Assembly: GCA_026417375.1 (NCBI GenBank)
Contig: JAOADJ010000031.1
Span: forward strand, 62,001-126,000
Direction: 5' to 3'
From: Melioribacteraceae bacterium
GTDB taxonomy: Bacteria; Bacteroidota; Ignavibacteria; Ignavibacteriales; Melioribacteraceae
DNA length: 64,000 nt
Shown: positions 1-64,000 of the stretch, in pieces
Position numbering within the stretch: position 1 is the first letter of the stretch
Layout: every line of letters begins with the position of its first letter
Translations under genes and position numbers: made by a program
The notes under the pieces: model-generated
What the model saw: only the letters and a program-made list of their open reading frames with translations
Databases searched by the model: none
What the model was told of the DNA's origin: nothing

Positions 1-352
1 TGAATATATTTTATCAGGTGGGAACAAAGATGTAATATTATGTGAAAGAGGTATCAGAACTTTTGAAAATTATACAAGAAATACATTTGATCTATCTGCT
101 ATTCCTGTAGTTCATAAAAAAAGTCATTTACCTGTAATTGCAGATCCTTCACACGCAACAGGATTAAGAGATCAAGTTCCTCCTATGGCACGTGCTGCAG
201 TTGCTGCTGGTGCTGATGGTTTGATGATTGAAATTCATCATGATCCGGAACAAGCATTAAGTGATGGACCACAAGCTCTTTTACCTGAAACTTATATTAA
301 ACTTATGAAAGAACTTAAAACTATTGCAGAAGCTATTGGCAGGACAATGTAA
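1..352 (+). CDS. 3-deoxy-7-phosphoheptulonate (DAHP) synthase, C-terminal part
   Basis: This is the last 116 codons of a gene cut by the window edge; codons are in frame from base 2 to the TAA at 350-352. DAHP synthase condenses phosphoenolpyruvate and erythrose-4-phosphate in the first step of the shikimate pathway. The visible part carries [20 protein letters not shown], then the [20 protein letters not shown] barrel motif and [17 protein letters not shown], all typical of the type I-beta (Bacillus AroA/AroH-like) family. The stop is directly followed by the tyrA start with no spacer, so the two are almost certainly co-transcribed and translationally coupled. Whether a chorismate mutase domain is fused at the N-terminus cannot be seen. 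Confidence 0.93.
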
Positions 353-1435
353 TTGAAAATTAATAGCATTTCCATACTGGGATTAGGATTAATTGGTGGC
401 TCAATTGCTAAATCATTAAAAGCAAGTGATGTTAATGTAAAAATTTTGGGTTACGATAAAAGTGATATATTGGATCTCGCCAAATCTCAAAATGTTATTG
501 ATGAAAAATTAAACTCTATTGATGAAGCAATTCAATCAGAAATTATCTTTTTATGTTTCCCTTTAGATTTATCTCTTAAAGTATTTAAAGAAATTTCTCC
601 GAAATTAAATTCAAATAATTTATTGACTGATGTTTGTGGAGTAAAAAATATTTTTCATGAAGAATGGAATAAAATAAATTCTAACGGATTTTTTGTCGGT
701 GGTCATCCGATGACAGGAAAAGAAGTAAGTGGTTTTGAAAATTCCGATTCTCTTCTTTTTGAAAATTCAATTTATATACTAACAAATGAAGCAAAAAATT
801 TTTTTGCATGGAATGATTTTGTAGAAATTATACATAAGCTTGGAGCAAGAATTAATTTCCTATCTCCAAAAGTACATGATATTGTTGTCGCTTCAGTTAG
901 TCATTTACCTCAATTGCTTGCTGTTACATTAATAAATTCTGCAAGTTTACAAAATAGTGATATTCATTTTTATGATTATGCCGCAGGTGGATTTCGTGAT
1001 ATGACAAGAATTGCTTCAAGTAATTTTGATATTTGGGAATCTGTAATTAAACTAAACAAAGAAAAAATTTTAGCTGCTTTTGATTCATTTGAAATTGAAT
1101 TAAAACATGTAAAGTCATTTATTGAGAATGGTCAACTAGAAAAACTAGCCGATAAATTTGAATCAGCACGTAAGAAAAGAGATGAAATTCCTAAAAATAG
1201 AAAAGGAATGATTTCGCAACTATTTGATTTATTTGTCTTTGTAAAAGATCAACCGGGTGAAATAGCAAAAATTTCTACAGCTTTGTATAAAAACAATATC
1301 AACATTAAAGACATGGAACTACTTAAAATTAGAGAAGGTACTGGTGGAACATTCAGGTTATCATTTTCAAAATTAGAAGAAGCAAAACTTGCAAGAGAAA
1401 TATTACTAAAAGAAGGATTTTCAACTAACCTCTAA
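353..1435 (+). CDS. tyrA: Prephenate dehydrogenase with C-terminal ACT domain
   Basis: Converts prephenate to 4-hydroxyphenylpyruvate with NAD(P)+ in tyrosine synthesis. The 360-residue protein opens with a Rossmann glycine motif (ILGLGLIGGSIAKSL, about residues 8-22). It then has the family's GGHPMTGKEVSGF segment and the SHLPQLLA helix with the substrate-site histidine. The last ~70 residues (FVKDQPGEIAKISTALYKNN onward) form an ACT domain, which in this family usually gives feedback control by tyrosine. The start is TTG at 353, immediately after the DAHP synthase stop; no ATG gives a complete glycine motif. The 3' end overlaps the convergent FAD oxidoreductase gene by 15 bp. Confidence 0.93.
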   Translation: MKINSISILGLGLIGGSIAKSLKASDVNVKILGYDKSDILDLAKSQNVIDEKLNSIDEAIQSEIIFLCFPLDLSLKVFKEISPKLNSNNLLTDVCGVKNIFHEEWNKINSNGFFVGGHPMTGKEVSGFENSDSLLFENSIYILTNEAKNFFAWNDFVEIIHKLGARINFLSPKVHDIVVASVSHLPQLLAVTLINSASLQNSDIHFYDYAAGGFRDMTRIASSNFDIWESVIKLNKEKILAAFDSFEIELKHVKSFIENGQLEKLADKFESARKKRDEIPKNRKGMISQLFDLFVFVKDQPGEIAKISTALYKNNINIKDMELLKIREGTGGTFRLSFSKLEEAKLAREILLKEGFSTNL

Positions 1436-2980
1436 AAATTTTTTAACAGCAGAAGCAATACGTTCACCATCAATAGCGGCTGAAACAATTCCACCTGCGT
1501 AACCAGCACCTTCACCACATGGGAATAACCCTTTAATTTGTAGATGCATTAATGAATCTTTATCGCGTGTAATTCTTATTGGCGAGCTTGTTCTGGTTTC
1601 GGGTGCTAAAATTTGTGCTTCTTCTGTAAAATAACCTTTCATTTTTTTATCAAATACAAACAAACTTTTTTTCAAACTTTTAACTATTTGAATTGGCAAT
1701 AACTCATGCAATGGAGCAGATATATTTCCCGGTATGTATGAAGTTTGTGGAAGTGATTGTGATAATTTATTTTTAACAAAATCAGTTACTCTCTGAGCAG
1801 GTGCTTTTTGATTTTTACCTCCATACTCAAACATAATTTTTTCAATTTCTTTTTGAAATTCCACACCAGCAAACACTCCAAATTCTTTTTTTGATTCCCA
1901 ATCTTTTTCATCAACAGTAACTACAAATCCAGCATTAGCATATGGTGAATTTCTTTTTGAAACACTCATTCCATTTAACACTAATTCTTCATTTGATGTT
2001 GATGCAGGGATTATAATTCCACCCGGACACATACAAAATGAATAAACACCTTTATCATCAATCTGACATGATAAATTATAGCTAGAAGCAGGAAGATTTG
2101 GATCTCTTTCTTTTGAATGATATTGAATTTCATCAATTAATTTTTGTGGATGTTCAATTCTAACACCCACTGCAAATGGTTTTTTTTCTATTAAAATATT
2201 TTTTCGTTTTAATAAATAAAAAATATCTCTTGCAGAATGTCCGGTTGAAAGAATAACTGAGTTAGAAAAATATTCTTTGTTATTATTTACTATTACTCCT
2301 TTTACTTTCCCATCATTAATAATTATATCTGTTACTAAAGAATTAAAATGAACTTCTCCGCCACATTTTAAAATTGTTTCTCTGATTGATTGAACAACTT
2401 TTGGTAACTTATTTGAGCCGATGTGAGGATGTGAATCAACTAAAATATCATTTGAAGCACCATGTTGAACTAATATAGTTAATATTCTTTTTATATCTCC
2501 TCTTTTAGTTGCTCTTGTGTATAATTTACCATCGGAGTAAGTTCCAGCTCCACCTTCACCAAAACAATAATTTGAATTTTCATTTACATTTCCAAATTGC
2601 TGAATTTGTTTTAAATCTCTTCTTCTTTGTTGAACATCTTTCCCTCTTTCAAAAATAATTGGTTTAATTCCCAATTCAATTAACTTCAATGCTGCAAACA
2701 TACCAGCTGGTCCCATGCCTACAATAATTGCAGATTTGTTACTATTTACTTCTTTGAATGAAATTGGTTGGAATAAATTAACAGGACTTTCATTGATATA
2801 AACTAACAATTGGAATTTATAATGAGGAATTCTCATTCTTGCATCAACTGATCTTTTAATAACCTGAACAGCTGAAATTTCTTCAGTTGGAATTTTTAAT
2901 TTTTTGGAAGCTTCTAATTTTTGAAATTCATAATCATGTAAAAATTTTGGCAGAACTGCTATTTCAATTTCTTTTATCAT
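1421..2980 (-). CDS. FAD-dependent oxidoreductase (COG2509-type dehydrogenase)
   Basis: A 519-residue soluble flavoprotein. Residues 1-70 are the characteristic N-terminal domain of this uncharacterised family (KIPTEEISAVQVIKRSVDAR). Residues 84-111 form the FAD-binding Rossmann fold (IIVGMGPAGMFAALKLIELG, then FERG with the ribose-binding Glu). Further family motifs are FGEGGAGTYSDGKL, VILSTGHSARD, CMCPGGIIIPA and GLFPCGEGAGYAGGI near the C-terminus, which closes the FAD site. The family has no firmly established substrate. It stands alone, 31 bp downstream of the SDR gene on the same strand, so the two may be co-transcribed. Its 3' end overlaps tyrA. Confidence 0.85.
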   Translation of the reverse strand: MIKEIEIAVLPKFLHDYEFQKLEASKKLKIPTEEISAVQVIKRSVDARMRIPHYKFQLLVYINESPVNLFQPISFKEVNSNKSAIIVGMGPAGMFAALKLIELGIKPIIFERGKDVQQRRRDLKQIQQFGNVNENSNYCFGEGGAGTYSDGKLYTRATKRGDIKRILTILVQHGASNDILVDSHPHIGSNKLPKVVQSIRETILKCGGEVHFNSLVTDIIINDGKVKGVIVNNNKEYFSNSVILSTGHSARDIFYLLKRKNILIEKKPFAVGVRIEHPQKLIDEIQYHSKERDPNLPASSYNLSCQIDDKGVYSFCMCPGGIIIPASTSNEELVLNGMSVSKRNSPYANAGFVVTVDEKDWESKKEFGVFAGVEFQKEIEKIMFEYGGKNQKAPAQRVTDFVKNKLSQSLPQTSYIPGNISAPLHELLPIQIVKSLKKSLFVFDKKMKGYFTEEAQILAPETRTSSPIRITRDKDSLMHLQIKGLFPCGEGAGYAGGIVSAAIDGERIASAVKKFLEVS

Positions 2981-3011
2981 TTTGTCCTCTGTTTTGAGGA
3001 AATTTTATTAA

Positions 3012-3803
3012 TTAATAAGTTGCTTTTGTAACACCACCATCAATTACAATTGTTTGCCCTGTTATGTAACCAGCATTTTCACTTGCCAAAAATGCAACCA
3101 TTGCAGCAATTTCATCTGGTCGGGCTAATCTTTTCATAGGAACATCATTAGCCATATTTGCTAATACTTCTTCATGTGATATATTTAATTGTTTTGATCT
3201 CACAACAGCTAATTCATAAAGTCGGCTTGTTAATGTATAACCGGGTGCAACATTATTTATAGTTATATTAAACTTACCAATTTGTGAGCTTAAAGTTTTT
3301 GCAAATGCTGTTACACCACTTCTTAAAGAATTGGATAAAATTAAATTATCAACAGGTTGTTTTACTGAAAGTGAAGTTATATTAATAATTCTTCCCCAGT
3401 TTTTCTTTTTCATTTCGGGAATTACCAATCGAGTAAAACGGACAGCGCTCATTAACACCTGGTTAAAAGCATGTTCCCAATTTTCATCAGTTAATTCTTC
3501 AAAAAATCCCGGTGTTGGTCCGCCACAATTATTTACAAGAATATCAATTGATCCAAAATTTTGAATAACAGTTTTAATCAATTGTTCTATTTCTTTTTTA
3601 TTATTTATATCGCAAACTTCCCAAAAAACTTCATAGTTATAAAGAGTTTTAAATTCATTATACGTTTTTAATAAATTTTCTTTATTGCTTGAAGAAATAG
3701 CAACGTTACAACCTTCATTTATAAAACTTTCAGCAATTGCTTTTCCAATTCCACTACTTGAAGCTGTAACCAAAACATTTTTCCCTTTAATATTTAAGTT
3801 CAT
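3012..3803 (-). CDS. SDR-family oxidoreductase with non-canonical active site
   Basis: A 263-residue short-chain dehydrogenase/reductase. The NAD(P) motif is TASSSGIGKA (residues 13-22) and the structural motif is NNCGG (91-95, usually NNAG). The catalytic Ser is present (ITSLS, Ser144). At Ser+13, where the catalytic Tyr belongs, there is Ser157, and the catalytic Lys is Arg161 (LSNSLRSGV instead of a YxxxK motif). I recall this LSNSxR version in a beta-ketoacyl-reductase-like SDR subgroup, so it is probably a lineage trait and not damage. The C-terminal VAPGYTLT and GQTIVIDGG segments are normal. Substrate unknown. It lies upstream of the FAD oxidoreductase; the ackA terminator separates it from the genes before it. 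Confidence 0.85.
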   Translation of the reverse strand: MNLNIKGKNVLVTASSSGIGKAIAESFINEGCNVAISSSNKENLLKTYNEFKTLYNYEVFWEVCDINNKKEIEQLIKTVIQNFGSIDILVNNCGGPTPGFFEELTDENWEHAFNQVLMSAVRFTRLVIPEMKKKNWGRIINITSLSVKQPVDNLILSNSLRSGVTAFAKTLSSQIGKFNITINNVAPGYTLTSRLYELAVVRSKQLNISHEEVLANMANDVPMKRLARPDEIAAMVAFLASENAGYITGQTIVIDGGVTKATY

Positions 3804-3886
3804 GCTTCACCCTGTTTTTTCTCTTATTTAAAAATAAAACTTTCAATCAAATATTTTCATCTTTAACAAGATAACTAAAAATAAAA

Positions 3887-3917
3887 AAGTCAGTCCTATT
3901 TTCAATAAGACTGACTT
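3887..3917 (-). terminator. Intrinsic terminator of the hbd-ackA operon
   Basis: A 14-bp stem (3887-3900 with 3904-3917, one mismatch, core AAGTCAGTC/GACTGACTT) closes on a 3-base loop. Read on the minus strand it is followed by a T-rich run (the complement of AAAAATAAAAAA before 3887). It lies 26 bp past the ackA stop codon and upstream of the SDR start, so it ends the hbd-ackA transcript. Confidence 0.8.
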
Positions 3918-3942
3918 CAATTTGAAAAAAATAAAATTGTTT

Positions 3943-5142
3943 TTAACTATTAGATACAATTTGTTGAGTATCTAAAGCAATTACAAGTTCTTCATTTGTA
4001 GGAATTCTAAATACTTTCACTTTTGAATTTGGTTTTGTTATAAGGCATTCACCTTTTACATTATTATTTAATTCATCATCAAAATCAATTCCTAAAAATT
4101 CCATATCTGTACAAACATCTTTTCTAACAAGAGTTGAGTTCTCACCAATTCCACCAGTAAAAACAAGTGCATCAATTCCCCCCATAGCTGCAGCATAAGC
4201 ACCAACATATTTTTTCACTCTATATGTAAAAACATCAAATGCCATTTTAGCTTTTTTATTTCCTTCTAAAAGAGCTTGTTCAATTTCTCTCATATCACTG
4301 CTTTCACCACTAATTCCAATTAATCCGCTATGTTTATTCAATAAAGTATTTGCTTCTGAAAGTGATAAACCTTCTTTTGCCATAATATATAAAATAACAG
4401 AAGGATCCATATCTCCACTTCTGGTTCCCATCAATAAACCTTCAAGTGGAGTAAAACCCATTGTTGTATCAACTGATTTACCATTACAAACAGCAGCCAT
4501 TGAACAACCATTTCCTAAATGAGCTGTAACAATTTTTAATTCTTCTATAGGTTTACCTAATAATATTGCTGCTCTTTGTGAAACATAGCGATGTGAAGTT
4601 CCATGAAATCCATAACGACGAATTTTATATTTTTTATATAACTCGTATGGTATTCCATAAAGATAAGCTTTTGATGGCATTCCAACATGAAAAGAAGTAT
4701 CAAAAACTCCAACCTGAGGCGTATCTTTTAATAATTCTTTAGCTGCTAAGATACCTTTTATGTTTGGCGGATTATGAAGAGGAGCAAGTTCAATATTATC
4801 TTTTAATGCTTTCATTACTTCATCATTAATCAAAACAGAACCTGAAAAAGTTTCACCACCATGAACAACTCGATGTCCAACCGCATCAATTTCATTTTTA
4901 TCTTTTATTACGCCATGATTAGGAGATAACAAAACTGCTATTACATATTCAATTGCAATAGTATGATCAAGAATTTCACCAACAATTCTAATTTTTTCTC
5001 TGTCATGAGGTTGATGAGTTAAAACGGCGCTTGACATTCCAATTCTTTCAACCATTCCTTTTGCAAGAGCAAGAGATAAATTTGTATCTATAAATTGATA
5101 TTTAATCGATGAACTTCCGCAATTAAGAACTAATACTTTCAT
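3943..5142 (-). CDS. ackA: Acetate kinase
   Basis: Catalyses acetyl phosphate + ADP to acetate + ATP, the substrate-level phosphorylation step of acetate fermentation. The 399-residue length is normal. The N-terminal phosphate-binding motif is VLNCGSSSIKYQ. Later come GHRVVHGG, YGFHGTSHRYV with the catalytic His, VTAHLGNGCS, the TRSGDMDPS motif with an active-site Arg/Asp, and the FTGGIGENS nucleotide-binding signature. It lies 12 bp downstream of the 3-hydroxyacyl-CoA dehydrogenase gene and ends in a clear terminator. No phosphotransacetylase gene adjoins it, so acetyl phosphate must come from a gene elsewhere. Confidence 0.97.
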   Translation of the reverse strand: MKVLVLNCGSSSIKYQFIDTNLSLALAKGMVERIGMSSAVLTHQPHDREKIRIVGEILDHTIAIEYVIAVLLSPNHGVIKDKNEIDAVGHRVVHGGETFSGSVLINDEVMKALKDNIELAPLHNPPNIKGILAAKELLKDTPQVGVFDTSFHVGMPSKAYLYGIPYELYKKYKIRRYGFHGTSHRYVSQRAAILLGKPIEELKIVTAHLGNGCSMAAVCNGKSVDTTMGFTPLEGLLMGTRSGDMDPSVILYIMAKEGLSLSEANTLLNKHSGLIGISGESSDMREIEQALLEGNKKAKMAFDVFTYRVKKYVGAYAAAMGGIDALVFTGGIGENSTLVRKDVCTDMEFLGIDFDDELNNNVKGECLITKPNSKVKVFRIPTNEELVIALDTQQIVSNS

Positions 5143-5154
5143 TTTATCCTCTGT

Positions 5155-6090
5155 TTAAGAAATTATTTTACCTTCTGAATCATATTTAAAGAAACCCTCA
5201 CCAGTTTTTTTACCAAGCTTTCTTTCTCTAACAAGCTTTCTTAATATTGGGCAGGGTCTATATCTTGGTTCTCCTAATGTTGTCCAAAGAGATTCCATCC
5301 ATGTTAAAACTTCATCTAAACCCATTGTATCAGCCATTTCAAGTGGTCCCATTTTGAAATCGTAACCCAACTTCATTGCAGTATCAATATCTTTTGCAGA
5401 AGCAATATCTTCTAATAAAATATGCATTGCTTCATTTAATAATGGAACAATGGCTCTTGTAGTTACAAATCCGGGATATTCATAAATTTCAACTGCAGTT
5501 TTACCAATTCGTGAAGCAAATTTTTTTATTATTTCAACTGTTTTATTTGATGTATCAAGTGCACGTATTAATTCAACTAATGGAATTTTAGGAACAGGAT
5601 TTAAAAAATGCATACCAATAATTTTATCTTTCCTATTTGTAACTTCTGCGATTTTTGTTAAACTAAGAGTGGAAGTGTTTGAAATAAAAATTGTTTCAGG
5701 TTTAGCAATAGCATCTAATGTTTTAAATATTTCTCTCTTTAAATCATAATTTTCATCAACAGCTTCAATTACCAAATCGCAATTAGGTATTTCAGTTGTT
5801 TCGGTTTCCCATTTGATTCTGCTTAAGATAGATTTCATTTCGCTCTGAGTCATAGCCCATCGTGAAATTTCTCTTTCCATAGAAGCTTTCAAACCTTCTT
5901 TTGATTTTTCAGCTCTCTCTTCATCTTTTTCAATTATTAAAACGTCAATGCCAGCGGCTGAAATGGTTTGTGCAATTCCTTGTCCCATAATTCCACCACC
6001 AATTATGGCAACATATTCTATTCTTTCTGTTTCTTCGGTTCTTTGTACTTCGGTTAAAAGGTCTTGTAATTTAAGTTTTTCATCTGCCAT
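5155..6090 (-). CDS. 3-hydroxyacyl-CoA (3-hydroxybutyryl-CoA) dehydrogenase
   Basis: NAD-dependent interconversion of 3-hydroxyacyl-CoA and 3-oxoacyl-CoA, as in butyrate-type metabolism or beta-oxidation. The NAD motif IIGGGIMGQGIA is at residues 29-40. SNTSTLS (137-143) and GMHFLNPVPKIPLVELI (catalytic His161) follow, and the C-terminal domain has FVTTRAIVPLLNEAMHILLE and MGPLEMADTMGLD. At 311 residues it is longer than the usual ~285 because of a 27-residue polar N-terminal extension (MADEKLKLQDLLTEVQR...) before the Rossmann fold. It is the first gene of an operon with ackA and has an extended -10 promoter candidate upstream. Confidence 0.92.
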   Translation of the reverse strand: MADEKLKLQDLLTEVQRTEETERIEYVAIIGGGIMGQGIAQTISAAGIDVLIIEKDEERAEKSKEGLKASMEREISRWAMTQSEMKSILSRIKWETETTEIPNCDLVIEAVDENYDLKREIFKTLDAIAKPETIFISNTSTLSLTKIAEVTNRKDKIIGMHFLNPVPKIPLVELIRALDTSNKTVEIIKKFASRIGKTAVEIYEYPGFVTTRAIVPLLNEAMHILLEDIASAKDIDTAMKLGYDFKMGPLEMADTMGLDEVLTWMESLWTTLGEPRYRPCPILRKLVRERKLGKKTGEGFFKYDSEGKIIS

Positions 6091-6129
6091 AGTTATCTCA
6101 ATTTTATTAAACTATTAATTAAAACAATT

Positions 6130-6138
6130 ATTATACCA
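6130..6138 (-). promoter_or_regulatory. Extended -10 promoter candidate for hbd-ackA
   Basis: On the minus strand the sequence reads TGGTATAAT, a perfect TGn-TATAAT extended -10 element about 40 bp upstream of the hbd ATG. No good -35 hexamer is visible, which is expected for extended -10 promoters. It is one match within the 206-bp AT-rich divergent region between hbd and recQ, so chance cannot be excluded. Confidence 0.4.
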
Positions 6139-6296
6139 CAAAAATACTACTTTAATTTATTCTATTTTAATGATTTTAATTTATTTTTCTTATAATTGAA
6201 ATATTTATTTCCTATTTATAAAAATTTAGATAGTAAATCTATTTTAATCATCTTACACTATTCTTTAATATTTTAGTAAAAAAATTTTTGAATTTT

Positions 6297-8828
6297 ATGA
6301 CAATTAAAGAAGCTCTTGATAAATATTTTGGTTTTGATTCACTAAAACCTGTTCAAGAGGAAATTATTAATGAAATATTAAATAAAAAAAATGTTCTGGC
6401 TATTTTGCCAACTGGAGCTGGTAAATCTCTTTGTTATCAAATACCTGCTATTGTTTCAGAAAACTTTTCAATTGTAATTTCTCCGTTAATTGCATTAATG
6501 AAAGATCAGGTTGATTCATTAAATAAAAAAGAAAAGGTTGCTTCATTTATTAACAGTACTCTTGATGATAAAGAAATTGAAAATGTTTTTAATGAAATAC
6601 AAAATTTAAAGATTAAACTTTTATATGTTTCACCGGAAAAGTTACAAAACAATTTTTTTGTTGAGAGAATTAGAAATTTAAAACCAACTTTTCTTTTTGT
6701 TGACGAAGCACATTGTATTAGTGAATGGGGACATAACTTTCGTCCAAGTTATTTGAAAATAAAATCATTTATTGATTATTGTGACATTAAAAATATTTCT
6801 GCTTTTACAGCCACAGCAACTGAAGAAGTAAGAGATGATATTATTAATCTTTTAGAATTAAAAAAAATCAGGATTTTTGTTAAAGGATTTGAAAGAGTAA
6901 ACTTGAGTTTAAATGTTTTTAAAAATGTTGATAAAAAAATTAAATTGTTAGAAATAATAAATAATAATCAATTACCTGCCATTGTTTATACATCAACAAG
7001 AAAGCATTGTGAAGATATTTCTGAATTTTTAAGAAATAAAAAATTTAATGTTTCATATTATCATGCTGGTTTAAGTTCTGAAATTAAAAAAATTGTTCAG
7101 GATGATTTTTTAAATAACAAAACAGACGTAATTGTTGCAACTAATGCTTTTGGAATGGGCATAGATAAAAATAACATACGGACAATAATCCACTACAATA
7201 TGCCCGGTTCGATTGAAAATTATTATCAGGAGATTGGCAGAGCTGGAAGAGATAATCTAAACTCAAACATATTTTTACTTTATGATTATCGTGATAAAGA
7301 CATTCAGGAGTATTTTATAGAAAGCAATAATCCCAAAAAAGAACAAGTTGAAATACTTTATGATGCAATTTGTGATTATGGAAATATTGCTCTTGGTTTT
7401 ATAAATGATAAACCAATTATTATTGATAAAAATTTATCATCACTTTTTGAATTAAAGGATCTTAGTAATGCAATTGTTGAATCATGCTTAAATGTTTTAA
7501 GTATTTCTGGTTACATAAAATTAATTAATCAGTTCAAAAAAGATTTTTTTGTAAAAATATTATTAAGCCAAAATAAACTTTACAATTATCTAAAAAATGA
7601 ATCAAGTCAGGAAGAAAAAGATCTAATTGCTTTATTAATTAAAATGTATTCAAATTCAATTTTTAATAAACATCAAAAGATTTTAATAGAAAATATTTCA
7701 TTAACACTCGAATCAAATTCAACTTCAATTTTTAATTTGCTTAACAAATTATATAACGAAGGAATTATAGACTTAATAATTCCGTCAAATAATAAATCTA
7801 TTTCTCTTCTCTTACCACGAGTTCGTTCAAAAGATTTAAAACTTAATTTGGATAAAATTAATAATGTCTATAAGCATAGTAAGAACAAACTAAATAAAAT
7901 GACTGAATATGTTTTTACAGATAATTGCAGAATGAAATTTATAATAAATTATTTTGGACAAACTGATAACAATTATAAATGTAATAAATGTGATAATTGT
8001 TTAAGCAATGAATCTTCTATCAACATTTCAAATGAATATTTGCAAGAAATAATTATAAAGACATTAGAAGAATTTCAAAAGCCAATTAAAATTCATTTAT
8101 TGATTAAAATACTTAAAGGGAAAGCTATAAATAATTTAACAAACATTTCGACTTTTGGTACATGTGAGCATTTTAGCACCAAAGAACTTGAATCCACAAT
8201 AGATGAAATAGTTTCTAGAAATTTAATTATTAAACATGAAGACACACTTAAGTTAAATGATAAAAGTTATGATTCAATTCTACAAATTGAAGATAATAGT
8301 AGTAATGAAAATGATCTTGAATTATATAATAAACTTAGAAACATTAGAACAGAAGCTGCCAATAAATTTAATCAACCATTTTATTTGATTTGTCCTGATG
8401 ATGTTTTAATAAAAATTTCAAAAATAAAACCAAACTCCTATTCAGAATTATTATCAATTGAAGGTTTTAACCAAAGAATATTTAATAAAATTGGTGAAGC
8501 CATTTTAGAAGAAATAAAAAATTATGAAAAAGGAAATGATAAATTTTCAAAAACTTTGATAGATATGATTAAAAGGAAATACTCATTTGAAGAAATTGTT
8601 AGCTTAACCAAAATTCCCGAAACTATTCTTGCATTGAAAATTATTTCATTAATTGAATTCGATAAACATTTAGATTACAGCAACTTAATTTCTAAAAAAG
8701 AGTTCTGTTTAATTAATGAGAAGTACAATGAAGGATTTTACGACTTGAAAGAATTATTCAATAAGCTAGATAAAAAAATAAGTTATAACAAAATTAAAAT
8801 TGCAATTAAAATTATTGAATCTAATTAA
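6297..8828 (+). CDS. recQ: ATP-dependent DNA helicase RecQ
   Basis: A 3'-5' DNA helicase for recombination and replication-fork repair. The protein has ILPTGAGKSLCYQIPA (Walker A), VDEAHCISEWGHNFRPSY (DEAH box), FTATATEEVRDDI, and helicase motifs V/VI (ATNAFGMGIDK, YYQEIGRAGRD). A zinc-binding Cys cluster follows (CRMKF...CNKCDNC). An HRDC domain lies roughly at residues 680-745, and the C-terminal ~100 residues look like the helix-turn-helix extension of long RecQ proteins. I chose ATG 6297 (MTIKEALDKYFGF); an in-frame TTG at 6288 would add three residues. At about 843 residues it is much longer than E. coli RecQ. The 3' end overlaps the convergent lipoprotein gene by 8 bp. Confidence 0.93.
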   Translation: MTIKEALDKYFGFDSLKPVQEEIINEILNKKNVLAILPTGAGKSLCYQIPAIVSENFSIVISPLIALMKDQVDSLNKKEKVASFINSTLDDKEIENVFNEIQNLKIKLLYVSPEKLQNNFFVERIRNLKPTFLFVDEAHCISEWGHNFRPSYLKIKSFIDYCDIKNISAFTATATEEVRDDIINLLELKKIRIFVKGFERVNLSLNVFKNVDKKIKLLEIINNNQLPAIVYTSTRKHCEDISEFLRNKKFNVSYYHAGLSSEIKKIVQDDFLNNKTDVIVATNAFGMGIDKNNIRTIIHYNMPGSIENYYQEIGRAGRDNLNSNIFLLYDYRDKDIQEYFIESNNPKKEQVEILYDAICDYGNIALGFINDKPIIIDKNLSSLFELKDLSNAIVESCLNVLSISGYIKLINQFKKDFFVKILLSQNKLYNYLKNESSQEEKDLIALLIKMYSNSIFNKHQKILIENISLTLESNSTSIFNLLNKLYNEGIIDLIIPSNNKSISLLLPRVRSKDLKLNLDKINNVYKHSKNKLNKMTEYVFTDNCRMKFIINYFGQTDNNYKCNKCDNCLSNESSINISNEYLQEIIIKTLEEFQKPIKIHLLIKILKGKAINNLTNISTFGTCEHFSTKELESTIDEIVSRNLIIKHEDTLKLNDKSYDSILQIEDNSSNENDLELYNKLRNIRTEAANKFNQPFYLICPDDVLIKISKIKPNSYSELLSIEGFNQRIFNKIGEAILEEIKNYEKGNDKFSKTLIDMIKRKYSFEEIVSLTKIPETILALKIISLIEFDKHLDYSNLISKKEFCLINEKYNEGFYDLKELFNKLDKKISYNKIKIAIKIIESN

Positions 8829-9135
8829 TAGCTTTACTTTCTCTTAAGTCCAATAATAATTTATTACAACTTCTAAAAAACTCACTCCATTTTTCTCTAT
8901 CATAACTCATTAACTTTAAATTATCTTCATAGATTTCTTTTGTAATATTATATTTTTTAAAAACATCTAACTTTTTCTGCTTAACTAAAATTGAATCTTT
9001 ATAATAAGTTTCATCAATTATTAGATTTTCAACAAACACTTTAACAAGAATTTCCTGATCAATTTTTTTAGTCGAACATGAAACAAGAAGAATTAATAGC
9101 AAAGTCAAAAATATTTTAATATTTCTTACTTGCAT
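8821..9135 (-). CDS. Small lipoprotein, DUF4296-like
   Basis: About 104 residues, beginning MQVRNIKIF. A hydrophobic stretch ends in a lipobox (LLVSC), so it is probably a lipid-anchored periplasmic or outer-membrane protein. The rest is charged and predicted helical (VFKKYNITKEIYEDNLKLMS...), resembling the DUF4296 lipoproteins of Bacteroidota; the function is unknown. The frame is open further upstream to a GTG at 9156, but ATG 9135 places the signal peptide properly. It starts inside the last codons of the rhomboid gene (20-bp overlap), suggesting translational coupling. Confidence 0.72.
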   Translation of the reverse strand: MQVRNIKIFLTLLLILLVSCSTKKIDQEILVKVFVENLIIDETYYKDSILVKQKKLDVFKKYNITKEIYEDNLKLMSYDREKWSEFFRSCNKLLLDLRESKAIN

Positions 9136-10030
9136 TAAATAAAATTCTTTTTTCACGTTCAGTTAAACCTTGATAACCATGTTGAGAAATTTTATCAAGT
9201 ATTCTATCAATTTCTTCCTGTGTTACAATATCATCATCTTGTTTTTCATTAATATCATAAAACTTTGCATCTTCAATATCAATTTCATTTCTTTTTCTTT
9301 TAGAGAATGATGAGCCAAAATTATTTTTCTTAAATGAGTTGAAAAAACTTTTTGTATTAAACTCATATCTTCTGGTTGATAAAATGTAAATCAAAGCAGT
9401 TAAAGCACCGCCAATGTGAGCCAGGTGTGCAACAAAAGTAGCTTCACGAACAGAAAAGAATTCTATAATCACTAAAAAGGTAATTAAATATTTTGCTTTT
9501 ACAGGAATAAAGAAATAAAACATTATATATCTATCTGGAAAGAACATTGCAAAAGCAATCATTACACCATAAACTGCTCCAGATGCACCAATAGTATAAG
9601 CAAGTGATTCAGCTAAAACCGGGCTTAATAAAATTTGTGTTATACCTGCTCCAACTCCACACAACAAATAAAAAAAGAGAAATTTTTTCGAACCCATTAT
9701 ATTTTCTATTTCCATTCCAAACATCCAAAGCATAAACATATTAAACAAAATATGAACAAAATCTCCATGCATAAATTGATATGTAAACAATTGCCAAATT
9801 TGAAAATTAAATTCATTTCCAAAACTATCAACACCTGAAATAGGATTTAATGCTAAATAATGATTTAAAATATACCAACCGGGAACTCCTGAAAAAGTTA
9901 TATTCTCAAAAATTTGTTGAATAAAAAAAACAGCAATGTTTATTATTAACAAATTTTTAATCATTGGTGGAAACAAAGTAAATCCCCCAAATCCTGAAGG
10001 GCGATAATAATCTCGAGAATCTAAACCCAT
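9116..10030 (-). CDS. Rhomboid-family intramembrane serine protease
   Basis: A polytopic membrane protease of 304 residues that would cleave transmembrane substrates in the bilayer. Catalytic Ser150 is in the GASGAVYG motif. The catalytic His is most likely His205 in AHLAHIGGAL. The conserved FVHILFNMFMLWMFG helix supplies the oxyanion-side His93 and Asn97. Six hydrophobic helices span roughly residues 23-215, followed by a polar, acidic cytoplasmic tail of about 85 residues. It is the first gene of a short unit with the DUF4296-like lipoprotein. The pgk terminator lies between it and pgk. Confidence 0.92.
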   Translation of the reverse strand: MGLDSRDYYRPSGFGGFTLFPPMIKNLLIINIAVFFIQQIFENITFSGVPGWYILNHYLALNPISGVDSFGNEFNFQIWQLFTYQFMHGDFVHILFNMFMLWMFGMEIENIMGSKKFLFFYLLCGVGAGITQILLSPVLAESLAYTIGASGAVYGVMIAFAMFFPDRYIMFYFFIPVKAKYLITFLVIIEFFSVREATFVAHLAHIGGALTALIYILSTRRYEFNTKSFFNSFKKNNFGSSFSKRKRNEIDIEDAKFYDINEKQDDDIVTQEEIDRILDKISQHGYQGLTEREKRILFNASKKY

Positions 10031-10058
10031 TTTATATTCCTATAATTTAAAATGAAAA

Positions 10059-10107
10059 AACAAGAGCAAGATAAATTTTTGTTAATGCAAATTATCTTAC
10101 TCTTGTT
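10059..10107 (-). terminator. Intrinsic terminator downstream of pgk
   Basis: A 16-bp stem pairs 10059-10074 (AACAAGAGCAAGATAA) with 10092-10107. The single imperfect pair is a C-A mismatch on the plus strand but a G-U wobble on the minus strand, so the hairpin favours minus-strand RNA. A run of six T follows on that strand. It lies 15 bp past the pgk stop. Confidence 0.8.
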
Positions 10108-10121
10108 AATAAAACAAAATA

Positions 10122-11321
10122 TTAATTAGCATCGTTCAATGCTGCAACACCGGGTAAAACTTTACCTTCTAAAAATTCTAATGATGCACCGCCACCGGTA
10201 GAAACATGAGTAACTTTATCATCCAAGCCTGCTTTACTAATTGCAGCAGCGGAATCTCCACCTCCAATAACAGTAACAGCACCATTTTCTGTAGCTTCTG
10301 CTAAAGCTTGTGCAATTGCATTTGTTCCTATTGCAAAATTATCGAATTCAAAAACTCCCATTGGTCCGTTCCAAACAATAGTTTTACTTTCAAGTATTAC
10401 TTTTTTGAATTCTTCTACTGTTTTTGGTCCAATATCTAAACCCATTTTATCAGCTGGTATTTTATCTGCATCCACAACCATAGCTGGCGATTCATTTTTA
10501 AATTCAGGTGCAACAACATTATCAAGTGGCAACAATACTTTTGCATTTGATGTTTTAAATTTCTCCAACATTTCTTTTGCTAATTCAATTTTTTCTTCTT
10601 CCAATAAAGATGAACCAATTTCATATCCCATTGCTTTATAAAAAGTGTATGCCATTCCACCACCAATTAATAAGTAATCAACTTTTGGAAGAAGATTTTC
10701 AATAACATCAATTTTGCCGGAAATTTTTGAACCACCTAAAATAGCTGTAAATGGACGAACGGGATTGGATACAGCATTACCAAGATATTCTAATTCTTTT
10801 TGCATTAAATAACCAGCAGCACAAACTTTAATAAACTTTGTTACTCCTTCTGTAGAAGCATGTGCACGATGAGCTGAACCGAAAGCATCATTGATATATA
10901 CATCTCCTAACTCAGCAAGTTGTTGTGCAAATTCCGGAACATTTTTTTCTTCTTCAGGATGGAAACGTAAATTTTCTAAAAGTAATACTTCCCCATCTTT
11001 CATCTTATCAACTATAACTTTTACTTGTTCACCAACACAATCTGGAGCAAATTTCACTTCAACTTCTAACAATTCACCTAAACGAACAGCAACTGGTTTC
11101 AAACTATATTTAGGATTTGGACCCCCTTTTGGTCTTCCTAAATGACTCATTAAAATACATTTACCACCTTCATTTATAATTTTTTTAATTGTTGGTAAAG
11201 CAGATGTAATTCTAATGTCATCTGTAATATTTAAGTTTTCATCGAGAGGCACATTGAAATCAACACGAACTAAAACTCTTTTACCTTTTAGTTCAACATT
11301 ATCGATGCTTAATTTTTTCAT
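10122..11321 (-). CDS. pgk: Phosphoglycerate kinase
   Basis: Glycolytic kinase converting 1,3-bisphosphoglycerate + ADP to 3-phosphoglycerate + ATP. At 399 residues it has the normal length for bacteria. Motifs: [14 protein letters not shown] (the PGK signature near the N-terminus), [49 protein letters not shown] and the C-terminal GGGDSAAAI and [14 protein letters not shown] nucleotide/hinge motifs. ATG 11321 gives the canonical start [17 protein letters not shown] and has GGAG upstream. The frame is open 18 codons further, but that part runs through a terminator hairpin. It lies downstream of gap on the same strand, with a terminator between them. Confidence 0.97.
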
Positions 11322-11353
11322 ATAAACTCCAAACTTATTTGCTAATAAAAAAA

Positions 11354-11372
11354 CGTCCGCATAAAGCGGACG
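11354..11372 (-). terminator. Hairpin terminator between gap and pgk
   Basis: A perfect 7-bp GC-rich stem (CGTCCGC, 11354-11360, with GCGGACG, 11366-11372) closes on a 5-base loop. On the minus strand a run of seven T follows. It is unusually GC-rich for this region. It lies 18 bp past the gap stop and 33 bp before the pgk start, so it ends or attenuates the gap transcript before pgk. Confidence 0.82.
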
Positions 11373-11390
11373 CAATTAAAAAATATTTTA

Positions 11391-12464
<1,074 letters not shown>

Positions 12465-12489
12465 TTACATGTGGTTATATTCTCACCTG

Positions 12490-12520
12490 CAAATATATTA
12501 TAAACGATTTGAAGTTTCAA
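12490..12520 (-). promoter_or_regulatory. Bacteroidota-type promoter candidate for gap
   Basis: On the minus strand there is TATATTTG (12497-12490), an exact TAnnTTTG -7 box. It is preceded after 20 bases by ATTG (near 12521-12518), a one-mismatch -33 TTTG element. The spacing fits the Bacteroidota primary sigma consensus. The gap ATG lies about 40 bp downstream with AAAGGAG in between. Confidence 0.42.
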
Positions 12521-12614
12521 TTGTATCATTTTTACAAATTTTGCAATTTAAAGTTGGAATTATAATTTGTTTTTGTTTGTTATTTATTAAGTAAATTTTA
12601 AATGAGGATAAAAA

Positions 12615-13295
12615 ATGGCTACATTTGATTTTTTACATAAAGTGCCAATATTTTCTGAATTAAATAAAGAGACTCTTGAAAAAATTGAAAAAGTTGGACT
12701 GAGAAAAACCTATAACAAAGGTGAAACTATTCTCTTAGAAGATGAAACTGGCACTGCCCTTTTTATAATTATCAAAGGAAAAGTAAAAGTTTCCAGAACA
12801 AGTAATGATGGTAAAGAAGTTATATTTTCAATATTAAATGAAAATGATTTTTTTGGAGAGATGGCTATTCTTGATGGACAAAAGAGATCGGCAACTGTAT
12901 CAGCTTTAGAACCAAGTGAAGTTTTCATAATTCAAAGAAATGATTTTATAGATTTACTTTATTCACATCCAGAAATTTCAATTGCACTTTTACAAGAATT
13001 AACCACAAGGTTAAGAAATGCTGATATGAAAATTAAATCTTTATCATTAAAAGATGCTGAAGGAAAAGTTGCAACAGTAATACTTCAAATTGCTGATGAT
13101 ATTGGAAAAATAAAACATGGTAAAGTTGAAATAGAAAAACTTCCTTTACAGCAAGATTTAGCAAATATGGCTGGAACCTCTCGCGAAACTATTTCAAGAA
13201 CTTTGCATTCTTTTGCAAAAAAAGGTTTAATTGAAATGGATGGGAATAAATTAATTATCAATGATTATGAAAAATTTAGAGAAAAATATTATTAA
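12615..13295 (+). CDS. Crp/Fnr-family transcriptional regulator
   Basis: A 226-residue DNA-binding regulator. Residues 1-120 are a cyclic-nucleotide-binding fold with FFGEMAILDGQKRSATV, which keeps the Glu, Arg and Ser positions that contact cyclic nucleotide in CRP. The C-terminal winged helix carries LANMAGTSRETISRTLHSFAK, the recognition helix. There is no cysteine anywhere in the protein, so an FNR-type iron-sulfur sensor is excluded. It is divergent from gap and its stop overlaps the start of the PHP gene (TAATG). Ligand and targets are unknown; control of central carbon metabolism is only a guess from position. Confidence 0.9.
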   Translation: MATFDFLHKVPIFSELNKETLEKIEKVGLRKTYNKGETILLEDETGTALFIIIKGKVKVSRTSNDGKEVIFSILNENDFFGEMAILDGQKRSATVSALEPSEVFIIQRNDFIDLLYSHPEISIALLQELTTRLRNADMKIKSLSLKDAEGKVATVILQIADDIGKIKHGKVEIEKLPLQQDLANMAGTSRETISRTLHSFAKKGLIEMDGNKLIINDYEKFREKYY

Positions 13296-14122
13296 TGAAT
13301 TACTCAAAAGTTGATTTACATACTCATACAAATTTATCAGATGGGGCTTTTACTCCTTGTGAATTAATTGAACTTGCCTATAAAAATGGTATTCAGGCTT
13401 TAAGCATAACAGATCATGATTCAATTAATGCATATGATGAAATATTTGAATGTGCAAACGATTATAAAATAGAATTAATTCCCGGTGTTGAAATTAGTAC
13501 AGATTTAGAAGATAAAGAAATTCATTTACTCGGATTATTTATAAATTTAGAAAGTGATGAGCTTAAGAAGTATTTAAATTTTTTCAGAGAAGAAAGATTT
13601 CACAGAGCCAAAAGAATTATAAATAAATTAAAAAACCTTGGTATTTCAATTTCAATAGATGAAGTTTTAGATAACTCACAAAATTCTGCAATCGGAAGAC
13701 CACATATTGCCTACACAATGATTGAAAAAGGTTATGTAAAAAATTATCAAGAAGCTTTTGAAAGATATCTTGGCGATTATTCACCTGCTTATGAAAGAAA
13801 AATTCATGTTTCAGTTCAAAGTGCATTAAAACTAATTAGTGAGGCTGGAGGATTATCTTTTGTTGCTCATCCAGGATATATGAAAGAAAATATTTTGCAA
13901 AAATTAATTGAATATGGAATTGATGGTATTGAAGTTGTTCATCCGAGTCATAATGAAAATCAAATACAATTTTATCGTGGAATTGTAAATCAATATTGTT
14001 TACTTGAAACCGGTGGTTCAGATTTTCATGGTGGCAAAAAAATGGATTTTGAGAATCTTGGTAAATACTTTATTAATTATAATCAACTTTCAGCTATTAA
14101 AAATATGATTCACAAAAAGTGA
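13295..14122 (+). CDS. PHP-domain phosphoesterase (YciV/TrpH-like)
   Basis: A 275-residue protein of the polymerase-and-histidinol-phosphatase superfamily. Metal-binding motifs visible are DLHTHTNLSDG (residues 7-17), SITDHDSINAY, PGVEIST, a GRPHIAYTMIEKG segment, FVAHPGY and GGSDFHGGK near the C-terminus. Stand-alone proteins of this group include 5'-3' exoribonucleases and 3',5'-nucleotide bisphosphate phosphatases (RNase AM/YciV). The exact substrate here is not known. The start ATG overlaps the regulator's stop codon by one base, so they form one operon. Confidence 0.87.
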   Translation: MNYSKVDLHTHTNLSDGAFTPCELIELAYKNGIQALSITDHDSINAYDEIFECANDYKIELIPGVEISTDLEDKEIHLLGLFINLESDELKKYLNFFREERFHRAKRIINKLKNLGISISIDEVLDNSQNSAIGRPHIAYTMIEKGYVKNYQEAFERYLGDYSPAYERKIHVSVQSALKLISEAGGLSFVAHPGYMKENILQKLIEYGIDGIEVVHPSHNENQIQFYRGIVNQYCLLETGGSDFHGGKKMDFENLGKYFINYNQLSAIKNMIHKK

Positions 14123-14175
14123 AAAGAATCTCTCACCTATGAATATTTCTACTTACTAGAACAATATTAAATAAT

Positions 14176-14183
14176 TAAATTTG
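14176..14183 (+). promoter_or_regulatory. TAnnTTTG box upstream of the PorZ-like gene
   Basis: TAAATTTG matches the Bacteroidota -7 consensus 28 bp before the ATG at 14212; GAGG follows as a ribosome site. No clear -33 TTTG is seen. Candidate only. Confidence 0.3.
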
Positions 14184-14211
14184 CAACATACTTTTATCAC
14201 TTTGAGGATTT

Positions 14212-16437
14212 ATGAAAATTTCGAATGTAATATTGTTTTTTATTTTGATTAATAATTTTTTATTCGGTCAAAATATTGGTAATTGGAAAATTTATTCTGA
14301 CCTCAAAACAATTAATTCAATATCGCTTGATAATAATATAATCTGGGCTTCAACTAGTGGTGGAGTCTTTAATTATAATTTAACAGATTCATCTTTTAAA
14401 ACATTTTCAAAAGCAAATGGATTAAATAGTCAAAATGCATCTTCAATCACAATTGTAAATTCTAAAAATATATGGATAGGTTTTGGTGAAGGATTTATTA
14501 ATGTAATTAATACAAATGACAATACTATTAATAAAATTGTTGATATATATAACACTAATAAAAGTAAAAAACAGATTAACGATTTTTTTGTTTCTGGAGA
14601 TTCAATTCTTGTTTCAATTGATTTTGGTTTATCAATAATAAATTCAAAAACATATTCTTTGATTGATAGTTATTTAAAATTTGGTTCATTTAGTTCAGAA
14701 TCGAAAGTTGTCAGCGCAATAAAGAATAAAAATATAATTTATGTATTAACAGAATCAGGAGTAGCAGTTCAAAAAACAGGGGCATCAAACCTTGCCGCTC
14801 CGGAATCATGGACAAACTATTTTTTCGGTATTCAGATCCCAGCTCTCTCTGCCACAAAAATGATAACATACAATAATGAAATTTATTTAGCTTCATCAAA
14901 CGGAATTATTAAATTTACTAATGGTAGTTGGCAATCAATTTTACTTAATACAACTAAAATTAAAGATTTGCTATTTGTTAATAATGAACTTTTCTTCATC
15001 ACTGATAATATTTTTTATAAATATTCAAATAATACAATTCAAAAGATTTATGAAAACAATAACTTAATTTTTAATAGAATAATTTTTTCAAATCAAAAAT
15101 TTTATATTGCTTCAAGCGATGGAATTTTAGAATACAATAACAATCGAATCAAACAAATTATTCCAAATGGTCCTGCAAGTAATTCATTTTTAAATTTATC
15201 AATTTCTCCTAATGGTGATCTTTGGGTTGCCACAGGAAAAGATGTAACAGGAAAAGGATTTTATAAATATGATGGAGATAAATGGTTCACTTTCAACACA
15301 AAGTCTATATCAAATTTACCTTCGAATGCAATTTACAATATTTTTGTTGGTAAAGATTCCTCTGTTTATTTAGCAACCTGGGGTTTTGGTGCCGGAGTTT
15401 ACAAAAAAAATATTTTAACAATCTATAACACTACAAATTCTGGAATGGTAGGTATTCCTGCAAACGATAAGTTTTTAGTTATATCAGACATTAAACAGGA
15501 TTCAAAAGGAAATGTATGGTTTGTAAATCCACTTTCAGCTGCCGGCAAACCATTATCTGTTTTAACTTCTCAAAACAAATGGTTTCATTATTCATTTAAT
15601 AACCCATCAATTTCAACAAGTGAATTTTTAGACAAAATGGTTATAGATCAATATGACACAAAATGGTTTTTCGCAATTCAAGGCAACAGAGGTCTATATT
15701 ATTTTAATGAAAAAGGAACATTTGAAAATTTAACTGATGATCTTCAAGGATTTATCGGTAAATCTGATGGGCTTTCAAGCGATATAATTTCAAGCTTGGC
15801 AATTGATAAAAGGGGTTCTCTTTGGATTGGAACTAATGTCGGTGTGAATGTAATTTCTGATCCTCAAAAACCAAAAGCAACTTTAACTTCTCTTGTTGGT
15901 TTAGCAGTTCGCAATCAAAATGTAAATTGCATTGCAGTTGATCCTATAAATCAAAAATGGATAGGAACAAATAATGGAGTTTTTGTTTTATCTTCTGATG
16001 GTTATCAATTAATTCAATATTACAACACAAAAAACAGCCCACTTCCGGATAACAACATTACCAGCATTACTTTTAATCCTTTAAATGGAAAAGTTTTTAT
16101 TGGAACAGATTATGGCTTAGCTGAATTAGAAACAGAATTTTTAGAACCTAAAGAAAGTTTTAGTGATTTATTAATTTATCCTAATCCATTTGTAATTGGA
16201 GATAAAGAAAAAAATATTGTTACTATTGATGGACTTATTGCCAGAAGTAAATTAAAAATAACAAAAGTTAACGGAGAATTAATTAAAGAATATAATTCTC
16301 CGGGTGGAAGAATTGCATTTTGGGATGGGAAAGATGAAAATGGTAATTACGTTTCTTCCGGAGTTTATTTTATCATAGCTTATGATGAAGAAGCTAACAG
16401 TGTAAAAACTTCAAAAATTGCTGTTATAAGAAAATAG
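14212..16437 (+). CDS. PorZ-like two-propeller protein with type IX sorting domain
   Basis: A 741-residue secreted protein. A signal peptide ends near FLFGQN (about residues 18-22). Many beta-propeller blades follow, with repeats of the form IWASTSGGVFNYNL, LWIGTNVGVNVIS and KWIGTNNGVFVLS. The C-terminal ~90 residues are a type A sorting domain starting LLIYPNPF and ending SGVYFIIAYDEE...KIAVIRK. This order, and the N-terminal blade style ending in FSKANGLNS, match PorZ, the attachment-complex component that presents anionic LPS to the PorU sortase. PorU and PorV are encoded 30 kb away. The alternative is a generic propeller cargo protein of the same secretion system. Confidence 0.72.
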   Translation: MKISNVILFFILINNFLFGQNIGNWKIYSDLKTINSISLDNNIIWASTSGGVFNYNLTDSSFKTFSKANGLNSQNASSITIVNSKNIWIGFGEGFINVINTNDNTINKIVDIYNTNKSKKQINDFFVSGDSILVSIDFGLSIINSKTYSLIDSYLKFGSFSSESKVVSAIKNKNIIYVLTESGVAVQKTGASNLAAPESWTNYFFGIQIPALSATKMITYNNEIYLASSNGIIKFTNGSWQSILLNTTKIKDLLFVNNELFFITDNIFYKYSNNTIQKIYENNNLIFNRIIFSNQKFYIASSDGILEYNNNRIKQIIPNGPASNSFLNLSISPNGDLWVATGKDVTGKGFYKYDGDKWFTFNTKSISNLPSNAIYNIFVGKDSSVYLATWGFGAGVYKKNILTIYNTTNSGMVGIPANDKFLVISDIKQDSKGNVWFVNPLSAAGKPLSVLTSQNKWFHYSFNNPSISTSEFLDKMVIDQYDTKWFFAIQGNRGLYYFNEKGTFENLTDDLQGFIGKSDGLSSDIISSLAIDKRGSLWIGTNVGVNVISDPQKPKATLTSLVGLAVRNQNVNCIAVDPINQKWIGTNNGVFVLSSDGYQLIQYYNTKNSPLPDNNITSITFNPLNGKVFIGTDYGLAELETEFLEPKESFSDLLIYPNPFVIGDKEKNIVTIDGLIARSKLKITKVNGELIKEYNSPGGRIAFWDGKDENGNYVSSGVYFIIAYDEEANSVKTSKIAVIRK

Positions 16438-16443
16438 GTTTTT

Positions 16444-18390
16444 ATGATCGACATTAAAAATCTTTCAATTCAATTTACTGGGGAAAACCTTTTTGAAAAT
16501 GTTAACTTAAAAATTTCAAGACACGATAAAATTGCACTTGTTGGATCTAATGGAACAGGTAAATCTACCTTTTTAAAATTGTTGTTCGGATTAGAAAAAC
16601 CTGAAACCGGTTCAATAATAAAACAAAAAGGGATTAACATTGGATATTTGCCTCAAGAGATAAATTCATTTATTGGTAAAACTCTTTTTGAAGAAGTAAA
16701 AACATCTTTACAAAATATTACTACATTAGAAGAAAGAGAAAAATTAGTAATTGAAGCATTGAATGATATAAATATAAATGATGAAGACAGGAATGAATTA
16801 ATTGATGAATTAGGTGAAATACAACAAAAAAAAGAAGAACTAGATTTTTACACCACAAACTCAAAAATTGAAAAAATTTTAATTGGATTAGGTTTTAGAG
16901 AAAGTGATTTTTCAAGAATGACTGATGAATTTTCTGGCGGTTGGCAAATGAGAATACAAATGGCAAAAATTTTACTCGCCGATAACGATTTGATATTACT
17001 TGATGAACCAACTAATCATTTAGATATTGATAGTCTTGAATGGCTTATTTCATTTCTTCAAACAACATCATCTGCACTGATTGTTGTATCACACGATAGG
17101 CATTTTGTTACAAGTGTAACAAATAAAACATTAGAAATTTATAATCGCCAGATAAATTTTTATTCTGGTAATTATCTTCAATATCTAACTTTCAAAGAAG
17201 AAAGAGAAAAACAATTAGTTTCATTACAAAAGCAACAAGAAAAAAAAATTAAAGAATTAGAAAGATTTATTGAACGCTTCAGATATAAAGCTACAAAAGC
17301 AAAACAAGTTCAAAGCAGAATCAAGCAACTTGAAAAAATTGAATTAGTTGAAATTCTTGATGAAGAAAAAAAGGTAAAATTATTTTTCCCGGAACCTTCA
17401 CCAAGTGGAATAATACCAGTTGAATTAATTAATATTTCGCACGCTTATCAAAACACTGAAGTATTTAAAAATATAAACTTGCAAATAGAAAGAGGTGATA
17501 AAATTGCAATTGTTGGACCAAATGGTGCTGGCAAAACTACATTAACAAAAATTATTGCCTCAAAAATAAATCCAACTTCAGGAAAAATTATTTATGGACA
17601 TAACACAATAATATCTTATTATGAACAAGATGTTGCCGATTCCATAAATCCAGATTTTGATTTAATTGATGCACTAGAAGAAATAAATTCTGAATTACCA
17701 ATTGGAAAAATCAGAACAATATTAGGCTCTTTCCTTTTTGCTGGTGATGATGTATTTAAAAAAGTTAAAGTATTATCAGGTGGAGAAAAAAGCAGAATTG
17801 CATTAGCAAGGTTATTATTAACAAAATCAAATTTTATAATTTTAGATGAGCCGACAAATCATTTAGATTACACCTCCAAAGAAATTTTACAAAAAGCATT
17901 AATTGACTTTAATGGAACTATTTTAATTGTTTCGCATGATATCGATTTTCTGAAACCAATTGTTAATAAAGTTTATGAAATGAAAAATATGAATGTCAAA
18001 ATTTATTTAGGTGGTATTGAAAATTATTTAATTAAAAAGGTTGAACAAGAAAAGTTTAATGATTTGAAAGCAAAAGTAAATCAAATTGAAAAGACAAAAA
18101 AAGATCAAAAAAGAATTGAAGCCGAATTACGTCAAAAAAAATATAACGCAACTAAAGATTTAAAGAATAAGTTGGAAAAATTAGAAGAAGAAATTTCTAA
18201 ATTAGAATTGGAGAAATCAGAAACTGAAAATCAATTAGCCGATTCCAGAATTTTTAGCAATCCTGAATTAGCAAAATCAACAAATTCAACTTATGAGAAA
18301 ATAAAAAGCGAATTAGAAAATAAATATGAAACCTGGACACATATAAGCCATCAATTAGAAGAAATAGAGAAACAATTTAATTTCAATTAA
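16444..18390 (+). CDS. ABC-F family ATPase (translation factor type)
   Basis: A 648-residue soluble protein with two ABC ATPase domains and no membrane segments. Walker A motifs are VGSNGTGKST (33-42) and VGPNGAGKTT (about 354-363). Signatures are EFSGGWQMRIQMAKIL and LSGGEKSRIALARLLL; Walker B motifs end in DEPTNHLD twice. The charged helical linker (about residues 240-310, RFRYKATKAKQVQSR) is the arm that reaches the ribosomal P-site region in ABC-F proteins. The last ~110 residues are a coiled coil, as in Uup/YdiF-like members. It follows the PorZ-like gene by 6 bp. The stop overlaps the convergent ROK gene stop (TTAA). Confidence 0.92.
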   Translation: MIDIKNLSIQFTGENLFENVNLKISRHDKIALVGSNGTGKSTFLKLLFGLEKPETGSIIKQKGINIGYLPQEINSFIGKTLFEEVKTSLQNITTLEEREKLVIEALNDININDEDRNELIDELGEIQQKKEELDFYTTNSKIEKILIGLGFRESDFSRMTDEFSGGWQMRIQMAKILLADNDLILLDEPTNHLDIDSLEWLISFLQTTSSALIVVSHDRHFVTSVTNKTLEIYNRQINFYSGNYLQYLTFKEEREKQLVSLQKQQEKKIKELERFIERFRYKATKAKQVQSRIKQLEKIELVEILDEEKKVKLFFPEPSPSGIIPVELINISHAYQNTEVFKNINLQIERGDKIAIVGPNGAGKTTLTKIIASKINPTSGKIIYGHNTIISYYEQDVADSINPDFDLIDALEEINSELPIGKIRTILGSFLFAGDDVFKKVKVLSGGEKSRIALARLLLTKSNFIILDEPTNHLDYTSKEILQKALIDFNGTILIVSHDIDFLKPIVNKVYEMKNMNVKIYLGGIENYLIKKVEQEKFNDLKAKVNQIEKTKKDQKRIEAELRQKKYNATKDLKNKLEKLEEEISKLELEKSETENQLADSRIFSNPELAKSTNSTYEKIKSELENKYETWTHISHQLEEIEKQFNFN

Positions 18391-19349
18391 ATAAATTCTT
18401 CGGCTAATGCAACTCCACCATATAATGCTGCATCATCACCAAGTTTTGTTTCAAATATTTGAACTTCTTTTCCACATGCATCAATTACAGTTTTATTAAA
18501 ATTCTTTTTGATTATTGGCATCATAAAATCATTCATCGCTTCAATCACTCCTCCACCTAAAATAATTGTATCGACATTTAAGAAAGTTGTTAAACTACCA
18601 AGTACAGAGCCAATAATTTTTGAAGCATTTGTTATATGTTTTATAGCTAAAGGATCTTTCTTTTTAATTGCATTTGCGAGAGCTTTACTCTTTAAAGTCT
18701 TTTTGTTGGATTTAAATTCTTTTAATAAACTTTTTTTCCCTTTCTTTAAATCTTTTTTTATTTCTTTAACAATAGCTGTTCTACTAGCTAATTGTTCGAA
18801 GCTTAAAGATTTAGAATCACCTGATATTTCACCTTTCGGACTAACTTTTATATGACCAATTTCACCTGCATAAAAAGATGAACCACGATAAATTTTACCT
18901 TCAAAAAAAAGCGCGCTTCCAATTCCAGTTCCAACAAACACAACTAACATATTTTTAACATTGTCATTTAACTCAAATTTTTTAATACCTAATCCAGCTA
19001 AATTGACATCATTTTCAATTAATACAGGTATTGAAATTTCTTTATAAAGTTCTTCTTTAATATTAAAATTTTCGATTCCAAGATTTGGAGCAATTTCAAT
19101 AACTCCTGTTAAAGGATTAACAGCTCCGGGTACACCTAAACAAACTGCTTTAATATCAGCACTGGTCAAATTATTTTCCACAGTTAAAGAATTAACAGAA
19201 TTAGCAATAGACTTTACTAATCCAATGACTCCTTCATCTTTTGCAGTTTCAACTTTTAATCTAGAGATAATATTATTTTCATTATCAATTAACGCACTAA
19301 GTATTTTTGTGCCTCCAAGGTCAACGCTTATAATATACTTCTTTTTCAT
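18387..19349 (-). CDS. ROK-family sugar kinase/regulator-like protein
   Basis: A 320-residue member of the ROK family, most likely a glucokinase-type sugar kinase. The phosphate-1 motif SVDLGGTKILSALID is at the N-terminus. LIENDVNLAGLG holds the catalytic Asp, VVFVGTGIGSAL is phosphate-2, and YAGEIGHIKV is the ROK GEIGH motif. IILGGGVIEAM is the adenosine motif. The usual CxCGxxGCLE zinc motif after GEIGH is absent and is replaced by a Ser/Lys-rich segment. There is no N-terminal winged helix, so it is not a ROK repressor. It is convergent with the ABC-F gene and divergent from bshC. Confidence 0.85.
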   Translation of the reverse strand: MKKKYIISVDLGGTKILSALIDNENNIISRLKVETAKDEGVIGLVKSIANSVNSLTVENNLTSADIKAVCLGVPGAVNPLTGVIEIAPNLGIENFNIKEELYKEISIPVLIENDVNLAGLGIKKFELNDNVKNMLVVFVGTGIGSALFFEGKIYRGSSFYAGEIGHIKVSPKGEISGDSKSLSFEQLASRTAIVKEIKKDLKKGKKSLLKEFKSNKKTLKSKALANAIKKKDPLAIKHITNASKIIGSVLGSLTTFLNVDTIILGGGVIEAMNDFMMPIIKKNFNKTVIDACGKEVQIFETKLGDDAALYGGVALAEEFI

Positions 19350-19476
19350 ATTTAACCTTTTTTATTTCCAAGTTTAGTTATAATAATTTTCTTAATTTAG
19401 CAATGGTATTTAAGGGAGCTTTAAAGAATTATTTTACAGTTACAAGATAATAATTTCTTTATATAATGGAGAAAAA

Positions 19477-21105
19477 ATGTATATAAATTTTTCAAATATT
19501 CCTGCTAATCAGAATTTGTTTTTAGATTATTTAGAAGAATTTGAAAATGTTTCGAAATTTTATTCTAAGAATTTCAGAGATAAACAAAACTACGAAAAGC
19601 TTTTTCAAAAAATTAAATCATCAAACAGAGAGCATAAAGAATTATTATCAAATATTATTATAAACCAATATAATTCTTTCAATGCTTCGGAAAAAACCAA
19701 ATCAAATATTGAATTGTTAAAACTCCCGAATACTATTGCAATTGTAACAGGACAACAACTTGGAATTTTTGGCGGACCATTATATACATTATTAAAATCA
19801 ATTACTGCAATAAAATTATCAGAAAAATTACAAGAAGAATATCCTGAATATAATTTTGTCCCGATTTTTTGGTTAGAGGGTGATGATCATGATTTTGATG
19901 AAGTTAGAAAATTTAATGTATTAAATAATGAAAACAATTTAATTGAAATTTCATATCACGATGGAGCAGATGACGAAATAAATCGTGGTTCAATTGGACA
20001 ATTAAAATTTAATGATAACATTAATTTAGTTTTCGATGAACTACAAAAATCCTTACGTGATACTGAATTCAAAGCATCATTAATTGATTATTTAAAAACT
20101 ATTTATACTCCAGACAAAACTTTTTTAGAATCATTCAAAGAATTAATGATTCATCTTTTTGATAAACATGGTTTAATATTTTTTAATCCACTTGATAAAG
20201 AAGTTAAAAATATCTTAAAGCCAGTTTTCACAAAAGCAATTACAGAATATCAAACTCATTCATTAGCATTGGTTGAAAGAAGTGCATCTTTAGAAGAAAT
20301 ATATCATGCACAGGTAAAAGTAAAAGCCATAAATTTATTTTATGCTGAAGAAAAAGATAGATCATTAATTGAACCAACAGAAAGTGGTGATTTTAGATTA
20401 AGAGGTAAAAGAAAGAAATTTACCTATACTGAATTAATGAATTTAATTGAAACCACTCCAGAGAAATTTAGTCCAAATGTTTTGCTTCGTCCAATTTGTC
20501 AAGATTATCTTTTCCCCACTGGCTTTTATGTTGGTGGTCCAAGTGAAATATCTTACTTTGCTCAGGTTAATCCTTTATATGAACTTTTCAATATTGAAGA
20601 ACCATTTATATATCCAAGAGCAAGCGCAACTATTGTTGAACAAGGTGTTAATCAAGTATTAAGTAAATATAATTTATCTATTACTGAAATTTTTGTTCAA
20701 CAGAAGGAATTGATTGAAAAAATTATCAGATTAAATTCTGAGTTAAACACAGAAAATATTTTTAATGAAGCTAATCATCAAATTGAGAATGTCTTTAAAA
20801 ACATAACTGAAAATATTTCAAAAGTAGATAAAACTTTGGAAGATTTATCTCAAAAATCTTTACAAAAAATTCAGCAGACACTTGATTATTTAAGAAGTAA
20901 AACTTCAGAAGCTGAAAAAAGAAAATATGAAATAACAATTCGACAGTTAAGTAAAGTGCAAAACGTTTTATATCCAAATCAAAATCTGCAGGAACGCGAA
21001 TTAAATTTTATTTACTTTGTTAATAAATATGGAATGGATTTTTTAAAGTGGCTTTTTGATGAAATAAAAATAGATAAATTTTCACATCAGATATTAAATA
21101 TGTAA
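19477..21105 (+). CDS. bshC: Bacillithiol synthase (cysteine-adding enzyme) BshC
   Basis: Adds cysteine to glucosaminyl-malate in the last step of bacillithiol synthesis. The length of 542 residues is typical. Family motifs are VTGQQLGIFGGPLYTLLKSI, FVPIFWLEGDDHDFDEVR, LLRPICQDYLFPTGFYVGGP with the SEISYFAQ extension, and EPFIYPRASAT. A C-terminal coiled coil (about residues 410-500) is the dimerisation helix of this family. GGAG lies upstream of the ATG. The genes bshA and bshB are not in the window. It overlaps the convergent aroA gene by 12 bp. Bacillithiol as the cell's thiol fits the CoA-disulfide-reductase-like protein at 35.4 kb. Confidence 0.93.
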   Translation: MYINFSNIPANQNLFLDYLEEFENVSKFYSKNFRDKQNYEKLFQKIKSSNREHKELLSNIIINQYNSFNASEKTKSNIELLKLPNTIAIVTGQQLGIFGGPLYTLLKSITAIKLSEKLQEEYPEYNFVPIFWLEGDDHDFDEVRKFNVLNNENNLIEISYHDGADDEINRGSIGQLKFNDNINLVFDELQKSLRDTEFKASLIDYLKTIYTPDKTFLESFKELMIHLFDKHGLIFFNPLDKEVKNILKPVFTKAITEYQTHSLALVERSASLEEIYHAQVKVKAINLFYAEEKDRSLIEPTESGDFRLRGKRKKFTYTELMNLIETTPEKFSPNVLLRPICQDYLFPTGFYVGGPSEISYFAQVNPLYELFNIEEPFIYPRASATIVEQGVNQVLSKYNLSITEIFVQQKELIEKIIRLNSELNTENIFNEANHQIENVFKNITENISKVDKTLEDLSQKSLQKIQQTLDYLRSKTSEAEKRKYEITIRQLSKVQNVLYPNQNLQERELNFIYFVNKYGMDFLKWLFDEIKIDKFSHQILNM

Positions 21106-22374
21106 AGATTTAATTTGCTCTAAGAAATTTGGATTAGAAATTTTAACACAATCAAATTCATTTACTCTGCCACCTTTTTCTAACATCATAGAAAGTACTG
21201 CAAAAGCCATTGCTATTCTATGATCTCCAAAACTTTCAAACTCAGCAAAGTTGTTTTTAATATTCCCTTTTATCATGAAGCCATCTTTGTTTTCAATAAC
21301 ATCAAGACCAACCTTTAACAAATTACTACATATTGATTTTATTCTGTCAGATTCTTTTACTCTTAGTTCTTCAGCATGATTAATTTCAAAATTACCTTCA
21401 GCAAAAATACCGGCGATAGATAAAATTGGAATTTCATCAATAATATTTGGAATAATTTCTTTAGATATTTCAATATTTTTTAATTCACTCGATTGAACAA
21501 ATATATCTCCAACTTCCTCACCAAATTCCTTGCGTTGATTCATTAATTCAATCTTTCCTCCCATTTGCCTTAATATATCAATTATTCCGGTTCTGGTTGG
21601 ATTCAATGAAACATTTTTAATTAATATCTCTGAATTTTTTGATATTAATGCAGCAACAATAAAAAATGATGCACTTGAAATATCAGAAGGAATTGTCATT
21701 TCGAAAGGTTCAGGATAATTTTTTCTCGAGCAAATAATTTTCTTTCCATCAATAGTATCTTCAACTTTTAGGTTTAACATTTTTTCAGTATGATTTCTGG
21801 TATTGAAAGGATCAATAATAACCGATTCAATTTCAAGATGTAAAGCCAATAAAAGCAAAGCACTTTTAACCTGTGCACTTGCAACTTTAAGTTTGTATTC
21901 AATTGATTTTAATTCTTTAGATGGAAATATTTTTAATGGTAATGTTCCATTTTCAGATGCTTCTATATTTGCGCCCATTAAATTCAATGGTTCAACTATT
22001 CTCATCATTGGTCTTTTAGATAATGATTCATCTCCAATTATTACTGAAGTAAAATTCTGAGCAGATAAAATTCCACTTATTAATCTTGTAGTAGTTCCGG
22101 AATTACCAGCATCTAAAAAATTTTTTGGTTGATTGAAATTTTTAAATCCTTTTCCACTAATTAAAATGGAATTACCATTTTTATTAAACTGACAACCTAA
22201 TTCTTGAAAACATTTTATTGTTGAATAAACATCTTCCGATTCAGAACAATTATGAATGATTGATTTTCCATCAGCTAAAGAAGCAAACATAACAGCGCGA
22301 TGTGAAATTGATTTATCTCCTGCTAAAAATAATTCCCCTTTTAATGAATTTATTTTGTCAAAATATTGATTCAT
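21094..22374 (-). CDS. aroA: 3-phosphoshikimate 1-carboxyvinyltransferase (EPSP synthase)
   Basis: Transfers enolpyruvate from PEP to shikimate-3-phosphate. The 426-residue protein shows GDKSISHRAVMFASLADG (PEP and shikimate-3-phosphate site), LDAGNSGTTTRLISGIL, SKRPMMRIVEPL, KVASAQVKSALLLLAL and the C-terminal ELRVKESDRI and GDHRIAMAFAVL motifs. It is the last gene of the ymdB-folD-deoC-hicB-like-trmH-aroA run; its ATG overlaps the trmH stop by 4 bp. It supplies the same pathway as the DAHP synthase and tyrA at the window start. Confidence 0.95.
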   Translation of the reverse strand: MNQYFDKINSLKGELFLAGDKSISHRAVMFASLADGKSIIHNCSESEDVYSTIKCFQELGCQFNKNGNSILISGKGFKNFNQPKNFLDAGNSGTTTRLISGILSAQNFTSVIIGDESLSKRPMMRIVEPLNLMGANIEASENGTLPLKIFPSKELKSIEYKLKVASAQVKSALLLLALHLEIESVIIDPFNTRNHTEKMLNLKVEDTIDGKKIICSRKNYPEPFEMTIPSDISSASFFIVAALISKNSEILIKNVSLNPTRTGIIDILRQMGGKIELMNQRKEFGEEVGDIFVQSSELKNIEISKEIIPNIIDEIPILSIAGIFAEGNFEINHAEELRVKESDRIKSICSNLLKVGLDVIENKDGFMIKGNIKNNFAEFESFGDHRIAMAFAVLSMMLEKGGRVNEFDCVKISNPNFLEQIKSLHI

Positions 22375-22964
22375 TTTTCACACCAACTTTGTATTAAATT
22401 TTCTAATTCATTTTCAGAAAGATCATTTTGATTGTACATTCCTTTTAGACTTCTTTGCCTATGAGCTTCATATAAAGTTACTGCAGTAGCAACAGAAACA
22501 TTTAAACTTTGTATCATTCCACGCATTGGTATATAAATTTTTTCATCAGCATATTTTATAAAATCATCTGAAACACCACGATGTTCATTTCCCATCACTA
22601 TTGCTGATGGAATTGTAAAATCAACATCATTAATACTTTTTGCATTCTCATCTAAAATGCTTACATAAATTTTAAATCCGTTTTCTTTTAAATAAGTAAT
22701 ACATTCTTCAACTGAATTAAATCTTACTGTTTCAATCCATTTATTTGCTGATGATGAAGTTATTCTGCTAATCTTAGGAAATTTTTCATTTGTATAAACC
22801 AATCCAACTTTAAGAACACCAACAGCATCACAAGAACGATAAATTGCACTTACATTATGTGGATCATGAATATTTTCAAGAATAACAATTAAAGATTTCT
22901 GTCTTGCTTTTGCTGCTTTGGTAATTTTAGCTAATCTTCTTTCTGTCTTAAATTTTTTCATCAT
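22371..22964 (-). CDS. trmH: tRNA (guanosine-2'-O-)-methyltransferase, TrmH/SpoU family
   Basis: An S-adenosylmethionine-dependent RNA ribose methyltransferase with the SPOUT knot fold. The 197-residue protein has motif 1 (ENIHDPHNVSAIYRSCDAVG, with the catalytic Arg), motif 2 (AIVMGNEHRGVSDD) and motif 3 (IPMRGMIQSLNVSVATAV). A basic N-terminus (MMKKFKTERRLAKITKAAKA) and the C-terminal helix fit TrmH, which methylates G18 of the D-loop; rRNA-specific relatives cannot be fully excluded. The start ATGATG contains the TGA stop of the HicB-like gene, and the stop overlaps aroA, so the three are translationally coupled. Confidence 0.88.
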   Translation of the reverse strand: MMKKFKTERRLAKITKAAKARQKSLIVILENIHDPHNVSAIYRSCDAVGVLKVGLVYTNEKFPKISRITSSSANKWIETVRFNSVEECITYLKENGFKIYVSILDENAKSINDVDFTIPSAIVMGNEHRGVSDDFIKYADEKIYIPMRGMIQSLNVSVATAVTLYEAHRQRSLKGMYNQNDLSENELENLIQSWCEK

Positions 22965-23182
22965 TTATCAAAAATAATTTTAAATACTTTTGATTCATTC
23001 TCTTTTCTTGCAATGTCAATTTTAATTTTTTTGTCATCAATCTTTAAGTAGAATTTTACTAACTCAACAGATTTTTCTAAAACTTCATCTTCGGTATGAG
23101 CCCAACTTTCGCAACCTTTTAAGGAAGGGACTTCTGAGAAATATCCATCATCAGTTTTTGTAACAATTAAATCTAAAATCAT
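22961..23182 (-). CDS. HicB-like (UPF0150) small protein without HicA partner
   Basis: A 73-residue protein starting MILDLIVTKTDDGYFSEVPS. The beta-strand pattern DGYFSEVPSLKGCESWAHTE is the HicB/UPF0150 fold seen in antitoxins of the HicAB family. There is no C-terminal DNA-binding domain and no HicA-type double-stranded RNA-binding toxin gene on either side. It sits inside an operon of housekeeping genes, 1 bp after deoC and overlapping trmH by 4 bp. The frame is open upstream inside deoC, but ATG 23182 gives the intact domain. Probably a solitary member; function unknown. Confidence 0.75.
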   Translation of the reverse strand: MILDLIVTKTDDGYFSEVPSLKGCESWAHTEDEVLEKSVELVKFYLKIDDKKIKIDIARKENESKVFKIIFDK

Positions 23183-23183
23183 T

Positions 23184-24050
23184 TTAATAACTAGAATCTG
23201 AACCAGAACCAGAAACAATTTTAACACTTGCAGAAGCTCCAATTCTATCTGCGCCGCTTTCAATCATAGCTTTTGCATCTTCTGCGGTTCTTACTCCGCC
23301 GGAAGCTTTAACTCCCATTGATGATCCAACTACATATCTCATTAATGCAATATCTCCGGCAGTAGCACCACCTTTACTAAAACCAGTTGAAGTTTTTACA
23401 AAATCTGCTTTAGCATTTTTACTTAACATACATGCTTTTACTTTTTCTTCATCTGTTAATAAAGATGTTTCTAAAATTACTTTAGTAAGCACTCTATATT
23501 TTTTAGCAGCCAAAACAACCTGATTAATGTCGTTAAAAACATAATCATAATTACCTTGTTTTAACATTCCAATATTTATCACCATATCAATTTCCTGAGC
23601 ACCATTTTGAATTGCTTGTTCAGCTTCAAATCTTTTTACTTCTGTGGTCGTTGCACCTAAAGGAAATCCGATTACTGTACAAACTTTAACTTTAGTGCCT
23701 TTTAATAGATCTGCACATAAAGGAACATAACATGGATTAACACAAACACTTGCAAAATTATATTGCTTTGCTTCATTACATAATTTAATTATTTCATCAG
23801 CAGTTGCTTCCGGTTTTAGTAAAGTATGGTCAATCATCCTTGCAATATTCTGATCTATTTTATCGAATTCGACGCCTGAACTTGCTGCAATTCTTTCAGC
23901 ACCATTTTCTATTATTTTTTTAACTGCATTTGGTTGATCAACAACATTTCTTTCCCAACCGACACAAGTTTGTGCATTGCAATAAAAATTTTGTAATGCT
24001 TTTTCAATAAAAACTTCTGAAACTATTTGATCAATTAATGATGTGTTCAT
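23184..24050 (-). CDS. deoC: Deoxyribose-phosphate aldolase with N-terminal extension
   Basis: Cleaves 2-deoxyribose-5-phosphate to acetaldehyde and glyceraldehyde-3-phosphate. The aldolase barrel begins at about residue 69 ([15 protein letters not shown]). It carries Asp155 (IDMVINI), the Schiff-base Lys219 (FVKTSTGF), Lys248 (VKASGGVR) and the phosphate loop GADRIGASA. The protein ends in SSY, matching the catalytically important C-terminal Tyr of E. coli DeoC. The first 68 residues are extra. Residues 1-20 ([20 protein letters not shown]) look like an amphipathic microcompartment encapsulation peptide, then comes a linker with Cys24/Cys29 and [10 protein letters not shown]. It lies between folD (8 bp) and the HicB-like gene in a minus-strand operon. 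Confidence 0.93.
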
Positions 24051-24058
24051 AATTATTC

Positions 24059-24943
24059 TTAATTATTAGTTAATAATTTATATGCGATTAATGTGTTTTT
24101 TAATAACATTGCAATTGTCATTGGTCCTACACCACCTGGCACTGGTGTAATATAGGAAGCAATTTTTGATACTTCATCAAAATCAACATCTCCAACAATT
24201 TTATAACCTTTTGTTGAATTTTTATCTTCAATTCGGTTTATACCAACATCAATTACTACTACTTCATTTTTCAACATATCAGCTTTAATAAAATTTGGTG
24301 AACCAATTGCAGCAATTAAAATATCAGCTTGTTTAGTATAATATGAAATATTCTTTGCAGCTGAATGAACAACAGTTACAATTGCATTTGCTTCTTCTTT
24401 TTTCTGTAATAATAAATTAGCAATTGGTTTCCCAACTATATTACTTCTTCCAACTACAACAACATGTTTACCCGAAGTATCAATTTTATATCTTTTTAAT
24501 AATTCAATTATTCCGTATGGTGTACAAGGAATTATAGTATCTTCCCCTATAACTAACTTGCCTACATTAACCGGATGAAATCCATCAACATCTTTTTCTG
24601 GTATAATAGATTTTATAATATTACTTTCATTAATGTGTTTAGGTAAAGGTAGTTGTACTAATATCCCGTGAAACTTTTCATCTGAATTATATTTTTTAAT
24701 TAATGAAATTAATTCATCTTCTGAAGTTGATTCATCAAGTTGTTCAACTTTTGAAATCATTCCTACTTCGTTACATGTTTTTGCTTTTGAATTAACGTAA
24801 GAAAATGAAGCAGGATTATTTCCAACTAAAATAGTTACTAAACCAGGCAGTTGTTTTTCTTCTTCTTTTAACTTATTGCAAAATAATTTTATCTCTTCTT
24901 TAATTTCTTGAGATATTTTTTTCCCGTCAATTAATTTTGTCAT
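24059..24943 (-). CDS. folD: Methylenetetrahydrofolate dehydrogenase/cyclohydrolase
   Basis: Bifunctional enzyme interconverting 5,10-methylene-, 5,10-methenyl- and 10-formyl-tetrahydrofolate. From ATG 24943 the protein is 294 residues: [18 protein letters not shown], then [15 protein letters not shown] with the catalytic Lys, [10 protein letters not shown], the signature [16 protein letters not shown], the NADP site [17 protein letters not shown] and the C-terminal [15 protein letters not shown]. The frame is open further upstream (to 25000), but those codons lie inside ymdB; ATG 24952 is a possible alternative. It follows the ymdB stop by 1 bp and precedes deoC by 8 bp. Confidence 0.95.
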
Positions 24944-24944
24944 T

Positions 24945-25751
24945 TTATTCATCAATATTGTTTTCTGATCTATCAAATTCAGGAATAAACAATCTTTCAA
25001 TTAATAAAGTCTTTCCGGTTTTTTCATCAACCTTAATAAATACTCCGGATAAATGAACATTATCAGTTGCTGTTTGATATTTCTGAGGAGTTTGATATAA
25101 AAATCTGTTAATAGCTGCTTCTGTTTTCATACCAATTACAGAATCATAAGGACCGGTCATTCCGACATCGGTAATATAACCCGTTCCATTTTTTAATATT
25201 CTTTCATCTGATGTTTGCACATGTGTATGTGTCCCAACAATAACACTAACTTTACCATCAAGAAAATTTGCAAGTGCTAATTTTTCAGCTGTTGCTTCTG
25301 CATGAAAATCAACAAAAATTATTTTTACTTCATTTTTAATTTTTGTAATCAACCATTCAGCTGAACGAAATGGGCAATCAATCGGAGCCATAAAAGCTCT
25401 ACCTTGTAAATTCAAAACACATACTTTTCCTACAGATGTATCAATAATTGTATATCCGTTTCCATGTGTTCCCCTTGGATAATTAAGAGGACGTATAACA
25501 CGAGTATCTTTCTTTAAATAATCTTGTGATTGCTGTTTATCCCATGTATGATTTCCACCCGTAATAACATTTACACCTAAATCAAAAAGCTGCTTTGCTT
25601 CTTTTTCTGTACAACCTTTTCCATCTGAAAGGTTTTCACCATTGGCAATTATTAAATCTGTCCTATATTTTTTTTGAAGACTTGGCAACCACATTCTTAC
25701 TATATCTAGTCCTGGTTGACCAACAATATCACCTATAAATAAAATATTCAT
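24945..25751 (-). CDS. ymdB: YmdB-family metallophosphoesterase (TIGR00282)
   Basis: A 268-residue binuclear-metal phosphodiesterase; characterised relatives hydrolyse 2',3'-cyclic nucleotides. Visible motifs are ILFIGDIVGQPGLD (metal-binding Asp), DLIIANGENLSDGKG (Asn), VITGGNHTWDK (His), IFVDFHAEATAEK and VIVGTHTHVQTSDE. The position order matches the YmdB/TIGR00282 family. It heads the minus-strand run ymdB-folD-deoC-hicB-like-trmH-aroA and is divergent from the exonuclease/GIY-YIG gene. Confidence 0.9.
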   Translation of the reverse strand: MNILFIGDIVGQPGLDIVRMWLPSLQKKYRTDLIIANGENLSDGKGCTEKEAKQLFDLGVNVITGGNHTWDKQQSQDYLKKDTRVIRPLNYPRGTHGNGYTIIDTSVGKVCVLNLQGRAFMAPIDCPFRSAEWLITKIKNEVKIIFVDFHAEATAEKLALANFLDGKVSVIVGTHTHVQTSDERILKNGTGYITDVGMTGPYDSVIGMKTEAAINRFLYQTPQKYQTATDNVHLSGVFIKVDEKTGKTLLIERLFIPEFDRSENNIDE

Positions 25752-25846
25752 TATGAATTCTTTTCTTCTGAGTTTTAAATATATCTAAAATGATTTGGAT
25801 AATAAAATTTTATGAGTTTTTGATTTTACTTAAATTTATATATAGA

Positions 25847-27502
25847 ATGAAAAAAGATATTGAAATAAAAGAAATTCCATTTGAGGAAGCAGAATATTCT
25901 GTTTTCGATTTTGAAACAACAGGAACTTCAGCAAAATTTGAAAATGTAATTCAGATTGGCATCGTAAAAATTAAAAACAAAAAAATTGTTGATACATTTT
26001 CTTCATATATTAATCCCGGAAAACCAATTCCATATTTCATTACTACATTAACTGGCATAACAAATTCTGATGTAGAAAATGCTCCTTTTTTTGATGAAGT
26101 ATATCCCAAGATAAAAGAGTTTGTTGCTGATTCAATTTTAGTTGCTCACAATTTATCATTTGATTATTCTTTTCTTAAATATGAATGTGCAAGGAATGAA
26201 TTATCACTTCTTGAAAATTATGCTATTTGTACTTTAAAGCTAGCAAGAAAAATTTTTCCGGATTTAACCAGTAAATCTTTAGGAAGTTTAGTTAAATACT
26301 TAAAAGTTAAGCATCGTAATGTGCACACCGGATTAGGCGATGCAACAGCAACTGCGAAAGTATTTCTAAGAATGTTTGAACCACTTAAAACAAATTTTGA
26401 TGTTTATACAATTGACGATTTAATAAAAGTTCAATCATTACCAAAATCTGTTAATTCTTACAGAATTATAAAAAAGAAATTAGTTAATGATTTATCAAGA
26501 CTTCCAAATTCACCCGGTGTTTATTTGTTTAAAGATTCAAAAGAAAAAGTAATTTATGTTGGCAAAGCAAAATCATTAAGAGAAAGGGTAAAAAATTATT
26601 TTTCAAGCACAGCAATAAGAAAAGCAAAAAAAATTGTTCAACAAGCATCTAAAATTGATTTTATTGTAACATACTCTGAACTTTCAGCGTTAATTGCTGA
26701 AACTGAATTAATTAAAATGCACAATCCAAGATTCAATACTTTACTCAAAAAATTTCCCAATAACTACTTTATTAGAATCAAAAAAAATGATTTTGCTAAA
26801 ATCGAGTCGGCAGCAAAATTTGATTTTGATGGCAATGATTATTTTGGTCCTTATCCAAATAGATTTATTGTTAGCAAGCTAAAAGATATAATTGATAAAA
26901 CTTTTCAATTGCGTGAATGCACTGATAAAGAATTATTAAAAAAAAGAAAATGTTATTTGCACGATATCGAAAGATGTTTAGCACCTTGTATTTATAATGA
27001 AAAAAAAATTTATGATGAAGAATTAATCAAAGTTTATGATTTTCTAATTGGGAATAATCAAAGTGCAATCAACAGATTGCTTGCTAAAATGAAAAGTTTA
27101 AGTGAACAAAAAAAATATGAAAAAGCTGCTGAAATTAGAGATTTAGTTCAAAACATATTAAATCAAATACATAAGACTTCAATTTTATCTGAACCATTAA
27201 ATAAGGCAAAAGTTTTAATCGAAATAAATTCTTTCCCTAAAAATGAATATGTTCTACTTATAGAAGGCAAAGTTTTAATTAAAGATTTTTTCTTGGATGA
27301 TAGAAATGATTTTGAAAATGCAATTGACGATTTTTTTGATGGTACTATTTTGGTTACAAATAAATTAAGTGAAACAAATCTTGAAAGATTAAAAATATCT
27401 TTAAGCTGGTTAGTAAAAAATAAATCGAAAATAAAAATACACTACCTAAATAATTACATTTCAAAAGAAGAATTAGCAACTAATCTACAATTCAGAATTT
27501 AA
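25847..27502 (+). CDS. DEDDh exonuclease fused to UvrC-like GIY-YIG nuclease
   Basis: A 551-residue two-nuclease fusion. Residues ~15-180 are a DNA polymerase III epsilon-type exonuclease (VFDFETTGT with Asp21/Glu23, VAHNLSFDYSFL, HTGLGDATATAKVF with His and Asp). Residues ~215-300 are a GIY-YIG domain (SPGVYLFKDSKEKVIYVGKA). A Cys-bearing segment (KKRKCYLHDIERCLAPC) and a UVR-type helix pair (LLAKMKSLSEQKKYEKAAEI) follow, as in UvrC. The UvrC RNase H-like and HhH domains are absent. Similar fusions occur in other bacteria and are thought to act in DNA repair. I chose ATG 25847 (MKKDIEIKEIPFEE); the upstream open codons give a nonspecific hydrophobic stretch. Confidence 0.88.
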   Translation: MKKDIEIKEIPFEEAEYSVFDFETTGTSAKFENVIQIGIVKIKNKKIVDTFSSYINPGKPIPYFITTLTGITNSDVENAPFFDEVYPKIKEFVADSILVAHNLSFDYSFLKYECARNELSLLENYAICTLKLARKIFPDLTSKSLGSLVKYLKVKHRNVHTGLGDATATAKVFLRMFEPLKTNFDVYTIDDLIKVQSLPKSVNSYRIIKKKLVNDLSRLPNSPGVYLFKDSKEKVIYVGKAKSLRERVKNYFSSTAIRKAKKIVQQASKIDFIVTYSELSALIAETELIKMHNPRFNTLLKKFPNNYFIRIKKNDFAKIESAAKFDFDGNDYFGPYPNRFIVSKLKDIIDKTFQLRECTDKELLKKRKCYLHDIERCLAPCIYNEKKIYDEELIKVYDFLIGNNQSAINRLLAKMKSLSEQKKYEKAAEIRDLVQNILNQIHKTSILSEPLNKAKVLIEINSFPKNEYVLLIEGKVLIKDFFLDDRNDFENAIDDFFDGTILVTNKLSETNLERLKISLSWLVKNKSKIKIHYLNNYISKEELATNLQFRI

Positions 27503-27789
27503 TTCATAGCATAATGAAGAATAAAATATTGTGCTAAGTAAGCGGTAAGTGCCATTAAAACAATATAAACAATTATAGTTTTAAGAGATTTTTTTGTAAA
27601 AATTAAAGTTGAACGGAAACCTCTCCAACCACACTCTTTACATCTGTAAGTTTTAATAAAAGAAGTTTTTCTTACAATTTGTTCCCACATATTTCTTGCG
27701 CGTGAACGATGTAAAGTTCCGATTGATTTGCATGATGGACATTTTGAAAATTGCGGATTACGATAAAATAAAATTTTGTCTTTTGCCAT
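27499..27789 (-). CDS. Zinc-ribbon protein with C-terminal membrane helix
   Basis: A 96-residue protein starting MAKDKILFYRNPQF. Two CxxC pairs (CPSCKSIGTLHRSRARN and YRCKECGWRG) form a probable zinc ribbon. A basic segment follows, then one hydrophobic helix (IIVYIVLMALTAYLAQYFI) near the C-terminus. It is likely a membrane-anchored cytoplasmic zinc ribbon. I do not recognise a named family. AAAGGA lies upstream of the ATG at 27789; an upstream open extension looks non-coding. The stop shares TTAA with the convergent exonuclease gene. Confidence 0.72.
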   Translation of the reverse strand: MAKDKILFYRNPQFSKCPSCKSIGTLHRSRARNMWEQIVRKTSFIKTYRCKECGWRGFRSTLIFTKKSLKTIIVYIVLMALTAYLAQYFILHYAMN

Positions 27790-27842
27790 AATTATCCTTT
27801 TTACTGATCTAAAATAGAAACCCTCATAATTATGATACAAAA

Positions 27843-29504
27843 TTAATTATGAATATTTAATAATGCATTATATTTTTTTTGATTAGTAATAATTTCATAT
27901 GATTTTAAAAACTGAATATCATTTTTTAATGATTCAATAATTCTTCCCTCTTTACCTAATATTCTTGAAAATAATTCTTTTTTTAGTTCAAGAATTACTT
28001 CACTTTTTTTAGTCTGAATTTCATTTAAGTTTTGTTGATAAAACTGATTTTTTAATTGAATGATTAAATCATAAATATTTTTAGATGATGAATTTGATTT
28101 ACTTATATTTTCTTCAAGTTGATTAACTAACTTTAATAGTTTTGATGAATATTGATAATTATTATCATTTAAATATTTTATAAAATCCTGATATAATTTC
28201 TCGTAATTCACTTTTTGAATTTCAATATTTTTATTTGTATTCAAGTAGAAAGTAATGAATTTAAAGAATATACCATCAGCATTTAATGTTTCAATAATAC
28301 CATTTTTAATTTCACTTTTTACAATTGAGTCAGGTAAAATACCACCGGATGAAAAAACTTTTCTTTTATTATCTGTTAGAAATTCATTTTTCTGAGAAGA
28401 TAAATTACTTACAAATATTTTGCTATTATTTGCATAATCGATTTTTTGAATACATCTTCCACTTGGGGTAAAATATTTTGCAGTTGTAAGTTTTAATGAA
28501 GTTCCATAAGGTAAAGATACTATCGTTTGAACAAGTCCTTTCCCGAATGAATTTTCACCAACAATTACAGCTTTATCATGATCTTGTAATGCACCTGCAA
28601 CAACTTCGGCAGCAGATGCTGTAAATTCGTTTGTTAATACTATAATATTTTTGTTATTTAATATAGGTTCTTCTTTGGCAAAATATTTTTTAACATTTAA
28701 TGAGTCTCTTCCTTTAACAGTAACAACCAATGCACTTTTAGGCAAAAATTTTTCGCAAACATCAACTGCCGCATCTAATAGTCCACCGGGATTCCCACGT
28801 AAATCTAAAATTAAGGATTCAATTTCTTTTTTAGATTTTAGTTTTAATAAAGCTTGTTTAACTTCTTCACCGGCAGTTTGAGAAAAACCACTTAATTTTA
28901 TATAAGCATTATTGCTTGTTTCGGGTACAAATCCATAGAATGAAACATTTTTTATTTCTATTTCTTCTCTAACAATATTAAAAAATAATTCTTCACCATT
29001 TCTTAATATAATTAATTTTACAAGTGAACCTGTTTCACCTTTTAAGTAGTTACTAAGATTATCATAATTTTCTTTGCTAATATTTGTTTCATCTATTTTT
29101 TTGATTACATCACCAACCTTTAATCCTTGTCTTTGAGCTGGAGAACCTTCTATTAAATCAAGAACCGTTACTTCATCATTTCTTAATCCAATTGAAGCTC
29201 CGATTCCACCGTACTTACCTTTGGTTATTAAATCAATATCCTTTTGTTCATTTATATCAATAAAATTTGAGTATGGGTCAAGTGATTGCAACATTCCTTC
29301 AATTCCAGCTAAAACAAATTCTTTTGGATTTATTTCATCAACATAATTAAGAGTAACTTCTTTATATATTCTTCCGAAAAGATCAATTCCTTTATTTATT
29401 TCAAAATAAATATCATTATCTCTGGTTAAAAAACCAGAAAACAAAAAAATTATTATTCCATATATGAAAATTGTTTTACCTAATAAACTAAATTTATTTG
29501 GCAT
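27843..29504 (-). CDS. S41 family carboxy-terminal processing protease
   Basis: A 553-residue periplasmic serine protease. A hydrophobic N-terminal segment (IFIYGIIIFLFSGFL) serves as signal or anchor. A PDZ domain lies at about residues 90-175 (YGGIGASIGLRNDEVTV, GSPAQRQGLKVGDVIKKID). The S41 core has LILDLRGNPGGLLDAAV, the nucleophile segment NEFTASAAEVVAGALQD and the general-base Lys in VGENSFGKGLVQT. The C-terminal ~150 residues are helical and charged. Proteases of this type trim C-termini of envelope proteins or cell-wall enzymes. It is the third gene of a ybbR-tmk-ctp operon (gaps of 1 and 8 bp). Confidence 0.92.
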   Translation of the reverse strand: MPNKFSLLGKTIFIYGIIIFLFSGFLTRDNDIYFEINKGIDLFGRIYKEVTLNYVDEINPKEFVLAGIEGMLQSLDPYSNFIDINEQKDIDLITKGKYGGIGASIGLRNDEVTVLDLIEGSPAQRQGLKVGDVIKKIDETNISKENYDNLSNYLKGETGSLVKLIILRNGEELFFNIVREEIEIKNVSFYGFVPETSNNAYIKLSGFSQTAGEEVKQALLKLKSKKEIESLILDLRGNPGGLLDAAVDVCEKFLPKSALVVTVKGRDSLNVKKYFAKEEPILNNKNIIVLTNEFTASAAEVVAGALQDHDKAVIVGENSFGKGLVQTIVSLPYGTSLKLTTAKYFTPSGRCIQKIDYANNSKIFVSNLSSQKNEFLTDNKRKVFSSGGILPDSIVKSEIKNGIIETLNADGIFFKFITFYLNTNKNIEIQKVNYEKLYQDFIKYLNDNNYQYSSKLLKLVNQLEENISKSNSSSKNIYDLIIQLKNQFYQQNLNEIQTKKSEVILELKKELFSRILGKEGRIIESLKNDIQFLKSYEIITNQKKYNALLNIHN

Positions 29505-29512
29505 CTTTACTT

Positions 29513-30124
29513 TTAATCTTTCAGTTTAATATATGATAGAATTATTTTATTAATTTCATCAATAGAAAGTAACCCGTCAATCACAACAAACCTTTTTTCT
29601 TTTTTAGATAAATAAATATAACCTTCACGTACTTTTTCATAAAAATCAATTGCTGATCTTTCAATTCTATCTAAATCAATTTTTTTAACAGAAGCTTTTC
29701 TTTTAATAATTTCATCGATTGGTGTATCGATAAAAAAAGTAAGATCAGGAATAGCTTTGCCAATCACAAATTTCTGAAGTTCTTCAACAAAATTTAAATT
29801 TATTCCTCTGCCAAAAGCTTGATAAGCAATTGAAGAATCGTGAAATCTATCAGAAATTACAAACTGATTTTTTTCAAGTGCAGGTATAATCACTTCACCT
29901 ACAAGTTGAGCACGGCTTGCTGCGAATAAAATCAACTCTGTTTCAATTAACATTTCTTTATTTTTTTTATCGAGAAGTATATTTCTAATTTTTTCAGAAA
30001 TGTTTGTTCCGCCAGGTTCTCTGATTAATATAACTTCTTTATTATTTTCTTTTAAATTTTTTTCAAGTAACTGAACTTGAGTAGATTTTCCGCAAAAATC
30101 TAAACCTTCGAATGTTATAAACAT
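29513..30124 (-). CDS. tmk: Thymidylate kinase
   Basis: Phosphorylates dTMP to dTDP. The 203-residue protein has the P-loop FEGLDFCGKSTQVQLL at the N-terminus, the substrate motif REPGGTNISEKIR, the DRx motif ISDRFHDSSIAYQAFGRG and a TFFIDTPIDEIIKR segment. The P-loop holds Phe-Cys where most relatives have Gly-Ser (FCGKST), which should not stop nucleotide binding. It is placed 1 bp after the YbbR gene and 8 bp before the S41 protease. Confidence 0.93.
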   Translation of the reverse strand: MFITFEGLDFCGKSTQVQLLEKNLKENNKEVILIREPGGTNISEKIRNILLDKKNKEMLIETELILFAASRAQLVGEVIIPALEKNQFVISDRFHDSSIAYQAFGRGINLNFVEELQKFVIGKAIPDLTFFIDTPIDEIIKRKASVKKIDLDRIERSAIDFYEKVREGYIYLSKKEKRFVVIDGLLSIDEINKIILSYIKLKD

Positions 30125-30125
30125 A

Positions 30126-31034
30126 TTAATTCTTCTTTATGACAAATTCTAAATTGTTTGGTTCTATTGAAATTAATTTTACAAATTTTGGTAATTCAAC
30201 TTGTGGTACAACATAATTTTCATCTTTATTAATTTTTTCAAAATCTACATAAACATTAATACTGTCAATATTAAGTTTACCCAAAATGTTAATACCACTT
30301 TTTAATAATAAATTAACTTTACTTGGATATAAAATTAATTCTTGATCTTTTGGCAAATTGATAACTTTTACAGGTACATTTTCAAAATTATTATCAACTA
30401 TTTTCTGAACTTCAAATTTAAGATTGCAGTAATTTGATGAATATTCTGTTCCTTTAATAATTTTTAATGGAACTTTAACATTAAAATTATCTTTGATGTT
30501 AAAAAACTCTTGATTTATTGTAAACACTGAATCAATATTTTTTAATAAAGAAGGCGCCCCTTTTACTTCAACAAAAGCTGGTTCTAATTCTATTTCCGAA
30601 ACAATGTCATATCCTTCTTCAAATTCTAATTTAATCACGGGATAAATTCTTACAGTTTTACTAATTGATCTTTCTAAGTCAATATCCAATGTTGAAGGAT
30701 TTATATCAATAACCTGAAAATTACTGGAAAGCCAATTATTTGATTTCACAAAATCTTTTAATTCAATTTTTTTCTTACCTAATTTTCTATGAATTGAAAT
30801 AACAAAATCTTCTTTTTCAAAAACAGTATATTTCAATAAATTCCAACCACTTCCTTTTAAAGTAATTGAAACTTCTTCAGGCAACTGAACACTTATTGAA
30901 TAATTTTGTGGTAAATCTTGAAGATTAATTTTTGAATTAATTACATAAAGATAGTCGTTATTAAGAGCTATTGAAAACCAGAAGAGAATAGAAAAAATTG
31001 CAAGTACAGAAACAGTTAATATTTTTTTTTTCAT
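30126..31034 (-). CDS. YbbR-like domain protein
   Basis: A 302-residue exported protein with one N-terminal membrane helix (ILTVSVLAIFSILFWFSIAL) and a beta-rich remainder built of YbbR-type repeats. Repeat hallmarks are VQLPEEVSITLKGSGWNLL, FEEGYDIVSEIELEPAFVEV and VKGAPSLLKNIDSV. In Firmicutes the YbbR protein CdaR regulates a c-di-AMP synthase, but no such gene adjoins this one, so that role cannot be assumed. First gene of the operon with tmk and the S41 protease, placed after the microcompartment terminator. Confidence 0.83.
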   Translation of the reverse strand: MKKKILTVSVLAIFSILFWFSIALNNDYLYVINSKINLQDLPQNYSISVQLPEEVSITLKGSGWNLLKYTVFEKEDFVISIHRKLGKKKIELKDFVKSNNWLSSNFQVIDINPSTLDIDLERSISKTVRIYPVIKLEFEEGYDIVSEIELEPAFVEVKGAPSLLKNIDSVFTINQEFFNIKDNFNVKVPLKIIKGTEYSSNYCNLKFEVQKIVDNNFENVPVKVINLPKDQELILYPSKVNLLLKSGINILGKLNIDSINVYVDFEKINKDENYVVPQVELPKFVKLISIEPNNLEFVIKKN

Positions 31035-31047
31035 ACTTATACAAAAT

Positions 31048-31098
31048 TTGGTTGTCTAGTTGTAAAGATGATAAATAATTTTACAATCAGACAACCAA
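31048..31098 (-). terminator. Long-stem terminator after the microcompartment genes
   Basis: Inverted repeat of 19 bp (31048-31066 with 31080-31098, outer arms TTGGTTGTCT/AGACAACCAA) with only two imperfect pairs and a 13-base loop. It starts 7 bp past the stop of the second shell gene. On the minus strand a short run (ATTTTG) follows the stem and T8 precedes it. It separates the shell genes from ybbR. Confidence 0.75.
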
Positions 31099-31104
31099 AA
31101 AAAA

Positions 31105-31785
31105 TTATCGTAGTTTATTAAAAAATTCAATCAACTCATCACGATTAGCTTTTGAAATTTGTCTTCCTTTAATTGGGAAATTTTCAAAAGCTCTTGCTAA
31201 ATGTCTTAACTCATGCACATTAAGGTTTGATAATTCCTCAACGGAAGGTATTTCATTTGAAATTACATCACTAGCATTTTCTTTTTGAAGTTCAGAGATT
31301 GCCTCATTTTTCAAATTTTCTATAGTTGATGAAATTTTTGCCTTTCTTGGTTTAGCTGTTTTTTCAACCACTTCATCAAAAGGTAATTCCTGTTGTTCAA
31401 TTACTTGCTCATTTTCGTCAATAACTGGTTCAGTTTCAGTATCAGAATTAAACTCATCATTTAATATTTCAACTTTATTATCATTCGATTCAATATTTTT
31501 TTCTTCAGATAATTTTGGTGAATAAATAATTTCTTCAATCTGATCATCCGGACGAGGAATTACATGAGCAGAAACAAGTTGACCAACTCTTTGAGCTGCG
31601 GCAGCACCGGCATCAACGGCAGATTTAACAGCAGCAACTTCGCCAACAACTTTTACAGTAACCAAAGCTGCCGTTATTTTTTCTTTACTAACTAATTTCA
31701 CATTAGCAGCTTTAACCATTGCATCGGCTGCTTCTATTGCTCCAATTAAACCTTTGGTTTCAATTAATCCTAATGCTAATTGCAT
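31105..31785 (-). CDS. Microcompartment shell protein with SAP/Rho-N-like C-terminal domain
   Basis: A 226-residue protein in three parts. Residues 1-85 are a BMC-H domain ([45 protein letters not shown]). The pore segment is KITAAL, lacking the Gly-rich pore of its neighbour. Residues 86-180 are an acidic, Glu/Asn-rich linker. Residues 183-226 ([18 protein letters not shown], then [17 protein letters not shown]) resemble the SAP/Rho-N helix-extension-helix fold, often a nucleic-acid binder. EutK, a shell protein with a C-terminal helix-turn-helix, is a functional parallel. It follows the single-domain shell gene by 6 bp and is closed by a terminator. The fusion's role is unknown. Confidence 0.88.
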
Positions 31786-31791
31786 AAATTA

Positions 31792-32073
31792 CTATTTTGA
31801 TCTTTTAGGTAATATTAATTCAACATCTGAATGTGGACGAGGAATTACGTGTACAGAAACTAATTCACCAACTCTTTGTGCAGCTGCTGCGCCCGCATCT
31901 GTAGCTGCTTTTACTGCTCCGACATCACCACGAACCATAACAGTAACATAACCGCCACCGATTGTTTCTTTACCTATTAATTCAACTTTTGCTGCTTTTA
32001 CCATTGCATCGGCTGCTTCAATTGCACCGACAAGTCCTTTTGTTTCAATCATTCCAAGTGCGTCAAGTGTCAT
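31792..32073 (-). CDS. Microcompartment hexameric shell protein (BMC-H)
   Basis: A 93-residue single-domain shell protein that should form flat hexamers tiling a protein microcompartment. It has [20 protein letters not shown], the pore segment [10 protein letters not shown] (pore near Gly39-Gly41), [20 protein letters not shown] and [12 protein letters not shown]. The GGGY pore resembles, from memory, the Haliangium BMC-H protein. GGGAG precedes the ATG. The gene begins 76 bp after ruvX, with the extended shell gene directly downstream. No pentamer (EutN/CcmL), trimer or cargo enzyme is adjacent, so this is a satellite pair of a larger system. Confidence 0.95.
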
Positions 32074-32149
32074 ATTTTATGCTCCCAAATTGATTTTGTT
32101 TTATAACTAAAATAGTTTTTATAATAATTAATTGCAAAATTTTTTCTAA

Positions 32150-32569
32150 TTAACTTATAGTTTTTAAATAATCTTCTAAAATTACTGCAGCTGCATTTTT
32201 ATCAATTAATGATTTATCCCTTCTTTTTTTCTTTGAAACTACCGTCTCAATTATTCTTTGTTTAGCAATTTCAGATGAATATCTCTCATCAATTAATACA
32301 ATAGGCAAATCAATTCTTTTTTTTAATTCATCAACAAATTTTTCAACGATTAGTGAAGTTGAAGAATTTTCCCCCGATTCCTTTAATGGAACACCAACAA
32401 TAATTTTAACAACATTATATTCTTTAAGAATTTTTAATAAATTTTCTAAAAAATTTTTATCGTTTTGAAGAGTTGTTAATGGATATGCAAATATATTTAA
32501 AGGATCAGTGATTGCAATTCCAATTCTTTTTGCTCCGTAATCAATTGCCAAAATTCTTTTTTCTTCCAA
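32150..32569 (-). CDS. ruvX: RuvX/YqgF-type Holliday junction resolvase or rRNA nuclease
   Basis: A 139-residue RNase H-fold protein. N-terminal LAIDYGAKRIGIAITDP carries the first catalytic Asp; IIVGVPLKESGENS and VLIDERYSSEIAKQRI hold the other conserved acidic positions, and KNAAAVILEDYL is the C-terminal family motif. Members are annotated as Holliday junction resolvases and are also linked to processing of pre-16S rRNA. It follows the rel/spoT gene by 8 bp. Confidence 0.92.
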   Translation of the reverse strand: MEEKRILAIDYGAKRIGIAITDPLNIFAYPLTTLQNDKNFLENLLKILKEYNVVKIIVGVPLKESGENSSTSLIVEKFVDELKKRIDLPIVLIDERYSSEIAKQRIIETVVSKKKRRDKSLIDKNAAAVILEDYLKTIS

Positions 32570-32577
32570 TTATTTCC

Positions 32578-34755
32578 TCAATTATTTTCTGCATCAAATC
32601 TTTCAACAGAAAAAATCCCTTTATTTTTCTTTAACCTTTCAATTAATTTATTCAAATGTTCCAAATCTTTAACATAAACTGTAATTGTTCCTTTGAATAG
32701 TGAATCTTGTGTATAAATATTTACCGATTTAATATTTGTATTTTGATAAGTAGTAATACTATTAGAAATATCTTTTAAAATTCCTGGCATATCATCTCCA
32801 CGAATTGAAATACCAGCAACAAAATAAGTATCATTTGTTTTGGGCCAACTTACAGGGACTAATCGATCTTCACCCGTTTTTACCATGTTAATTAAATTTT
32901 TACAATCCTTGCGATGAATTTTTATTCCTTCACCAATTGTAACATATCCAATAACCTGGTCACCCGGAATTGGATTACAACATTTTGCATAAGTATATGC
33001 AAAACCTTTATAATCACCTTCAACTAAAACATTTCCGGCAGAAGTTCTTGCAATATCTACAAATTTATCAAATTCAATTTCGTGAGCTTGTTTATTTTCA
33101 TTATCTGTTTTTGGATTTAAAATCTGATCGAGATTTACTTTATCTAAAAAAATTGCTCTATAAAAATTCCGACTATTATCGAATTTTAATTTTCTTGCAA
33201 GTTTTGCTACTTCATCAGAAGAGAATGAAAGTTTTAATTTTTTAATTTTCTTTTCCCAAATTTCTTTACCTGCATCAACTTCTTTTTCCTCTTCTTTATT
33301 TAAGTATTTTCTAATATTGTTTTTAGCTTTTTGAGTGTGAACAAATTGCAACCAGCTTTTATTAGGATGTTGATTTTTTGAAGTTATTATTTCAACCTGG
33401 TCGCCACTATGAAGAATTGTATCAAGTGGAACAATTTTGCCATTAACTTTTGCACCAATACAATGGTAACCAACATTACTATGAACTTCAAAAGCAAAAT
33501 CTACGGGAGTTGAATTTATTGGTAATCTTTTTAAATCACCTTTTGGAGTAAAAACATAAATTTCATCTTGAAACAAATTCAGTTTAAAGCTTGCAATAAT
33601 TTCTTTTGAAGCTTCATCTTTCGATACGTTTTCAAAAATATCACGAACCCAATTAACCCATTCTTCTAAATCCTGATCATTAGCATTTACATGCTCTTTA
33701 TATTTCCAGTGAGCTGCAACTCCTTTTTCAGCAATTTCATGCATCTTTCTAGTTCTTATTTGAACTTCTACAAGCTTTCCTTCGGGACCAATTACAGTTG
33801 TGTGAATTGATTGATAATTATTTTTTTTAGGAATTGAAATAAAATCTTTAAATCTATCTGCAATAGGTTTATAAAGCTGATTTACAATTCCAAGAACAAG
33901 AAAGCATTCATTTGGATCATTTTTTTCCAGTATTACACGAATTGCAAGTAAATCATAAATATCTTCCCATGGGCGGTTTTGCATTACTAATTTTCTATAA
34001 ATACTATAAAGATGTTTAGGTCTTCCACTAATTTCATACTGTAGTTTTAGTTCATCTAATTTTTCTTTAATTGGAGCGGAAAATCTTTGAATAAAAGCTT
34101 CTCTTTCTTTTCTTGTATCTTTAATTTTTTTGGCAATATCATCATAAGCATCTTTATTTAGATATTTAAAAGCTAGATCTTCTAATTCCCATTTCAGAAC
34201 TCCTAAACCAAAACGATGAGCAAAAGGAGCATAAATTTCAAGTGTTTCTTTTGCAATTCTTCTTTGTTTCTGTGGAGATACAAATTCGAGTGTTCTCATA
34301 TTGTGAAGACGATCTGCAAATTTTACTAAAATTACACGAACATCTTTAATCATGGAAAGAAGAAGTTTTCTGTAATTTTCTGCCTGTGTAATTTCTTGCC
34401 CTTTGAAAACTCCACCAATTTTAGTCACACCATCAACAATTTCAGCAACTTCATTTCCGAATTCTTTTGAAATAAAATCTAAGCTTATATCTGAATCTTC
34501 AACGACATCATGGAGCAAAGCACTAATAACAGAAATATCATCGAGAGGAATTTCTCTTGCAACTATTACAGCAACTTCATAAGGATGATTAAAATATGGT
34601 TCACCGGAAGCACGGAAGTCATTTTTATGAGATTCATAACTTAACACAAAAGCTTTTTTTATTAGCCCTTCATTAACAGAACGAAGATTAGACTTACAAT
34701 AATTGATTAAGTCATCTAACATTCTTTGATGTTTTATGCTAAGTGTAATTTCCAT
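32578..34755 (-). CDS. Bifunctional (p)ppGpp synthetase/hydrolase (Rel/SpoT)
   Basis: Makes and degrades the stringent-response alarmone. The 725-residue protein contains an HD hydrolase domain (ALLHDVVEDSDISLD, intact HDxxED), a synthetase domain (RPKHLYSIYRKLVMQNRPWE, NYQSIHTTVIGPEGKLVEVQ), a TGS domain (FTPKGDLKRLPINSTPVDFA) and a C-terminal ACT domain (GISIRGDDMPGILKDISNSI). A YAKCCNPIPGDQVIGYVTIG zinc-finger segment precedes the ACT domain. Because both catalytic centres look intact it should be bifunctional. It sits between upp (13 bp upstream) and ruvX. Confidence 0.95.
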   Translation of the reverse strand: MEITLSIKHQRMLDDLINYCKSNLRSVNEGLIKKAFVLSYESHKNDFRASGEPYFNHPYEVAVIVAREIPLDDISVISALLHDVVEDSDISLDFISKEFGNEVAEIVDGVTKIGGVFKGQEITQAENYRKLLLSMIKDVRVILVKFADRLHNMRTLEFVSPQKQRRIAKETLEIYAPFAHRFGLGVLKWELEDLAFKYLNKDAYDDIAKKIKDTRKEREAFIQRFSAPIKEKLDELKLQYEISGRPKHLYSIYRKLVMQNRPWEDIYDLLAIRVILEKNDPNECFLVLGIVNQLYKPIADRFKDFISIPKKNNYQSIHTTVIGPEGKLVEVQIRTRKMHEIAEKGVAAHWKYKEHVNANDQDLEEWVNWVRDIFENVSKDEASKEIIASFKLNLFQDEIYVFTPKGDLKRLPINSTPVDFAFEVHSNVGYHCIGAKVNGKIVPLDTILHSGDQVEIITSKNQHPNKSWLQFVHTQKAKNNIRKYLNKEEEKEVDAGKEIWEKKIKKLKLSFSSDEVAKLARKLKFDNSRNFYRAIFLDKVNLDQILNPKTDNENKQAHEIEFDKFVDIARTSAGNVLVEGDYKGFAYTYAKCCNPIPGDQVIGYVTIGEGIKIHRKDCKNLINMVKTGEDRLVPVSWPKTNDTYFVAGISIRGDDMPGILKDISNSITTYQNTNIKSVNIYTQDSLFKGTITVYVKDLEHLNKLIERLKKNKGIFSVERFDAENN

Positions 34756-34768
34756 AATAAGTTATAGT

Positions 34769-35395
34769 TTATAATGTTCCAAAAGTTCTATCGCCTGCAT
34801 CACCCAATCCGGGTAATATATAACCAAATTCATTTAATTGTCTATCTAAACTTGCTGTGTAAATTGGTACATCCGGGTGAACAGAATTCATTTTTTCAAT
34901 TCCTTCTGGAGCAGCAATTAAACAAGCAAGAATACAATTATTTGCTCCCTTTTGTTTCAAGGAATTAAATGATGCAACTGCACTGCCACCAGTAGCAAGC
35001 ATGGGGTCTAAAACTATTGTTAATGATTCTTCTAATTTTTTGGGAGCTTTGTAATAATAATCTATTGGTTTCAATGTAATTTCATCTCTTTGTAAACCAA
35101 TGTGACCTACATTTGCATCTGGGATCATCTTCAAAAATGCATCAACCATACTTAAGCCAGCTCTTAATACTGGTACAAGTACAATCTGTTTTTTTATTTT
35201 ATAACCAACAGTTTTTTCCAGTGGTGTTTGTACTTCAATTTCGTCGAGTTCAAATGAATTTGCAATTTCAATTGCTATAGCATAAGAAACTCTATTTAAA
35301 GCTGCACGAAAAGTTGAAGTGTTGGTTTCTTTATCTCTTAAAATTGTAACATCTCTTTTTACTAACGGATTATTAATCACAAATAAATTACTCAT
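34769..35395 (-). CDS. upp: Uracil phosphoribosyltransferase
   Basis: Salvages uracil to UMP using PRPP. The 208-residue protein has the N-terminal VTILRDKETNTSTFRAAL, the VPVLRAGLSMVDAFLKMIP motif, the PRPP loop IVLDPMLATGGSAVAS, and the uracil-binding end GYILPGLGDAGDRTFGT. Its start overlaps the stop of the CoA-disulfide-reductase-like gene by 4 bp, and rel/spoT follows after 13 bp, so the genes from 36747 down to ruvX probably form one transcript. Confidence 0.95.
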   Translation of the reverse strand: MSNLFVINNPLVKRDVTILRDKETNTSTFRAALNRVSYAIAIEIANSFELDEIEVQTPLEKTVGYKIKKQIVLVPVLRAGLSMVDAFLKMIPDANVGHIGLQRDEITLKPIDYYYKAPKKLEESLTIVLDPMLATGGSAVASFNSLKQKGANNCILACLIAAPEGIEKMNSVHPDVPIYTASLDRQLNEFGYILPGLGDAGDRTFGTL

Positions 35396-36747
35396 TTTAT
35401 TTCCTTTTTAATTTTTCTACCCAATACAGAAAGTAAATTTATAAATGGTGAACTTGGCGGAGTATAATTATAATTTATTTCGGCTAATTCATTTGCTTTT
35501 ATTTTATTATGAATAAAAGATGAAATTAAATCACCAAATCCAATTACTTCATTTCCTCCAAAAAACGAAGCGCCCAATATCATTAATGAATTTTTATCGT
35601 AAATAATTTTGCCGAAAACATTTTTTGAATTTGGCATTACTTTGATGATATTTGGTACAATTGCATTAACTGAAACTGGAAGAAATTTATATTTATGTGC
35701 TTGTGAACAAGTTAAACCTACTGAAACATAAATTTTATCAAAAATTTTAACAGCAATATTTTTTACAATTGGTTTAATTATTTGATTACCACCAGCAGCA
35801 TTTTCACCTGCAATATGACCAAATTCGTGTGCTAACGTTGCAAGAGGAATATATTCATATTTGTTTGTTATTTTATTTATTACTTCAATGCAATCACCAG
35901 CTGCAAAAATATTTGAGTCATTTGTTTTGAGTTTGGAATCAACTTTGATACCGCCATAGTTTCCTAATTCTATTTTAGAAGTTAGAGCTAATTCAGAATT
36001 TGGCTTAACACCAATACATTGAATAGCAAAATCAATTTCATATTGCCAGCCATTAATTGAAATATTTTTTAATCTTTTTTCATCATAAAAATATTTAACT
36101 GATTGTGATCCACTTATAAATTCAATTTTATTTTCATTTAGTGTATTAAGAATCAGGTTTTGAATTTCTGGTTCAGCATCTGGCATTGGAAATTTTTCTT
36201 TTTCAAGAAGAATCAAATTAAAACCTAATTTCTTAAGCGCTTCAGATACTTCTATTCCAATGTAACCAGCTCCAATTACTAAAACTCTGTTTGATTTTTT
36301 TTGTTTAACATGATTTTGAATTTTAATTAAATCTGAAACTGATTTGAATGTAAAAACATTATTTAGTGTTGAAGGAAAAAGAGGTAATTTATTTGCTTTA
36401 GAACCAGTTGCAAGAATTAATTTATCATAATCGAATTGATACTTTTGGTTGGAATATAAATTAATAACATCAATATTTTTTTTATTCCGATTAATATTTG
36501 TTACGAATGATTTAGTATAAACTTTTACTTTTTTTTCTTCTTCAAAGGATTTTTCGTCATAAAAAATAATTTTATTATAATCATCAATTTCGCCACTTAA
36601 GACATATGGTAATTCACATGTTCCTGTTGAAATAAAATCTCCGGCTTCAAAAAGTATAACATTTGAATCTGGAGAAACTCTTTTTGCTTTAGCAGCAGCA
36701 GCTGGTCCGGCAGCATTTCCTCCTATTATCAGAATATTTTTTTTCAT
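35392..36747 (-). CDS. FAD-dependent CoA-disulfide reductase/NADH oxidase-like protein
   Basis: A 451-residue member of the single-cysteine pyridine nucleotide-disulfide oxidoreductases. The FAD motif is ILIIGGNAAGPAAAAKAKR. The redox cysteine is Cys44 in STGTCELPYVLSG, the position used by CoA-disulfide reductase and related NADH oxidases. The second nucleotide motif is VLVIGAGYIGIEVSEAL, and IFAAGDCIEV closes the FAD site. There is no C-terminal rhodanese domain. Its substrate could be CoA disulfide, oxygen, polysulfide or bacillithiol disulfide; the sequence does not decide. It overlaps upp by 4 bp and has a TAnnTTTG box upstream. Confidence 0.85.
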   Translation of the reverse strand: MKKNILIIGGNAAGPAAAAKAKRVSPDSNVILFEAGDFISTGTCELPYVLSGEIDDYNKIIFYDEKSFEEEKKVKVYTKSFVTNINRNKKNIDVINLYSNQKYQFDYDKLILATGSKANKLPLFPSTLNNVFTFKSVSDLIKIQNHVKQKKSNRVLVIGAGYIGIEVSEALKKLGFNLILLEKEKFPMPDAEPEIQNLILNTLNENKIEFISGSQSVKYFYDEKRLKNISINGWQYEIDFAIQCIGVKPNSELALTSKIELGNYGGIKVDSKLKTNDSNIFAAGDCIEVINKITNKYEYIPLATLAHEFGHIAGENAAGGNQIIKPIVKNIAVKIFDKIYVSVGLTCSQAHKYKFLPVSVNAIVPNIIKVMPNSKNVFGKIIYDKNSLMILGASFFGGNEVIGFGDLISSFIHNKIKANELAEINYNYTPPSSPFINLLSVLGRKIKKEIK

Positions 36748-36757
36748 TTAAATAAAT

Positions 36758-36765
36758 CAAATTTA
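36758..36765 (-). promoter_or_regulatory. TAnnTTTG box upstream of the CoADR-like/upp operon
   Basis: The minus strand reads TAAATTTG 10 bp before the ATG at 36747, in the 75-bp space after the der stop codon. The closest TTTG upstream is about 24 bases away, longer than the usual 19-21. The box is also very near the start codon. Weak candidate. Confidence 0.22.
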
Positions 36766-36822
36766 TATTCAATATAAATATAAAGAATTCAAAAATCAGA
36801 AGTGAGGATGTTTGAATGTTAT

Positions 36823-38136
36823 TTATTTTTCTCGGAATGATAAAGTTATTGGAACACCTTCAAATCCAAAATTTTTACGGATTAATCTTTCTAAAAATCT
36901 TTTATAAGAATCCGGGATATATTTATATTCATTTGCAAAGAATAAAAATATTGGATAGTGTTCACCTACTTGTGTTATGTATTTTATTTTAACTTCTCTG
37001 CCGGTTGGTGTTGCCGGTGGTGGTGTTTTAAGAATTTCAGGTAAAATTACATCATTTAATTCACTAGTTGGAATTTTTTTATGTCGTTCTTCATTAATTT
37101 TTTTTGCTAATTCAATCAGTTTAAAAATTCTTTGTTTTGTTAATGCCGATATAAAAATTACAGGTGCAAAGTCAACTGTTGCAACTTCTGCTTTAATTGC
37201 ATCTTCATATTTTTTTGCTGTGTTAGTATTTTTTTCAATTAAATCCCATTTATTTACTGCTATAATTAATCCTTTTCTTCTTCTAACAATTTCCTGTAAA
37301 ACTTTTTGGTCTTGATTATTTATTCCAAGTTGTGCATCTAGAAGTAAAATAGAAACATCTGAATTCCAAATTGCACGATAAGTTCTGACATTAGAAAAAA
37401 ATTCTATGTTCTCTTTAATCTTTGATTTTTTTCTTAATCCGGCAGTATCTACTAATACAATTTCTTCTCCATAATATTTCAGAATTGAATCAATACTATC
37501 TCTTGTAGTTCCCGGAATATCTGTAACAATACTTCTATCATATCCAAGGAGTGAATTTACAAGTGAAGATTTTCCAACGTTTGGTTTTCCAACTATTGCG
37601 AGATGTAATCTTTTATCAACAGAATTTTCATCTTCACTAAACTTTAAACTTGCAATCAGATCATCTAATAGATTTCCTAAATTTCTTCCATTTAAAGCTG
37701 AAACATCAAAAATATTTTGAAATCCAAGTGTATAAAAATCGTTTTGATTAATTGCAAATTCAGGTGTATCGCTTTTATTCACTAATAAAAAAGATGGTTT
37801 TGATGATCTTCTTAAGATATTTCCAATTTCTTTATCAATTGGAGTTAATCCTGTTCTTCCATCTACTACAAATAAAATTGCATCGCATTCATTAAGACCA
37901 ATTTCAATTTGCTCACGAATTGCTGTTTCGAATAAATCATCTGAATCTGGCACATAACCACCTGTATCAATAACACGAAAATTTTTTCCATTCCATTCAA
38001 CGTCACCATAAATTCTATCACGAGTTACGCCGCTAACATCATCAACAATAGCTGTTGAACTTTTTGTTAATCTATTAAATAAAGTTGATTTACCAACGTT
38101 TGGTCTTCCTACTATTAAAACTAATGGATTGCTCAT
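36823..38136 (-). CDS. der: Ribosome biogenesis GTPase Der (EngA)
   Basis: A double-GTPase factor for 50S subunit assembly. The 437-residue protein has two G domains: GRPNVGKSTLF, DTGGY and NKSD, then GKPNVGKSSLV, DTAGLRKKSKI and NKWD. A C-terminal KH-like domain follows (YITQVGEHYPIFLFFAN, RLIRKNFGFEGVPITLSFR). The order and length are diagnostic. It lies 6 bp downstream of the DUF5683-like gene. Confidence 0.97.
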   Translation of the reverse strand: MSNPLVLIVGRPNVGKSTLFNRLTKSSTAIVDDVSGVTRDRIYGDVEWNGKNFRVIDTGGYVPDSDDLFETAIREQIEIGLNECDAILFVVDGRTGLTPIDKEIGNILRRSSKPSFLLVNKSDTPEFAINQNDFYTLGFQNIFDVSALNGRNLGNLLDDLIASLKFSEDENSVDKRLHLAIVGKPNVGKSSLVNSLLGYDRSIVTDIPGTTRDSIDSILKYYGEEIVLVDTAGLRKKSKIKENIEFFSNVRTYRAIWNSDVSILLLDAQLGINNQDQKVLQEIVRRRKGLIIAVNKWDLIEKNTNTAKKYEDAIKAEVATVDFAPVIFISALTKQRIFKLIELAKKINEERHKKIPTSELNDVILPEILKTPPPATPTGREVKIKYITQVGEHYPIFLFFANEYKYIPDSYKRFLERLIRKNFGFEGVPITLSFREK

Positions 38137-38142
38137 ATTTAC

Positions 38143-39012
38143 CTAAAATTTATATTGCAAATTTAATTGAGGATAATAATTAAAACTAAATTTATTATTG
38201 AATTTTTCGAGACTTAAATTTATATCTAAATCTTTATTGAAATTATGAGCAGACCAAGCAGCATCTAAAGCACTAATAAAATGATTAACAATTATTACAA
38301 TTACAGCTTTAGCAGCATAATTATAATAATCGTTAGCTTTTCCTCTTTCAATTGAGTAAAAAATAAATTTAGGTGTTAAATTTTTTCTTGTAGGGTCATA
38401 TTCAAATGGTGTGTTCTCATCGCCAAAATCATCCCAACCTACATTATATTGAGGATACTTTCCTATCAATTCATAATATTGTTGTTCGCCAAAATATGGA
38501 AGTTGATGAGAGTAATATGAACCAATTGCTCTTTCTAATCTATTTAATTCATTCCAATTTATTTTTCCATTTTCAAAAATTTTATAATCATTTGGATTAA
38601 CTGCATTATTAATTTTGTTTGCATTCTTCAATGTCCATTTTGCATAACGTTCAACACTCCAATGTTGGTTAGCAAAGTTTTGAAAATAAGTTGTTTGGTC
38701 ATCCCCCTTTTTGTCATAATGTAATCCAACTATAATTGAACTTAATTCTATTGCAAGAAAAACTGCAGACTTTAAATAACGTTCAGAATAAAATTGTCCC
38801 GCTCCAGGAAGAACAAATGATAATCCTGCTGCAATAATTGGTGTTTTCTTTTTTGCAGGAATTAAAGATTCTTCAACATTTGTTGCAACTTTAACAGATT
38901 GTGCATCGAGATACAAAATTCCACTTAAATTATTTCCATCGAACTCTTTACAAACATTTTGAGCATTAAGAATTGAAAAAGCAATAAAAAAAATAATCGA
39001 TAATTTTTTCAT
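38143..39012 (-). CDS. DUF5683-like exported protein
   Basis: A 289-residue protein with a signal peptide (KLSIIFFIAFSILNAQN). Central motifs are AAGLSFVLPGAGQFYSERYL followed by a hydrophobic helix (KSAVFLAIELSSIIVGLHY), typical of the DUF5683 family of Bacteroidota. A later segment (AVIVIIVNHFISALDAAWSAHNF) is a second hydrophobic region, and the C-terminus is beta-like and ends in Phe (NLQYKF), compatible with an outer-membrane location. Function unknown. It sits between der and the peptidase/PD40/barrel gene. Confidence 0.7.
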   Translation of the reverse strand: MKKLSIIFFIAFSILNAQNVCKEFDGNNLSGILYLDAQSVKVATNVEESLIPAKKKTPIIAAGLSFVLPGAGQFYSERYLKSAVFLAIELSSIIVGLHYDKKGDDQTTYFQNFANQHWSVERYAKWTLKNANKINNAVNPNDYKIFENGKINWNELNRLERAIGSYYSHQLPYFGEQQYYELIGKYPQYNVGWDDFGDENTPFEYDPTRKNLTPKFIFYSIERGKANDYYNYAAKAVIVIIVNHFISALDAAWSAHNFNKDLDINLSLEKFNNKFSFNYYPQLNLQYKF

Positions 39013-39029
39013 TTTATTTTACCAAATTT

Positions 39030-42000
39030 TTATAAACTAAAATCGAAAAGAATGCCACCATAAAAATTCCATTCTTTACCATATATAATTTTTTCGTTTC
39101 TGACAATTTTGTGTATTCTGTCAAATGAGTAAGCTGCATTAAAAAATAAACTAGTTGGGAAAATATAAAATGAATTTAGTTTTATTCTTAATTCTGAGCC
39201 AACCCCTTTTTTAAAATCACTGAATGAAGAAATTTTGCCATTCCATGCATTTCCTAAATCACCATAAAATGAAATATAAATTTTATCAATGTAAATGTGT
39301 CCAAATCTTGAATCAATATTTGTTAGTAATGGAAATCTATAAGTTAAATTCAACCAGGCAATTTCATTTCCACTTATTGAGTAAAATGGATAACTTTTCA
39401 TTCCGATTAAACCACCTAAATAAAAATCAAAGAAATCAGGAACAGTTTTACCGAGTATTGAACCGATTCTTAACTGAGTTGATAAAGTATGTTTATCAAA
39501 CAAATTAAAATATTCACGCCAGTTTAATTCCAATCTATGAAATTTAAAGTCATTATAAAGTGGTTTTAAAATACCATCAACAACAGTGTAATTATTTTCA
39601 TTATTGAATCTGTTAAATTCATAATTGTATTGTAATTCAACTTTTCTTCCAATTGGATTAATATCGGAATCAACATTAGGAATAATTGTTTCATGTACAA
39701 ATTTCACCTGAATATTTTTACCTACAAAATATTTATCTGTGGTTGTAGGATAAAGTGTATTTCCACTTTCAGGTAAAATAAAACTATTCAATGTTGATGA
39801 ATATTGACTGAAAATAAATCTTGTTTCTAAATAGTTTCCTTCTTTAAATATTTTATGTTTTGCAACAATATCAAATTCTAATAAGTTATAAGAAACTTCA
39901 GTAGGAATTTTATAATCAATTCTTGGTGGCGAATATGTTGAATCAATACCAAAATCTAAATCAATTTTTGTTCCTCTTGAAACGCTGTACAATTCCAAAC
40001 TAACTTCAGGTTTTAAACCCAAATTAAAAAGCAGTGGCACTTTATCTTTATATTCAAATTGTAAAAATAAATCGCGTTCCATTTTTCTATTTATAGATGC
40101 ACTTCCAAAAATTGAATAACGATTTAAAATATCACTTGATGCTAAATAAACACCGGGTTTAATTCTATCAAATCCGGAATTAAATGTACTGTAGTTATCA
40201 TATCTTATGAATGGTATTATACTTACTTTAGAAAAAAATCCGGAATATTTATCTACCTGATAATTTGGAATTTGTGTGTCGTCATAGTTTGTAAGCAGAT
40301 GAATATTAAAATTATTTATATCGCCATTAGGTTTATCAATTTCTAACGGTGGATTATTCATCCAAACATATTTTTTATTAGAATCAACTTTTGCTTGTTC
40401 GTTTTTAGTTAATAAAAATATTTTAAATCCTTCAGCAGTATAACCAGAATAAACCAAAGTGCCTTCTTTATTAATTGATGGCATAAATGCACCACCAATT
40501 ACATTTGTCAATTGTTCAATTTTGTTTGTATTTACATCTAACGAATACAAATTAAAAATACCTGTTTTATCACTTGAAAAAATTATTTTACCATCATTTG
40601 ATTGCACAGCGTTTCTTTCATCTGCCATTGAAGTTGTAATAAAAGTGAAATTTGAGCCATCAACATTAATTTTTGCTATATCACGATTATTTTTTAATGA
40701 ATAGTCAAAAAGAATAAATGAATCATCTTTTGAAAATTTTGGATTGTAGATTTGTTCACCATTTTCAAATAATGTTAATCTTTTGAAGTTTTTACCATTG
40801 ATATCAACTAACCCTAAATTAACTGTTCCATCGTTTTGAAAAACAAAAACAATTTTTTCTCCGTCATTTGAAACAGATGGATTATTTGCACGAAGTCCAA
40901 AAGTTAAACGTGTTTCTTCTTCTTTATCCAAATCATAAACATATAAATCATGTATGTTTGTCATTTTTGGATTATCATCACTTAATTTTGAATAAACAAT
41001 TTTATTTTTACCATTCACAAAACTTGAAGTAGAACGAACACCTGATGCAACAACTTTTTCTTTTTTGATTTCTAAATCATAAAGAATTAAAGATGATAAG
41101 CTGAAATAATCATTTGATTTATTTGAAACGTATATAATCTTTTTACCATCATTTGAAAAAGCTGGATAAAAGTTTCCGAATCCTTCTTTTGTTATAATTT
41201 CACCAGTTACAAGATTATCTAAAACACTTTTTGATCTTTCTTTATAATTATTAATTAAAAATGATTTCCATTCATTATAAACTTCATTACCACTTTTGCC
41301 GAGAACATCTTCAAATGCAGCATCAATTGTGAAATTAGTGAGTTTACCAAGTTTATGCGAAATCAATCTTAATTTGTCTTCACCATATTTTTGAGCAATA
41401 TATTTTGTTAATGCAAAACCAGAATTATAAACTGATTCATTACCTAAACTTGTTTTATCAAATACTCCCATTTGATTCCATGTCAGCATTTTATTTTCTA
41501 ATGCATAAGATCTTAAAATCATATCTCTGTGAGAATCCCAATTATCGTAATTAAATTCTTTTCTCATATATTGAGCTGTACCTTCAGCAAACCAAGCCGG
41601 AACGTTGATACCTGGGATTGGATAAGAAGCAATAAAATTTGGGAACCCGTATAAAATATCTGGTCGTCGTTTATCTTCATAGTTTAAAAATTGTAAATAA
41701 AAAATTGGAAGTGTTCTAGAAAATTTTAATGCAGATTGAATTTGAACCATATGAGTGAATTCATGAGAAATAACATTACGAAGCCAATTATGAGTTCCTC
41801 TCAGATCAAAATCTAATGCAGAAGCCCAGATCTCAATTTTGTTATCAAAAAAATATGTTGCACCATTTGAATAATCATCAATGTCTTTGATAATATAATC
41901 AATTGTTTCTGGTTCATATTGATATAATGAAGTAATCGGTTCCCAAATTTCATCTGCAATTTTTGCAACAACTTTTGCAGTTCTTTCAGCTCCATCATGA

Positions 42001-42116
42001 TAATGCACACGAATGTGTTTACCTTTAATTGTGTACCAATTATAATTTGGATTATAATCATTCACTTGTGCAAAAAGTGAAATGTTAATAAGTAATATGA
42101 ATAAAATTTTTTTCAT
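39030..42116 (-). CDS. Metallopeptidase-PD40 propeller-outer-membrane barrel fusion
   Basis: A 1028-residue exported protein. The signal peptide ends at LFAQ (residue 17). Residues ~30-290 form a gluzincin-type peptidase domain with HEFTH (118-122) and third zinc ligand Glu178 (WFAEGTAQY). Residues ~310-580 hold TolB-like PD40 propeller repeats (NDGKKIIYVSNKSNDYFSL, VSNDGEKIVFVFQND). The C-terminal ~400 residues are beta-rich and end in GGILFDFSL with a terminal hydrophobic residue, like a BamA/surface-antigen-type barrel. Known relatives share this order, but their substrates are not established. It probably sits in the outer membrane with the peptidase domain exposed. Four bp separate it from the M6-like gene. 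Confidence 0.85.
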   Translation of the reverse strand: MKKILFILLINISLFAQVNDYNPNYNWYTIKGKHIRVHYHDGAERTAKVVAKIADEIWEPITSLYQYEPETIDYIIKDIDDYSNGATYFFDNKIEIWASALDFDLRGTHNWLRNVISHEFTHMVQIQSALKFSRTLPIFYLQFLNYEDKRRPDILYGFPNFIASYPIPGINVPAWFAEGTAQYMRKEFNYDNWDSHRDMILRSYALENKMLTWNQMGVFDKTSLGNESVYNSGFALTKYIAQKYGEDKLRLISHKLGKLTNFTIDAAFEDVLGKSGNEVYNEWKSFLINNYKERSKSVLDNLVTGEIITKEGFGNFYPAFSNDGKKIIYVSNKSNDYFSLSSLILYDLEIKKEKVVASGVRSTSSFVNGKNKIVYSKLSDDNPKMTNIHDLYVYDLDKEEETRLTFGLRANNPSVSNDGEKIVFVFQNDGTVNLGLVDINGKNFKRLTLFENGEQIYNPKFSKDDSFILFDYSLKNNRDIAKINVDGSNFTFITTSMADERNAVQSNDGKIIFSSDKTGIFNLYSLDVNTNKIEQLTNVIGGAFMPSINKEGTLVYSGYTAEGFKIFLLTKNEQAKVDSNKKYVWMNNPPLEIDKPNGDINNFNIHLLTNYDDTQIPNYQVDKYSGFFSKVSIIPFIRYDNYSTFNSGFDRIKPGVYLASSDILNRYSIFGSASINRKMERDLFLQFEYKDKVPLLFNLGLKPEVSLELYSVSRGTKIDLDFGIDSTYSPPRIDYKIPTEVSYNLLEFDIVAKHKIFKEGNYLETRFIFSQYSSTLNSFILPESGNTLYPTTTDKYFVGKNIQVKFVHETIIPNVDSDINPIGRKVELQYNYEFNRFNNENNYTVVDGILKPLYNDFKFHRLELNWREYFNLFDKHTLSTQLRIGSILGKTVPDFFDFYLGGLIGMKSYPFYSISGNEIAWLNLTYRFPLLTNIDSRFGHIYIDKIYISFYGDLGNAWNGKISSFSDFKKGVGSELRIKLNSFYIFPTSLFFNAAYSFDRIHKIVRNEKIIYGKEWNFYGGILFDFSL

Positions 42117-42119
42117 GAA

Positions 42120-45100
42120 TTATTTAATCACTGCAATTTTAATATTTTTTGATGCTGTTTTACCACTTAAACTTTCCGTTTGAATATTTGCATAATAAAT
42201 ACCACTTGAAACTTTTGAAACATCCCAAACAACTTCATTTTCAATTCCTCCATTAGCATTTAATTCAATTGTTGAAATTGTTGCACCTGCTAAATCAAAT
42301 ATTCTAATTTTTACTTTTGATTCTTCGGAAACATAAAATCTAATATTTGTTGTATTACCATAAACAGGATTAGGCCAATTGTATGCTTTTTCTAAAGGAA
42401 AATATTCTGAAATTGTTTGTTGTTTATTTGTTAATTCTATAAATGAATTGTTTGTTGAATTAGAAAAATTACTTTTCCAGAAACTTTTACCTTGAAAACC
42501 GGACAATTGCCATACTGAAAAATTTTTTTGTTTATCAATTGAAATTAATAATGGTTTATATTGTGGAATCGGTCCCATAGTTGGTAATTCTTCTTCATAC
42601 AGAAATGAATTTACAATTTCTGTGTTTGTTATTTTAACTGGAAAACCAGAAAATATTTTTCCATCTTTTACATTATAAACATTTAACTCACCTAAATTAT
42701 TTGTAATCAAAATTTCCTGAATACCATCTTTATTTAAATCAACAATAAAAGGTGTTCCAATAAATTTTTTATTATCACCAGCACTAAGAGGAAAATTTTC
42801 AATTACTGTTCCATTTTCATTCAAAACTACTAATTCACTACCATTATTAATGATAATTAATAATCTTCCATCATTAAAAAGATCAGCAACAGAAAAATTA
42901 TTTGATTGAATATTATTTAAGAAATCAAATGAATATTTTGGTTTATCTTGAAGTATTACATCAAAATGATTTTTACCTAAATAATCACTCAAAGCAACAT
43001 TAACATATTCACCATTAGAATTTTTAATTAAAACATTTCTTTTAAAATTTCTGTTAACTAATTGATTACTAATGTTCAAATTACTTTGATAAAATTCATT
43101 ATTTGAAATTGCAGAAAAATATTTTGTGTTTATTGAATTGTACTCACGATTAATTTGAAGTAAAGAACCATTAGTTATATTTTGATAATTGACATTAGAT
43201 ACTTTTCCATTAACAATATCATTTATTTGAATACTTATTAAGTATCCATTTTGTGAACCAGCATTTAATTGTAAACCATTTGATTGATTTACTAAAACTA
43301 AAGGAGTTGTAATGGCATACAAACTTTTGAAAGATGAAATCTTTTCTTCCTTTGTAAATAAATTAAATGAATAAACATTTATAATTTCATTAAGTGAGCC
43401 AACTAAATACTGAATCCCATCAAACACAATTCCAGCAATTCTATTTTGGTCTGTAAAATTTTTTAATCGATTTAAAATTTTTCCATCAGAAGCAATTTTA
43501 ACAATATCTTTATCGTCAGTCAAAAAGTAATCTAACGAATTATTATTTCTTAGTGTAATTAATTCATTTTTATCACTTTGAATAAAATTAAGTTTGGTTT
43601 CAAAAACTTTTTTAATTAAATCATTACCAAATGAAACATTAAAACTCATTTTATTTTTATTATCCGAAAATGAATCTAATGTAATGTAGCTTTTAGCATT
43701 ACTATTGGAATTAGTATTTGGCTTTGTATCAACTGAAAATAAATTCCTATAAAATTTTGATTTATTACCTTTAAACCAATAATCATTTTTTTCACCTTCA
43801 CCAATAAAGCTTCCAAATATAGAAGAAAATGTTTCACCAATATCCTGGATGCCATCAGCTTCTTCAACATCAACACCTTTATTATATAAATCAGAATTTA
43901 TTTTGTTTTCAGAAATTTTTTTGTTGATAATATTTTCATCTATATGCCAAATAACAATTCCATTTCCAGGTGTTGCAGCATCAAATTCATCCACATCAAT
44001 AACAACACCACCTTTAACATCCGAAGGCTGAACATAATATAAACCACTTGTATCGGGCTTAATAACTTTTTGATAAATCTTATTTCTGTTTTTAATTGTT
44101 AATATTAAATCATTTTTCTTTGCATCTTGCTGACGATTTTCAACTAAGAAATATTCTGAAGAGTTTATCGGAATTTTAATAATTGTTGAATCAGAAACAG
44201 ATGCTATTTCGCTTGAAGTTACATTGATGTTTTTTGAATTCTTCAAAATTATTTTTGGTGAATCCCAACCTAAATAAATTTTTTCCCATGCAGACATTGA
44301 AGGTGGAAACATTCCATTATTTGCAATAATTGCCTGACCATCCATTAAACCAAATCTACCTATTGCACTTTTACCTGTTTCAGTATCAAATAAATCGGGT
44401 AACCCTAAATGACTTGAAATATTAGCTACCAAAGTTCCATTAATAGTTAATTGTAAAAGATAAGTTGAATTGTCAATCATTTGTAATTCACGGGATTCAG
44501 TTTCGGGCATTATCATTGTATTTTTTATTAATCCCGATCTTGTTTGAAATCCATTAAACTGTATCCCTTTAATTTTTTGGAATGTATTAAATCCTAAATA
44601 AAGAGAAGGTAAATTCCTATCTATTGAAAATATTCCAATATCCAAACCACTACTAACACCCGCATGAAAAATTATAAACAAATCATAATTTGAAAAATTA
44701 ATATTAGAAAATTTTTGATCAGCAATTTTCCATACCTCTTCAGATAAATCAACTAAAGGTTTAAGATCTTTAGATTGATAGCCGGGTGAATACTCTCTCA
44801 TAGTTTTTGAGACAGTAATAACTTCCGGTAAAACTTTATATGAAATATTCAGTTTACCTTTTGAAACTTTATAGAAATAATTTTTTGCAAATAAAAGGTG
44901 GTCTTCAAAATATGAAGCATCATGAGGTAAAGGATCTAAAATTGTATCACCATAATTTTTAGTATAATGAGAACCAAATTTTCCATTTCCAATTGTTGCA
45001 TCATATTTATCTTCTTTAAATTCAACCATTACGGCTAAAATTTTTAAAGAATCTTTTAAACTATAAATTTCATTTGTTGGTAAAGCAAAATGCTTAATAA

Positions 45101-45161
45101 AAGATTGAGCAGATAAACTGCTCAATCCAATTATTACCAAAATAAAAATCAGTTTTTTCAT
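42120..45161 (-). CDS. Degenerate M6-like peptidase-fold protein with type IX sorting domain
   Basis: A 1013-residue secreted protein. The signal peptide ends near LSAQS (residue 20). Residues ~40-430 resemble the M6 (InhA-like) peptidase domain (LKILAVMVEFKED, DASYFEDHLLFAKNYFYKVS, GVVIDVDEFDA...GIVIWHIDE). At the zinc site, where HExxHxxGLPD is expected, it has NISSHLGLPDLFD (residues 247-259). The first His and catalytic Glu are therefore missing and it is probably not an active peptidase. A propeller/VCBS-like region follows (VDLNKDGIQEILITNN). The C-terminus is a type A sorting domain (YNWPNPVYGNTTNIRFYV ... IKIAVIK), making it cargo for PorU. Confidence 0.83.
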   Translation of the reverse strand: MKKLIFILVIIGLSSLSAQSFIKHFALPTNEIYSLKDSLKILAVMVEFKEDKYDATIGNGKFGSHYTKNYGDTILDPLPHDASYFEDHLLFAKNYFYKVSKGKLNISYKVLPEVITVSKTMREYSPGYQSKDLKPLVDLSEEVWKIADQKFSNINFSNYDLFIIFHAGVSSGLDIGIFSIDRNLPSLYLGFNTFQKIKGIQFNGFQTRSGLIKNTMIMPETESRELQMIDNSTYLLQLTINGTLVANISSHLGLPDLFDTETGKSAIGRFGLMDGQAIIANNGMFPPSMSAWEKIYLGWDSPKIILKNSKNINVTSSEIASVSDSTIIKIPINSSEYFLVENRQQDAKKNDLILTIKNRNKIYQKVIKPDTSGLYYVQPSDVKGGVVIDVDEFDAATPGNGIVIWHIDENIINKKISENKINSDLYNKGVDVEEADGIQDIGETFSSIFGSFIGEGEKNDYWFKGNKSKFYRNLFSVDTKPNTNSNSNAKSYITLDSFSDNKNKMSFNVSFGNDLIKKVFETKLNFIQSDKNELITLRNNNSLDYFLTDDKDIVKIASDGKILNRLKNFTDQNRIAGIVFDGIQYLVGSLNEIINVYSFNLFTKEEKISSFKSLYAITTPLVLVNQSNGLQLNAGSQNGYLISIQINDIVNGKVSNVNYQNITNGSLLQINREYNSINTKYFSAISNNEFYQSNLNISNQLVNRNFKRNVLIKNSNGEYVNVALSDYLGKNHFDVILQDKPKYSFDFLNNIQSNNFSVADLFNDGRLLIIINNGSELVVLNENGTVIENFPLSAGDNKKFIGTPFIVDLNKDGIQEILITNNLGELNVYNVKDGKIFSGFPVKITNTEIVNSFLYEEELPTMGPIPQYKPLLISIDKQKNFSVWQLSGFQGKSFWKSNFSNSTNNSFIELTNKQQTISEYFPLEKAYNWPNPVYGNTTNIRFYVSEESKVKIRIFDLAGATISTIELNANGGIENEVVWDVSKVSSGIYYANIQTESLSGKTASKNIKIAVIK

Positions 45162-45167
45162 TTATAA

Positions 45168-46325
45168 CTAAATGCCTCTAGGGAAACCTAATTTTTTTTG
45201 AGGAACACTTCCCCAACCAATTAATAAAGTAAAACGAAGTGTGTTTGATAGAGGATGATTTTCACTACCTTTGAAAACATCGGTTGTAATGTAACTAAAA
45301 TCAAAACCATACATATCATAACGAATACCAGCACCAAGAGTAACAAATTTTCTATTGCCGTAAGAAGGATCTTCATAAAAAATTCCAGTACGAATAGCGA
45401 ACATAAAATCTTGAGGTTGACCATACCAATATTCTAAACCCATAGAAGTTACAATATCACGCAATTCTTTACTCATTGGTTCATCAGCCCATGAAGAAAA
45501 AATTGCTTTGTAAAAATCGGGTCTCTTTCCGGAAGAATCCGCTTTACCAATTAATAATTTTTGAAAATCCAAAGTCCAGGTTAACGAATTATATTCATCC
45601 TCAAAAGGACGGACAGCAAAACCAAAACGTAAATTAGTTGGAATTGGATCTGCTTGTGCCTGGTCTATGTAATAAATTTTCGGACCAAGATTAGCTAAAT
45701 TAACACCAACGCTAAATCTATTACTTAGATCGCCAATTAAAGGTAAATCAAAATTTTCAGGACGCCACATAGCGCCGACATCAAAACTTACAGAAGTTGC
45801 AACACCTTTTCCTTGTTCTTGTTCTGTTGGTTTATCTGCTAAACGAGAATGTATTAATCTGAAATTAAAACCTAAACCCCAATCACTACTTAATTTAGTT
45901 GCATAACCTAATGTTAAAGCAGCATCAAAAGAACGAAATGTACCAACAGGATCAGGAGAATTAGATAATGTTCGAACAAATTCACCAAAATTCATAAATG
46001 TAATACTTGAAGTTATACTACCACTTAATTCTTCTATGTATTGACGATAGGTTGCATATTCATAAAAAAGATCAAGGTTAAACTGAGGTAACCAATTACT
46101 ATGTGTTAAGCTTACTTCAGAACCGGTCTGAAATGCAATACCTGCTGGATTCCAGAAAATTGCAGCTGAATTATCTGCAAGTGCAACACCTGATTCTCCA
46201 ATTCCTCCGGCACGTGAATCGGGTGCAAGTAAAAGAAATGGAACTGCGGCTTCTCCTTGTGCTTTAATTAAGTTTGCTGACATAAACATTGTTATTATAA
46301 TCATCAGCATCGATATTCTTTTCAT
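45168..46325 (-). CDS. porV: Type IX secretion outer-membrane protein PorV
   Basis: A 385-residue FadL-like barrel that carries secreted cargo to the PorU sortase. The signal peptide ends at LIKAQG. The family's N-terminal signature is FLLLAPDSRAGGIGESGVAL followed by NSAAIFWNPAGIA. Length and neighbours match PorV: porU is directly upstream on the same strand (34-bp gap) and a sorting-domain cargo gene is downstream. A strong ribosome site (GGAGGA) precedes the ATG, as expected for an abundant carrier. PorQ is a related but different protein; the porU link favours PorV. Confidence 0.9.
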   Translation of the reverse strand: MKRISMLMIIITMFMSANLIKAQGEAAVPFLLLAPDSRAGGIGESGVALADNSAAIFWNPAGIAFQTGSEVSLTHSNWLPQFNLDLFYEYATYRQYIEELSGSITSSITFMNFGEFVRTLSNSPDPVGTFRSFDAALTLGYATKLSSDWGLGFNFRLIHSRLADKPTEQEQGKGVATSVSFDVGAMWRPENFDLPLIGDLSNRFSVGVNLANLGPKIYYIDQAQADPIPTNLRFGFAVRPFEDEYNSLTWTLDFQKLLIGKADSSGKRPDFYKAIFSSWADEPMSKELRDIVTSMGLEYWYGQPQDFMFAIRTGIFYEDPSYGNRKFVTLGAGIRYDMYGFDFSYITTDVFKGSENHPLSNTLRFTLLIGWGSVPQKKLGFPRGI

Positions 46326-46359
46326 TTTATTCCTCCAACTAAGAATTTATTTTAAAATT

Positions 46360-49300
46360 TTATTTTATTACTGCTAATTTCCCTATAACTGATTTTTTAA
46401 AACTTCCATCAACAGATTCTACAATTAATTTATAAAAATATGTTCCGTTTGCAATCTGGTTACCATCATCATCTCTTCCATCCCAATCAATTTTTACAAA
46501 CTTGTTTATCATATCATTAATTTCAATTGTTCTGATTAATCTTCCGGCAACTGTATAAATTTTTATTTTGCAATTTATACTTGATGAATAATTATGCTGA
46601 AATGTAAAAGTTGTAAATGATGAGAAAGGATTTGGGAAATTATAAACATCTTTAAGAATTATTCCTTTTTCATTCGAAACCACAGTAAAATTTGCTTCTT
46701 GAGTTGATAAATTATTAAAAACATCCCAAGCTTTTATTTTAATTTTATAATCTCCATCTTTCATTCCAATGAAATTATACTTTACAACACCGGATTTTCC
46801 ACCTGAATTTAAATCACCAACAAAATTATTTGATAAGTCAATCGAGTTTGTAATATCATCATTTAAAATTGCTTCTAATTTATGTCCAATACCTGTTCCG
46901 GTAGTGTTTAATCCTGTTTGATCTTTTAATTTTGCTATTAATGTGAAATCAGAATTAACTAAATAAGCATTTGCAAAATTTTCATTATCAAAAAATATTT
47001 CTATTTCGGGACCTTTATTATCGTTAACAGCATTTGGATTTGTTCCACCAACTGTAAAATTTTTTGAATATCCGACACCATCTATTTGATTATTAAAAAA
47101 GTATGCTATCATTTTACCATTTTTATTTTCATAAGAAATATCTTTAGGAACTACAAAACTTGTTTCAAATAATCCATTTTTTACTGAAGCTCTTCCTTTG
47201 AAAATCAAACCACCTTGTTGTTTTACGGTGTAATCCATTTCTTGATAAAAAATTCCTCTTTCGCTATCAAAAACAGATATAACAACTTCTCCGTTTACCG
47301 GATTAATTTTACCATCAAGTGTTTTTACAGAACCTTTAATTTTAACATTGCTTAATGCACTTATTTGAGTTAAATCTTTTGTAGCTCTGCCATTTATAGA
47401 ATCAATAGAAATTGGAAGAACAGGCATATTCATTCTAATTGCTGGATCACCAAAAAGATGAAACTTTTCATCATTTTCTCTATCAACCATATATTGCTTT
47501 GTCATATAGTAAGAAAGACCAACACGAGCAGGTAATCCATTATCTTTCAAATTGAATAAATTATTATATAAAATTTCATTTAATTCAGCATTGTAATTTG
47601 AATAAACAATTCTACTTGAAGTATATGCCAAAATTGAACCTGCATTTTGTAAATTCATCATTGTTTCAGCAGAACTTTGAATAGCAGGATCATCATATAA
47701 ACCGAAATCACAAGTGGCTGCAGTTAAGAAAAAATAATTTGAATTTTTCAATTGAGGAATTGTGGTTGTTTTTACAAACACATTTTCATGAGCCCAAAGT
47801 TCTGGGCTACCATGACCAATATAATTTAATAGTAATGTCCCTTCGTTAATTGCATCGATGATTGCTTTATTTACATCTGGTTTTCTTCTTCCTAATCCTA
47901 CATAAACAGTTGGATAAGCAACTAAATAAATTTTCTTTTGATAAATAAATTCCGGTAAAATTTTAAGAGCAAGAGATTCAGATTGGCTGGTATGCAAAGA
48001 ACCATCATCTCGAGATGAAGTAGGTCCATCATCAGCTACCAAAGTAATTGTATTTCGCCAATCTCCTTTTCCTTGAACTGTTTCATAGTTAATAATTTTG
48101 TCTATAGCATTATCTGCTTCTTTTGCTGTTTGAATTGTTAATCTACCGATTGCTAAATCAGGTTTTAAATCATTTCCGGAAATTCTTACAAAATAATCAT
48201 CTGAAGTATATGAACTTATTTCATCAATTGAATTTTCAGTTTGATAAGTTATAATAAAGTTTTTATTGTCTTTTACAGTATTTAAATAATCATATGTTCC
48301 ATCACCAAAAAGTAAAACATAAAATGGTTTAGTTTGCCAGTTTTCATAAGCATATTTAAGAAAATCTCTTATTGCCATCGGGTCAATCATTCCACAAGAA
48401 AATTCATTAAAAATCTCATCAATGTAAAAAACTTGTGTGGTTAATTTATTAGGCGATTCAGAAGATCTGTATTTAACATATCGTTCAGCTTGTGTTTTAA
48501 AATCTTTATGAGTAATTACTATCATTTGGCTTCCGGAAACATTTCCACGAATGTTCATATTGTCAATTTTAATTCCACCAGATGGCACTTTGTAACCGTT
48601 TGAAGAAACAACTAAATATTTTGAAGGATTATTTTTAGTTTCATTTGTTTGAAATTTTATTTGACCACCACTTGTAATTGCATTCGTAATTAATTTTACA
48701 TTAGAAAAATCTGTTACATCAAAAACCTGAATTGAGCTACTTGAAAAATTTGTAACAGTGTATTCAATTGTTGCTGTAGTATCTTTTCCAAATAAAATAA
48801 AATTATCACCAGCTGCTCTTAAAAATCTTGAATAAATAATTTCAAAATAATCTAAATAAACTTTTGCACTAATAGAAACGGATAAGTGAGATAATTTCAG
48901 AATACTTCTTTCGTCACTTAAATTTCCCTGAAATGAAAACTTTGCAATATCTTCAATTGCATAATCATAATCTGAAATACCATAAATACTATTACTATAA
49001 ACCTGAGTATTACTTTCATCTATTCTAATTGGAATAGTTGCAGAAGAAGCATTGACAGTTCTAACTGTGTAATTAATTCTTGAATTTGGGACAATACCAT
49101 TTAATGTTGAAACAAAAGTTCTGCTTTTAGTTGTTGCATCAATAACATCACCAAAATACTGACGTCCAGATTTACCAATATTGACACTATCTTTGTCATA
49201 ACTTCTAAAACCGAAAGTTGAATTTTGAACAAAAGCATTTGGAATATTTAATGATGGTTTTTCAGTAATTCTTTTACCATTATTACCACCAAATGTTAAC

Positions 49301-50307
49301 CAATAATAATTTTTCTTTGCATAAGGATTTTTACTTCTTACAATTGTTTTAATATTTGAATTGTAATTCCAAACTTCAGTACCTCTTCCATAAAAAAGAA
49401 TGTAATCAGCTGCATCAATTTTACCATCAGCTTCTCCAACAAACAGGATAGAATTTTCAATTAAACCTTCATTTTTATATGTGTTATAATTTTCTGGTAA
49501 ATTTAAACCACCATTGTTGTAAATTTTAATTGTACGGGGATCAACAGTATTAACATCAACTCCAAGATTTTGAAGAAATGCTCTATCAATCTTATAAATT
49601 CCCTCTTCAGAAACTTCAATACGAAACCAAGGACCGACAGATAAAACAGAATTAGAAATTTTATTTAGCGATTTAATTTCTTCACCCCAAAATTGAGCGA
49701 CATCCCAATTTACAATCAAAGAAGAAAGATAATCTTCATTAATCTTTATTTTTTTTGTTGATGAATTTCCAAAATTGATTTTGATTTTTATATAATCATA
49801 TACTTTAATGATTTTAGAATTTGGTTCAAAAATAACTGGATAAATTTTTAGAGTTTGAACCGGTAAATTTCTAACTAATCCATAATCACCAAACTGAATT
49901 AACTCATTATGATTAAATAAATTATAATTTTCACTAACGAATTCAACTTGCTTAGTTATTGAACTATCTTTAACAACTTTTGGATTTGGTAAATAATCAG
50001 AAATATATGTTTTTGATTTTGAATCTAAGATTTCAATTGTATTACCAAACTCAGAAGGCACACCAACATTAAATAATTTTACTTGTAACTGTGGCATACC
50101 AAAATCTTTATAATTTTCTACAAAGGTTCCATCAATTTCTAATTTTGTAAATGTTCTTCCTGATATTGTTGATGTAATTGTGTCTTTTATAACTGGACGA
50201 TACTCTAAGATAAGATAATTCTGATTTGAAGTTAATACTTTTAAATCTTGTGCATAAATAAGATTTAAAATAAAAAGAAGAAATATTAAAGAGAATTTTA
50301 ATTTCAT
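46360..50307 (-). CDS. porU: Type IX secretion system sortase PorU
   Basis: Cell-surface sortase that removes C-terminal sorting domains from cargo and attaches anionic LPS. The 1315-residue protein has a signal peptide (FSLIFLLFILNLIYAQD). The gingipain-like C25 peptidase domain has catalytic His832 (LLNYIGHGSPELWAHEN) and Cys866 (FFLTAATCDFGLYDDP). The C-terminal domain (FPNPFSSFTTFTFQHNY ... GKLAVIK) resembles the sorting domain retained by PorU. At 1315 residues it is longer than the ~1158-residue Porphyromonas PorU. The order porU-porV is conserved in Bacteroidota. A -35/-10 promoter candidate lies 85-115 bp upstream. Confidence 0.93.
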   Translation of the reverse strand: MKLKFSLIFLLFILNLIYAQDLKVLTSNQNYLILEYRPVIKDTITSTISGRTFTKLEIDGTFVENYKDFGMPQLQVKLFNVGVPSEFGNTIEILDSKSKTYISDYLPNPKVVKDSSITKQVEFVSENYNLFNHNELIQFGDYGLVRNLPVQTLKIYPVIFEPNSKIIKVYDYIKIKINFGNSSTKKIKINEDYLSSLIVNWDVAQFWGEEIKSLNKISNSVLSVGPWFRIEVSEEGIYKIDRAFLQNLGVDVNTVDPRTIKIYNNGGLNLPENYNTYKNEGLIENSILFVGEADGKIDAADYILFYGRGTEVWNYNSNIKTIVRSKNPYAKKNYYWLTFGGNNGKRITEKPSLNIPNAFVQNSTFGFRSYDKDSVNIGKSGRQYFGDVIDATTKSRTFVSTLNGIVPNSRINYTVRTVNASSATIPIRIDESNTQVYSNSIYGISDYDYAIEDIAKFSFQGNLSDERSILKLSHLSVSISAKVYLDYFEIIYSRFLRAAGDNFILFGKDTTATIEYTVTNFSSSSIQVFDVTDFSNVKLITNAITSGGQIKFQTNETKNNPSKYLVVSSNGYKVPSGGIKIDNMNIRGNVSGSQMIVITHKDFKTQAERYVKYRSSESPNKLTTQVFYIDEIFNEFSCGMIDPMAIRDFLKYAYENWQTKPFYVLLFGDGTYDYLNTVKDNKNFIITYQTENSIDEISSYTSDDYFVRISGNDLKPDLAIGRLTIQTAKEADNAIDKIINYETVQGKGDWRNTITLVADDGPTSSRDDGSLHTSQSESLALKILPEFIYQKKIYLVAYPTVYVGLGRRKPDVNKAIIDAINEGTLLLNYIGHGSPELWAHENVFVKTTTIPQLKNSNYFFLTAATCDFGLYDDPAIQSSAETMMNLQNAGSILAYTSSRIVYSNYNAELNEILYNNLFNLKDNGLPARVGLSYYMTKQYMVDRENDEKFHLFGDPAIRMNMPVLPISIDSINGRATKDLTQISALSNVKIKGSVKTLDGKINPVNGEVVISVFDSERGIFYQEMDYTVKQQGGLIFKGRASVKNGLFETSFVVPKDISYENKNGKMIAYFFNNQIDGVGYSKNFTVGGTNPNAVNDNKGPEIEIFFDNENFANAYLVNSDFTLIAKLKDQTGLNTTGTGIGHKLEAILNDDITNSIDLSNNFVGDLNSGGKSGVVKYNFIGMKDGDYKIKIKAWDVFNNLSTQEANFTVVSNEKGIILKDVYNFPNPFSSFTTFTFQHNYSSSINCKIKIYTVAGRLIRTIEINDMINKFVKIDWDGRDDDGNQIANGTYFYKLIVESVDGSFKKSVIGKLAVIK

Positions 50308-50354
50308 ATCGCCAATATATTTATGAATTAATTACGTCAACAAATTTAAGCGGT

Positions 50355-50455
50355 AAAAAATTCTCTTTACTATTTCTCCTTTTTTCTATTGAAAAATTAT
50401 GTAAGATATTAAGTAATGTCAAGCATTTTAGTGAAAAATAGAAAGAGAATTTTTT
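50355..50455. repeat. 14-bp inverted repeat flanking the porU promoter region
   Basis: AAAAAATTCTCTTT (50355-50368) is the exact reverse complement of AAAGAGAATTTTTT (50442-50455), with 73 bp between. Pairing extends through CTATTT after a one-base bulge. The repeat fills the gap between the HD gene end and porU. Its right arm ends 11 bp from the HD gene stop and could help end that transcript; it could also fold the porU leader. Confidence 0.6.
50394..50422 (-). promoter_or_regulatory. Sigma70-like promoter candidate for porU
   Basis: The minus strand has a perfect -35 hexamer TTGACA (50422-50417), then 17 bases and TAATTT (50399-50394); CATAAT at 15-base spacing is an alternative -10. The start site would be about 80 bp before the porU ATG. 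The element lies inside the 14-bp inverted repeat. Confidence 0.42.
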
Positions 50456-50465
50456 GTTATAAATA

Positions 50466-51032
50466 TTACAATCCAAGTGCTTCTTTGTTCTTTTTCATCG
50501 CTTCTATACAAAAAGAAATGTGTTCATCTAATGGAGTTTCGATTAAATTTGCACCAATTATAATATCTTCTCTATTAACAGCACGGGCGAATGCTTTATC
50601 TTTCATTTTTTTTATAACAGATTTTACTTCAACTTCGTCTATTGATTTTGATGGTCTTACATATGCAACTGCAGTTATAAATCCAGCTAATTCATCGCAA
50701 GCATAAAGTGTTTTCATTAATTTTGTTGTACGAGGAATATTTGTATAATCTGCATGAGACATAATTGCCATTCTGAATTCTTCATCAAAACCTTTTTCCT
50801 TTAAAATCTCATTACCTTTAAAGGGATGTTCATCGGCAGTTGGAAACATTTCATAATCAAAATCATGAAGCAGAGCAACATTACCCCAATAATTTACATC
50901 TTCATTAAATTTTTCTGCATACGCTTTAACACAAGCTTCAACTGCAAAAGCATGTTTTAATAAACTTTCACTTTTTGTGTATTCTTTCAAAATTGTTAAA
51001 CAATATTCTCTATCTCTTGATTTGTTTTCCAT
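50466..51032 (-). CDS. HD-domain metal-dependent phosphohydrolase
   Basis: A 188-residue protein starting MENKSRDREYCLTIL, with GAGGAA before ATG 51032. HD-superfamily metal ligands appear as KHAFAVEACVKAYA (first His), LLHDFDYEMFP (His-Asp pair), EHPFKGNEIL and a final SHADYTNIPRTTK (His plus Asp). This is the pattern of small stand-alone HD hydrolases that act on nucleotides or phosphate esters; the substrate is not known. Third gene of the operon [2Fe-2S] protein-nth-HD. Confidence 0.82.
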   Translation of the reverse strand: MENKSRDREYCLTILKEYTKSESLLKHAFAVEACVKAYAEKFNEDVNYWGNVALLHDFDYEMFPTADEHPFKGNEILKEKGFDEEFRMAIMSHADYTNIPRTTKLMKTLYACDELAGFITAVAYVRPSKSIDEVEVKSVIKKMKDKAFARAVNREDIIIGANLIETPLDEHISFCIEAMKKNKEALGL

Positions 51033-51042
51033 TATTTCCTCT

Positions 51043-51678
51043 TTATTTTTTTGATGGACAAAGATTAGCAACTACACAAATTTCACATTTAGGTTTTCTT
51101 GCAATGCAAACTTTTCTACCATGAGCTGCTAATAAGTGTGATGAAATAACCCAAAATTTTTCTGGCAATAATTCTTTTAATCTGTATTCAATTTTTGTTG
51201 CATCGTCAGATTTTATAAACCCTAGTAAATTTGATAATCTTTTTACATGAGTATCAACAGCAATTGCTGGTATTCCAAATGCATTTCCAATAACAACTGA
51301 TGCTGTTTTTCTTCCAACACCGGGTAATTCAACAAGATCTTCAAAATTACTTGGAACTTCACCTTTATATTTTTCAACTAAAATTTTACATGTATTAACT
51401 ATGTTTTTACCTTTTTGTTTATAAAAACCTGTTGAAAAAATATCTGTTTCAAGTTCCTTGATTGAAACACTTAAATAATCATATGGTGTTTTATATTTTT
51501 TAAATAACTTTTTAGTAACAAAATTTACTCTTTCATCAGTGCATTGAGCAGAAAGAATTGTTGCAATAAGTAATTGAAAGGGTGTATCATAAATTAATTC
51601 TGGTTTTGGATTTGGATATTCATTTAATAGTAAATCAAGAATTTTAAGAGCAAAAGATTTTTCATCATTCAAATTCAT
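51043..51678 (-). CDS. nth: Endonuclease III
   Basis: A DNA glycosylase/AP lyase removing oxidised pyrimidines in base excision repair. The 211-residue protein has the helix-hairpin-helix ELPGVGRKTASVVIGNAFG with catalytic Lys124, catalytic Asp142 in AVDTHVKRLSN, and a C-terminal [4Fe-4S] cluster site (CIARKPKCEICVVANLC, spacing Cx6Cx2Cx5C). These residues are all intact. Placed 1 bp after the [2Fe-2S] protein gene. Confidence 0.96.
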   Translation of the reverse strand: MNLNDEKSFALKILDLLLNEYPNPKPELIYDTPFQLLIATILSAQCTDERVNFVTKKLFKKYKTPYDYLSVSIKELETDIFSTGFYKQKGKNIVNTCKILVEKYKGEVPSNFEDLVELPGVGRKTASVVIGNAFGIPAIAVDTHVKRLSNLLGFIKSDDATKIEYRLKELLPEKFWVISSHLLAAHGRKVCIARKPKCEICVVANLCPSKK

Positions 51679-51679
51679 A

Positions 51680-52006
51680 TTATAAAAATTTTTTATCCTT
51701 AATCATTAATCTTTCAACTGGAATATTATTAATTAAATGACTCTGAATAATTTCTTCTATATCTTCGGGTTTAACATTGCCATACCAGATTTGTTCAGGA
51801 TAAACAAGAACAACAGCACCATGCTCGCATGCATCAAGACAACCGGATTTATTTGCACGCATTTTATGAGTTAAGCCAAGCTCTTTTAATCTTTTTTTAA
51901 AGTTGTCAAGAATTTCAGAAGAACCTTTAGCAGCACAGCAACCTCTTTTATCAGATGGGTCTCTGTGATTATCACAAATTAAAACATGTTTTTCAAATCT
52001 TGCCAT
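51680..52006 (-). CDS. Thioredoxin-like [2Fe-2S] ferredoxin
   Basis: A 108-residue protein of the thioredoxin-like ferredoxin fold. Likely cluster ligands are Cys11 (LICDNHRD), Cys23 or Cys24 (RGCCAAKGS), Cys56 and Cys60 (SGCLDACEHG). The segment AVVLVYPEQIWYGNVKPEDI is typical of the family. Electron-transfer role; the partner is unknown. It could be linked to the iron-sulfur enzyme Nth encoded next to it (1-bp gap), but that is only positional. Confidence 0.87.
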   Translation of the reverse strand: MARFEKHVLICDNHRDPSDKRGCCAAKGSSEILDNFKKRLKELGLTHKMRANKSGCLDACEHGAVVLVYPEQIWYGNVKPEDIEEIIQSHLINNIPVERLMIKDKKFL

Positions 52007-52028
52007 AATAATAACTCCTTAATTTTTG

Positions 52029-52102
52029 TAGCGCGTACGGGGGTCGAACCCGTGATCTCCGCCTTGAGAGGGCGGCGTCCTTGACCACTAGACGAACGCG
52101 CC
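52029..52102 (-). tRNA. tRNA-Glu (anticodon CTC)
   Basis: A 74-nt cloverleaf on the minus strand. The acceptor is GGCGCGT with ACGCGCT (terminal G-U pair), D-stem GTC/GAC, anticodon stem CCGCC/GGCGG with loop CTCTCAA (anticodon CTC, reading GAG), T-stem ACGGG/CCCGT with loop TTCGACC, and discriminator A. The 3' CCA is not encoded. It sits between the aldo/keto reductase and the [2Fe-2S] gene on the same strand. Confidence 0.96.
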
Positions 52103-52115
52103 TTCTTATAATAAA

Positions 52116-53063
52116 TTAAAACTCATGTTCCACTAATATTTTTTCAATTTCATTATATTCATCATCATTCATTATATATTCTACAGCTTTAATATTTTCT
52201 AAAACTTGTTTTTCGTTTCTTGCACCAACAATAGCACTTGTCATCGAAGGATTTTTTAATACCCACGCTATAGCCATTTGACCAACGGTCATATTTTGTT
52301 TTGCTGCAATTGGTTTTAATTTTTCTACAACATTTAATGCTTTGCTTAAAAGTGGTTCTTTAAAATAATTTCCTTTGTTTCTCCAATCATCAGGTTGAAT
52401 TTTACTTATATCAAATTTACCTGTTAATAAACCTGCCTGCATAGGGCTGTAAGCAACAACCCCTATTTCATTTTTATAACAATATGGTAGTACTTCTTTT
52501 TCATATTCTCTTCTTATCATACTATATGGTGGTTGCAATGATTGAACCTGACTTATTGAAGAACATTTTTCAAGTAATGAAACATCAAAATTACAAACAC
52601 CAATAAATTTTGCTTTACCTTCATCTCTGATTTTAATCATTTCTTCCCACGAATCTTCAATTGGTGTTTCAGGATCAGGCCAATGAATTTGGTATAAATC
52701 AACATAATCGGTTTTTAATCTCTTCAAACTTTCTTCAATTTCTTTTCTAATAATTTCAGGTTTATTGTTTATTATAGCGTGTCCACTTCCATCATTTATT
52801 AAACCACATTTAGTTGCAATAAAAACTTTATCTCTTTTACCTTCTACTGCTTTTGCAACCACTTCTTCGGAATGTCCAAAACCATAAGCTGCAGCAGTAT
52901 CTATCCAATTTATTCCATTGTCCAAAGCAACATTAATTGCTCTGATTGATTCATCATCATCAACTTTTCCCCAGCCCCATTCCCAGGGACCACCAATTGC
53001 CCATGCTCCGAATCCAATAACTGAAAGTTCCGGACCATTTTTGCCAAGTTTTCTTTTTTCCAT
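52116..53063 (-). CDS. Aldo/keto reductase
   Basis: A 315-residue NADPH-dependent oxidoreductase with a TIM-barrel fold. The catalytic tetrad is visible: Asp and Tyr in DTAAAYGFGHSEEVV, Lys in VFIATKCGL, His in YQIHWPDPETP. The coenzyme site is AIVGARNEKQVLENI near the C-terminus. N-terminal RKLGKNGPELSVIGFGAWAI is the family start. Substrate unknown; general aldehyde or sugar reductases belong here. A GAGGAG ribosome site and a TATCTTTG box precede it. Confidence 0.92.
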   Translation of the reverse strand: MEKRKLGKNGPELSVIGFGAWAIGGPWEWGWGKVDDDESIRAINVALDNGINWIDTAAAYGFGHSEEVVAKAVEGKRDKVFIATKCGLINDGSGHAIINNKPEIIRKEIEESLKRLKTDYVDLYQIHWPDPETPIEDSWEEMIKIRDEGKAKFIGVCNFDVSLLEKCSSISQVQSLQPPYSMIRREYEKEVLPYCYKNEIGVVAYSPMQAGLLTGKFDISKIQPDDWRNKGNYFKEPLLSKALNVVEKLKPIAAKQNMTVGQMAIAWVLKNPSMTSAIVGARNEKQVLENIKAVEYIMNDDEYNEIEKILVEHEF

Positions 53064-53086
53064 TATCTCCTCTTAATTTATTTGCA

Positions 53087-53094
53087 CAAAGATA
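53087..53094 (-). promoter_or_regulatory. TAnnTTTG box upstream of the aldo/keto reductase
   Basis: The minus strand reads TATCTTTG 24 bp before the aldo/keto reductase ATG, an exact match to the Bacteroidota -7 consensus. No -33 TTTG is seen at the right distance. Confidence 0.3.
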
Positions 53095-53151
53095 ATAACA
53101 ATAGAATTATTTTTTATCTGAATATAATTTTTTCACTACTGATTGTTTTTA

Positions 53152-53159
53152 TAATTTTG
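53152..53159 (+). promoter_or_regulatory. TAnnTTTG box upstream of the PQQ-like propeller gene
   Basis: TAATTTTG lies 20 bp before the ATG at 53180, in the same divergent 116-bp region as the box for the aldo/keto reductase but facing the other way. A -33 element is not clear. Confidence 0.3.
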
Positions 53160-53179
53160 AGTAAAAATTATTTTCTGTT

Positions 53180-54256
53180 ATGAAAATTATATTTATAATT
53201 TTATTGATTTCAACAAATATTCTGTTCTCTCAAAACAAAACGAATAATAATATATTCAAAGAATATTATTCTATTCAGTTAGATACCACTTTAAAGGATT
53301 TAACATTTTATAATAATAATTGTATTGCACATGATGATTATGAAATAATTTGTTTTGACTCAACTAAAAATGTCATTTGGAATAAATCACTAAATGGTTC
53401 AATTAATTCAAATGTTACAATTGTTGAAGAGAAATTAATTTATATTGATTCAAATTATGATTTAGTTTGTGTAGATGTTAACAATGGTAAAATTATTCAA
53501 ACACTTGGATTAGATATTTTTCATCAAGCAAAAATTAGTTCATTCGATTTTACCGGAAATAAAGAACTGTTAATTCCAAAAGAAACAGATTCACAAAAAG
53601 CTTTATTGATAATTTATGATAATGGAATAATTGTATGTTTAGATTTAGAAACTCTACAAGAATACTGGCGAAAATCTTTCAATGATTTTTTTATTTCTGA
53701 ACCAATTTTTGTTAAAGATAAGTTTTTAATTACATCTAAAAGTGGATTTATAAATTACTTTGATTCACAAAATGGTTTATTACTATGGAAATGGAAAGAA
53801 AAAGAGCAGTTTCAAATTAATTCCAATTTTGTTTTTACTGATAATAAAGCAGTTATTCTGTTAAATGATGAAGGTTATGTTTATTCAATAAATTTACTTT
53901 TGGGAAAACTAAACTGGAAAGTTGATAAAAGTAAATTTTCTTCAATTTTATTTTTTTCAAATGATGGGAAATCTTTATTTGCACAAAATATTAATAATAA
54001 TATTGTAGAAATAAATTTACTTGATGGTAAATTTAAAAATGAAATCAAGAGCAGTTATTTAAATAAAAATATTTCATATACATTTAAGTTTAAGGGTAAA
54101 ATTTATTTCATAATTGCTGATAAAATTTTATCATTTGAAAAAAATAAGTTGAATATTTCTTTTAAAGCTAAAACTAACATACTGCATTTTATTCATAACA
54201 ATTCAAATAAAATTATTCTATTAAATACTGATTATAAATTAATATTTATTAATTAA
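53180..54256 (+). CDS. PQQ-like beta-propeller exported protein
   Basis: A 358-residue protein with a signal peptide (IIFIILLISTNILFSQN) followed by PQQ-type propeller repeats: NVIWNKSLNGSINSNVTIVE, GIIVCLDLETLQEYWRKSFN, FINYFDSQNGLLLWKWK and VYSINLLLGKLNWKVDKS. Each holds the W-containing strand typical of BamB/PQQ folds. It has no lipobox Cys, so it is probably periplasmic. Function unknown; a binding or scaffold role is likely. Placed 11 bp upstream of the HAD gene on the same strand. Confidence 0.78.
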   Translation: MKIIFIILLISTNILFSQNKTNNNIFKEYYSIQLDTTLKDLTFYNNNCIAHDDYEIICFDSTKNVIWNKSLNGSINSNVTIVEEKLIYIDSNYDLVCVDVNNGKIIQTLGLDIFHQAKISSFDFTGNKELLIPKETDSQKALLIIYDNGIIVCLDLETLQEYWRKSFNDFFISEPIFVKDKFLITSKSGFINYFDSQNGLLLWKWKEKEQFQINSNFVFTDNKAVILLNDEGYVYSINLLLGKLNWKVDKSKFSSILFFSNDGKSLFAQNINNNIVEINLLDGKFKNEIKSSYLNKNISYTFKFKGKIYFIIADKILSFEKNKLNISFKAKTNILHFIHNNSNKIILLNTDYKLIFIN

Positions 54257-54267
54257 GGAATAGTATA

Positions 54268-54915
54268 TTGAGAAATTTTGATGGATTTATTTTTGATATT
54301 GATGGAACATTAGCAAAAACAAACGCTTTAATTTTTGAAACCTTTCGTTTTGTTTCCAAGAAATATTTAAATGAAAATTTTACTGATGAAGATATTATTA
54401 AACTTTTTGGTCCGACTGAAGATGTAATTTTAAAAGAATTGATGCAAGAAAATTATGAAGAAGCCCGTAAAGATTATTTTCAATTTTATTCTGAAAATCA
54501 TGAATTATTAGCAGAAATATTTCCTGGTATAGATGAAATATTAAAAATCATAAAAGAAGAAAATATACCTACATCTATTTACACTGGTAAAGGAAAAGAT
54601 TCAACTCAAATTACACTAGATAAATTAGGATTGACAAAATATTTTGATTTAATTGTTACTGGGGACGATATTGAAAACCATAAACCATCACCAGAAGGAA
54701 TTGAAATTTTTATTAATCAATTTAATCTTGATAGGAACAGAGTATTAATGATAGGCGATGCACCTGCAGATATTATTGCTTCAAGAAATGCTAATATAAA
54801 ATGTGCATCAGTTTTGTGGGATAGTTATGCTAAAGAAAAAGTTTTAAATATGAAAAGTGATTTTATTTTTTATGATGTAAATGAATTAAAAAAATTTATA
54901 ATAGAAAATATTTGA
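54268..54915 (+). CDS. HAD-family phosphatase (phosphoglycolate phosphatase-like)
   Basis: A 215-residue haloacid dehalogenase-superfamily hydrolase. Motif I is IFDIDGTLAKT (nucleophile Asp and acid Asp), motif II is SIYTGKG, motif III has the Lys in ENHKPSPEGI, and motif IV is VLMIGDAPADI. An alpha-helical cap sits between motifs I and II, as in Gph/PgmB-type enzymes; the substrate is undetermined. Translation starts at TTG 54268 (then RNFDGFIFDIDGT), with AAGGAA upstream; no ATG would keep motif I. Confidence 0.87.
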   Translation: MRNFDGFIFDIDGTLAKTNALIFETFRFVSKKYLNENFTDEDIIKLFGPTEDVILKELMQENYEEARKDYFQFYSENHELLAEIFPGIDEILKIIKEENIPTSIYTGKGKDSTQITLDKLGLTKYFDLIVTGDDIENHKPSPEGIEIFINQFNLDRNRVLMIGDAPADIIASRNANIKCASVLWDSYAKEKVLNMKSDFIFYDVNELKKFIIENI

Positions 54916-54917
54916 TA

Positions 54918-56144
54918 TTATTTTTTTGCTAACCATAATTCAGGATTCTGATAATTTCTTTCATTCCAAATTTCAAAATGAAGAATTTTACCTTCTAAGC
55001 TTTCATTAATTTGTCCTAATATTGAACCGGCTTTAATTTTATCCCCTTCTTTAACTGTAATATTATTAACATGCCCGTAAACTGTTCTAAAATCATCTCT
55101 GTGAGTAATAATAATTATACTACCATAACCAGGTATCCAATCAATTGCACTTACAATTCCTTCAGCAACCGAAAAAACATTTGAGTTTGTTGGAGAAGAA
55201 ATATCAATTCCATAATTCAAAGTAATTGTATTTAGTTTTTCATTTTTATTTTCACCAAAAGGGCGAATTATTTTACCTTCTCTAATTGGCCAACCAAGTC
55301 GTCCTCTAAGTTCAGCAAAATTTTCTAAAGAAGAATAATCGAAAAGCTGTGGTAATTTTTTGTTGTTATTTTTTCTTTCAAAGTTTTTGATTTTTAATTT
55401 TCTGTCCTGTTCAATCAATTTAGCAATAAGATTTTTAATTACTATTTCTGCCTGCCTTTTTGCAGATATTTCATTTGCAATCATTTTTTTATCACGTTTA
55501 AGAACATTCAATAATTCTTTCTTTTCTTTTTCAATTCGTTCTAATTCTTTTTTCTCTTTTAGCTTTTGATTTGCAAGTGACTCTTTTTCTTTTCTTTCTG
55601 TTTCTAATGTATCTTTTAATTTTGATAGCTGAATTTTATTTAAAGTCAGTTTATCTAAAATATTTTTGTTTTTATTTGATATGTATTTAAAGAATTGATA
55701 ACGAACTATCATTTGATTAAATGAATCGGCGTCAAAAATAAATTTCCAGAAATTAATTCCCTGATTTTTATAAAGCCAAATTACATAACGGGAATATTCA
55801 TCTTTAAGATTTTTAATTTTTTCTTCAATGAATTGAGAATTACTTTCTACTTTTGCAATCAATTTTTCTTTTTCATTTTCTTCTGCTATTAAATTGTTGA
55901 TTAGTTTACTTATAAGTAAATTTTTACGATTTATAATTTCTAAGGTTTGAAGAGATTCTTTTTCTTTTTGAGATTTTGATTTTAATTCATTTTCAAGTTT
56001 AGATATTTCTTCTTTTATTCTTAAAAGTTCTCTGTTCTTAACATTAATTGAATCTTTTACTTGTGAAAAAGTAAGATTAAATGTTAAAATCAATAACAGA
56101 AATATTTTATAATTCAGTAACCGATGCATCATCAGGTACTTCAA
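54918..56144 (-). CDS. EnvC-like murein hydrolase activator (degenerate M23 domain)
   Basis: A 408-residue periplasmic protein. A signal peptide (IFLLLILTFNLTFSQ) precedes a long coiled coil (about residues 33-250) and a C-terminal LytM/M23 domain. In that domain the first zinc ligand is changed: NYGID has Asn310 where HxxxD needs His. The other positions remain (Asp314, His358 in VYGHVN, His389 in LHFEIW). Such coiled-coil/degenerate-LytM proteins activate cell-wall amidases in division and do not cut peptidoglycan themselves. The ATG at 56144 overlaps the upstream DUF4292 gene by 38 bp; ATG 56129 is an alternative. Confidence 0.87.
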   Translation of the reverse strand: MKYLMMHRLLNYKIFLLLILTFNLTFSQVKDSINVKNRELLRIKEEISKLENELKSKSQKEKESLQTLEIINRKNLLISKLINNLIAEENEKEKLIAKVESNSQFIEEKIKNLKDEYSRYVIWLYKNQGINFWKFIFDADSFNQMIVRYQFFKYISNKNKNILDKLTLNKIQLSKLKDTLETERKEKESLANQKLKEKKELERIEKEKKELLNVLKRDKKMIANEISAKRQAEIVIKNLIAKLIEQDRKLKIKNFERKNNNKKLPQLFDYSSLENFAELRGRLGWPIREGKIIRPFGENKNEKLNTITLNYGIDISSPTNSNVFSVAEGIVSAIDWIPGYGSIIIITHRDDFRTVYGHVNNITVKEGDKIKAGSILGQINESLEGKILHFEIWNERNYQNPELWLAKK

Positions 56145-56889
56145 TTCTTAGTTTATCATTTAATTTATTTATTTCAACCTTTCGGTATTCTATTTTCATT
56201 TTTTGATTATTTAACAAATCTTGAATTTCAATATTAAAAGGAATTATTGAGTCATCTATTTTTCTAAATTGATCATATTCGGCTTGATAAATAATTTTAT
56301 CGTTGAAATTCGTAATCAAATATTTATTCATTTTCATTGATTCTAAGTCTAAGTAAATTTTTGTTTTCTTGTTATTAATTGAATCCGGATAAATTAATTC
56401 ATAATTATTTTCATTTAGTTTAGATATTAGCGGCACTAAAGATATTTTATTTGTCAGATTAACAAATCCTGTCGCAGCATCAACTATTTCATCCTGAGGG
56501 AAATTTACTTTTAATACATTTTTAATTGTTTGAGAATTTGATTTTCCTTTTAACACATTATTATTAATCATATCAATGAATGCAAAATCTTTTTGAGTAA
56601 TTAGTGCTGAAGCCAATTCAATTCCAAATGGACCATAAAAAACAATTTTTAATGAATCTGGTTTTTTTATTTCAACTTTAAAATTACTTTTTGTATTAAG
56701 CTCATTTGTAAAAACTGAAATTGTTCCTGTACCTGCAAATGTCTTAATTTTTCTTCTATTGGCTTCTATTCTTTTTACAATTCTTTCAGCAGATGGAGAT
56801 TCAATTTCTTCAATTGATTTTGTTGCGCTGCATGAATAAAAAAGTGATATAATAAATGTAGAAATAAATAAGATTATTATTTTTTTCAC
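56107..56889 (-). CDS. DUF4292-family lipoprotein
   Basis: A 260-residue lipoprotein with a lipobox (SLFYSCSA, lipid on Cys20). The body shows features of DUF4292, a LolA/LolB-like family of Bacteroidota: IKTFAGTGTISVFTNEL, VEIKKPDSLKIVFYGPFGIE, and later KIYLDLESMKMNKYLITNF. The order TPR lipoprotein-DUF4292-EnvC is a repeated arrangement in this phylum, suggesting a role in envelope or cell-wall assembly. The function is unproven. It overlaps the TPR gene stop by 4 bp. Confidence 0.8.
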   Translation of the reverse strand: MKKIIILFISTFIISLFYSCSATKSIEEIESPSAERIVKRIEANRRKIKTFAGTGTISVFTNELNTKSNFKVEIKKPDSLKIVFYGPFGIELASALITQKDFAFIDMINNNVLKGKSNSQTIKNVLKVNFPQDEIVDAATGFVNLTNKISLVPLISKLNENNYELIYPDSINNKKTKIYLDLESMKMNKYLITNFNDKIIYQAEYDQFRKIDDSIIPFNIEIQDLLNNQKMKIEYRKVEINKLNDKLRIEVPDDASVTEL

Positions 56890-58682
56890 AATTCTCCTTT
56901 TTGAATTTTATTTTGAATTTCTGTTTTAGTATGATCTAATTCAAATGCTTTTTCCCAAAGTTCTTTTGATTTTTTTCTATCTCCTAATTTAAAGTAAACA
57001 TCTCCTAGGTGATCTATCAAAGTCGCATTTTCTTTTTCAATATTAATTGCTTTTTCCAAATATTCTTTTGCAACATTATAATTTCCTAATTTAAAGTGAA
57101 TCCATCCATAAGTATCTAAATATGATGCGTTATTTGGTTCAGCATCAACAGATTTTTTTGACATCTTTAATGCTTCATCTAATTTAATTCCTCTTTCAGC
57201 ATAAGAATAAGCAAGATTATTAAGAATCAGAACATTAGTTGAATCTATGTTTAGTGCTTTAATATAAAGAGAATCAGAAATTAAATATTCTTTTCTGTTT
57301 TCATGAATTAATGCTTTAATACTAATTATTTGGAGATTATTAGGATCGAGGTTTAATGCTTTCGATAAATAAAATAATGCTTCATCATCTTGCTTAATTT
57401 GGTTTAAAGAATAACCAATTGCACTTAAAGCTGTTAAATCATTTGCATTAATCTTTAATGCACGTCTTAAAATTTCAACAGCTTTTTGATGTTCTTTATT
57501 TTGTGAAAGAGATAAACCATAAATTAAGTTAATAACAAAATCGTTTGGAAATTTTTCAACTGCCTGTTGCATAAAATAAATTGCATCATCATATAAATGA
57601 GCATCAAAAAGTAATCCGCCTAATCTTATCCAAACCTGAGCATTCCATTCAGCTAATTTAGTAGCTTCTTTAAAATAATTGATTGCAATTGAATCCTGTT
57701 TTTTTCTAATTGCTATTTCACCAAGATATGCTTTTACTTCCCAATCAGTTGAATCTTTATCTAATATTTCAAAAATTGTTTTTGCAAAGTCAATACTTGT
57801 AGAATCTTTTTGTGCTTGAAGTAAAAATGAAAGTCCAACATTAATTTTTCTATCAAATGGAATTTCTTTGTTTTTAACCAATTTGATGTACTCTTGAGAT
57901 GAAGATTTTAAATCTCCTTTTTGAGCATATGCCATTGCTTTATATTCAATTAAATTCAGATCATCAGGAAAACTTATTAATGCTTCATCAACTTTTTTTA
58001 TTGCTTTATCATAGTTTTTTGATTTTAAATAAACATCAATTAAAATCTTTTGTAGATTTAGATCGGCGGGATTCAACGAAACTAATTCTTCAAAATATTT
58101 TATTGTTTCTTCTGAATTACCTAATCTATCATTTAAATCTACAAGTCTTACTAAAACATTCCATTCAGGACCAATTTGTTGAATAATTTTTTTATAAATA
58201 TTAATAGCTTCTTTTGGTCGATTAGATTCATAATTTTCTGCTAAATTAAATAGTGCATTAACATTTGTTGAATCTATACTTATAATTTTTTCATAAACAG
58301 ATGTTGAAGAATCTTTAAAATTAGATGCATTATAAATTGCAGCAAGTAAAGATAAATATTCAATATTTTTTGGAGACAGTTTTACTGCTTCGTTTGCATA
58401 GTTTAATGCTGAAGAAAGTTTATTTTGTTTGAAATAATTTTTTGCAATAGTAAATGAAATTCCAGCCTGAGGATCAATTCTATTTGCCTGAATATATTTT
58501 TCAATTGCATTATTAACATCACCCTGAGCTTCAAGTATAGATGCATCAATAAATAATTCTTGTGCAACTTTCTTTATATCAATATTAATTTCTGATTTTT
58601 CTTGTTCATTTGTCTTAATTACTTCTTTTGAACAAGAATATAAAATTAAATTTAGTAACGATATTATTATTATTTTTTTCAT
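56886..58682 (-). CDS. TPR-repeat lipoprotein
   Basis: A 598-residue protein. The lipobox LILYSCSK (Cys17) marks a lipoprotein. The rest is an array of at least 12 tetratricopeptide repeats, for example ALNYANEAVKLSPKNIEYLS, VEKFPNDFVINLIYGLSLSQ, ALFYLSKALNLDPNNLQIIS and NVAKEYLEKAINIEKENATL. TPR arrays are protein-binding scaffolds. It is the first gene of the envelope operon with the DUF4292 protein and the EnvC-like activator, so it probably works in the same outer-membrane or cell-wall process. Confidence 0.85.
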   Translation of the reverse strand: MKKIIIISLLNLILYSCSKEVIKTNEQEKSEINIDIKKVAQELFIDASILEAQGDVNNAIEKYIQANRIDPQAGISFTIAKNYFKQNKLSSALNYANEAVKLSPKNIEYLSLLAAIYNASNFKDSSTSVYEKIISIDSTNVNALFNLAENYESNRPKEAINIYKKIIQQIGPEWNVLVRLVDLNDRLGNSEETIKYFEELVSLNPADLNLQKILIDVYLKSKNYDKAIKKVDEALISFPDDLNLIEYKAMAYAQKGDLKSSSQEYIKLVKNKEIPFDRKINVGLSFLLQAQKDSTSIDFAKTIFEILDKDSTDWEVKAYLGEIAIRKKQDSIAINYFKEATKLAEWNAQVWIRLGGLLFDAHLYDDAIYFMQQAVEKFPNDFVINLIYGLSLSQNKEHQKAVEILRRALKINANDLTALSAIGYSLNQIKQDDEALFYLSKALNLDPNNLQIISIKALIHENRKEYLISDSLYIKALNIDSTNVLILNNLAYSYAERGIKLDEALKMSKKSVDAEPNNASYLDTYGWIHFKLGNYNVAKEYLEKAINIEKENATLIDHLGDVYFKLGDRKKSKELWEKAFELDHTKTEIQNKIQKGEL

Positions 58683-58786
58683 AATTCCTTTTAATTTGCT
58701 GCAAAAAATAGTTTTTAAGGTTTATATTAACAAACATTTCATTAGTATTAAAAAAAGATTTATTTTGAATAAAAAATTAATTTGAA

Positions 58787-59686
58787 ATGGAACATTTTGA
58801 TTTAGCAATTTCATTCACTTGGGAATATGATTCTGATTTTGTTGAACTAATTGAAGATTACTTCCAATATTATGAATTAAAAACATATTTAATAAAACCC
58901 GATAATGTTACTGACGTTATCAATTTATTACAAAATAAAAAAATTCAGTTTACTGCACTCTTAGACAGAGCTTCAGATGAAGATGTTTCATTTATTCCTG
59001 TTGCCCAAATTTTGAAGAGAAGAAAAAGTTATATAATTAATCCTCATAACAAAATTGTTAAAACAATTGATAAATCTTTAATGCATATCAAACTGCAAGA
59101 AAATAATTTTAAGTTACCAAAAACTTTTATCCTTCAGTCTTTTAGAAACGATTACAGATTAACAATTACCGAAAAAGATTTAGAATATATTGGTAAACCA
59201 TTTGTCATTAAACCATCTCTTTTTAGTGGTGGTGGAGAAGGTGTGATAAAAAATGCTTATACATTAGATGAAATACAAAAATCAAGAATGAAAAGTCCAA
59301 ATGAAAAATTTTTAATTCAGGAAAAAATATCACCTACAAATATTAATGGAAAAAGAGCATGGTTCAGAGTTTTTTGGGCTTTCGATACAGTAATTCCTAC
59401 TTATTGGGATGATAAAACACATATCTATTCAACTTTATCTCAAAAAGAAGTAAAAGAAAAACACCTTCAACAATTAATTAAAATAACCAGAAGATTAGCC
59501 CAGATTACTAAGTTAGATTACTTTTCGACAGAAATAGCTTTAACAAAAGATCATAAATTTTATTTGATTGATTATATAAACGATCAATGTGATATGAGAT
59601 TGAAATCAAAACATATTGATGGAGTTCCGGATAAAGTTGTAAATAAATTTATTGAAAGAATGTATTATAAAATTATTTCGCTTTAA
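58787..59686 (+). CDS. ATP-grasp domain protein of unknown substrate
   Basis: A 299-residue protein with a RimK-like ATP-grasp fold. The N-terminal pre-ATP-grasp domain (1-100) has INPHNKIVKTIDKSLMHIKL. The ATP-binding part has GKPFVIKPSLFSGGGEGVIK (Lys plus glycine loop), FLIQEKISPTN and a C-terminal metal-binding segment (YFSTEIALTKDHKFYLIDYI, then NDQCDMR). Such enzymes ligate a carboxylate to an amine or thiol. Neither substrate nor pathway can be read from the neighbours (TPR gene divergent, rsgA convergent). The stop shares TTAA with rsgA. Confidence 0.78.
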   Translation: MEHFDLAISFTWEYDSDFVELIEDYFQYYELKTYLIKPDNVTDVINLLQNKKIQFTALLDRASDEDVSFIPVAQILKRRKSYIINPHNKIVKTIDKSLMHIKLQENNFKLPKTFILQSFRNDYRLTITEKDLEYIGKPFVIKPSLFSGGGEGVIKNAYTLDEIQKSRMKSPNEKFLIQEKISPTNINGKRAWFRVFWAFDTVIPTYWDDKTHIYSTLSQKEVKEKHLQQLIKITRRLAQITKLDYFSTEIALTKDHKFYLIDYINDQCDMRLKSKHIDGVPDKVVNKFIERMYYKIISL

Positions 59687-60636
59687 AAATTAATATCATC
59701 TTCGATTGTTTCTAAAATATTTAAATAACTTTGATACCTTTCATTTGATATTGATCCATTTTCAACAGCTTTTCTCACTTCGCAATCTGGTTCATGAAAA
59801 TGTGTACATGTATTAAATCTACAATCATTCAAGTACTTTTTAAATTCAATAAAATAATGACCTAAGTCTTCTTTCGTAATTCCATAAGGTTCTATTTCTC
59901 TAATACCGGGAGTATCAATTACAAAAGTATTTTCATCAATCTTGATTAAAATACTTGTAACAGTAGTATGTTTACCTTTGTTTGTTGATTTACTTATTTC
60001 TCCAATCTTTAAATTCAGATTTGGGTAAATTGAATTTAGTAAAGATGATTTACCAACACCTGATTGCCCCCAAACTAAACTGATTTTACCATTTAAAAAT
60101 TCTTTTAAATTATTAATTCCAAGATTCTCTTTAACCGAAGTTTCAATAACTGAATAACCAATTTGTTTATAAAGATTTGAAAATATTTTATAATTATTAT
60201 CATCATCTAAATCAATTTTATTAATAACAATTACACAATTAACATTTGAGCTTTCCCCTGTAATCAAAAATCTATCTATAGTTTTGTTATTTAATTGAGG
60301 ATTTTGAACACTTGAAACAATAATCAGGTTATCTATATTAGCAGCAATTTTTTGCTCAAGTCTTTCTCCACGATAACCTGCCCCTTTAATTCTAGGTGCT
60401 TTCCTTGAGATGAAATTTTTTCTTTCGTGAATATTTTCAATTACACCTGTACCATCATTGTTCAATGAATAATCAACAAAGTCTCCAACCACAACTAAAT
60501 CAACTTCAAAAAGTTTATCCTTCTTTAAATTAAATTCTTTTTGAAATTTCCCACGAAGTGAACATCTGATTTTATTTCCATCTTCAGAAAAGATGTAATA
60601 ATCTTTACTTTCAATTTTGTAAACTAAACCTTTTAT
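59683..60636 (-). CDS. rsgA: Ribosome small subunit GTPase RsgA with apparent ATA start
   Basis: A circularly permuted GTPase that checks 30S maturation. The GTPase part has VVINKIDLDDD (G4) before GQSGVGKSSLLNSIYP (G1) and DTPGIREIEPYG (G3); the C-terminal zinc motif is CRFNTCTHFHEPDC. The first standard initiator is GTG at 60492 (269 residues), which would cut off the N-terminal OB domain. The frame stays open 48 codons upstream and encodes that domain (IKGLVYKIES..., RCSLRGKF). The Met position of homologs falls on ATA (60636-60634), 4 bases after AAAAGGTGA, a good ribosome site. I annotate the full length (317 residues). A non-canonical start or a point mutation are the options. Confidence 0.85.
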   Translation of the reverse strand: MKGLVYKIESKDYYIFSEDGNKIRCSLRGKFQKEFNLKKDKLFEVDLVVVGDFVDYSLNNDGTGVIENIHERKNFISRKAPRIKGAGYRGERLEQKIAANIDNLIIVSSVQNPQLNNKTIDRFLITGESSNVNCVIVINKIDLDDDNNYKIFSNLYKQIGYSVIETSVKENLGINNLKEFLNGKISLVWGQSGVGKSSLLNSIYPNLNLKIGEISKSTNKGKHTTVTSILIKIDENTFVIDTPGIREIEPYGITKEDLGHYFIEFKKYLNDCRFNTCTHFHEPDCEVRKAVENGSISNERYQSYLNILETIEDDINF

Positions 60637-60650
60637 AAGTCACCTTTTGA

Positions 60651-60680
60651 AAAGAGCATCTTAAAAATAAGATGCCCTTT
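60651..60680 (-). terminator. Probable terminator between the FadL-like gene and rsgA
   Basis: GCATCTTA (60656-60663) pairs with TAAGATGC (60668-60675), extended by AAAG/CTTT on the outside after one mismatch. It lies 22 bp beyond the stop of the outer-membrane gene and just before the rsgA ribosome site. On the minus strand CTTTTC follows, a weak T-run. Confidence 0.55.
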
Positions 60681-60702
60681 CTTTGCAGTCAATCAGAGGG
60701 AA

Positions 60703-62145
60703 TTAAAAAAAATATTTTATCGTTGTTAATAAATTTCCAACATTTATTTCTTGATGAACACGTGATAAATTACTTCCATAATTATCACCAAAATCTTTCC
60801 ACCAACCATAAGCATAAGCAATATCAAAATTTAGTTTTTTAGAAAGTTTATACCCTAAACCAAATGTTATAAACTTTTTATCAAAATCACTCGGATCATC
60901 TTTGAATGCAGATGGTTTATACATAAGTCCAGCTCTTACCGTAAAACCTAAATCTGGTATTAAATATTCGCCACCAATATTAATATTCAAAACAGTTCTT
61001 AGTAAATCATTTATTTCTTTGTTTTTGTCTAAACGAACATCTTTGTCAAATCCAAATGAAAATTCACCAGAAGCGTAATCAATTAATTTTGCATCTAATG
61101 CAACAAGAAAATTATTGTTTTTGTATGAAATCCCCCCGGTGTACTCATAAGGAGTTGTTATATCATATTCAATTTTTGATTCAGGTGGACTATCTTCCCA
61201 AAAAGAATTTCTAAAAGTACTTGACGCATAGATTGAATAAACTTCTTTAATTGAAAAAACTCTCGGAAATCTTACAGATAAACCAACATTAATATTTTCA
61301 TTTAATTTTGAAAGCAATCCAATTTTAAATTCGTAGCCAGATAAATCCCAATCTAATCTATCTCTGAAATAAAATTTTTGGAAATCAGCAGTTTTTGGTT
61401 CAGATGGATCTAATAATAAATTACCTGGATATAAATCCTTTGTATCTTCTTCCCAATAATCTCTAACCTTAAAAAATTCTCCATTTAGAATAGAAATTGT
61501 TCCACCTAAAAAAACATCTTTATCTATTTCAATTCCTACTGTAAAATACCAATTGGAAATTTTTCCTTTATTACTAATGTTTCCTTTTTGGTTCAATCTA
61601 CCATTTATTAAAGTTGTGTCTTTTATATACTTTTTATTCTTATCATATAATGGATAACTCAATGCAAGATTATATGCAATATCATCATTATAACTTGCTA
61701 AATCTTGTATCATAGAATTGTTGCTACTATTAAATCCATTAAAGTTAATTGCTTTATTAAAATCCTGACTAATATTATAACCAAATGCAAAAGTTAAACT
61801 ACCTCTACTAGTTGGTACAGGTAAAACAATTCCAATTTGATTCCATCTGGAAGATGAATTTTTAGCAACATCTGAACTATTAAATAAAATTGAATTATTG
61901 TTAAACGAATTAGAATTAAATCCAAAATCAATTTCACCTTTTCTTAACAATGCAATTCCAGCCGGGTTAAAAAAACCTGAAACTAAATCATTAGAAAAAG
62001 AATTAGCAGCATTACCCATTCCTAAAAATCGTGCATTTGTAATTATACTTTCTTCACTTAATCTTAAAACATCATTATAATTTTGAGCATGAATAAATGA
62101 ACCAATTAAAAATAAAATTAATACTAAAATATTTTTTGAGTTCAT
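60703..62145 (-). CDS. OmpP1/FadL-family outer-membrane protein
   Basis: A 480-residue outer-membrane barrel protein from ATG 62145 (MNSKNILVLILFLIGSFIHA, signal peptide), with AAGGAG upstream. The mature N-terminus has ITNARFLGMGNAANSFSNDL followed by SGFFNPAGIALL, the family's hatch-region signature also seen in PorV/PorQ relatives. Amphipathic beta strands continue to a terminal Phe (TTIKYFF). It probably transports hydrophobic compounds, or serves the secretion system as a PorV-like carrier; the sequence does not decide. The frame is open a further 101 codons upstream, but that is a shadow of the low-complexity gene next to it. Confidence 0.82.
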   Translation of the reverse strand: MNSKNILVLILFLIGSFIHAQNYNDVLRLSEESIITNARFLGMGNAANSFSNDLVSGFFNPAGIALLRKGEIDFGFNSNSFNNNSILFNSSDVAKNSSSRWNQIGIVLPVPTSRGSLTFAFGYNISQDFNKAINFNGFNSSNNSMIQDLASYNDDIAYNLALSYPLYDKNKKYIKDTTLINGRLNQKGNISNKGKISNWYFTVGIEIDKDVFLGGTISILNGEFFKVRDYWEEDTKDLYPGNLLLDPSEPKTADFQKFYFRDRLDWDLSGYEFKIGLLSKLNENINVGLSVRFPRVFSIKEVYSIYASSTFRNSFWEDSPPESKIEYDITTPYEYTGGISYKNNNFLVALDAKLIDYASGEFSFGFDKDVRLDKNKEINDLLRTVLNINIGGEYLIPDLGFTVRAGLMYKPSAFKDDPSDFDKKFITFGLGYKLSKKLNFDIAYAYGWWKDFGDNYGSNLSRVHQEINVGNLLTTIKYFF

Positions 62146-62164
62146 AATTTCTCCTTTATAAAAA

Positions 62165-63061
62165 TTATCTTCTTCTATCACCACCACTACTATTCGTACC
62201 ACTACTGGAACTTGATGACCTTCCACCACCATCAGCTCCTCTTGATGAACCAGAACTTGATGAACTCGGCGGTGGCGAATAACTTCTTTGTGGTTCATAA
62301 TTAGATGAATTACTTGAATTTGCTCTCTCTCTTCTATTCTCTCCGGAACTTCTTTCGCTTCCACTACTTCTTCTTTCTGAAGATCTTCCACTTGATTCAC
62401 TTCTTGTTCGTGAGTTGGGTCTTTCATAATTACCGCTTGATGAACCACCTTTGTTTACTTGTGTATTATCATCACTTGTATTATTTCCACTTCTTCCAAC
62501 TCTCGATCTAGACAAATCAACCTCATTTCTTCTATCACTATTTGAATTTTGGTATGATGAAGATCTAGTTCCACGTTCTGAGTAAGATCTTGTTCTACTT
62601 CCAGAATTTCTTTCTGAATCATTATCTCTCAACCGTGAAACAGGAATGTTTCTATATTTAAAGTCATTATTATAATTATATGGATACCAAGCATACCAAT
62701 TGTTAATATAAGGTCTGTAATACCAGGGATAATAATACCACGGATTATAATACCAATTATATCTATAGCCTGGCGTTAAATAAAAAAAGGAATCATACCA
62801 ATAATAACTGTAATACCAGGGATCATTAAATCCAAATGAGAAATATGTAGAAGGATAATAACCCCAATAATAACTTCTATAACCTCTAGAGAAAAAATTA
62901 TTATCCTCAAATTCTTCATCAGTTGCTAATGAATCTTCATCTTGGTAATTATCTTCGTATGAATTTTCATCATAATCACGATCATAAGTTGCAATTTGTG
63001 TATAGCAACCTCCCAAAAATAACATTGGGAATAAAATCAAATGCAAAAATAATCGTTTCAT
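62165..63061 (-). CDS. Tyr/Trp-rich, Ser/Arg-rich low-complexity lipoprotein
   Basis: A 298-residue protein. The lipobox is FLGGCYTQ (Cys19). Residues ~22-55 are acidic. Residues ~58-130 are extraordinarily rich in Tyr and Trp (YYWGYYPSTYF, NPWYYYPWYYRPY). The C-terminal ~150 residues are Ser/Arg/Gly/Asn repeats (SGRSSERRSSGSERSS) ending GGDRRR. No globular domain is recognised. Such aromatic-rich lipoproteins occur in Bacteroidota, with unknown function. GAGG precedes the ATG. It lies 19 bp upstream of the FadL-like gene on the same strand. Confidence 0.82.
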   Translation of the reverse strand: MKRLFLHLILFPMLFLGGCYTQIATYDRDYDENSYEDNYQDEDSLATDEEFEDNNFFSRGYRSYYWGYYPSTYFSFGFNDPWYYSYYWYDSFFYLTPGYRYNWYYNPWYYYPWYYRPYINNWYAWYPYNYNNDFKYRNIPVSRLRDNDSERNSGSRTRSYSERGTRSSSYQNSNSDRRNEVDLSRSRVGRSGNNTSDDNTQVNKGGSSSGNYERPNSRTRSESSGRSSERRSSGSERSSGENRRERANSSNSSNYEPQRSYSPPPSSSSSGSSRGADGGGRSSSSSSGTNSSGGDRRR

Positions 63062-63187
63062 AATAACCTCTTTTTAATGAAGATTTCAAAATTGATGCCG
63101 TGAAAAAGTTTCAATATCAGTTAAAAATATAATAAAAAAATTGGCTTGTATAATTTATAATAATGACGTGTTAATTATTATGGACAA

Positions 63188-63952
63188 TTAAAAAATTCCT
63201 TTTATATACTGAATAAAAATTCCTCTATCAGCAATATTGGTATTTATTTTTTTATTCTGAATTAAATCTCTAAAATCTAATCCAAGAGTTAAACCATCAG
63301 CAATATCAAATCGAAAACCAAAATTTAAATATCCATTACCTTTTCCAAAGGAAATACTTTTATTATCGTTTAAAGCAATGTTGTATTCACCTACAAATGA
63401 AATAAATTCACCAATTGTTTTTTCAAAACCAAAAGCTAAATTCAGATCTTTATCATTATCATCACGTTCCAATGAATAATTAATAACAGAATGTAAACTT
63501 AAATACCCCAATAATTCATAATTTTTTGATGCTGCTAAAAAAATTCCGGGGGATTTAATTTCATATCTATTTAGTTTTTTATCAAAAATACCTTTGCCTT
63601 GTGAATCAAAACCTAATGCAAATGCTGGTAGTAAAATTGTTTCATCTAAAAATCTAAATTTTACATTTAGACCTGGAAGTTTATAAAAATCAATTTTACC
63701 AGTTCCGATAATGTTACTACCGCCATATGAAATACCAAAACTAAATCTTTCTAAAACTCCAACTTCTATTTTTGTAATTAGTACACCATAAGGCATCATT
63801 TCAAATGTAGCTGAAGAAAAACCTTTGTTAATTACTCCAGCTGTTGGCATATCAACTAAGAATCTATATTCATACTTTGCTGATGTACCACTTATTCCTT
63901 GAGAGTAATAATAATTAGTAGCAATAAAAAAAATTAACAAAAATTTCTTCAT
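63188..63952 (-). CDS. Predicted outer-membrane beta-barrel protein (possibly YjbH-like)
   Basis: A 254-residue protein with a signal peptide (FLLIFFIATNYYYSQG). The body is a series of amphipathic strands (VGVLERFSFGISYGGSNIIG, YLNFGFRFDIADGLTLGLDF) ending in Phe, as expected of a barrel. The early FLVDMPTAGVINKG segment resembles YjbH-type outer-membrane proteins linked to polysaccharide export, but I am not certain. Its ATG overlaps the stop of the preceding truncated gene (TAATG). Confidence 0.62.
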   Translation of the reverse strand: MKKFLLIFFIATNYYYSQGISGTSAKYEYRFLVDMPTAGVINKGFSSATFEMMPYGVLITKIEVGVLERFSFGISYGGSNIIGTGKIDFYKLPGLNVKFRFLDETILLPAFALGFDSQGKGIFDKKLNRYEIKSPGIFLAASKNYELLGYLSLHSVINYSLERDDNDKDLNLAFGFEKTIGEFISFVGEYNIALNDNKSISFGKGNGYLNFGFRFDIADGLTLGLDFRDLIQNKKINTNIADRGIFIQYIKGIF

Positions 63953-64000
63953 TATAGTTTTTTCTTAAATGTAGTGCCTGTTTTACTATCTTGTAAAATT
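63952..64000 (-). CDS. 3' end of a gene running off the window
   Basis: On the minus strand an open frame of 15 codons (ILQDSKTGTTFKKKL) ends in TAA whose last two bases are shared with the ATG of the next gene. The TAATG coupling supports a real upstream gene. Too little is visible to name it. Confidence 0.35.
   Translation of the reverse strand, partial: ILQDSKTGTTFKKKL

Follow-up and report, generated by a model that had tools for sequence, protein, structure and literature searches.

The stretch analysed here, called the window below, comprises 64,000 nucleotides (positions 62,001 to 126,000, forward strand) of contig JAOADJ010000031.1 in the Melioribacteraceae bacterium assembly GCA_026417375.1. 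A deoC open reading frame reported in a first-pass annotation, which named no strand, is intact and lies on the minus strand (Table 1). Its product matches the curated model TIGR00126 with 296.2 bits (cut-off 117.3) over residues 69-279, and is a deoxyribose-phosphate aldolase (DeoC/DERA) by the criterion of that model. The N-terminal extension is real: 68 residues precede the TIGR00126 match and 72 precede I73 of the IDHTLLKP motif. D155, K219 and K248, which we take to be the catalytic Asp and the two catalytic Lys of DeoC/DERA, are invariant in an alignment of 41 extended DeoC relatives, and the genome contains only one DeoC. Apart from the unusual length, nothing suggests that the extension is a miscalled start or a non-coding upstream stretch. 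M1 is nearly invariant and the extension is conserved from this first Met in the 41 aligned relatives, leaving such an explanation with a probability close to nil.

Table 1. Positions in the window of the genes and protein segments discussed in the text.
Feature	Position	Strand	Basis
deoC, deoxyribose-phosphate aldolase with N-terminal extension, 288 aa	23184..24050	minus	ORF from ATG, TIGR00126
DeoC residues 1-20, predicted terminal helix, candidate encapsulation peptide	23991..24050	minus	AlphaFold2, helical moment of relatives
DeoC residues 21-42, linker with C24 and C29	23925..23990	minus	alignment
DeoC residues 43-62, copy-like segment GA.RI.AG.G	23865..23924	minus	alignment, resemblance to own phosphate-loop unit
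DeoC residues 69-279, DERA barrel	23214..23846	minus	TIGR00126 match
DeoC residues 259-278, normal C-terminal phosphate-loop unit	23217..23276	minus	resembled by extension segment 43-62
BMC-H shell protein, 93 aa	31792..32073	minus	PF00936 105.3 bits; EutM NCBIfam 139.3 (cut-off 133)
BMC-H shell protein with long C-terminal tail, 226 aa	31105..31785	minus	PF00936 91.9 bits
Acetate kinase	3943..5142	minus	TIGR00016 529 bits (cut-off 293.4)

In the 41 aligned extended DeoCs, the extension is made up of three parts, a predicted terminal helix, a Cys linker and a segment that includes G50, A51, R53 and G59. These four residues and C29 are invariant in the set and C24 is nearly so, C24 and C29 being the two linker Cys pointed out in the single sequence. 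In many families outside the order to which the window belongs, the linker approximates C.DG.C.D..CVVHN. A DNA pattern that captures a single form of the Cys linker, and does not detect other forms of the extension including that in the window, was scanned over a genome-contig collection and identified 41 loci, all 41 of them in DeoC, with titles that refer to Ignavibacteria/Ignavibacteriae, Bacteroidetes/Bacteroidota, Bacteroidia, Chlorobi or uncultured bacterium. A profile search of the window's own genome for other proteins carrying the extension returned DeoC alone. The extension was not found in 39 distinct solved DERA chains, where profile matches all start at position 59 or later.

The third segment had been described as copy-like, and the resemblance is beyond chance. 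The best match in the barrel for residues 43-62 is the phosphate-loop unit at residues 259-278, with a mean BLOSUM62 score of 29.0 over 41 sequences (z 5.2) that none of 200 column shuffles equalled; for the shorter stretch, residues 49-60, one of 200 did. The second-best place in the barrel is residues 143-162, another helix-turn-strand unit.

The proposed amphipathic character of the first 20 residues is borne out in part only, with a raised best-window helical moment in the relatives as a set and no significance for the window DeoC itself. A fixed-window measure of helical moment, used first, gave a weak result, with 73% of shuffles as high as residues 3-18 of the window DeoC and only 22% of 63 relatives below 0.05. 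In the best-window measure, used second, the best 11-residue stretch at the N-terminus of the window DeoC has p 0.18, whereas the mean for 59 extended relatives is 0.67 against 0.46 for shuffled sequences, and p is <0.05 in 46% of these 59 compared with 9% of 34 unextended N-termini.

AlphaFold2 predictions from 41 sequences gave a confident barrel (0.8 Å to chain 6d33_D, Z 38.2, 215 residues) and a low-confidence extension with a helix at residues 3-23 and pLDDT <50 at residues 14-34 and 50-63. A 61-sequence prediction with the DeoC of sampled genome G109 as target placed the helix at residues 3-18, with a mean pLDDT of 80 over residues 1-10. In this model, residues 31-60 have pLDDT 63-72 and include a helix at 39-47 and a short strand at 53-55, the C-terminus of the enzyme falls below 50 from residue 273 onward, and the deviation from the 6msw/6d33 chains rises to 1.9 Å. 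There is a hint here, and no more, that in the prediction a single place is contested by the two phosphate-loop-like copies. The linker is conserved in parts, and these may adopt a fold. The first-pass annotation had named folding of the extension as part of the barrel dimer interface as evidence against its proposal; the models speak against such folding only in part, as the terminal helix is predicted without confident docking and packing against the barrel is possible for residues 39-55.

Genes for two BMC-H shell proteins containing PF00936 lie 7.1-8.0 kb from deoC, in agreement with the distance of about 8 kb first given. In the 226-aa BMC-H, the BMC domain is followed by a tail of ∼145 residues, and by eye the end of this tail resembles a SAP/Rho-N type nucleic-acid-binding unit, for which there is no Pfam match. 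Long open frames at such a BMC-H gene recur in relatives. Another nucleoside-salvage gene, for uracil phosphoribosyltransferase (34769-35395), is found 2.7 kb past the BMC-H pair.

The genome (2.83 Mb, 99% complete, 58 contigs) holds all three classes of shell protein, with two BMC-H, one BMC-T that has two BMC domains, and three BMC-P (PF03319). This goes beyond the initial observation, as the full set is present but scattered. The shell genes are on four contigs (C36, C10, C29 and C1), with two of the BMC-P genes on C29 and one on C1, in a draft assembly in which C1 is only 7.2 kb. Together, the shell and enzyme genes occupy six stretches on five contigs, with DeoC and BMC-H amid housekeeping genes. 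An RnfC-family (PduS-like) gene (L010:9101-10975) is located directly ahead of the BMC-T gene on C10. A search for PduL (PF06130) found no match in this genome. The acetate kinase gene in the window (Table 1) is a possible, circumstantial candidate for the last step from acetaldehyde to acetate. Among 245 genomes of the class, BMC-P was found in 92, mostly in three copies, and PF00936 in 97.

Two further enzymes, beyond the view of the first-pass annotation, carry added ends of their own. The first is an aldehyde dehydrogenase (AldDH) encoded on contig C8, which matches the model for acetaldehyde dehydrogenase (acetylating), TIGR02518, with 634.8 bits against a cut-off of 620.1. The match stops at residue 452 of 527, and the protein ends in GISEEEIQKIIKDFSK, a tail with a helical moment of 0.66 that only 0.1% of shuffles reach. 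Thirty AldDH and 30 BMC-P loci, the best-scoring and mostly from the window's own order, were examined; one AldDH locus (L223) could not be parsed, and all 29 of the tails read end in a short helix-like motif behind a variable linker. AldDH relatives (E ≤1e-60) were detected in 89 of the 245 genomes, namely in 85 of an 87-genome BMC-P set and in 4 others whose matches end ahead of the tail. The 87-genome set was chosen afterwards and consists of the 92 BMC-P genomes minus G065, G096, G174, G208 and G119, with G085 retained. Some matches among the 85 are fragments; in G013, G082, G085, G136 and G200 the match ends before that protein's own tail though the frame continues, and in G204 it ends within the tail.

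The second is RpiB, which is present in single copy on contig C10 (L265:1324-1947) with 59 residues ahead of the family match. Within this leader, residues 2-46 are similar to the final part of the model TIGR02536 for an ethanolamine-utilisation protein (E 5.7e-5). Asp takes the place of the usual catalytic Cys. RpiB loci were selected from lists by score and a long frame, and in the resulting 68 rows (66 genes, G126 and G011 being repeated) the Asp form occurs in 21 and the Cys form in 47. All 21 Asp-form rows have a long leader and come from a BMC-P genome.

The gene for phosphopentomutase, deoB, adjoins BMC-P in 28 of the 30 best-scoring BMC-P loci, and the fragment in the window's own genome scores 270.6 (cut-off 256). 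At L009:1088-2895, deoB and the BMC-P pair are separated by a PIN-domain gene. A sigma-70 gene follows the pair there and a sigma gene, identified by eye, likewise follows it in G033. The G033 genes, all on one strand, are deoB, BMC-P, BMC-P, sigma factor, NlpC, def, fmt and extended deoC, with the middle genes named by eye.

In the window's own family, DeoC and BMC-H are on one contig, 7.8-17.8 kb apart, in 21 of 27 shell-bearing genomes. In other families, deoB, BMC-P, BMC-H, AldDH or RpiB was found near DeoC in none of 41 named loci, each up to 8 kb long, a search in which positive controls were recovered, and this goes against linkage of DeoC to its partners as a general rule. An SPU-type operon was seen in G085, where RpiB, extended DeoC, BMC-P, AldDH, BMC-H, EutJ, a weak BMC match, a small protein and two BMC-P genes follow one another on one strand. 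The DeoC extension in G085 is 85 residues long and built like that in the window, RpiB has a helix-like N-terminal leader, and the AldDH, which scores 559.5 bits with TIGR02518 and is thus under the cut-off of 620.1, has a tail that reads as helix-like. The link first drawn between DeoC and sugar-phosphate-type (sugar phosphate utilisation, SPU) compartments is borne out by this SPU-like operon, and because the extension of its DeoC is of the same build, the window DeoC has the kind of extension found on SPU-type DeoC.

The association between extension and shell was determined in the 245 class genomes, 221 of which have a DeoC match. An extension was called when the match begins at residue 45 or before. 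In the best 150 of the 221 matches, extension and BMC-P occur together in 85, extension alone in 4, BMC-P alone in 4 and neither in 57 (Fisher p 1.9e-31, uncorrected for ancestry). Of the remaining 71 genomes, in which DeoC matches more weakly, 2 (G096 and G208) have BMC-P and 69 do not. Wide occurrence of the extension in shell-free DeoC, which the first-pass annotation had regarded as evidence against its proposal, is thus not seen among the best 150 (4 compared with 57). When sequences were read (97 plus that of the window; 3 of 100 fetched loci, G073, G112 and G008, could not be parsed by motif), 64 DeoCs from genomes with BMC-P were extended and 3 were not, and from genomes without BMC-P none was extended and 31 were not. 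A strict two-Cys definition missed G195, G140, G157 and G125, which have one Cys each, and a looser definition was used instead.

The exceptions were few. Extension without BMC-P was recorded, among the best 150 of the 221 matches, in G139, G181, G192 and G212. Shells are found in the sampled genus-mates of G139, itself a 78% complete genome. The other three belong to genus g55, in which G033 has both a shell and a full extension. G192 (98% complete) and G212 (97%) have no shell match, lack the Cys linker and keep segment 3 as remnants only, and G181 (96%), also without a shell match, has at most a remnant of the extension interrupted by a stop. The pattern in g55 would be explained by loss rather than gain of the extension. 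BMC-P without extension was found, in the same 150, in G031, where DeoC is severed by a contig edge, and in G065, G119 and G174. G065 and G174, like G096 and G208, carry PduL and therefore represent another shell type, and G119 is unusual in its ten BMC domains, accompanied by one BMC-P. In G114 (74% complete), a shell is present and there is no DeoC match.

Two further observations were made in this sample. In the shell-free genome G170 (L079), from another family, the DeoC has kept a helix-like N-terminus without Cys linker or segment 3, which is perhaps a half-decayed tag. G230, G241, G153, G215 and G013 (L113-L117) have an extended DeoC together with PduL and extra BMC genes, and may therefore have a second, operon-type compartment.

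In a tree built from the barrel only, the shell label requires 10 changes, and there are 5 independent contrasts for BMC-P on well-supported branches and 10 on all branches. Over the 5 well-supported contrasts, the extension agrees with the shell in ∼2.9 and shows no difference in ∼2.1, with 0 in which it runs counter to the shell. If G065, G174 and G119 are scored as shell-less, 3 of 3 well-supported contrasts go with the shell, and there are 8 contrasts on all branches. Under either scoring, a sign test on the independent contrasts cannot reach 0.05. This small number of contrasts leaves some room for an alternative in which the extension would act as a module for regulation or oligomerisation, composed of metal- or redox-sensing Cys and a pseudo phosphate loop, with the shell correlation arising from ancestry. 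The invariance of C29, G50, A51, R53 and G59, the copying of the enzyme's own C-terminal unit by residues 43-62, and the possible packing of residues 39-55 on the modelled barrel would all suit such a module. Against it stand the decay of the extension in the three shell-free sampled members of g55 when the fourth has both shell and extension, the lack of an extension in the shell-bearing G065 and G174, of the PduL type, and G119, and the presence of the extension on the DeoC in the SPU-type operon of G085. As the whole explanation, the module is considered unlikely, but segments 2 and 3 may hold a regulatory or oligomerisation role besides targeting.

Several known systems resemble the one described here. 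The sections of Sutter 2021 (PMC8217296) dealing with FRAG compartments describe scattered shell genes, a BMC-P triplet and hosts that include Ignavibacteriae, call FRAG enigmatic, and list FRAG1-7 without an obvious signature enzyme. The window's genome shares the BMC-P triplet and the placing of shell genes at several genomic sites, and its compartment is FRAG by layout, an assignment that refers to the scattered-gene description and not to the FRAG1-7 shell HMM types. The difference is that extended DeoC is proposed here as the signature enzyme for Ignavibacteria FRAG compartments. Among the open-licence papers searched, none was found that assigns DeoC to FRAG compartments, though the assignment may have been made elsewhere, and in these papers the term 'FRAG BMC' was used in PMC8217296 only.

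SPU loci, according to the parts of PMC8217296 and Axen 2014 (PMC4207490) that list their content, contain pfam01791, pfam02502 and AldDH, and the latter reports a PduL phosphotransacylase in all of the first SPU loci but that of Marinimicrobia. The window's genome has BMC shell genes, one pfam01791 (DeoC-type) aldolase, one pfam02502 (RpiB-type) isomerase and an acylating aldehyde dehydrogenase, and differs in having neither PduL nor the one-locus organisation, which was found in G085. Because this organisation was looked for and is absent from the window's own genome, the compartment is not filed as an SPU locus, although it would work like an SPU metabolosome.

In the Haliangium (HO) type, as characterised in part of PMC8217296, pfam01791 enzymes are unlinked and in some genomes have an encapsulation-peptide-like N-terminal extension. 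By this description, a pfam01791 enzyme encoded elsewhere in the genome and an N-terminal extension are shared with the system described here, but HO genes are centred on a main locus and the hosts are different. Archaeal Family 4B encapsulin operons also place a DeoC gene next to that for a compartment-type protein, with nucleoside use suggested in the relevant section of PMC8346489; the protein concerned is an HK97-type A-domain protein and there is no BMC shell.

Encapsulation peptides are described, in the portion of PMC11157265 devoted to them, as 15-20 residues tethered to cargo by a flexible linker, and that portion includes evidence that they bind between shell tiles. From the features described above, all read from sequence, we infer shell binding, encapsulation, substrate and flux as follows. 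The shell genes would be scattered through housekeeping operons in the FRAG layout. Phosphopentomutase, the product of the gene beside the BMC-P pair, would convert deoxyribose 1-phosphate derived from DNA or deoxynucleosides to deoxyribose 5-phosphate, and DeoC would be the aldehyde-generating cargo enzyme of the microcompartment. Acetaldehyde would be converted to acetyl-CoA inside the shell by the acetylating acetaldehyde dehydrogenase, with its C-terminal tail resembling an encapsulation peptide, and the RpiB-like isomerase with an added leader is probably in the same lumen. It is thus probable, and this is the reading we favour, that the genes specify a dispersed deoxyribose-phosphate metabolosome with the extended DeoC as its cargo and signature enzyme. 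The original suggestion of a signature enzyme in a housekeeping setting is largely supported by the tracking with shells, the SPU link and the presence of all, though scattered, shell classes.

It could be argued that DeoC is a minor passenger and that another enzyme supplies the main aldehyde of the compartment, as the substrate of AldDH is assigned by a family model only and the five sampled genomes with extended DeoC, PduL and extra BMC genes may provide for more than one compartment. This is very unlikely, given that the AldDH encoded in this genome passes the acetaldehyde model, that deoB adjoins BMC-P, and that DeoC, RpiB and AldDH, which together make up the SPU set, share one operon in G085. 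A more elaborate form of the signature-enzyme reading, to which little probability is given, is that the phosphate-loop copy in the extension and the native C-terminal unit are in competition and the Cys linker serves as a redox or metal switch, an arrangement that would keep the aldolase inactive before its entry into the shell and prevent release of acetaldehyde in the cytosol; the scattered FRAG genes would then specify a constitutive, dispersed deoxyribose-phosphate organelle.

The location of the parts amid housekeeping genes suggests that the compartment would always be made rather than induced. The co-occurrence of added ends could, as this case suggests, reveal the cargo of scattered compartments where gene order fails. 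Through the extended DeoC, the tailed acetaldehyde dehydrogenase and the deoB neighbourhood, the FRAG compartments of Ignavibacteria would gain a concrete role in the use of DNA sugar.

What the first reader, a model, noticed from the sequence alone, without database searches (positions are those of the whole stretch)
60493..60636. rsgA open 48 codons upstream, with ATA where the start codon should be
The region upstream of the only standard initiator (GTG 60492) stays in frame and encodes the RsgA OB-fold domain, including RCSLRGKF. The residue aligned with the usual Met is ATA, preceded by AAAAGGTGA at a workable distance; a stop codon (TGA) lies two codons before. No ATG, GTG or TTG exists in the stretch before the GTG at 60492. 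Either translation starts at ATA, a very rare initiator that could throttle expression as ATT does for infC, or this copy has a start-codon mutation.
Basis: seen in the sequence. Interest (0 to 1): 0.62.

Follow-up and report, generated by a model that had tools for sequence, protein, structure and literature searches.

The report
Order-wide AUA/AUU/AUC start of rsgA
In a whole order of bacteria (Ignavibacteriales) the gene for RsgA, a factor that finishes the small ribosomal subunit, begins with AUA, AUU or AUC instead of AUG, as the gene for initiation factor IF3 also does, which suggests that its production is tied to the accuracy with which ribosomes choose start codons.

Summary
Window 60636-59683 (-) is the only rsgA found in a Stygiobacter-type genome (Melioribacteraceae, Ignavibacteriales). 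Codon 1 is ATA, TGA lies two codons upstream, and no standard start occurs before GTG 60492. Among 90 rsgA genes of the order, 81 have ATA, ATT or ATC in this exact column, in 50 of 56 genera. In 63 of the 81 no ATG/GTG/TTG lies between the upstream stop and that codon. The codon sits at normal Shine-Dalgarno spacing (70 of 72 within a 4-nt range), and pairing to the 16S tail is far stronger than in rsgA genes that start with ATG/TTG. Family f13 of the same class has ATG in the same column and no SD. In the same genomes infC also starts with AUH, while rbfA and era use standard starts. The best explanation is genuine AUA initiation, conserved as a throttled start that IF3 inspects. Because faulty 30S assembly is known to raise AUC initiation, RsgA synthesis may feed back on 30S maturity. 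The start codon is well supported; IF3 control and the feedback are inferred. I found no report of this for rsgA in the literature library.

The parts
59683..60636 (-). rsgA, 317 codons, read from the ATA start to TAA
60634..60636 (-). ATA start codon; ATA/ATT/ATC in 81 of 90 order members
60640..60645 (-). Shine-Dalgarno AGGTGA, complementary to UCACCU of the 16S tail, aligned spacing +1
60640..60642 (-). in-frame TGA that excludes an upstream start
60490..60492 (-). GTG, first standard start codon in the frame; would delete most of the OB-fold domain and is not conserved as a start position
60650..60682 (-). terminator-like inverted repeat (AAAGGGCATCTT / AAGATGCTCTTT) between the preceding outer-membrane protein gene and rsgA; seen in about half of the relatives and not tied to AUH

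Best explanation
Translation of rsgA starts at the AUA codon 60636-60634, placed by the AGGTGA Shine-Dalgarno sequence. The near-cognate start (AUA, AUU or AUC) is an order-wide, selectively kept feature of Ignavibacteriales. Together with a strong SD it probably makes rsgA expression low and sensitive to IF3 start-codon inspection, as for infC. A plausible consequence, inferred only, is a homeostatic loop: when RsgA is short, immature 30S subunits with poor IF3 binding accumulate; these initiate more readily at AUH codons, so more RsgA is made. Shown here: the position, its conservation, SD coupling and gene specificity. Inferred: initiation at AUA in vivo, IF3 repression and the feedback. 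The confidence given is for initiation at the AUH codon as a conserved feature; I put IF3 sensitivity at about 0.65 and the feedback loop at about 0.35.
For: (1) ATA/ATT/ATC in 81 of 90 rsgA, 50 of 56 genera, third base free among A/T/C but never G. (2) In 63 of these 81 no ATG/GTG/TTG exists between the upstream stop and the codon, and downstream standard starts are scattered, mostly from 14 to more than 100 codons in. (3) SD at start-codon spacing: 70 of 72 with aligned spacing -1 to +2, the same peak as in 762 ATG genes of this genome. (4) SD strength goes with the codon: median duplex energy -8.6 kcal/mol for 80 non-standard starts against -1.3 for 15 standard-start rsgA, p = 2e-8; the genome's ATG genes have median -4.2. 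(5) The same genomes start infC with AUC/AUU behind GAGG in 22 of 23 cases, so AUH initiation exists there. (6) rbfA is ATG in 16 of 16 and era uses standard starts, so the trait is gene-specific. (7) Literature: IF3 represses non-canonical starts and autoregulates infC (PMC5472188); AUA/AUU starts gave about 10% of AUG expression in S. aureus reporters (PMC13009471); 30S assembly defects raised AUC initiation 2-4 fold, and 30S from ksgA or rbfA mutants bind IF3 weakly (PMC10250234).
Against: No proteomics or ribosome profiling. Twelve of the 90 genes start differently or ambiguously (six with a standard start a few codons upstream, three ATG-AUH pairs, one GTC, one ATA shifted by a codon, one divergent copy), so the trait can be lost. 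The cited fidelity data are from E. coli and from other assembly defects; loss of rsgA itself was not tested for AUH initiation in the passages read. A Ddl-like gene with no known ribosome role also has a conserved AUU start, so AUH need not mean ribosome feedback.
Confidence: 0.88

Rival explanations
1. AUH is the start, but it is only a fixed brake on expression (low constant RsgA dose, compensated by the SD) and senses neither IF3 level nor 30S maturity.
For: AUH with strong SD can simply set a level, as reported for pcnB in E. coli (cited in PMC1780047). The Ddl-like gene shares AUU without a ribosome role. Six to nine members have gone to standard starts with a weaker SD, as one would expect if only the level matters.
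Against: IF3 discrimination against non-canonical starts is a general property (PMC5472188), so some IF3 sensitivity is expected wherever AUH is used.
Confidence: 0.5
2. The real start is a downstream standard codon (GTG 60492 here), and the upstream region is an untranslated relic.
For: Only that GTG is a standard start codon.
Against: The 48 upstream codons encode the conserved OB-fold with invariant residues across 14 aligned proteins. The first downstream standard start is at a different place in nearly every relative and is absent from the first 120 codons in several. The SD is placed for the AUH codon.
Confidence: 0.02
3. Start-codon mutation or sequencing error of an ATG in this copy.
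For: ATA differs from ATG by one base, and f13 has ATG there.
Against: Same-genus and same-order relatives, including an isolate and single-contig genomes, have ATC, ATT or ATA and not ATG.
Confidence: 0.01
4. Translation enters from an upstream start in another frame (for example GTG 60643-60641) by frameshifting.
For: A GTG overlaps the SD in the window and in S. electus.
Against: No common upstream frame or slippery site in the relatives' upstream sequences; the GTG is part of AGGTGA and is missing where the SD is GGAGG.
Confidence: 0.02

Closest known systems
infC (IF3) AUU/AUA/AUC start, translational autocontrol
   Same: Near-cognate AUH codon kept over a wide phylogenetic range, SD present, no standard alternative; present in these same genomes.
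   Different: rsgA does not encode the discriminating factor itself, so any control would be indirect; outside this order the rsgA genes examined use standard starts.
pcnB of E. coli (AUU)
   Same: AUU start limiting synthesis of a protein that acts on RNA (cited in PMC1780047).
   Different: Poly(A) polymerase, not a ribosome assembly factor.
sigR of Streptomyces (GTC start repressed by IF3)
   Same: Non-canonical start that sets protein dose through IF3 (PMC5472188). One order member, G072, has GTC in the rsgA start column.
   Different: Sigma factor in another phylum; experimentally shown, unlike here.
ccpN (AUA) and cvfC1 (AUU) of S. aureus
   Same: Conserved AUA/AUU start with extended, start-proximal SD (PMC13009471).
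   Different: Different genes; ccpN conservation is reported between S. aureus and B. subtilis, here it spans 50 sampled genera of one order.
rpsU of Flavobacteriales with extended SD, read by ribosomes lacking bS21
   Same: A ribosome gene whose initiation site may sense the state of the 30S (PMC9976891, abstract).
   Different: There the sensor is the SD; here the start codon is unusual as well.

Membership tests
RsgA (YjeQ/EngC) GTPase | OB-fold domain, circularly permuted GTPase, Cys/His C-terminal motif | tested here: met
   motifs GQSGVGKSSL, DTPGIRE and CxxxxCTHxHEPxC in alignment A1; T. maritima EngC 1u0l at E 2.5e-60
Genes with conserved near-cognate (AUH) start codons | AUH in the start column across relatives, no standard start available | tested here: met
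   81 of 90 AUH; 63 of 81 with no standard start upstream
Genes with conserved near-cognate (AUH) start codons | SD at start-codon spacing | tested here: met
Genes with conserved near-cognate (AUH) start codons | initiation at that codon seen in cells (N-terminal peptide or initiation profiling) | not testable with these tools
   no proteome or profiling data available
IF3-controlled start-codon genes (infC, sigR) | expression rises when IF3 activity falls, and the effect is lost with AUG | not testable with these tools
   needs reporters
IF3-controlled start-codon genes (infC, sigR) | IF3 gene present in the genome | tested here: met
   infC in 30 of 30 genomes

The most novel reading that the evidence does not exclude
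RsgA production in Ignavibacteriales is a homeostatic sensor of 30S maturity. Immature subunits that hold IF3 poorly initiate at the AUH codon of rsgA, and the RsgA made drives their maturation. infC shares the codon class, so ribosome assembly and initiation fidelity are wired together through start-codon choice.
Probability: 0.35. Interest if true: 0.85.

Novelty: new member of a known kind. Interest (0 to 1): 0.68.

Why it matters
Conserved AUH start codons are known for very few bacterial genes, infC above all. Here a second translation-machinery gene has carried one across a whole order while the third base drifts among A, U and C, which points to selection against AUG. If IF3 reads it, this is a simple and testable circuit between ribosome assembly and initiation fidelity. 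In practice, gene finders that allow only ATG/GTG/TTG will miscall rsgA, infC and at least one more gene in this order, cutting off the RsgA OB domain.

Tried and rejected
Mutation or assembly error: rejected by relatives. Second intact rsgA in the genome: none found. Lax start codons in the whole genome: rejected, since rbfA and era use standard starts. In about 1.84 Mb with 1448 gene-like frames few frames show coding sequence upstream of the first standard start; among them were infC, rsgA, a Ddl-like gene, an HNH gene, what looks like the prfB frameshift, and several that look like broken frames or non-genes. A conserved leader structure specific to rsgA: the hairpin just upstream looks like the terminator of the preceding gene, is missing in about half of the genomes and also occurs before an ATG-start rsgA (L110), so it is not tied to AUH. 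Tree: the non-standard start needs 9 changes on the rsgA tree, mostly scattered losses; the position of f13 is unresolved and many rows are partial, so ATG in f13 may be ancestral or a reversion. Literature searches found no mention of a non-canonical rsgA start; most subscription papers are not held.

Full report
What is there. On the minus strand the frame 60636-59683 encodes RsgA: TIGR00157 at 246 bits, RsgA_N at residues 2-66 and RsgA_GTPase at 69-249, best solved relative T. maritima EngC 1u0l. It is the only match in the genome. Codon 1 is ATA, TGA lies two codons upstream, and the first standard start is GTG 60492, 48 codons in. Starting at GTG would remove most of the OB-fold domain.

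Where it comes from. The nearest named relative is the isolate Stygiobacter electus 09-Me (79% identity), in the same genus as the window's genome by the search tool's kinship: Melioribacteraceae, Ignavibacteriales. Its rsgA begins with ATC.

Conservation. I read the start region of 90 rsgA genes from three families of the order. In 81 the column of the initiator is ATA, ATT or ATC. One more, L071, has ATA one codon upstream, and one, L099, has GTC. Three of the 81 (L030, L084, L095) have ATG directly before AUH and no SD and probably start there. Six others (L026, L041, L044, L046, L098, L104) start at ATG or TTG one to four codons upstream. L106 is divergent and was left out of the statistics. 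By genus, AUH occurs in 50 of 56. In 63 of the 81 no ATG, GTG or TTG lies between the upstream stop and the codon.

Outgroups. Family f13 of the same class has ATG in the same column in 6 of 6, with a protein beginning like MKGIVCRIESKDYYV, and no SD. More distant class and phylum members have standard starts upstream of the conserved region. On an rsgA tree the non-standard label needs 9 changes. The tree is weakly resolved, many rows are partial, and f13 falls within the poorly resolved radiation, so a gain at the base of the order with later reversions is likely but not shown.

Shine-Dalgarno coupling. The 16S tail of S. electus reads GGATCACCTCCTTTCT. Of 78 AUH genes, 72 have a clear SD match, 70 of these at aligned spacing -1 to +2; ATG genes of this genome (762 examined, 361 with a match) peak at the same spacing. 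The window's own SD is AGGTGA at spacing +1. Pairing energy has median -8.6 kcal/mol for 80 non-standard starts and -1.3 for 15 rsgA genes with standard starts (p = 2e-8); the genome's ATG genes have median -4.2. Genes that went to ATG have mostly lost the SD. This is what one expects if the AUH codon is the initiator and needs help.

Gene specificity. In the same genomes infC starts with AUC/AUU behind GAGG in 22 of 23, and with ATA in the three f13 genomes. rbfA is ATG in 16 of 16, and era uses standard starts. A scan of 1448 gene-like frames in about 1.84 Mb of the genome brought up a Ddl-like ATP-grasp gene with ATT conserved in ten of ten near relatives, and an HNH endonuclease gene with GTC in 12 of 15 and ATC in 2 of 15 order genomes. 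The trait therefore belongs to a small set of genes and is not lax initiation overall. The scan only finds genes whose first standard start lies at least 10 codons downstream, so the set may be larger.

Mechanism. Established elsewhere: IF3 represses non-canonical starts and so autoregulates infC; IF3 mutants raise such initiation 3-15 fold (PMC5472188). AUA and AUU starts gave about a tenth of AUG expression in S. aureus reporters (PMC13009471). Defects in 30S assembly raise AUC initiation 2-4 fold in E. coli, and subunits from ksgA or rbfA mutants bind IF3 weakly (PMC10250234). RsgA acts on the decoding centre of the 30S and helps release RbfA (review PMC9032327). Inferred here: rsgA translation in this order is held low by IF3 and rises when immature subunits build up, closing a loop. 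A fixed low dose without regulation is the main rival, and the Ddl-like gene shows that AUH need not mean ribosome feedback.

Verdict. Observation confirmed. As a kind it belongs with infC, pcnB, sigR and ccpN; an order-wide AUH start in a ribosome assembly GTPase was not found in the searched literature.

Noticed in passing
L195:545-1639 (-); relatives L198-L207: Ddl-like ATP-grasp gene (Dala_Dala_lig_C) begins with ATT (ATT AGT TCT ...) behind AAAGGA; ATT kept in ten of ten near relatives and in family f2, with no standard start for 68 codons in the window's genome.
   Followed up: partly
L308-L322 (G000:C10:135922-136455 +): HNH endonuclease gene with GTC (12 of 15) or ATC (2 of 15) at the apparent start, GGAGG 3-4 nt upstream in most, often TAA directly before, and near-invariant TTCGAAC right after.
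   Followed up: partly
L148-L175: infC starts with AUC/AUU in 22 of 23 order genomes and with ATA in the three f13 genomes, behind GAGG or AGGAG.
   Followed up: yes
window 60650-60682 (-) and relatives: A terminator-like hairpin ends about 15-25 nt before the rsgA start in many of the genomes, leaving no clear room for a separate rsgA promoter; possible attenuation or read-through.
   Followed up: partly
L290:9507-10556 (-): Frame resembling RF2 (prfB) with no standard start for 87 codons after the upstream stop, consistent with the known prfB programmed frameshift.
   Followed up: no
L194:2701-3720 (+): Coding frame preceded directly by ATG TAA; looks like a gene with a stop at codon 2, or another unusual start.
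   Followed up: no
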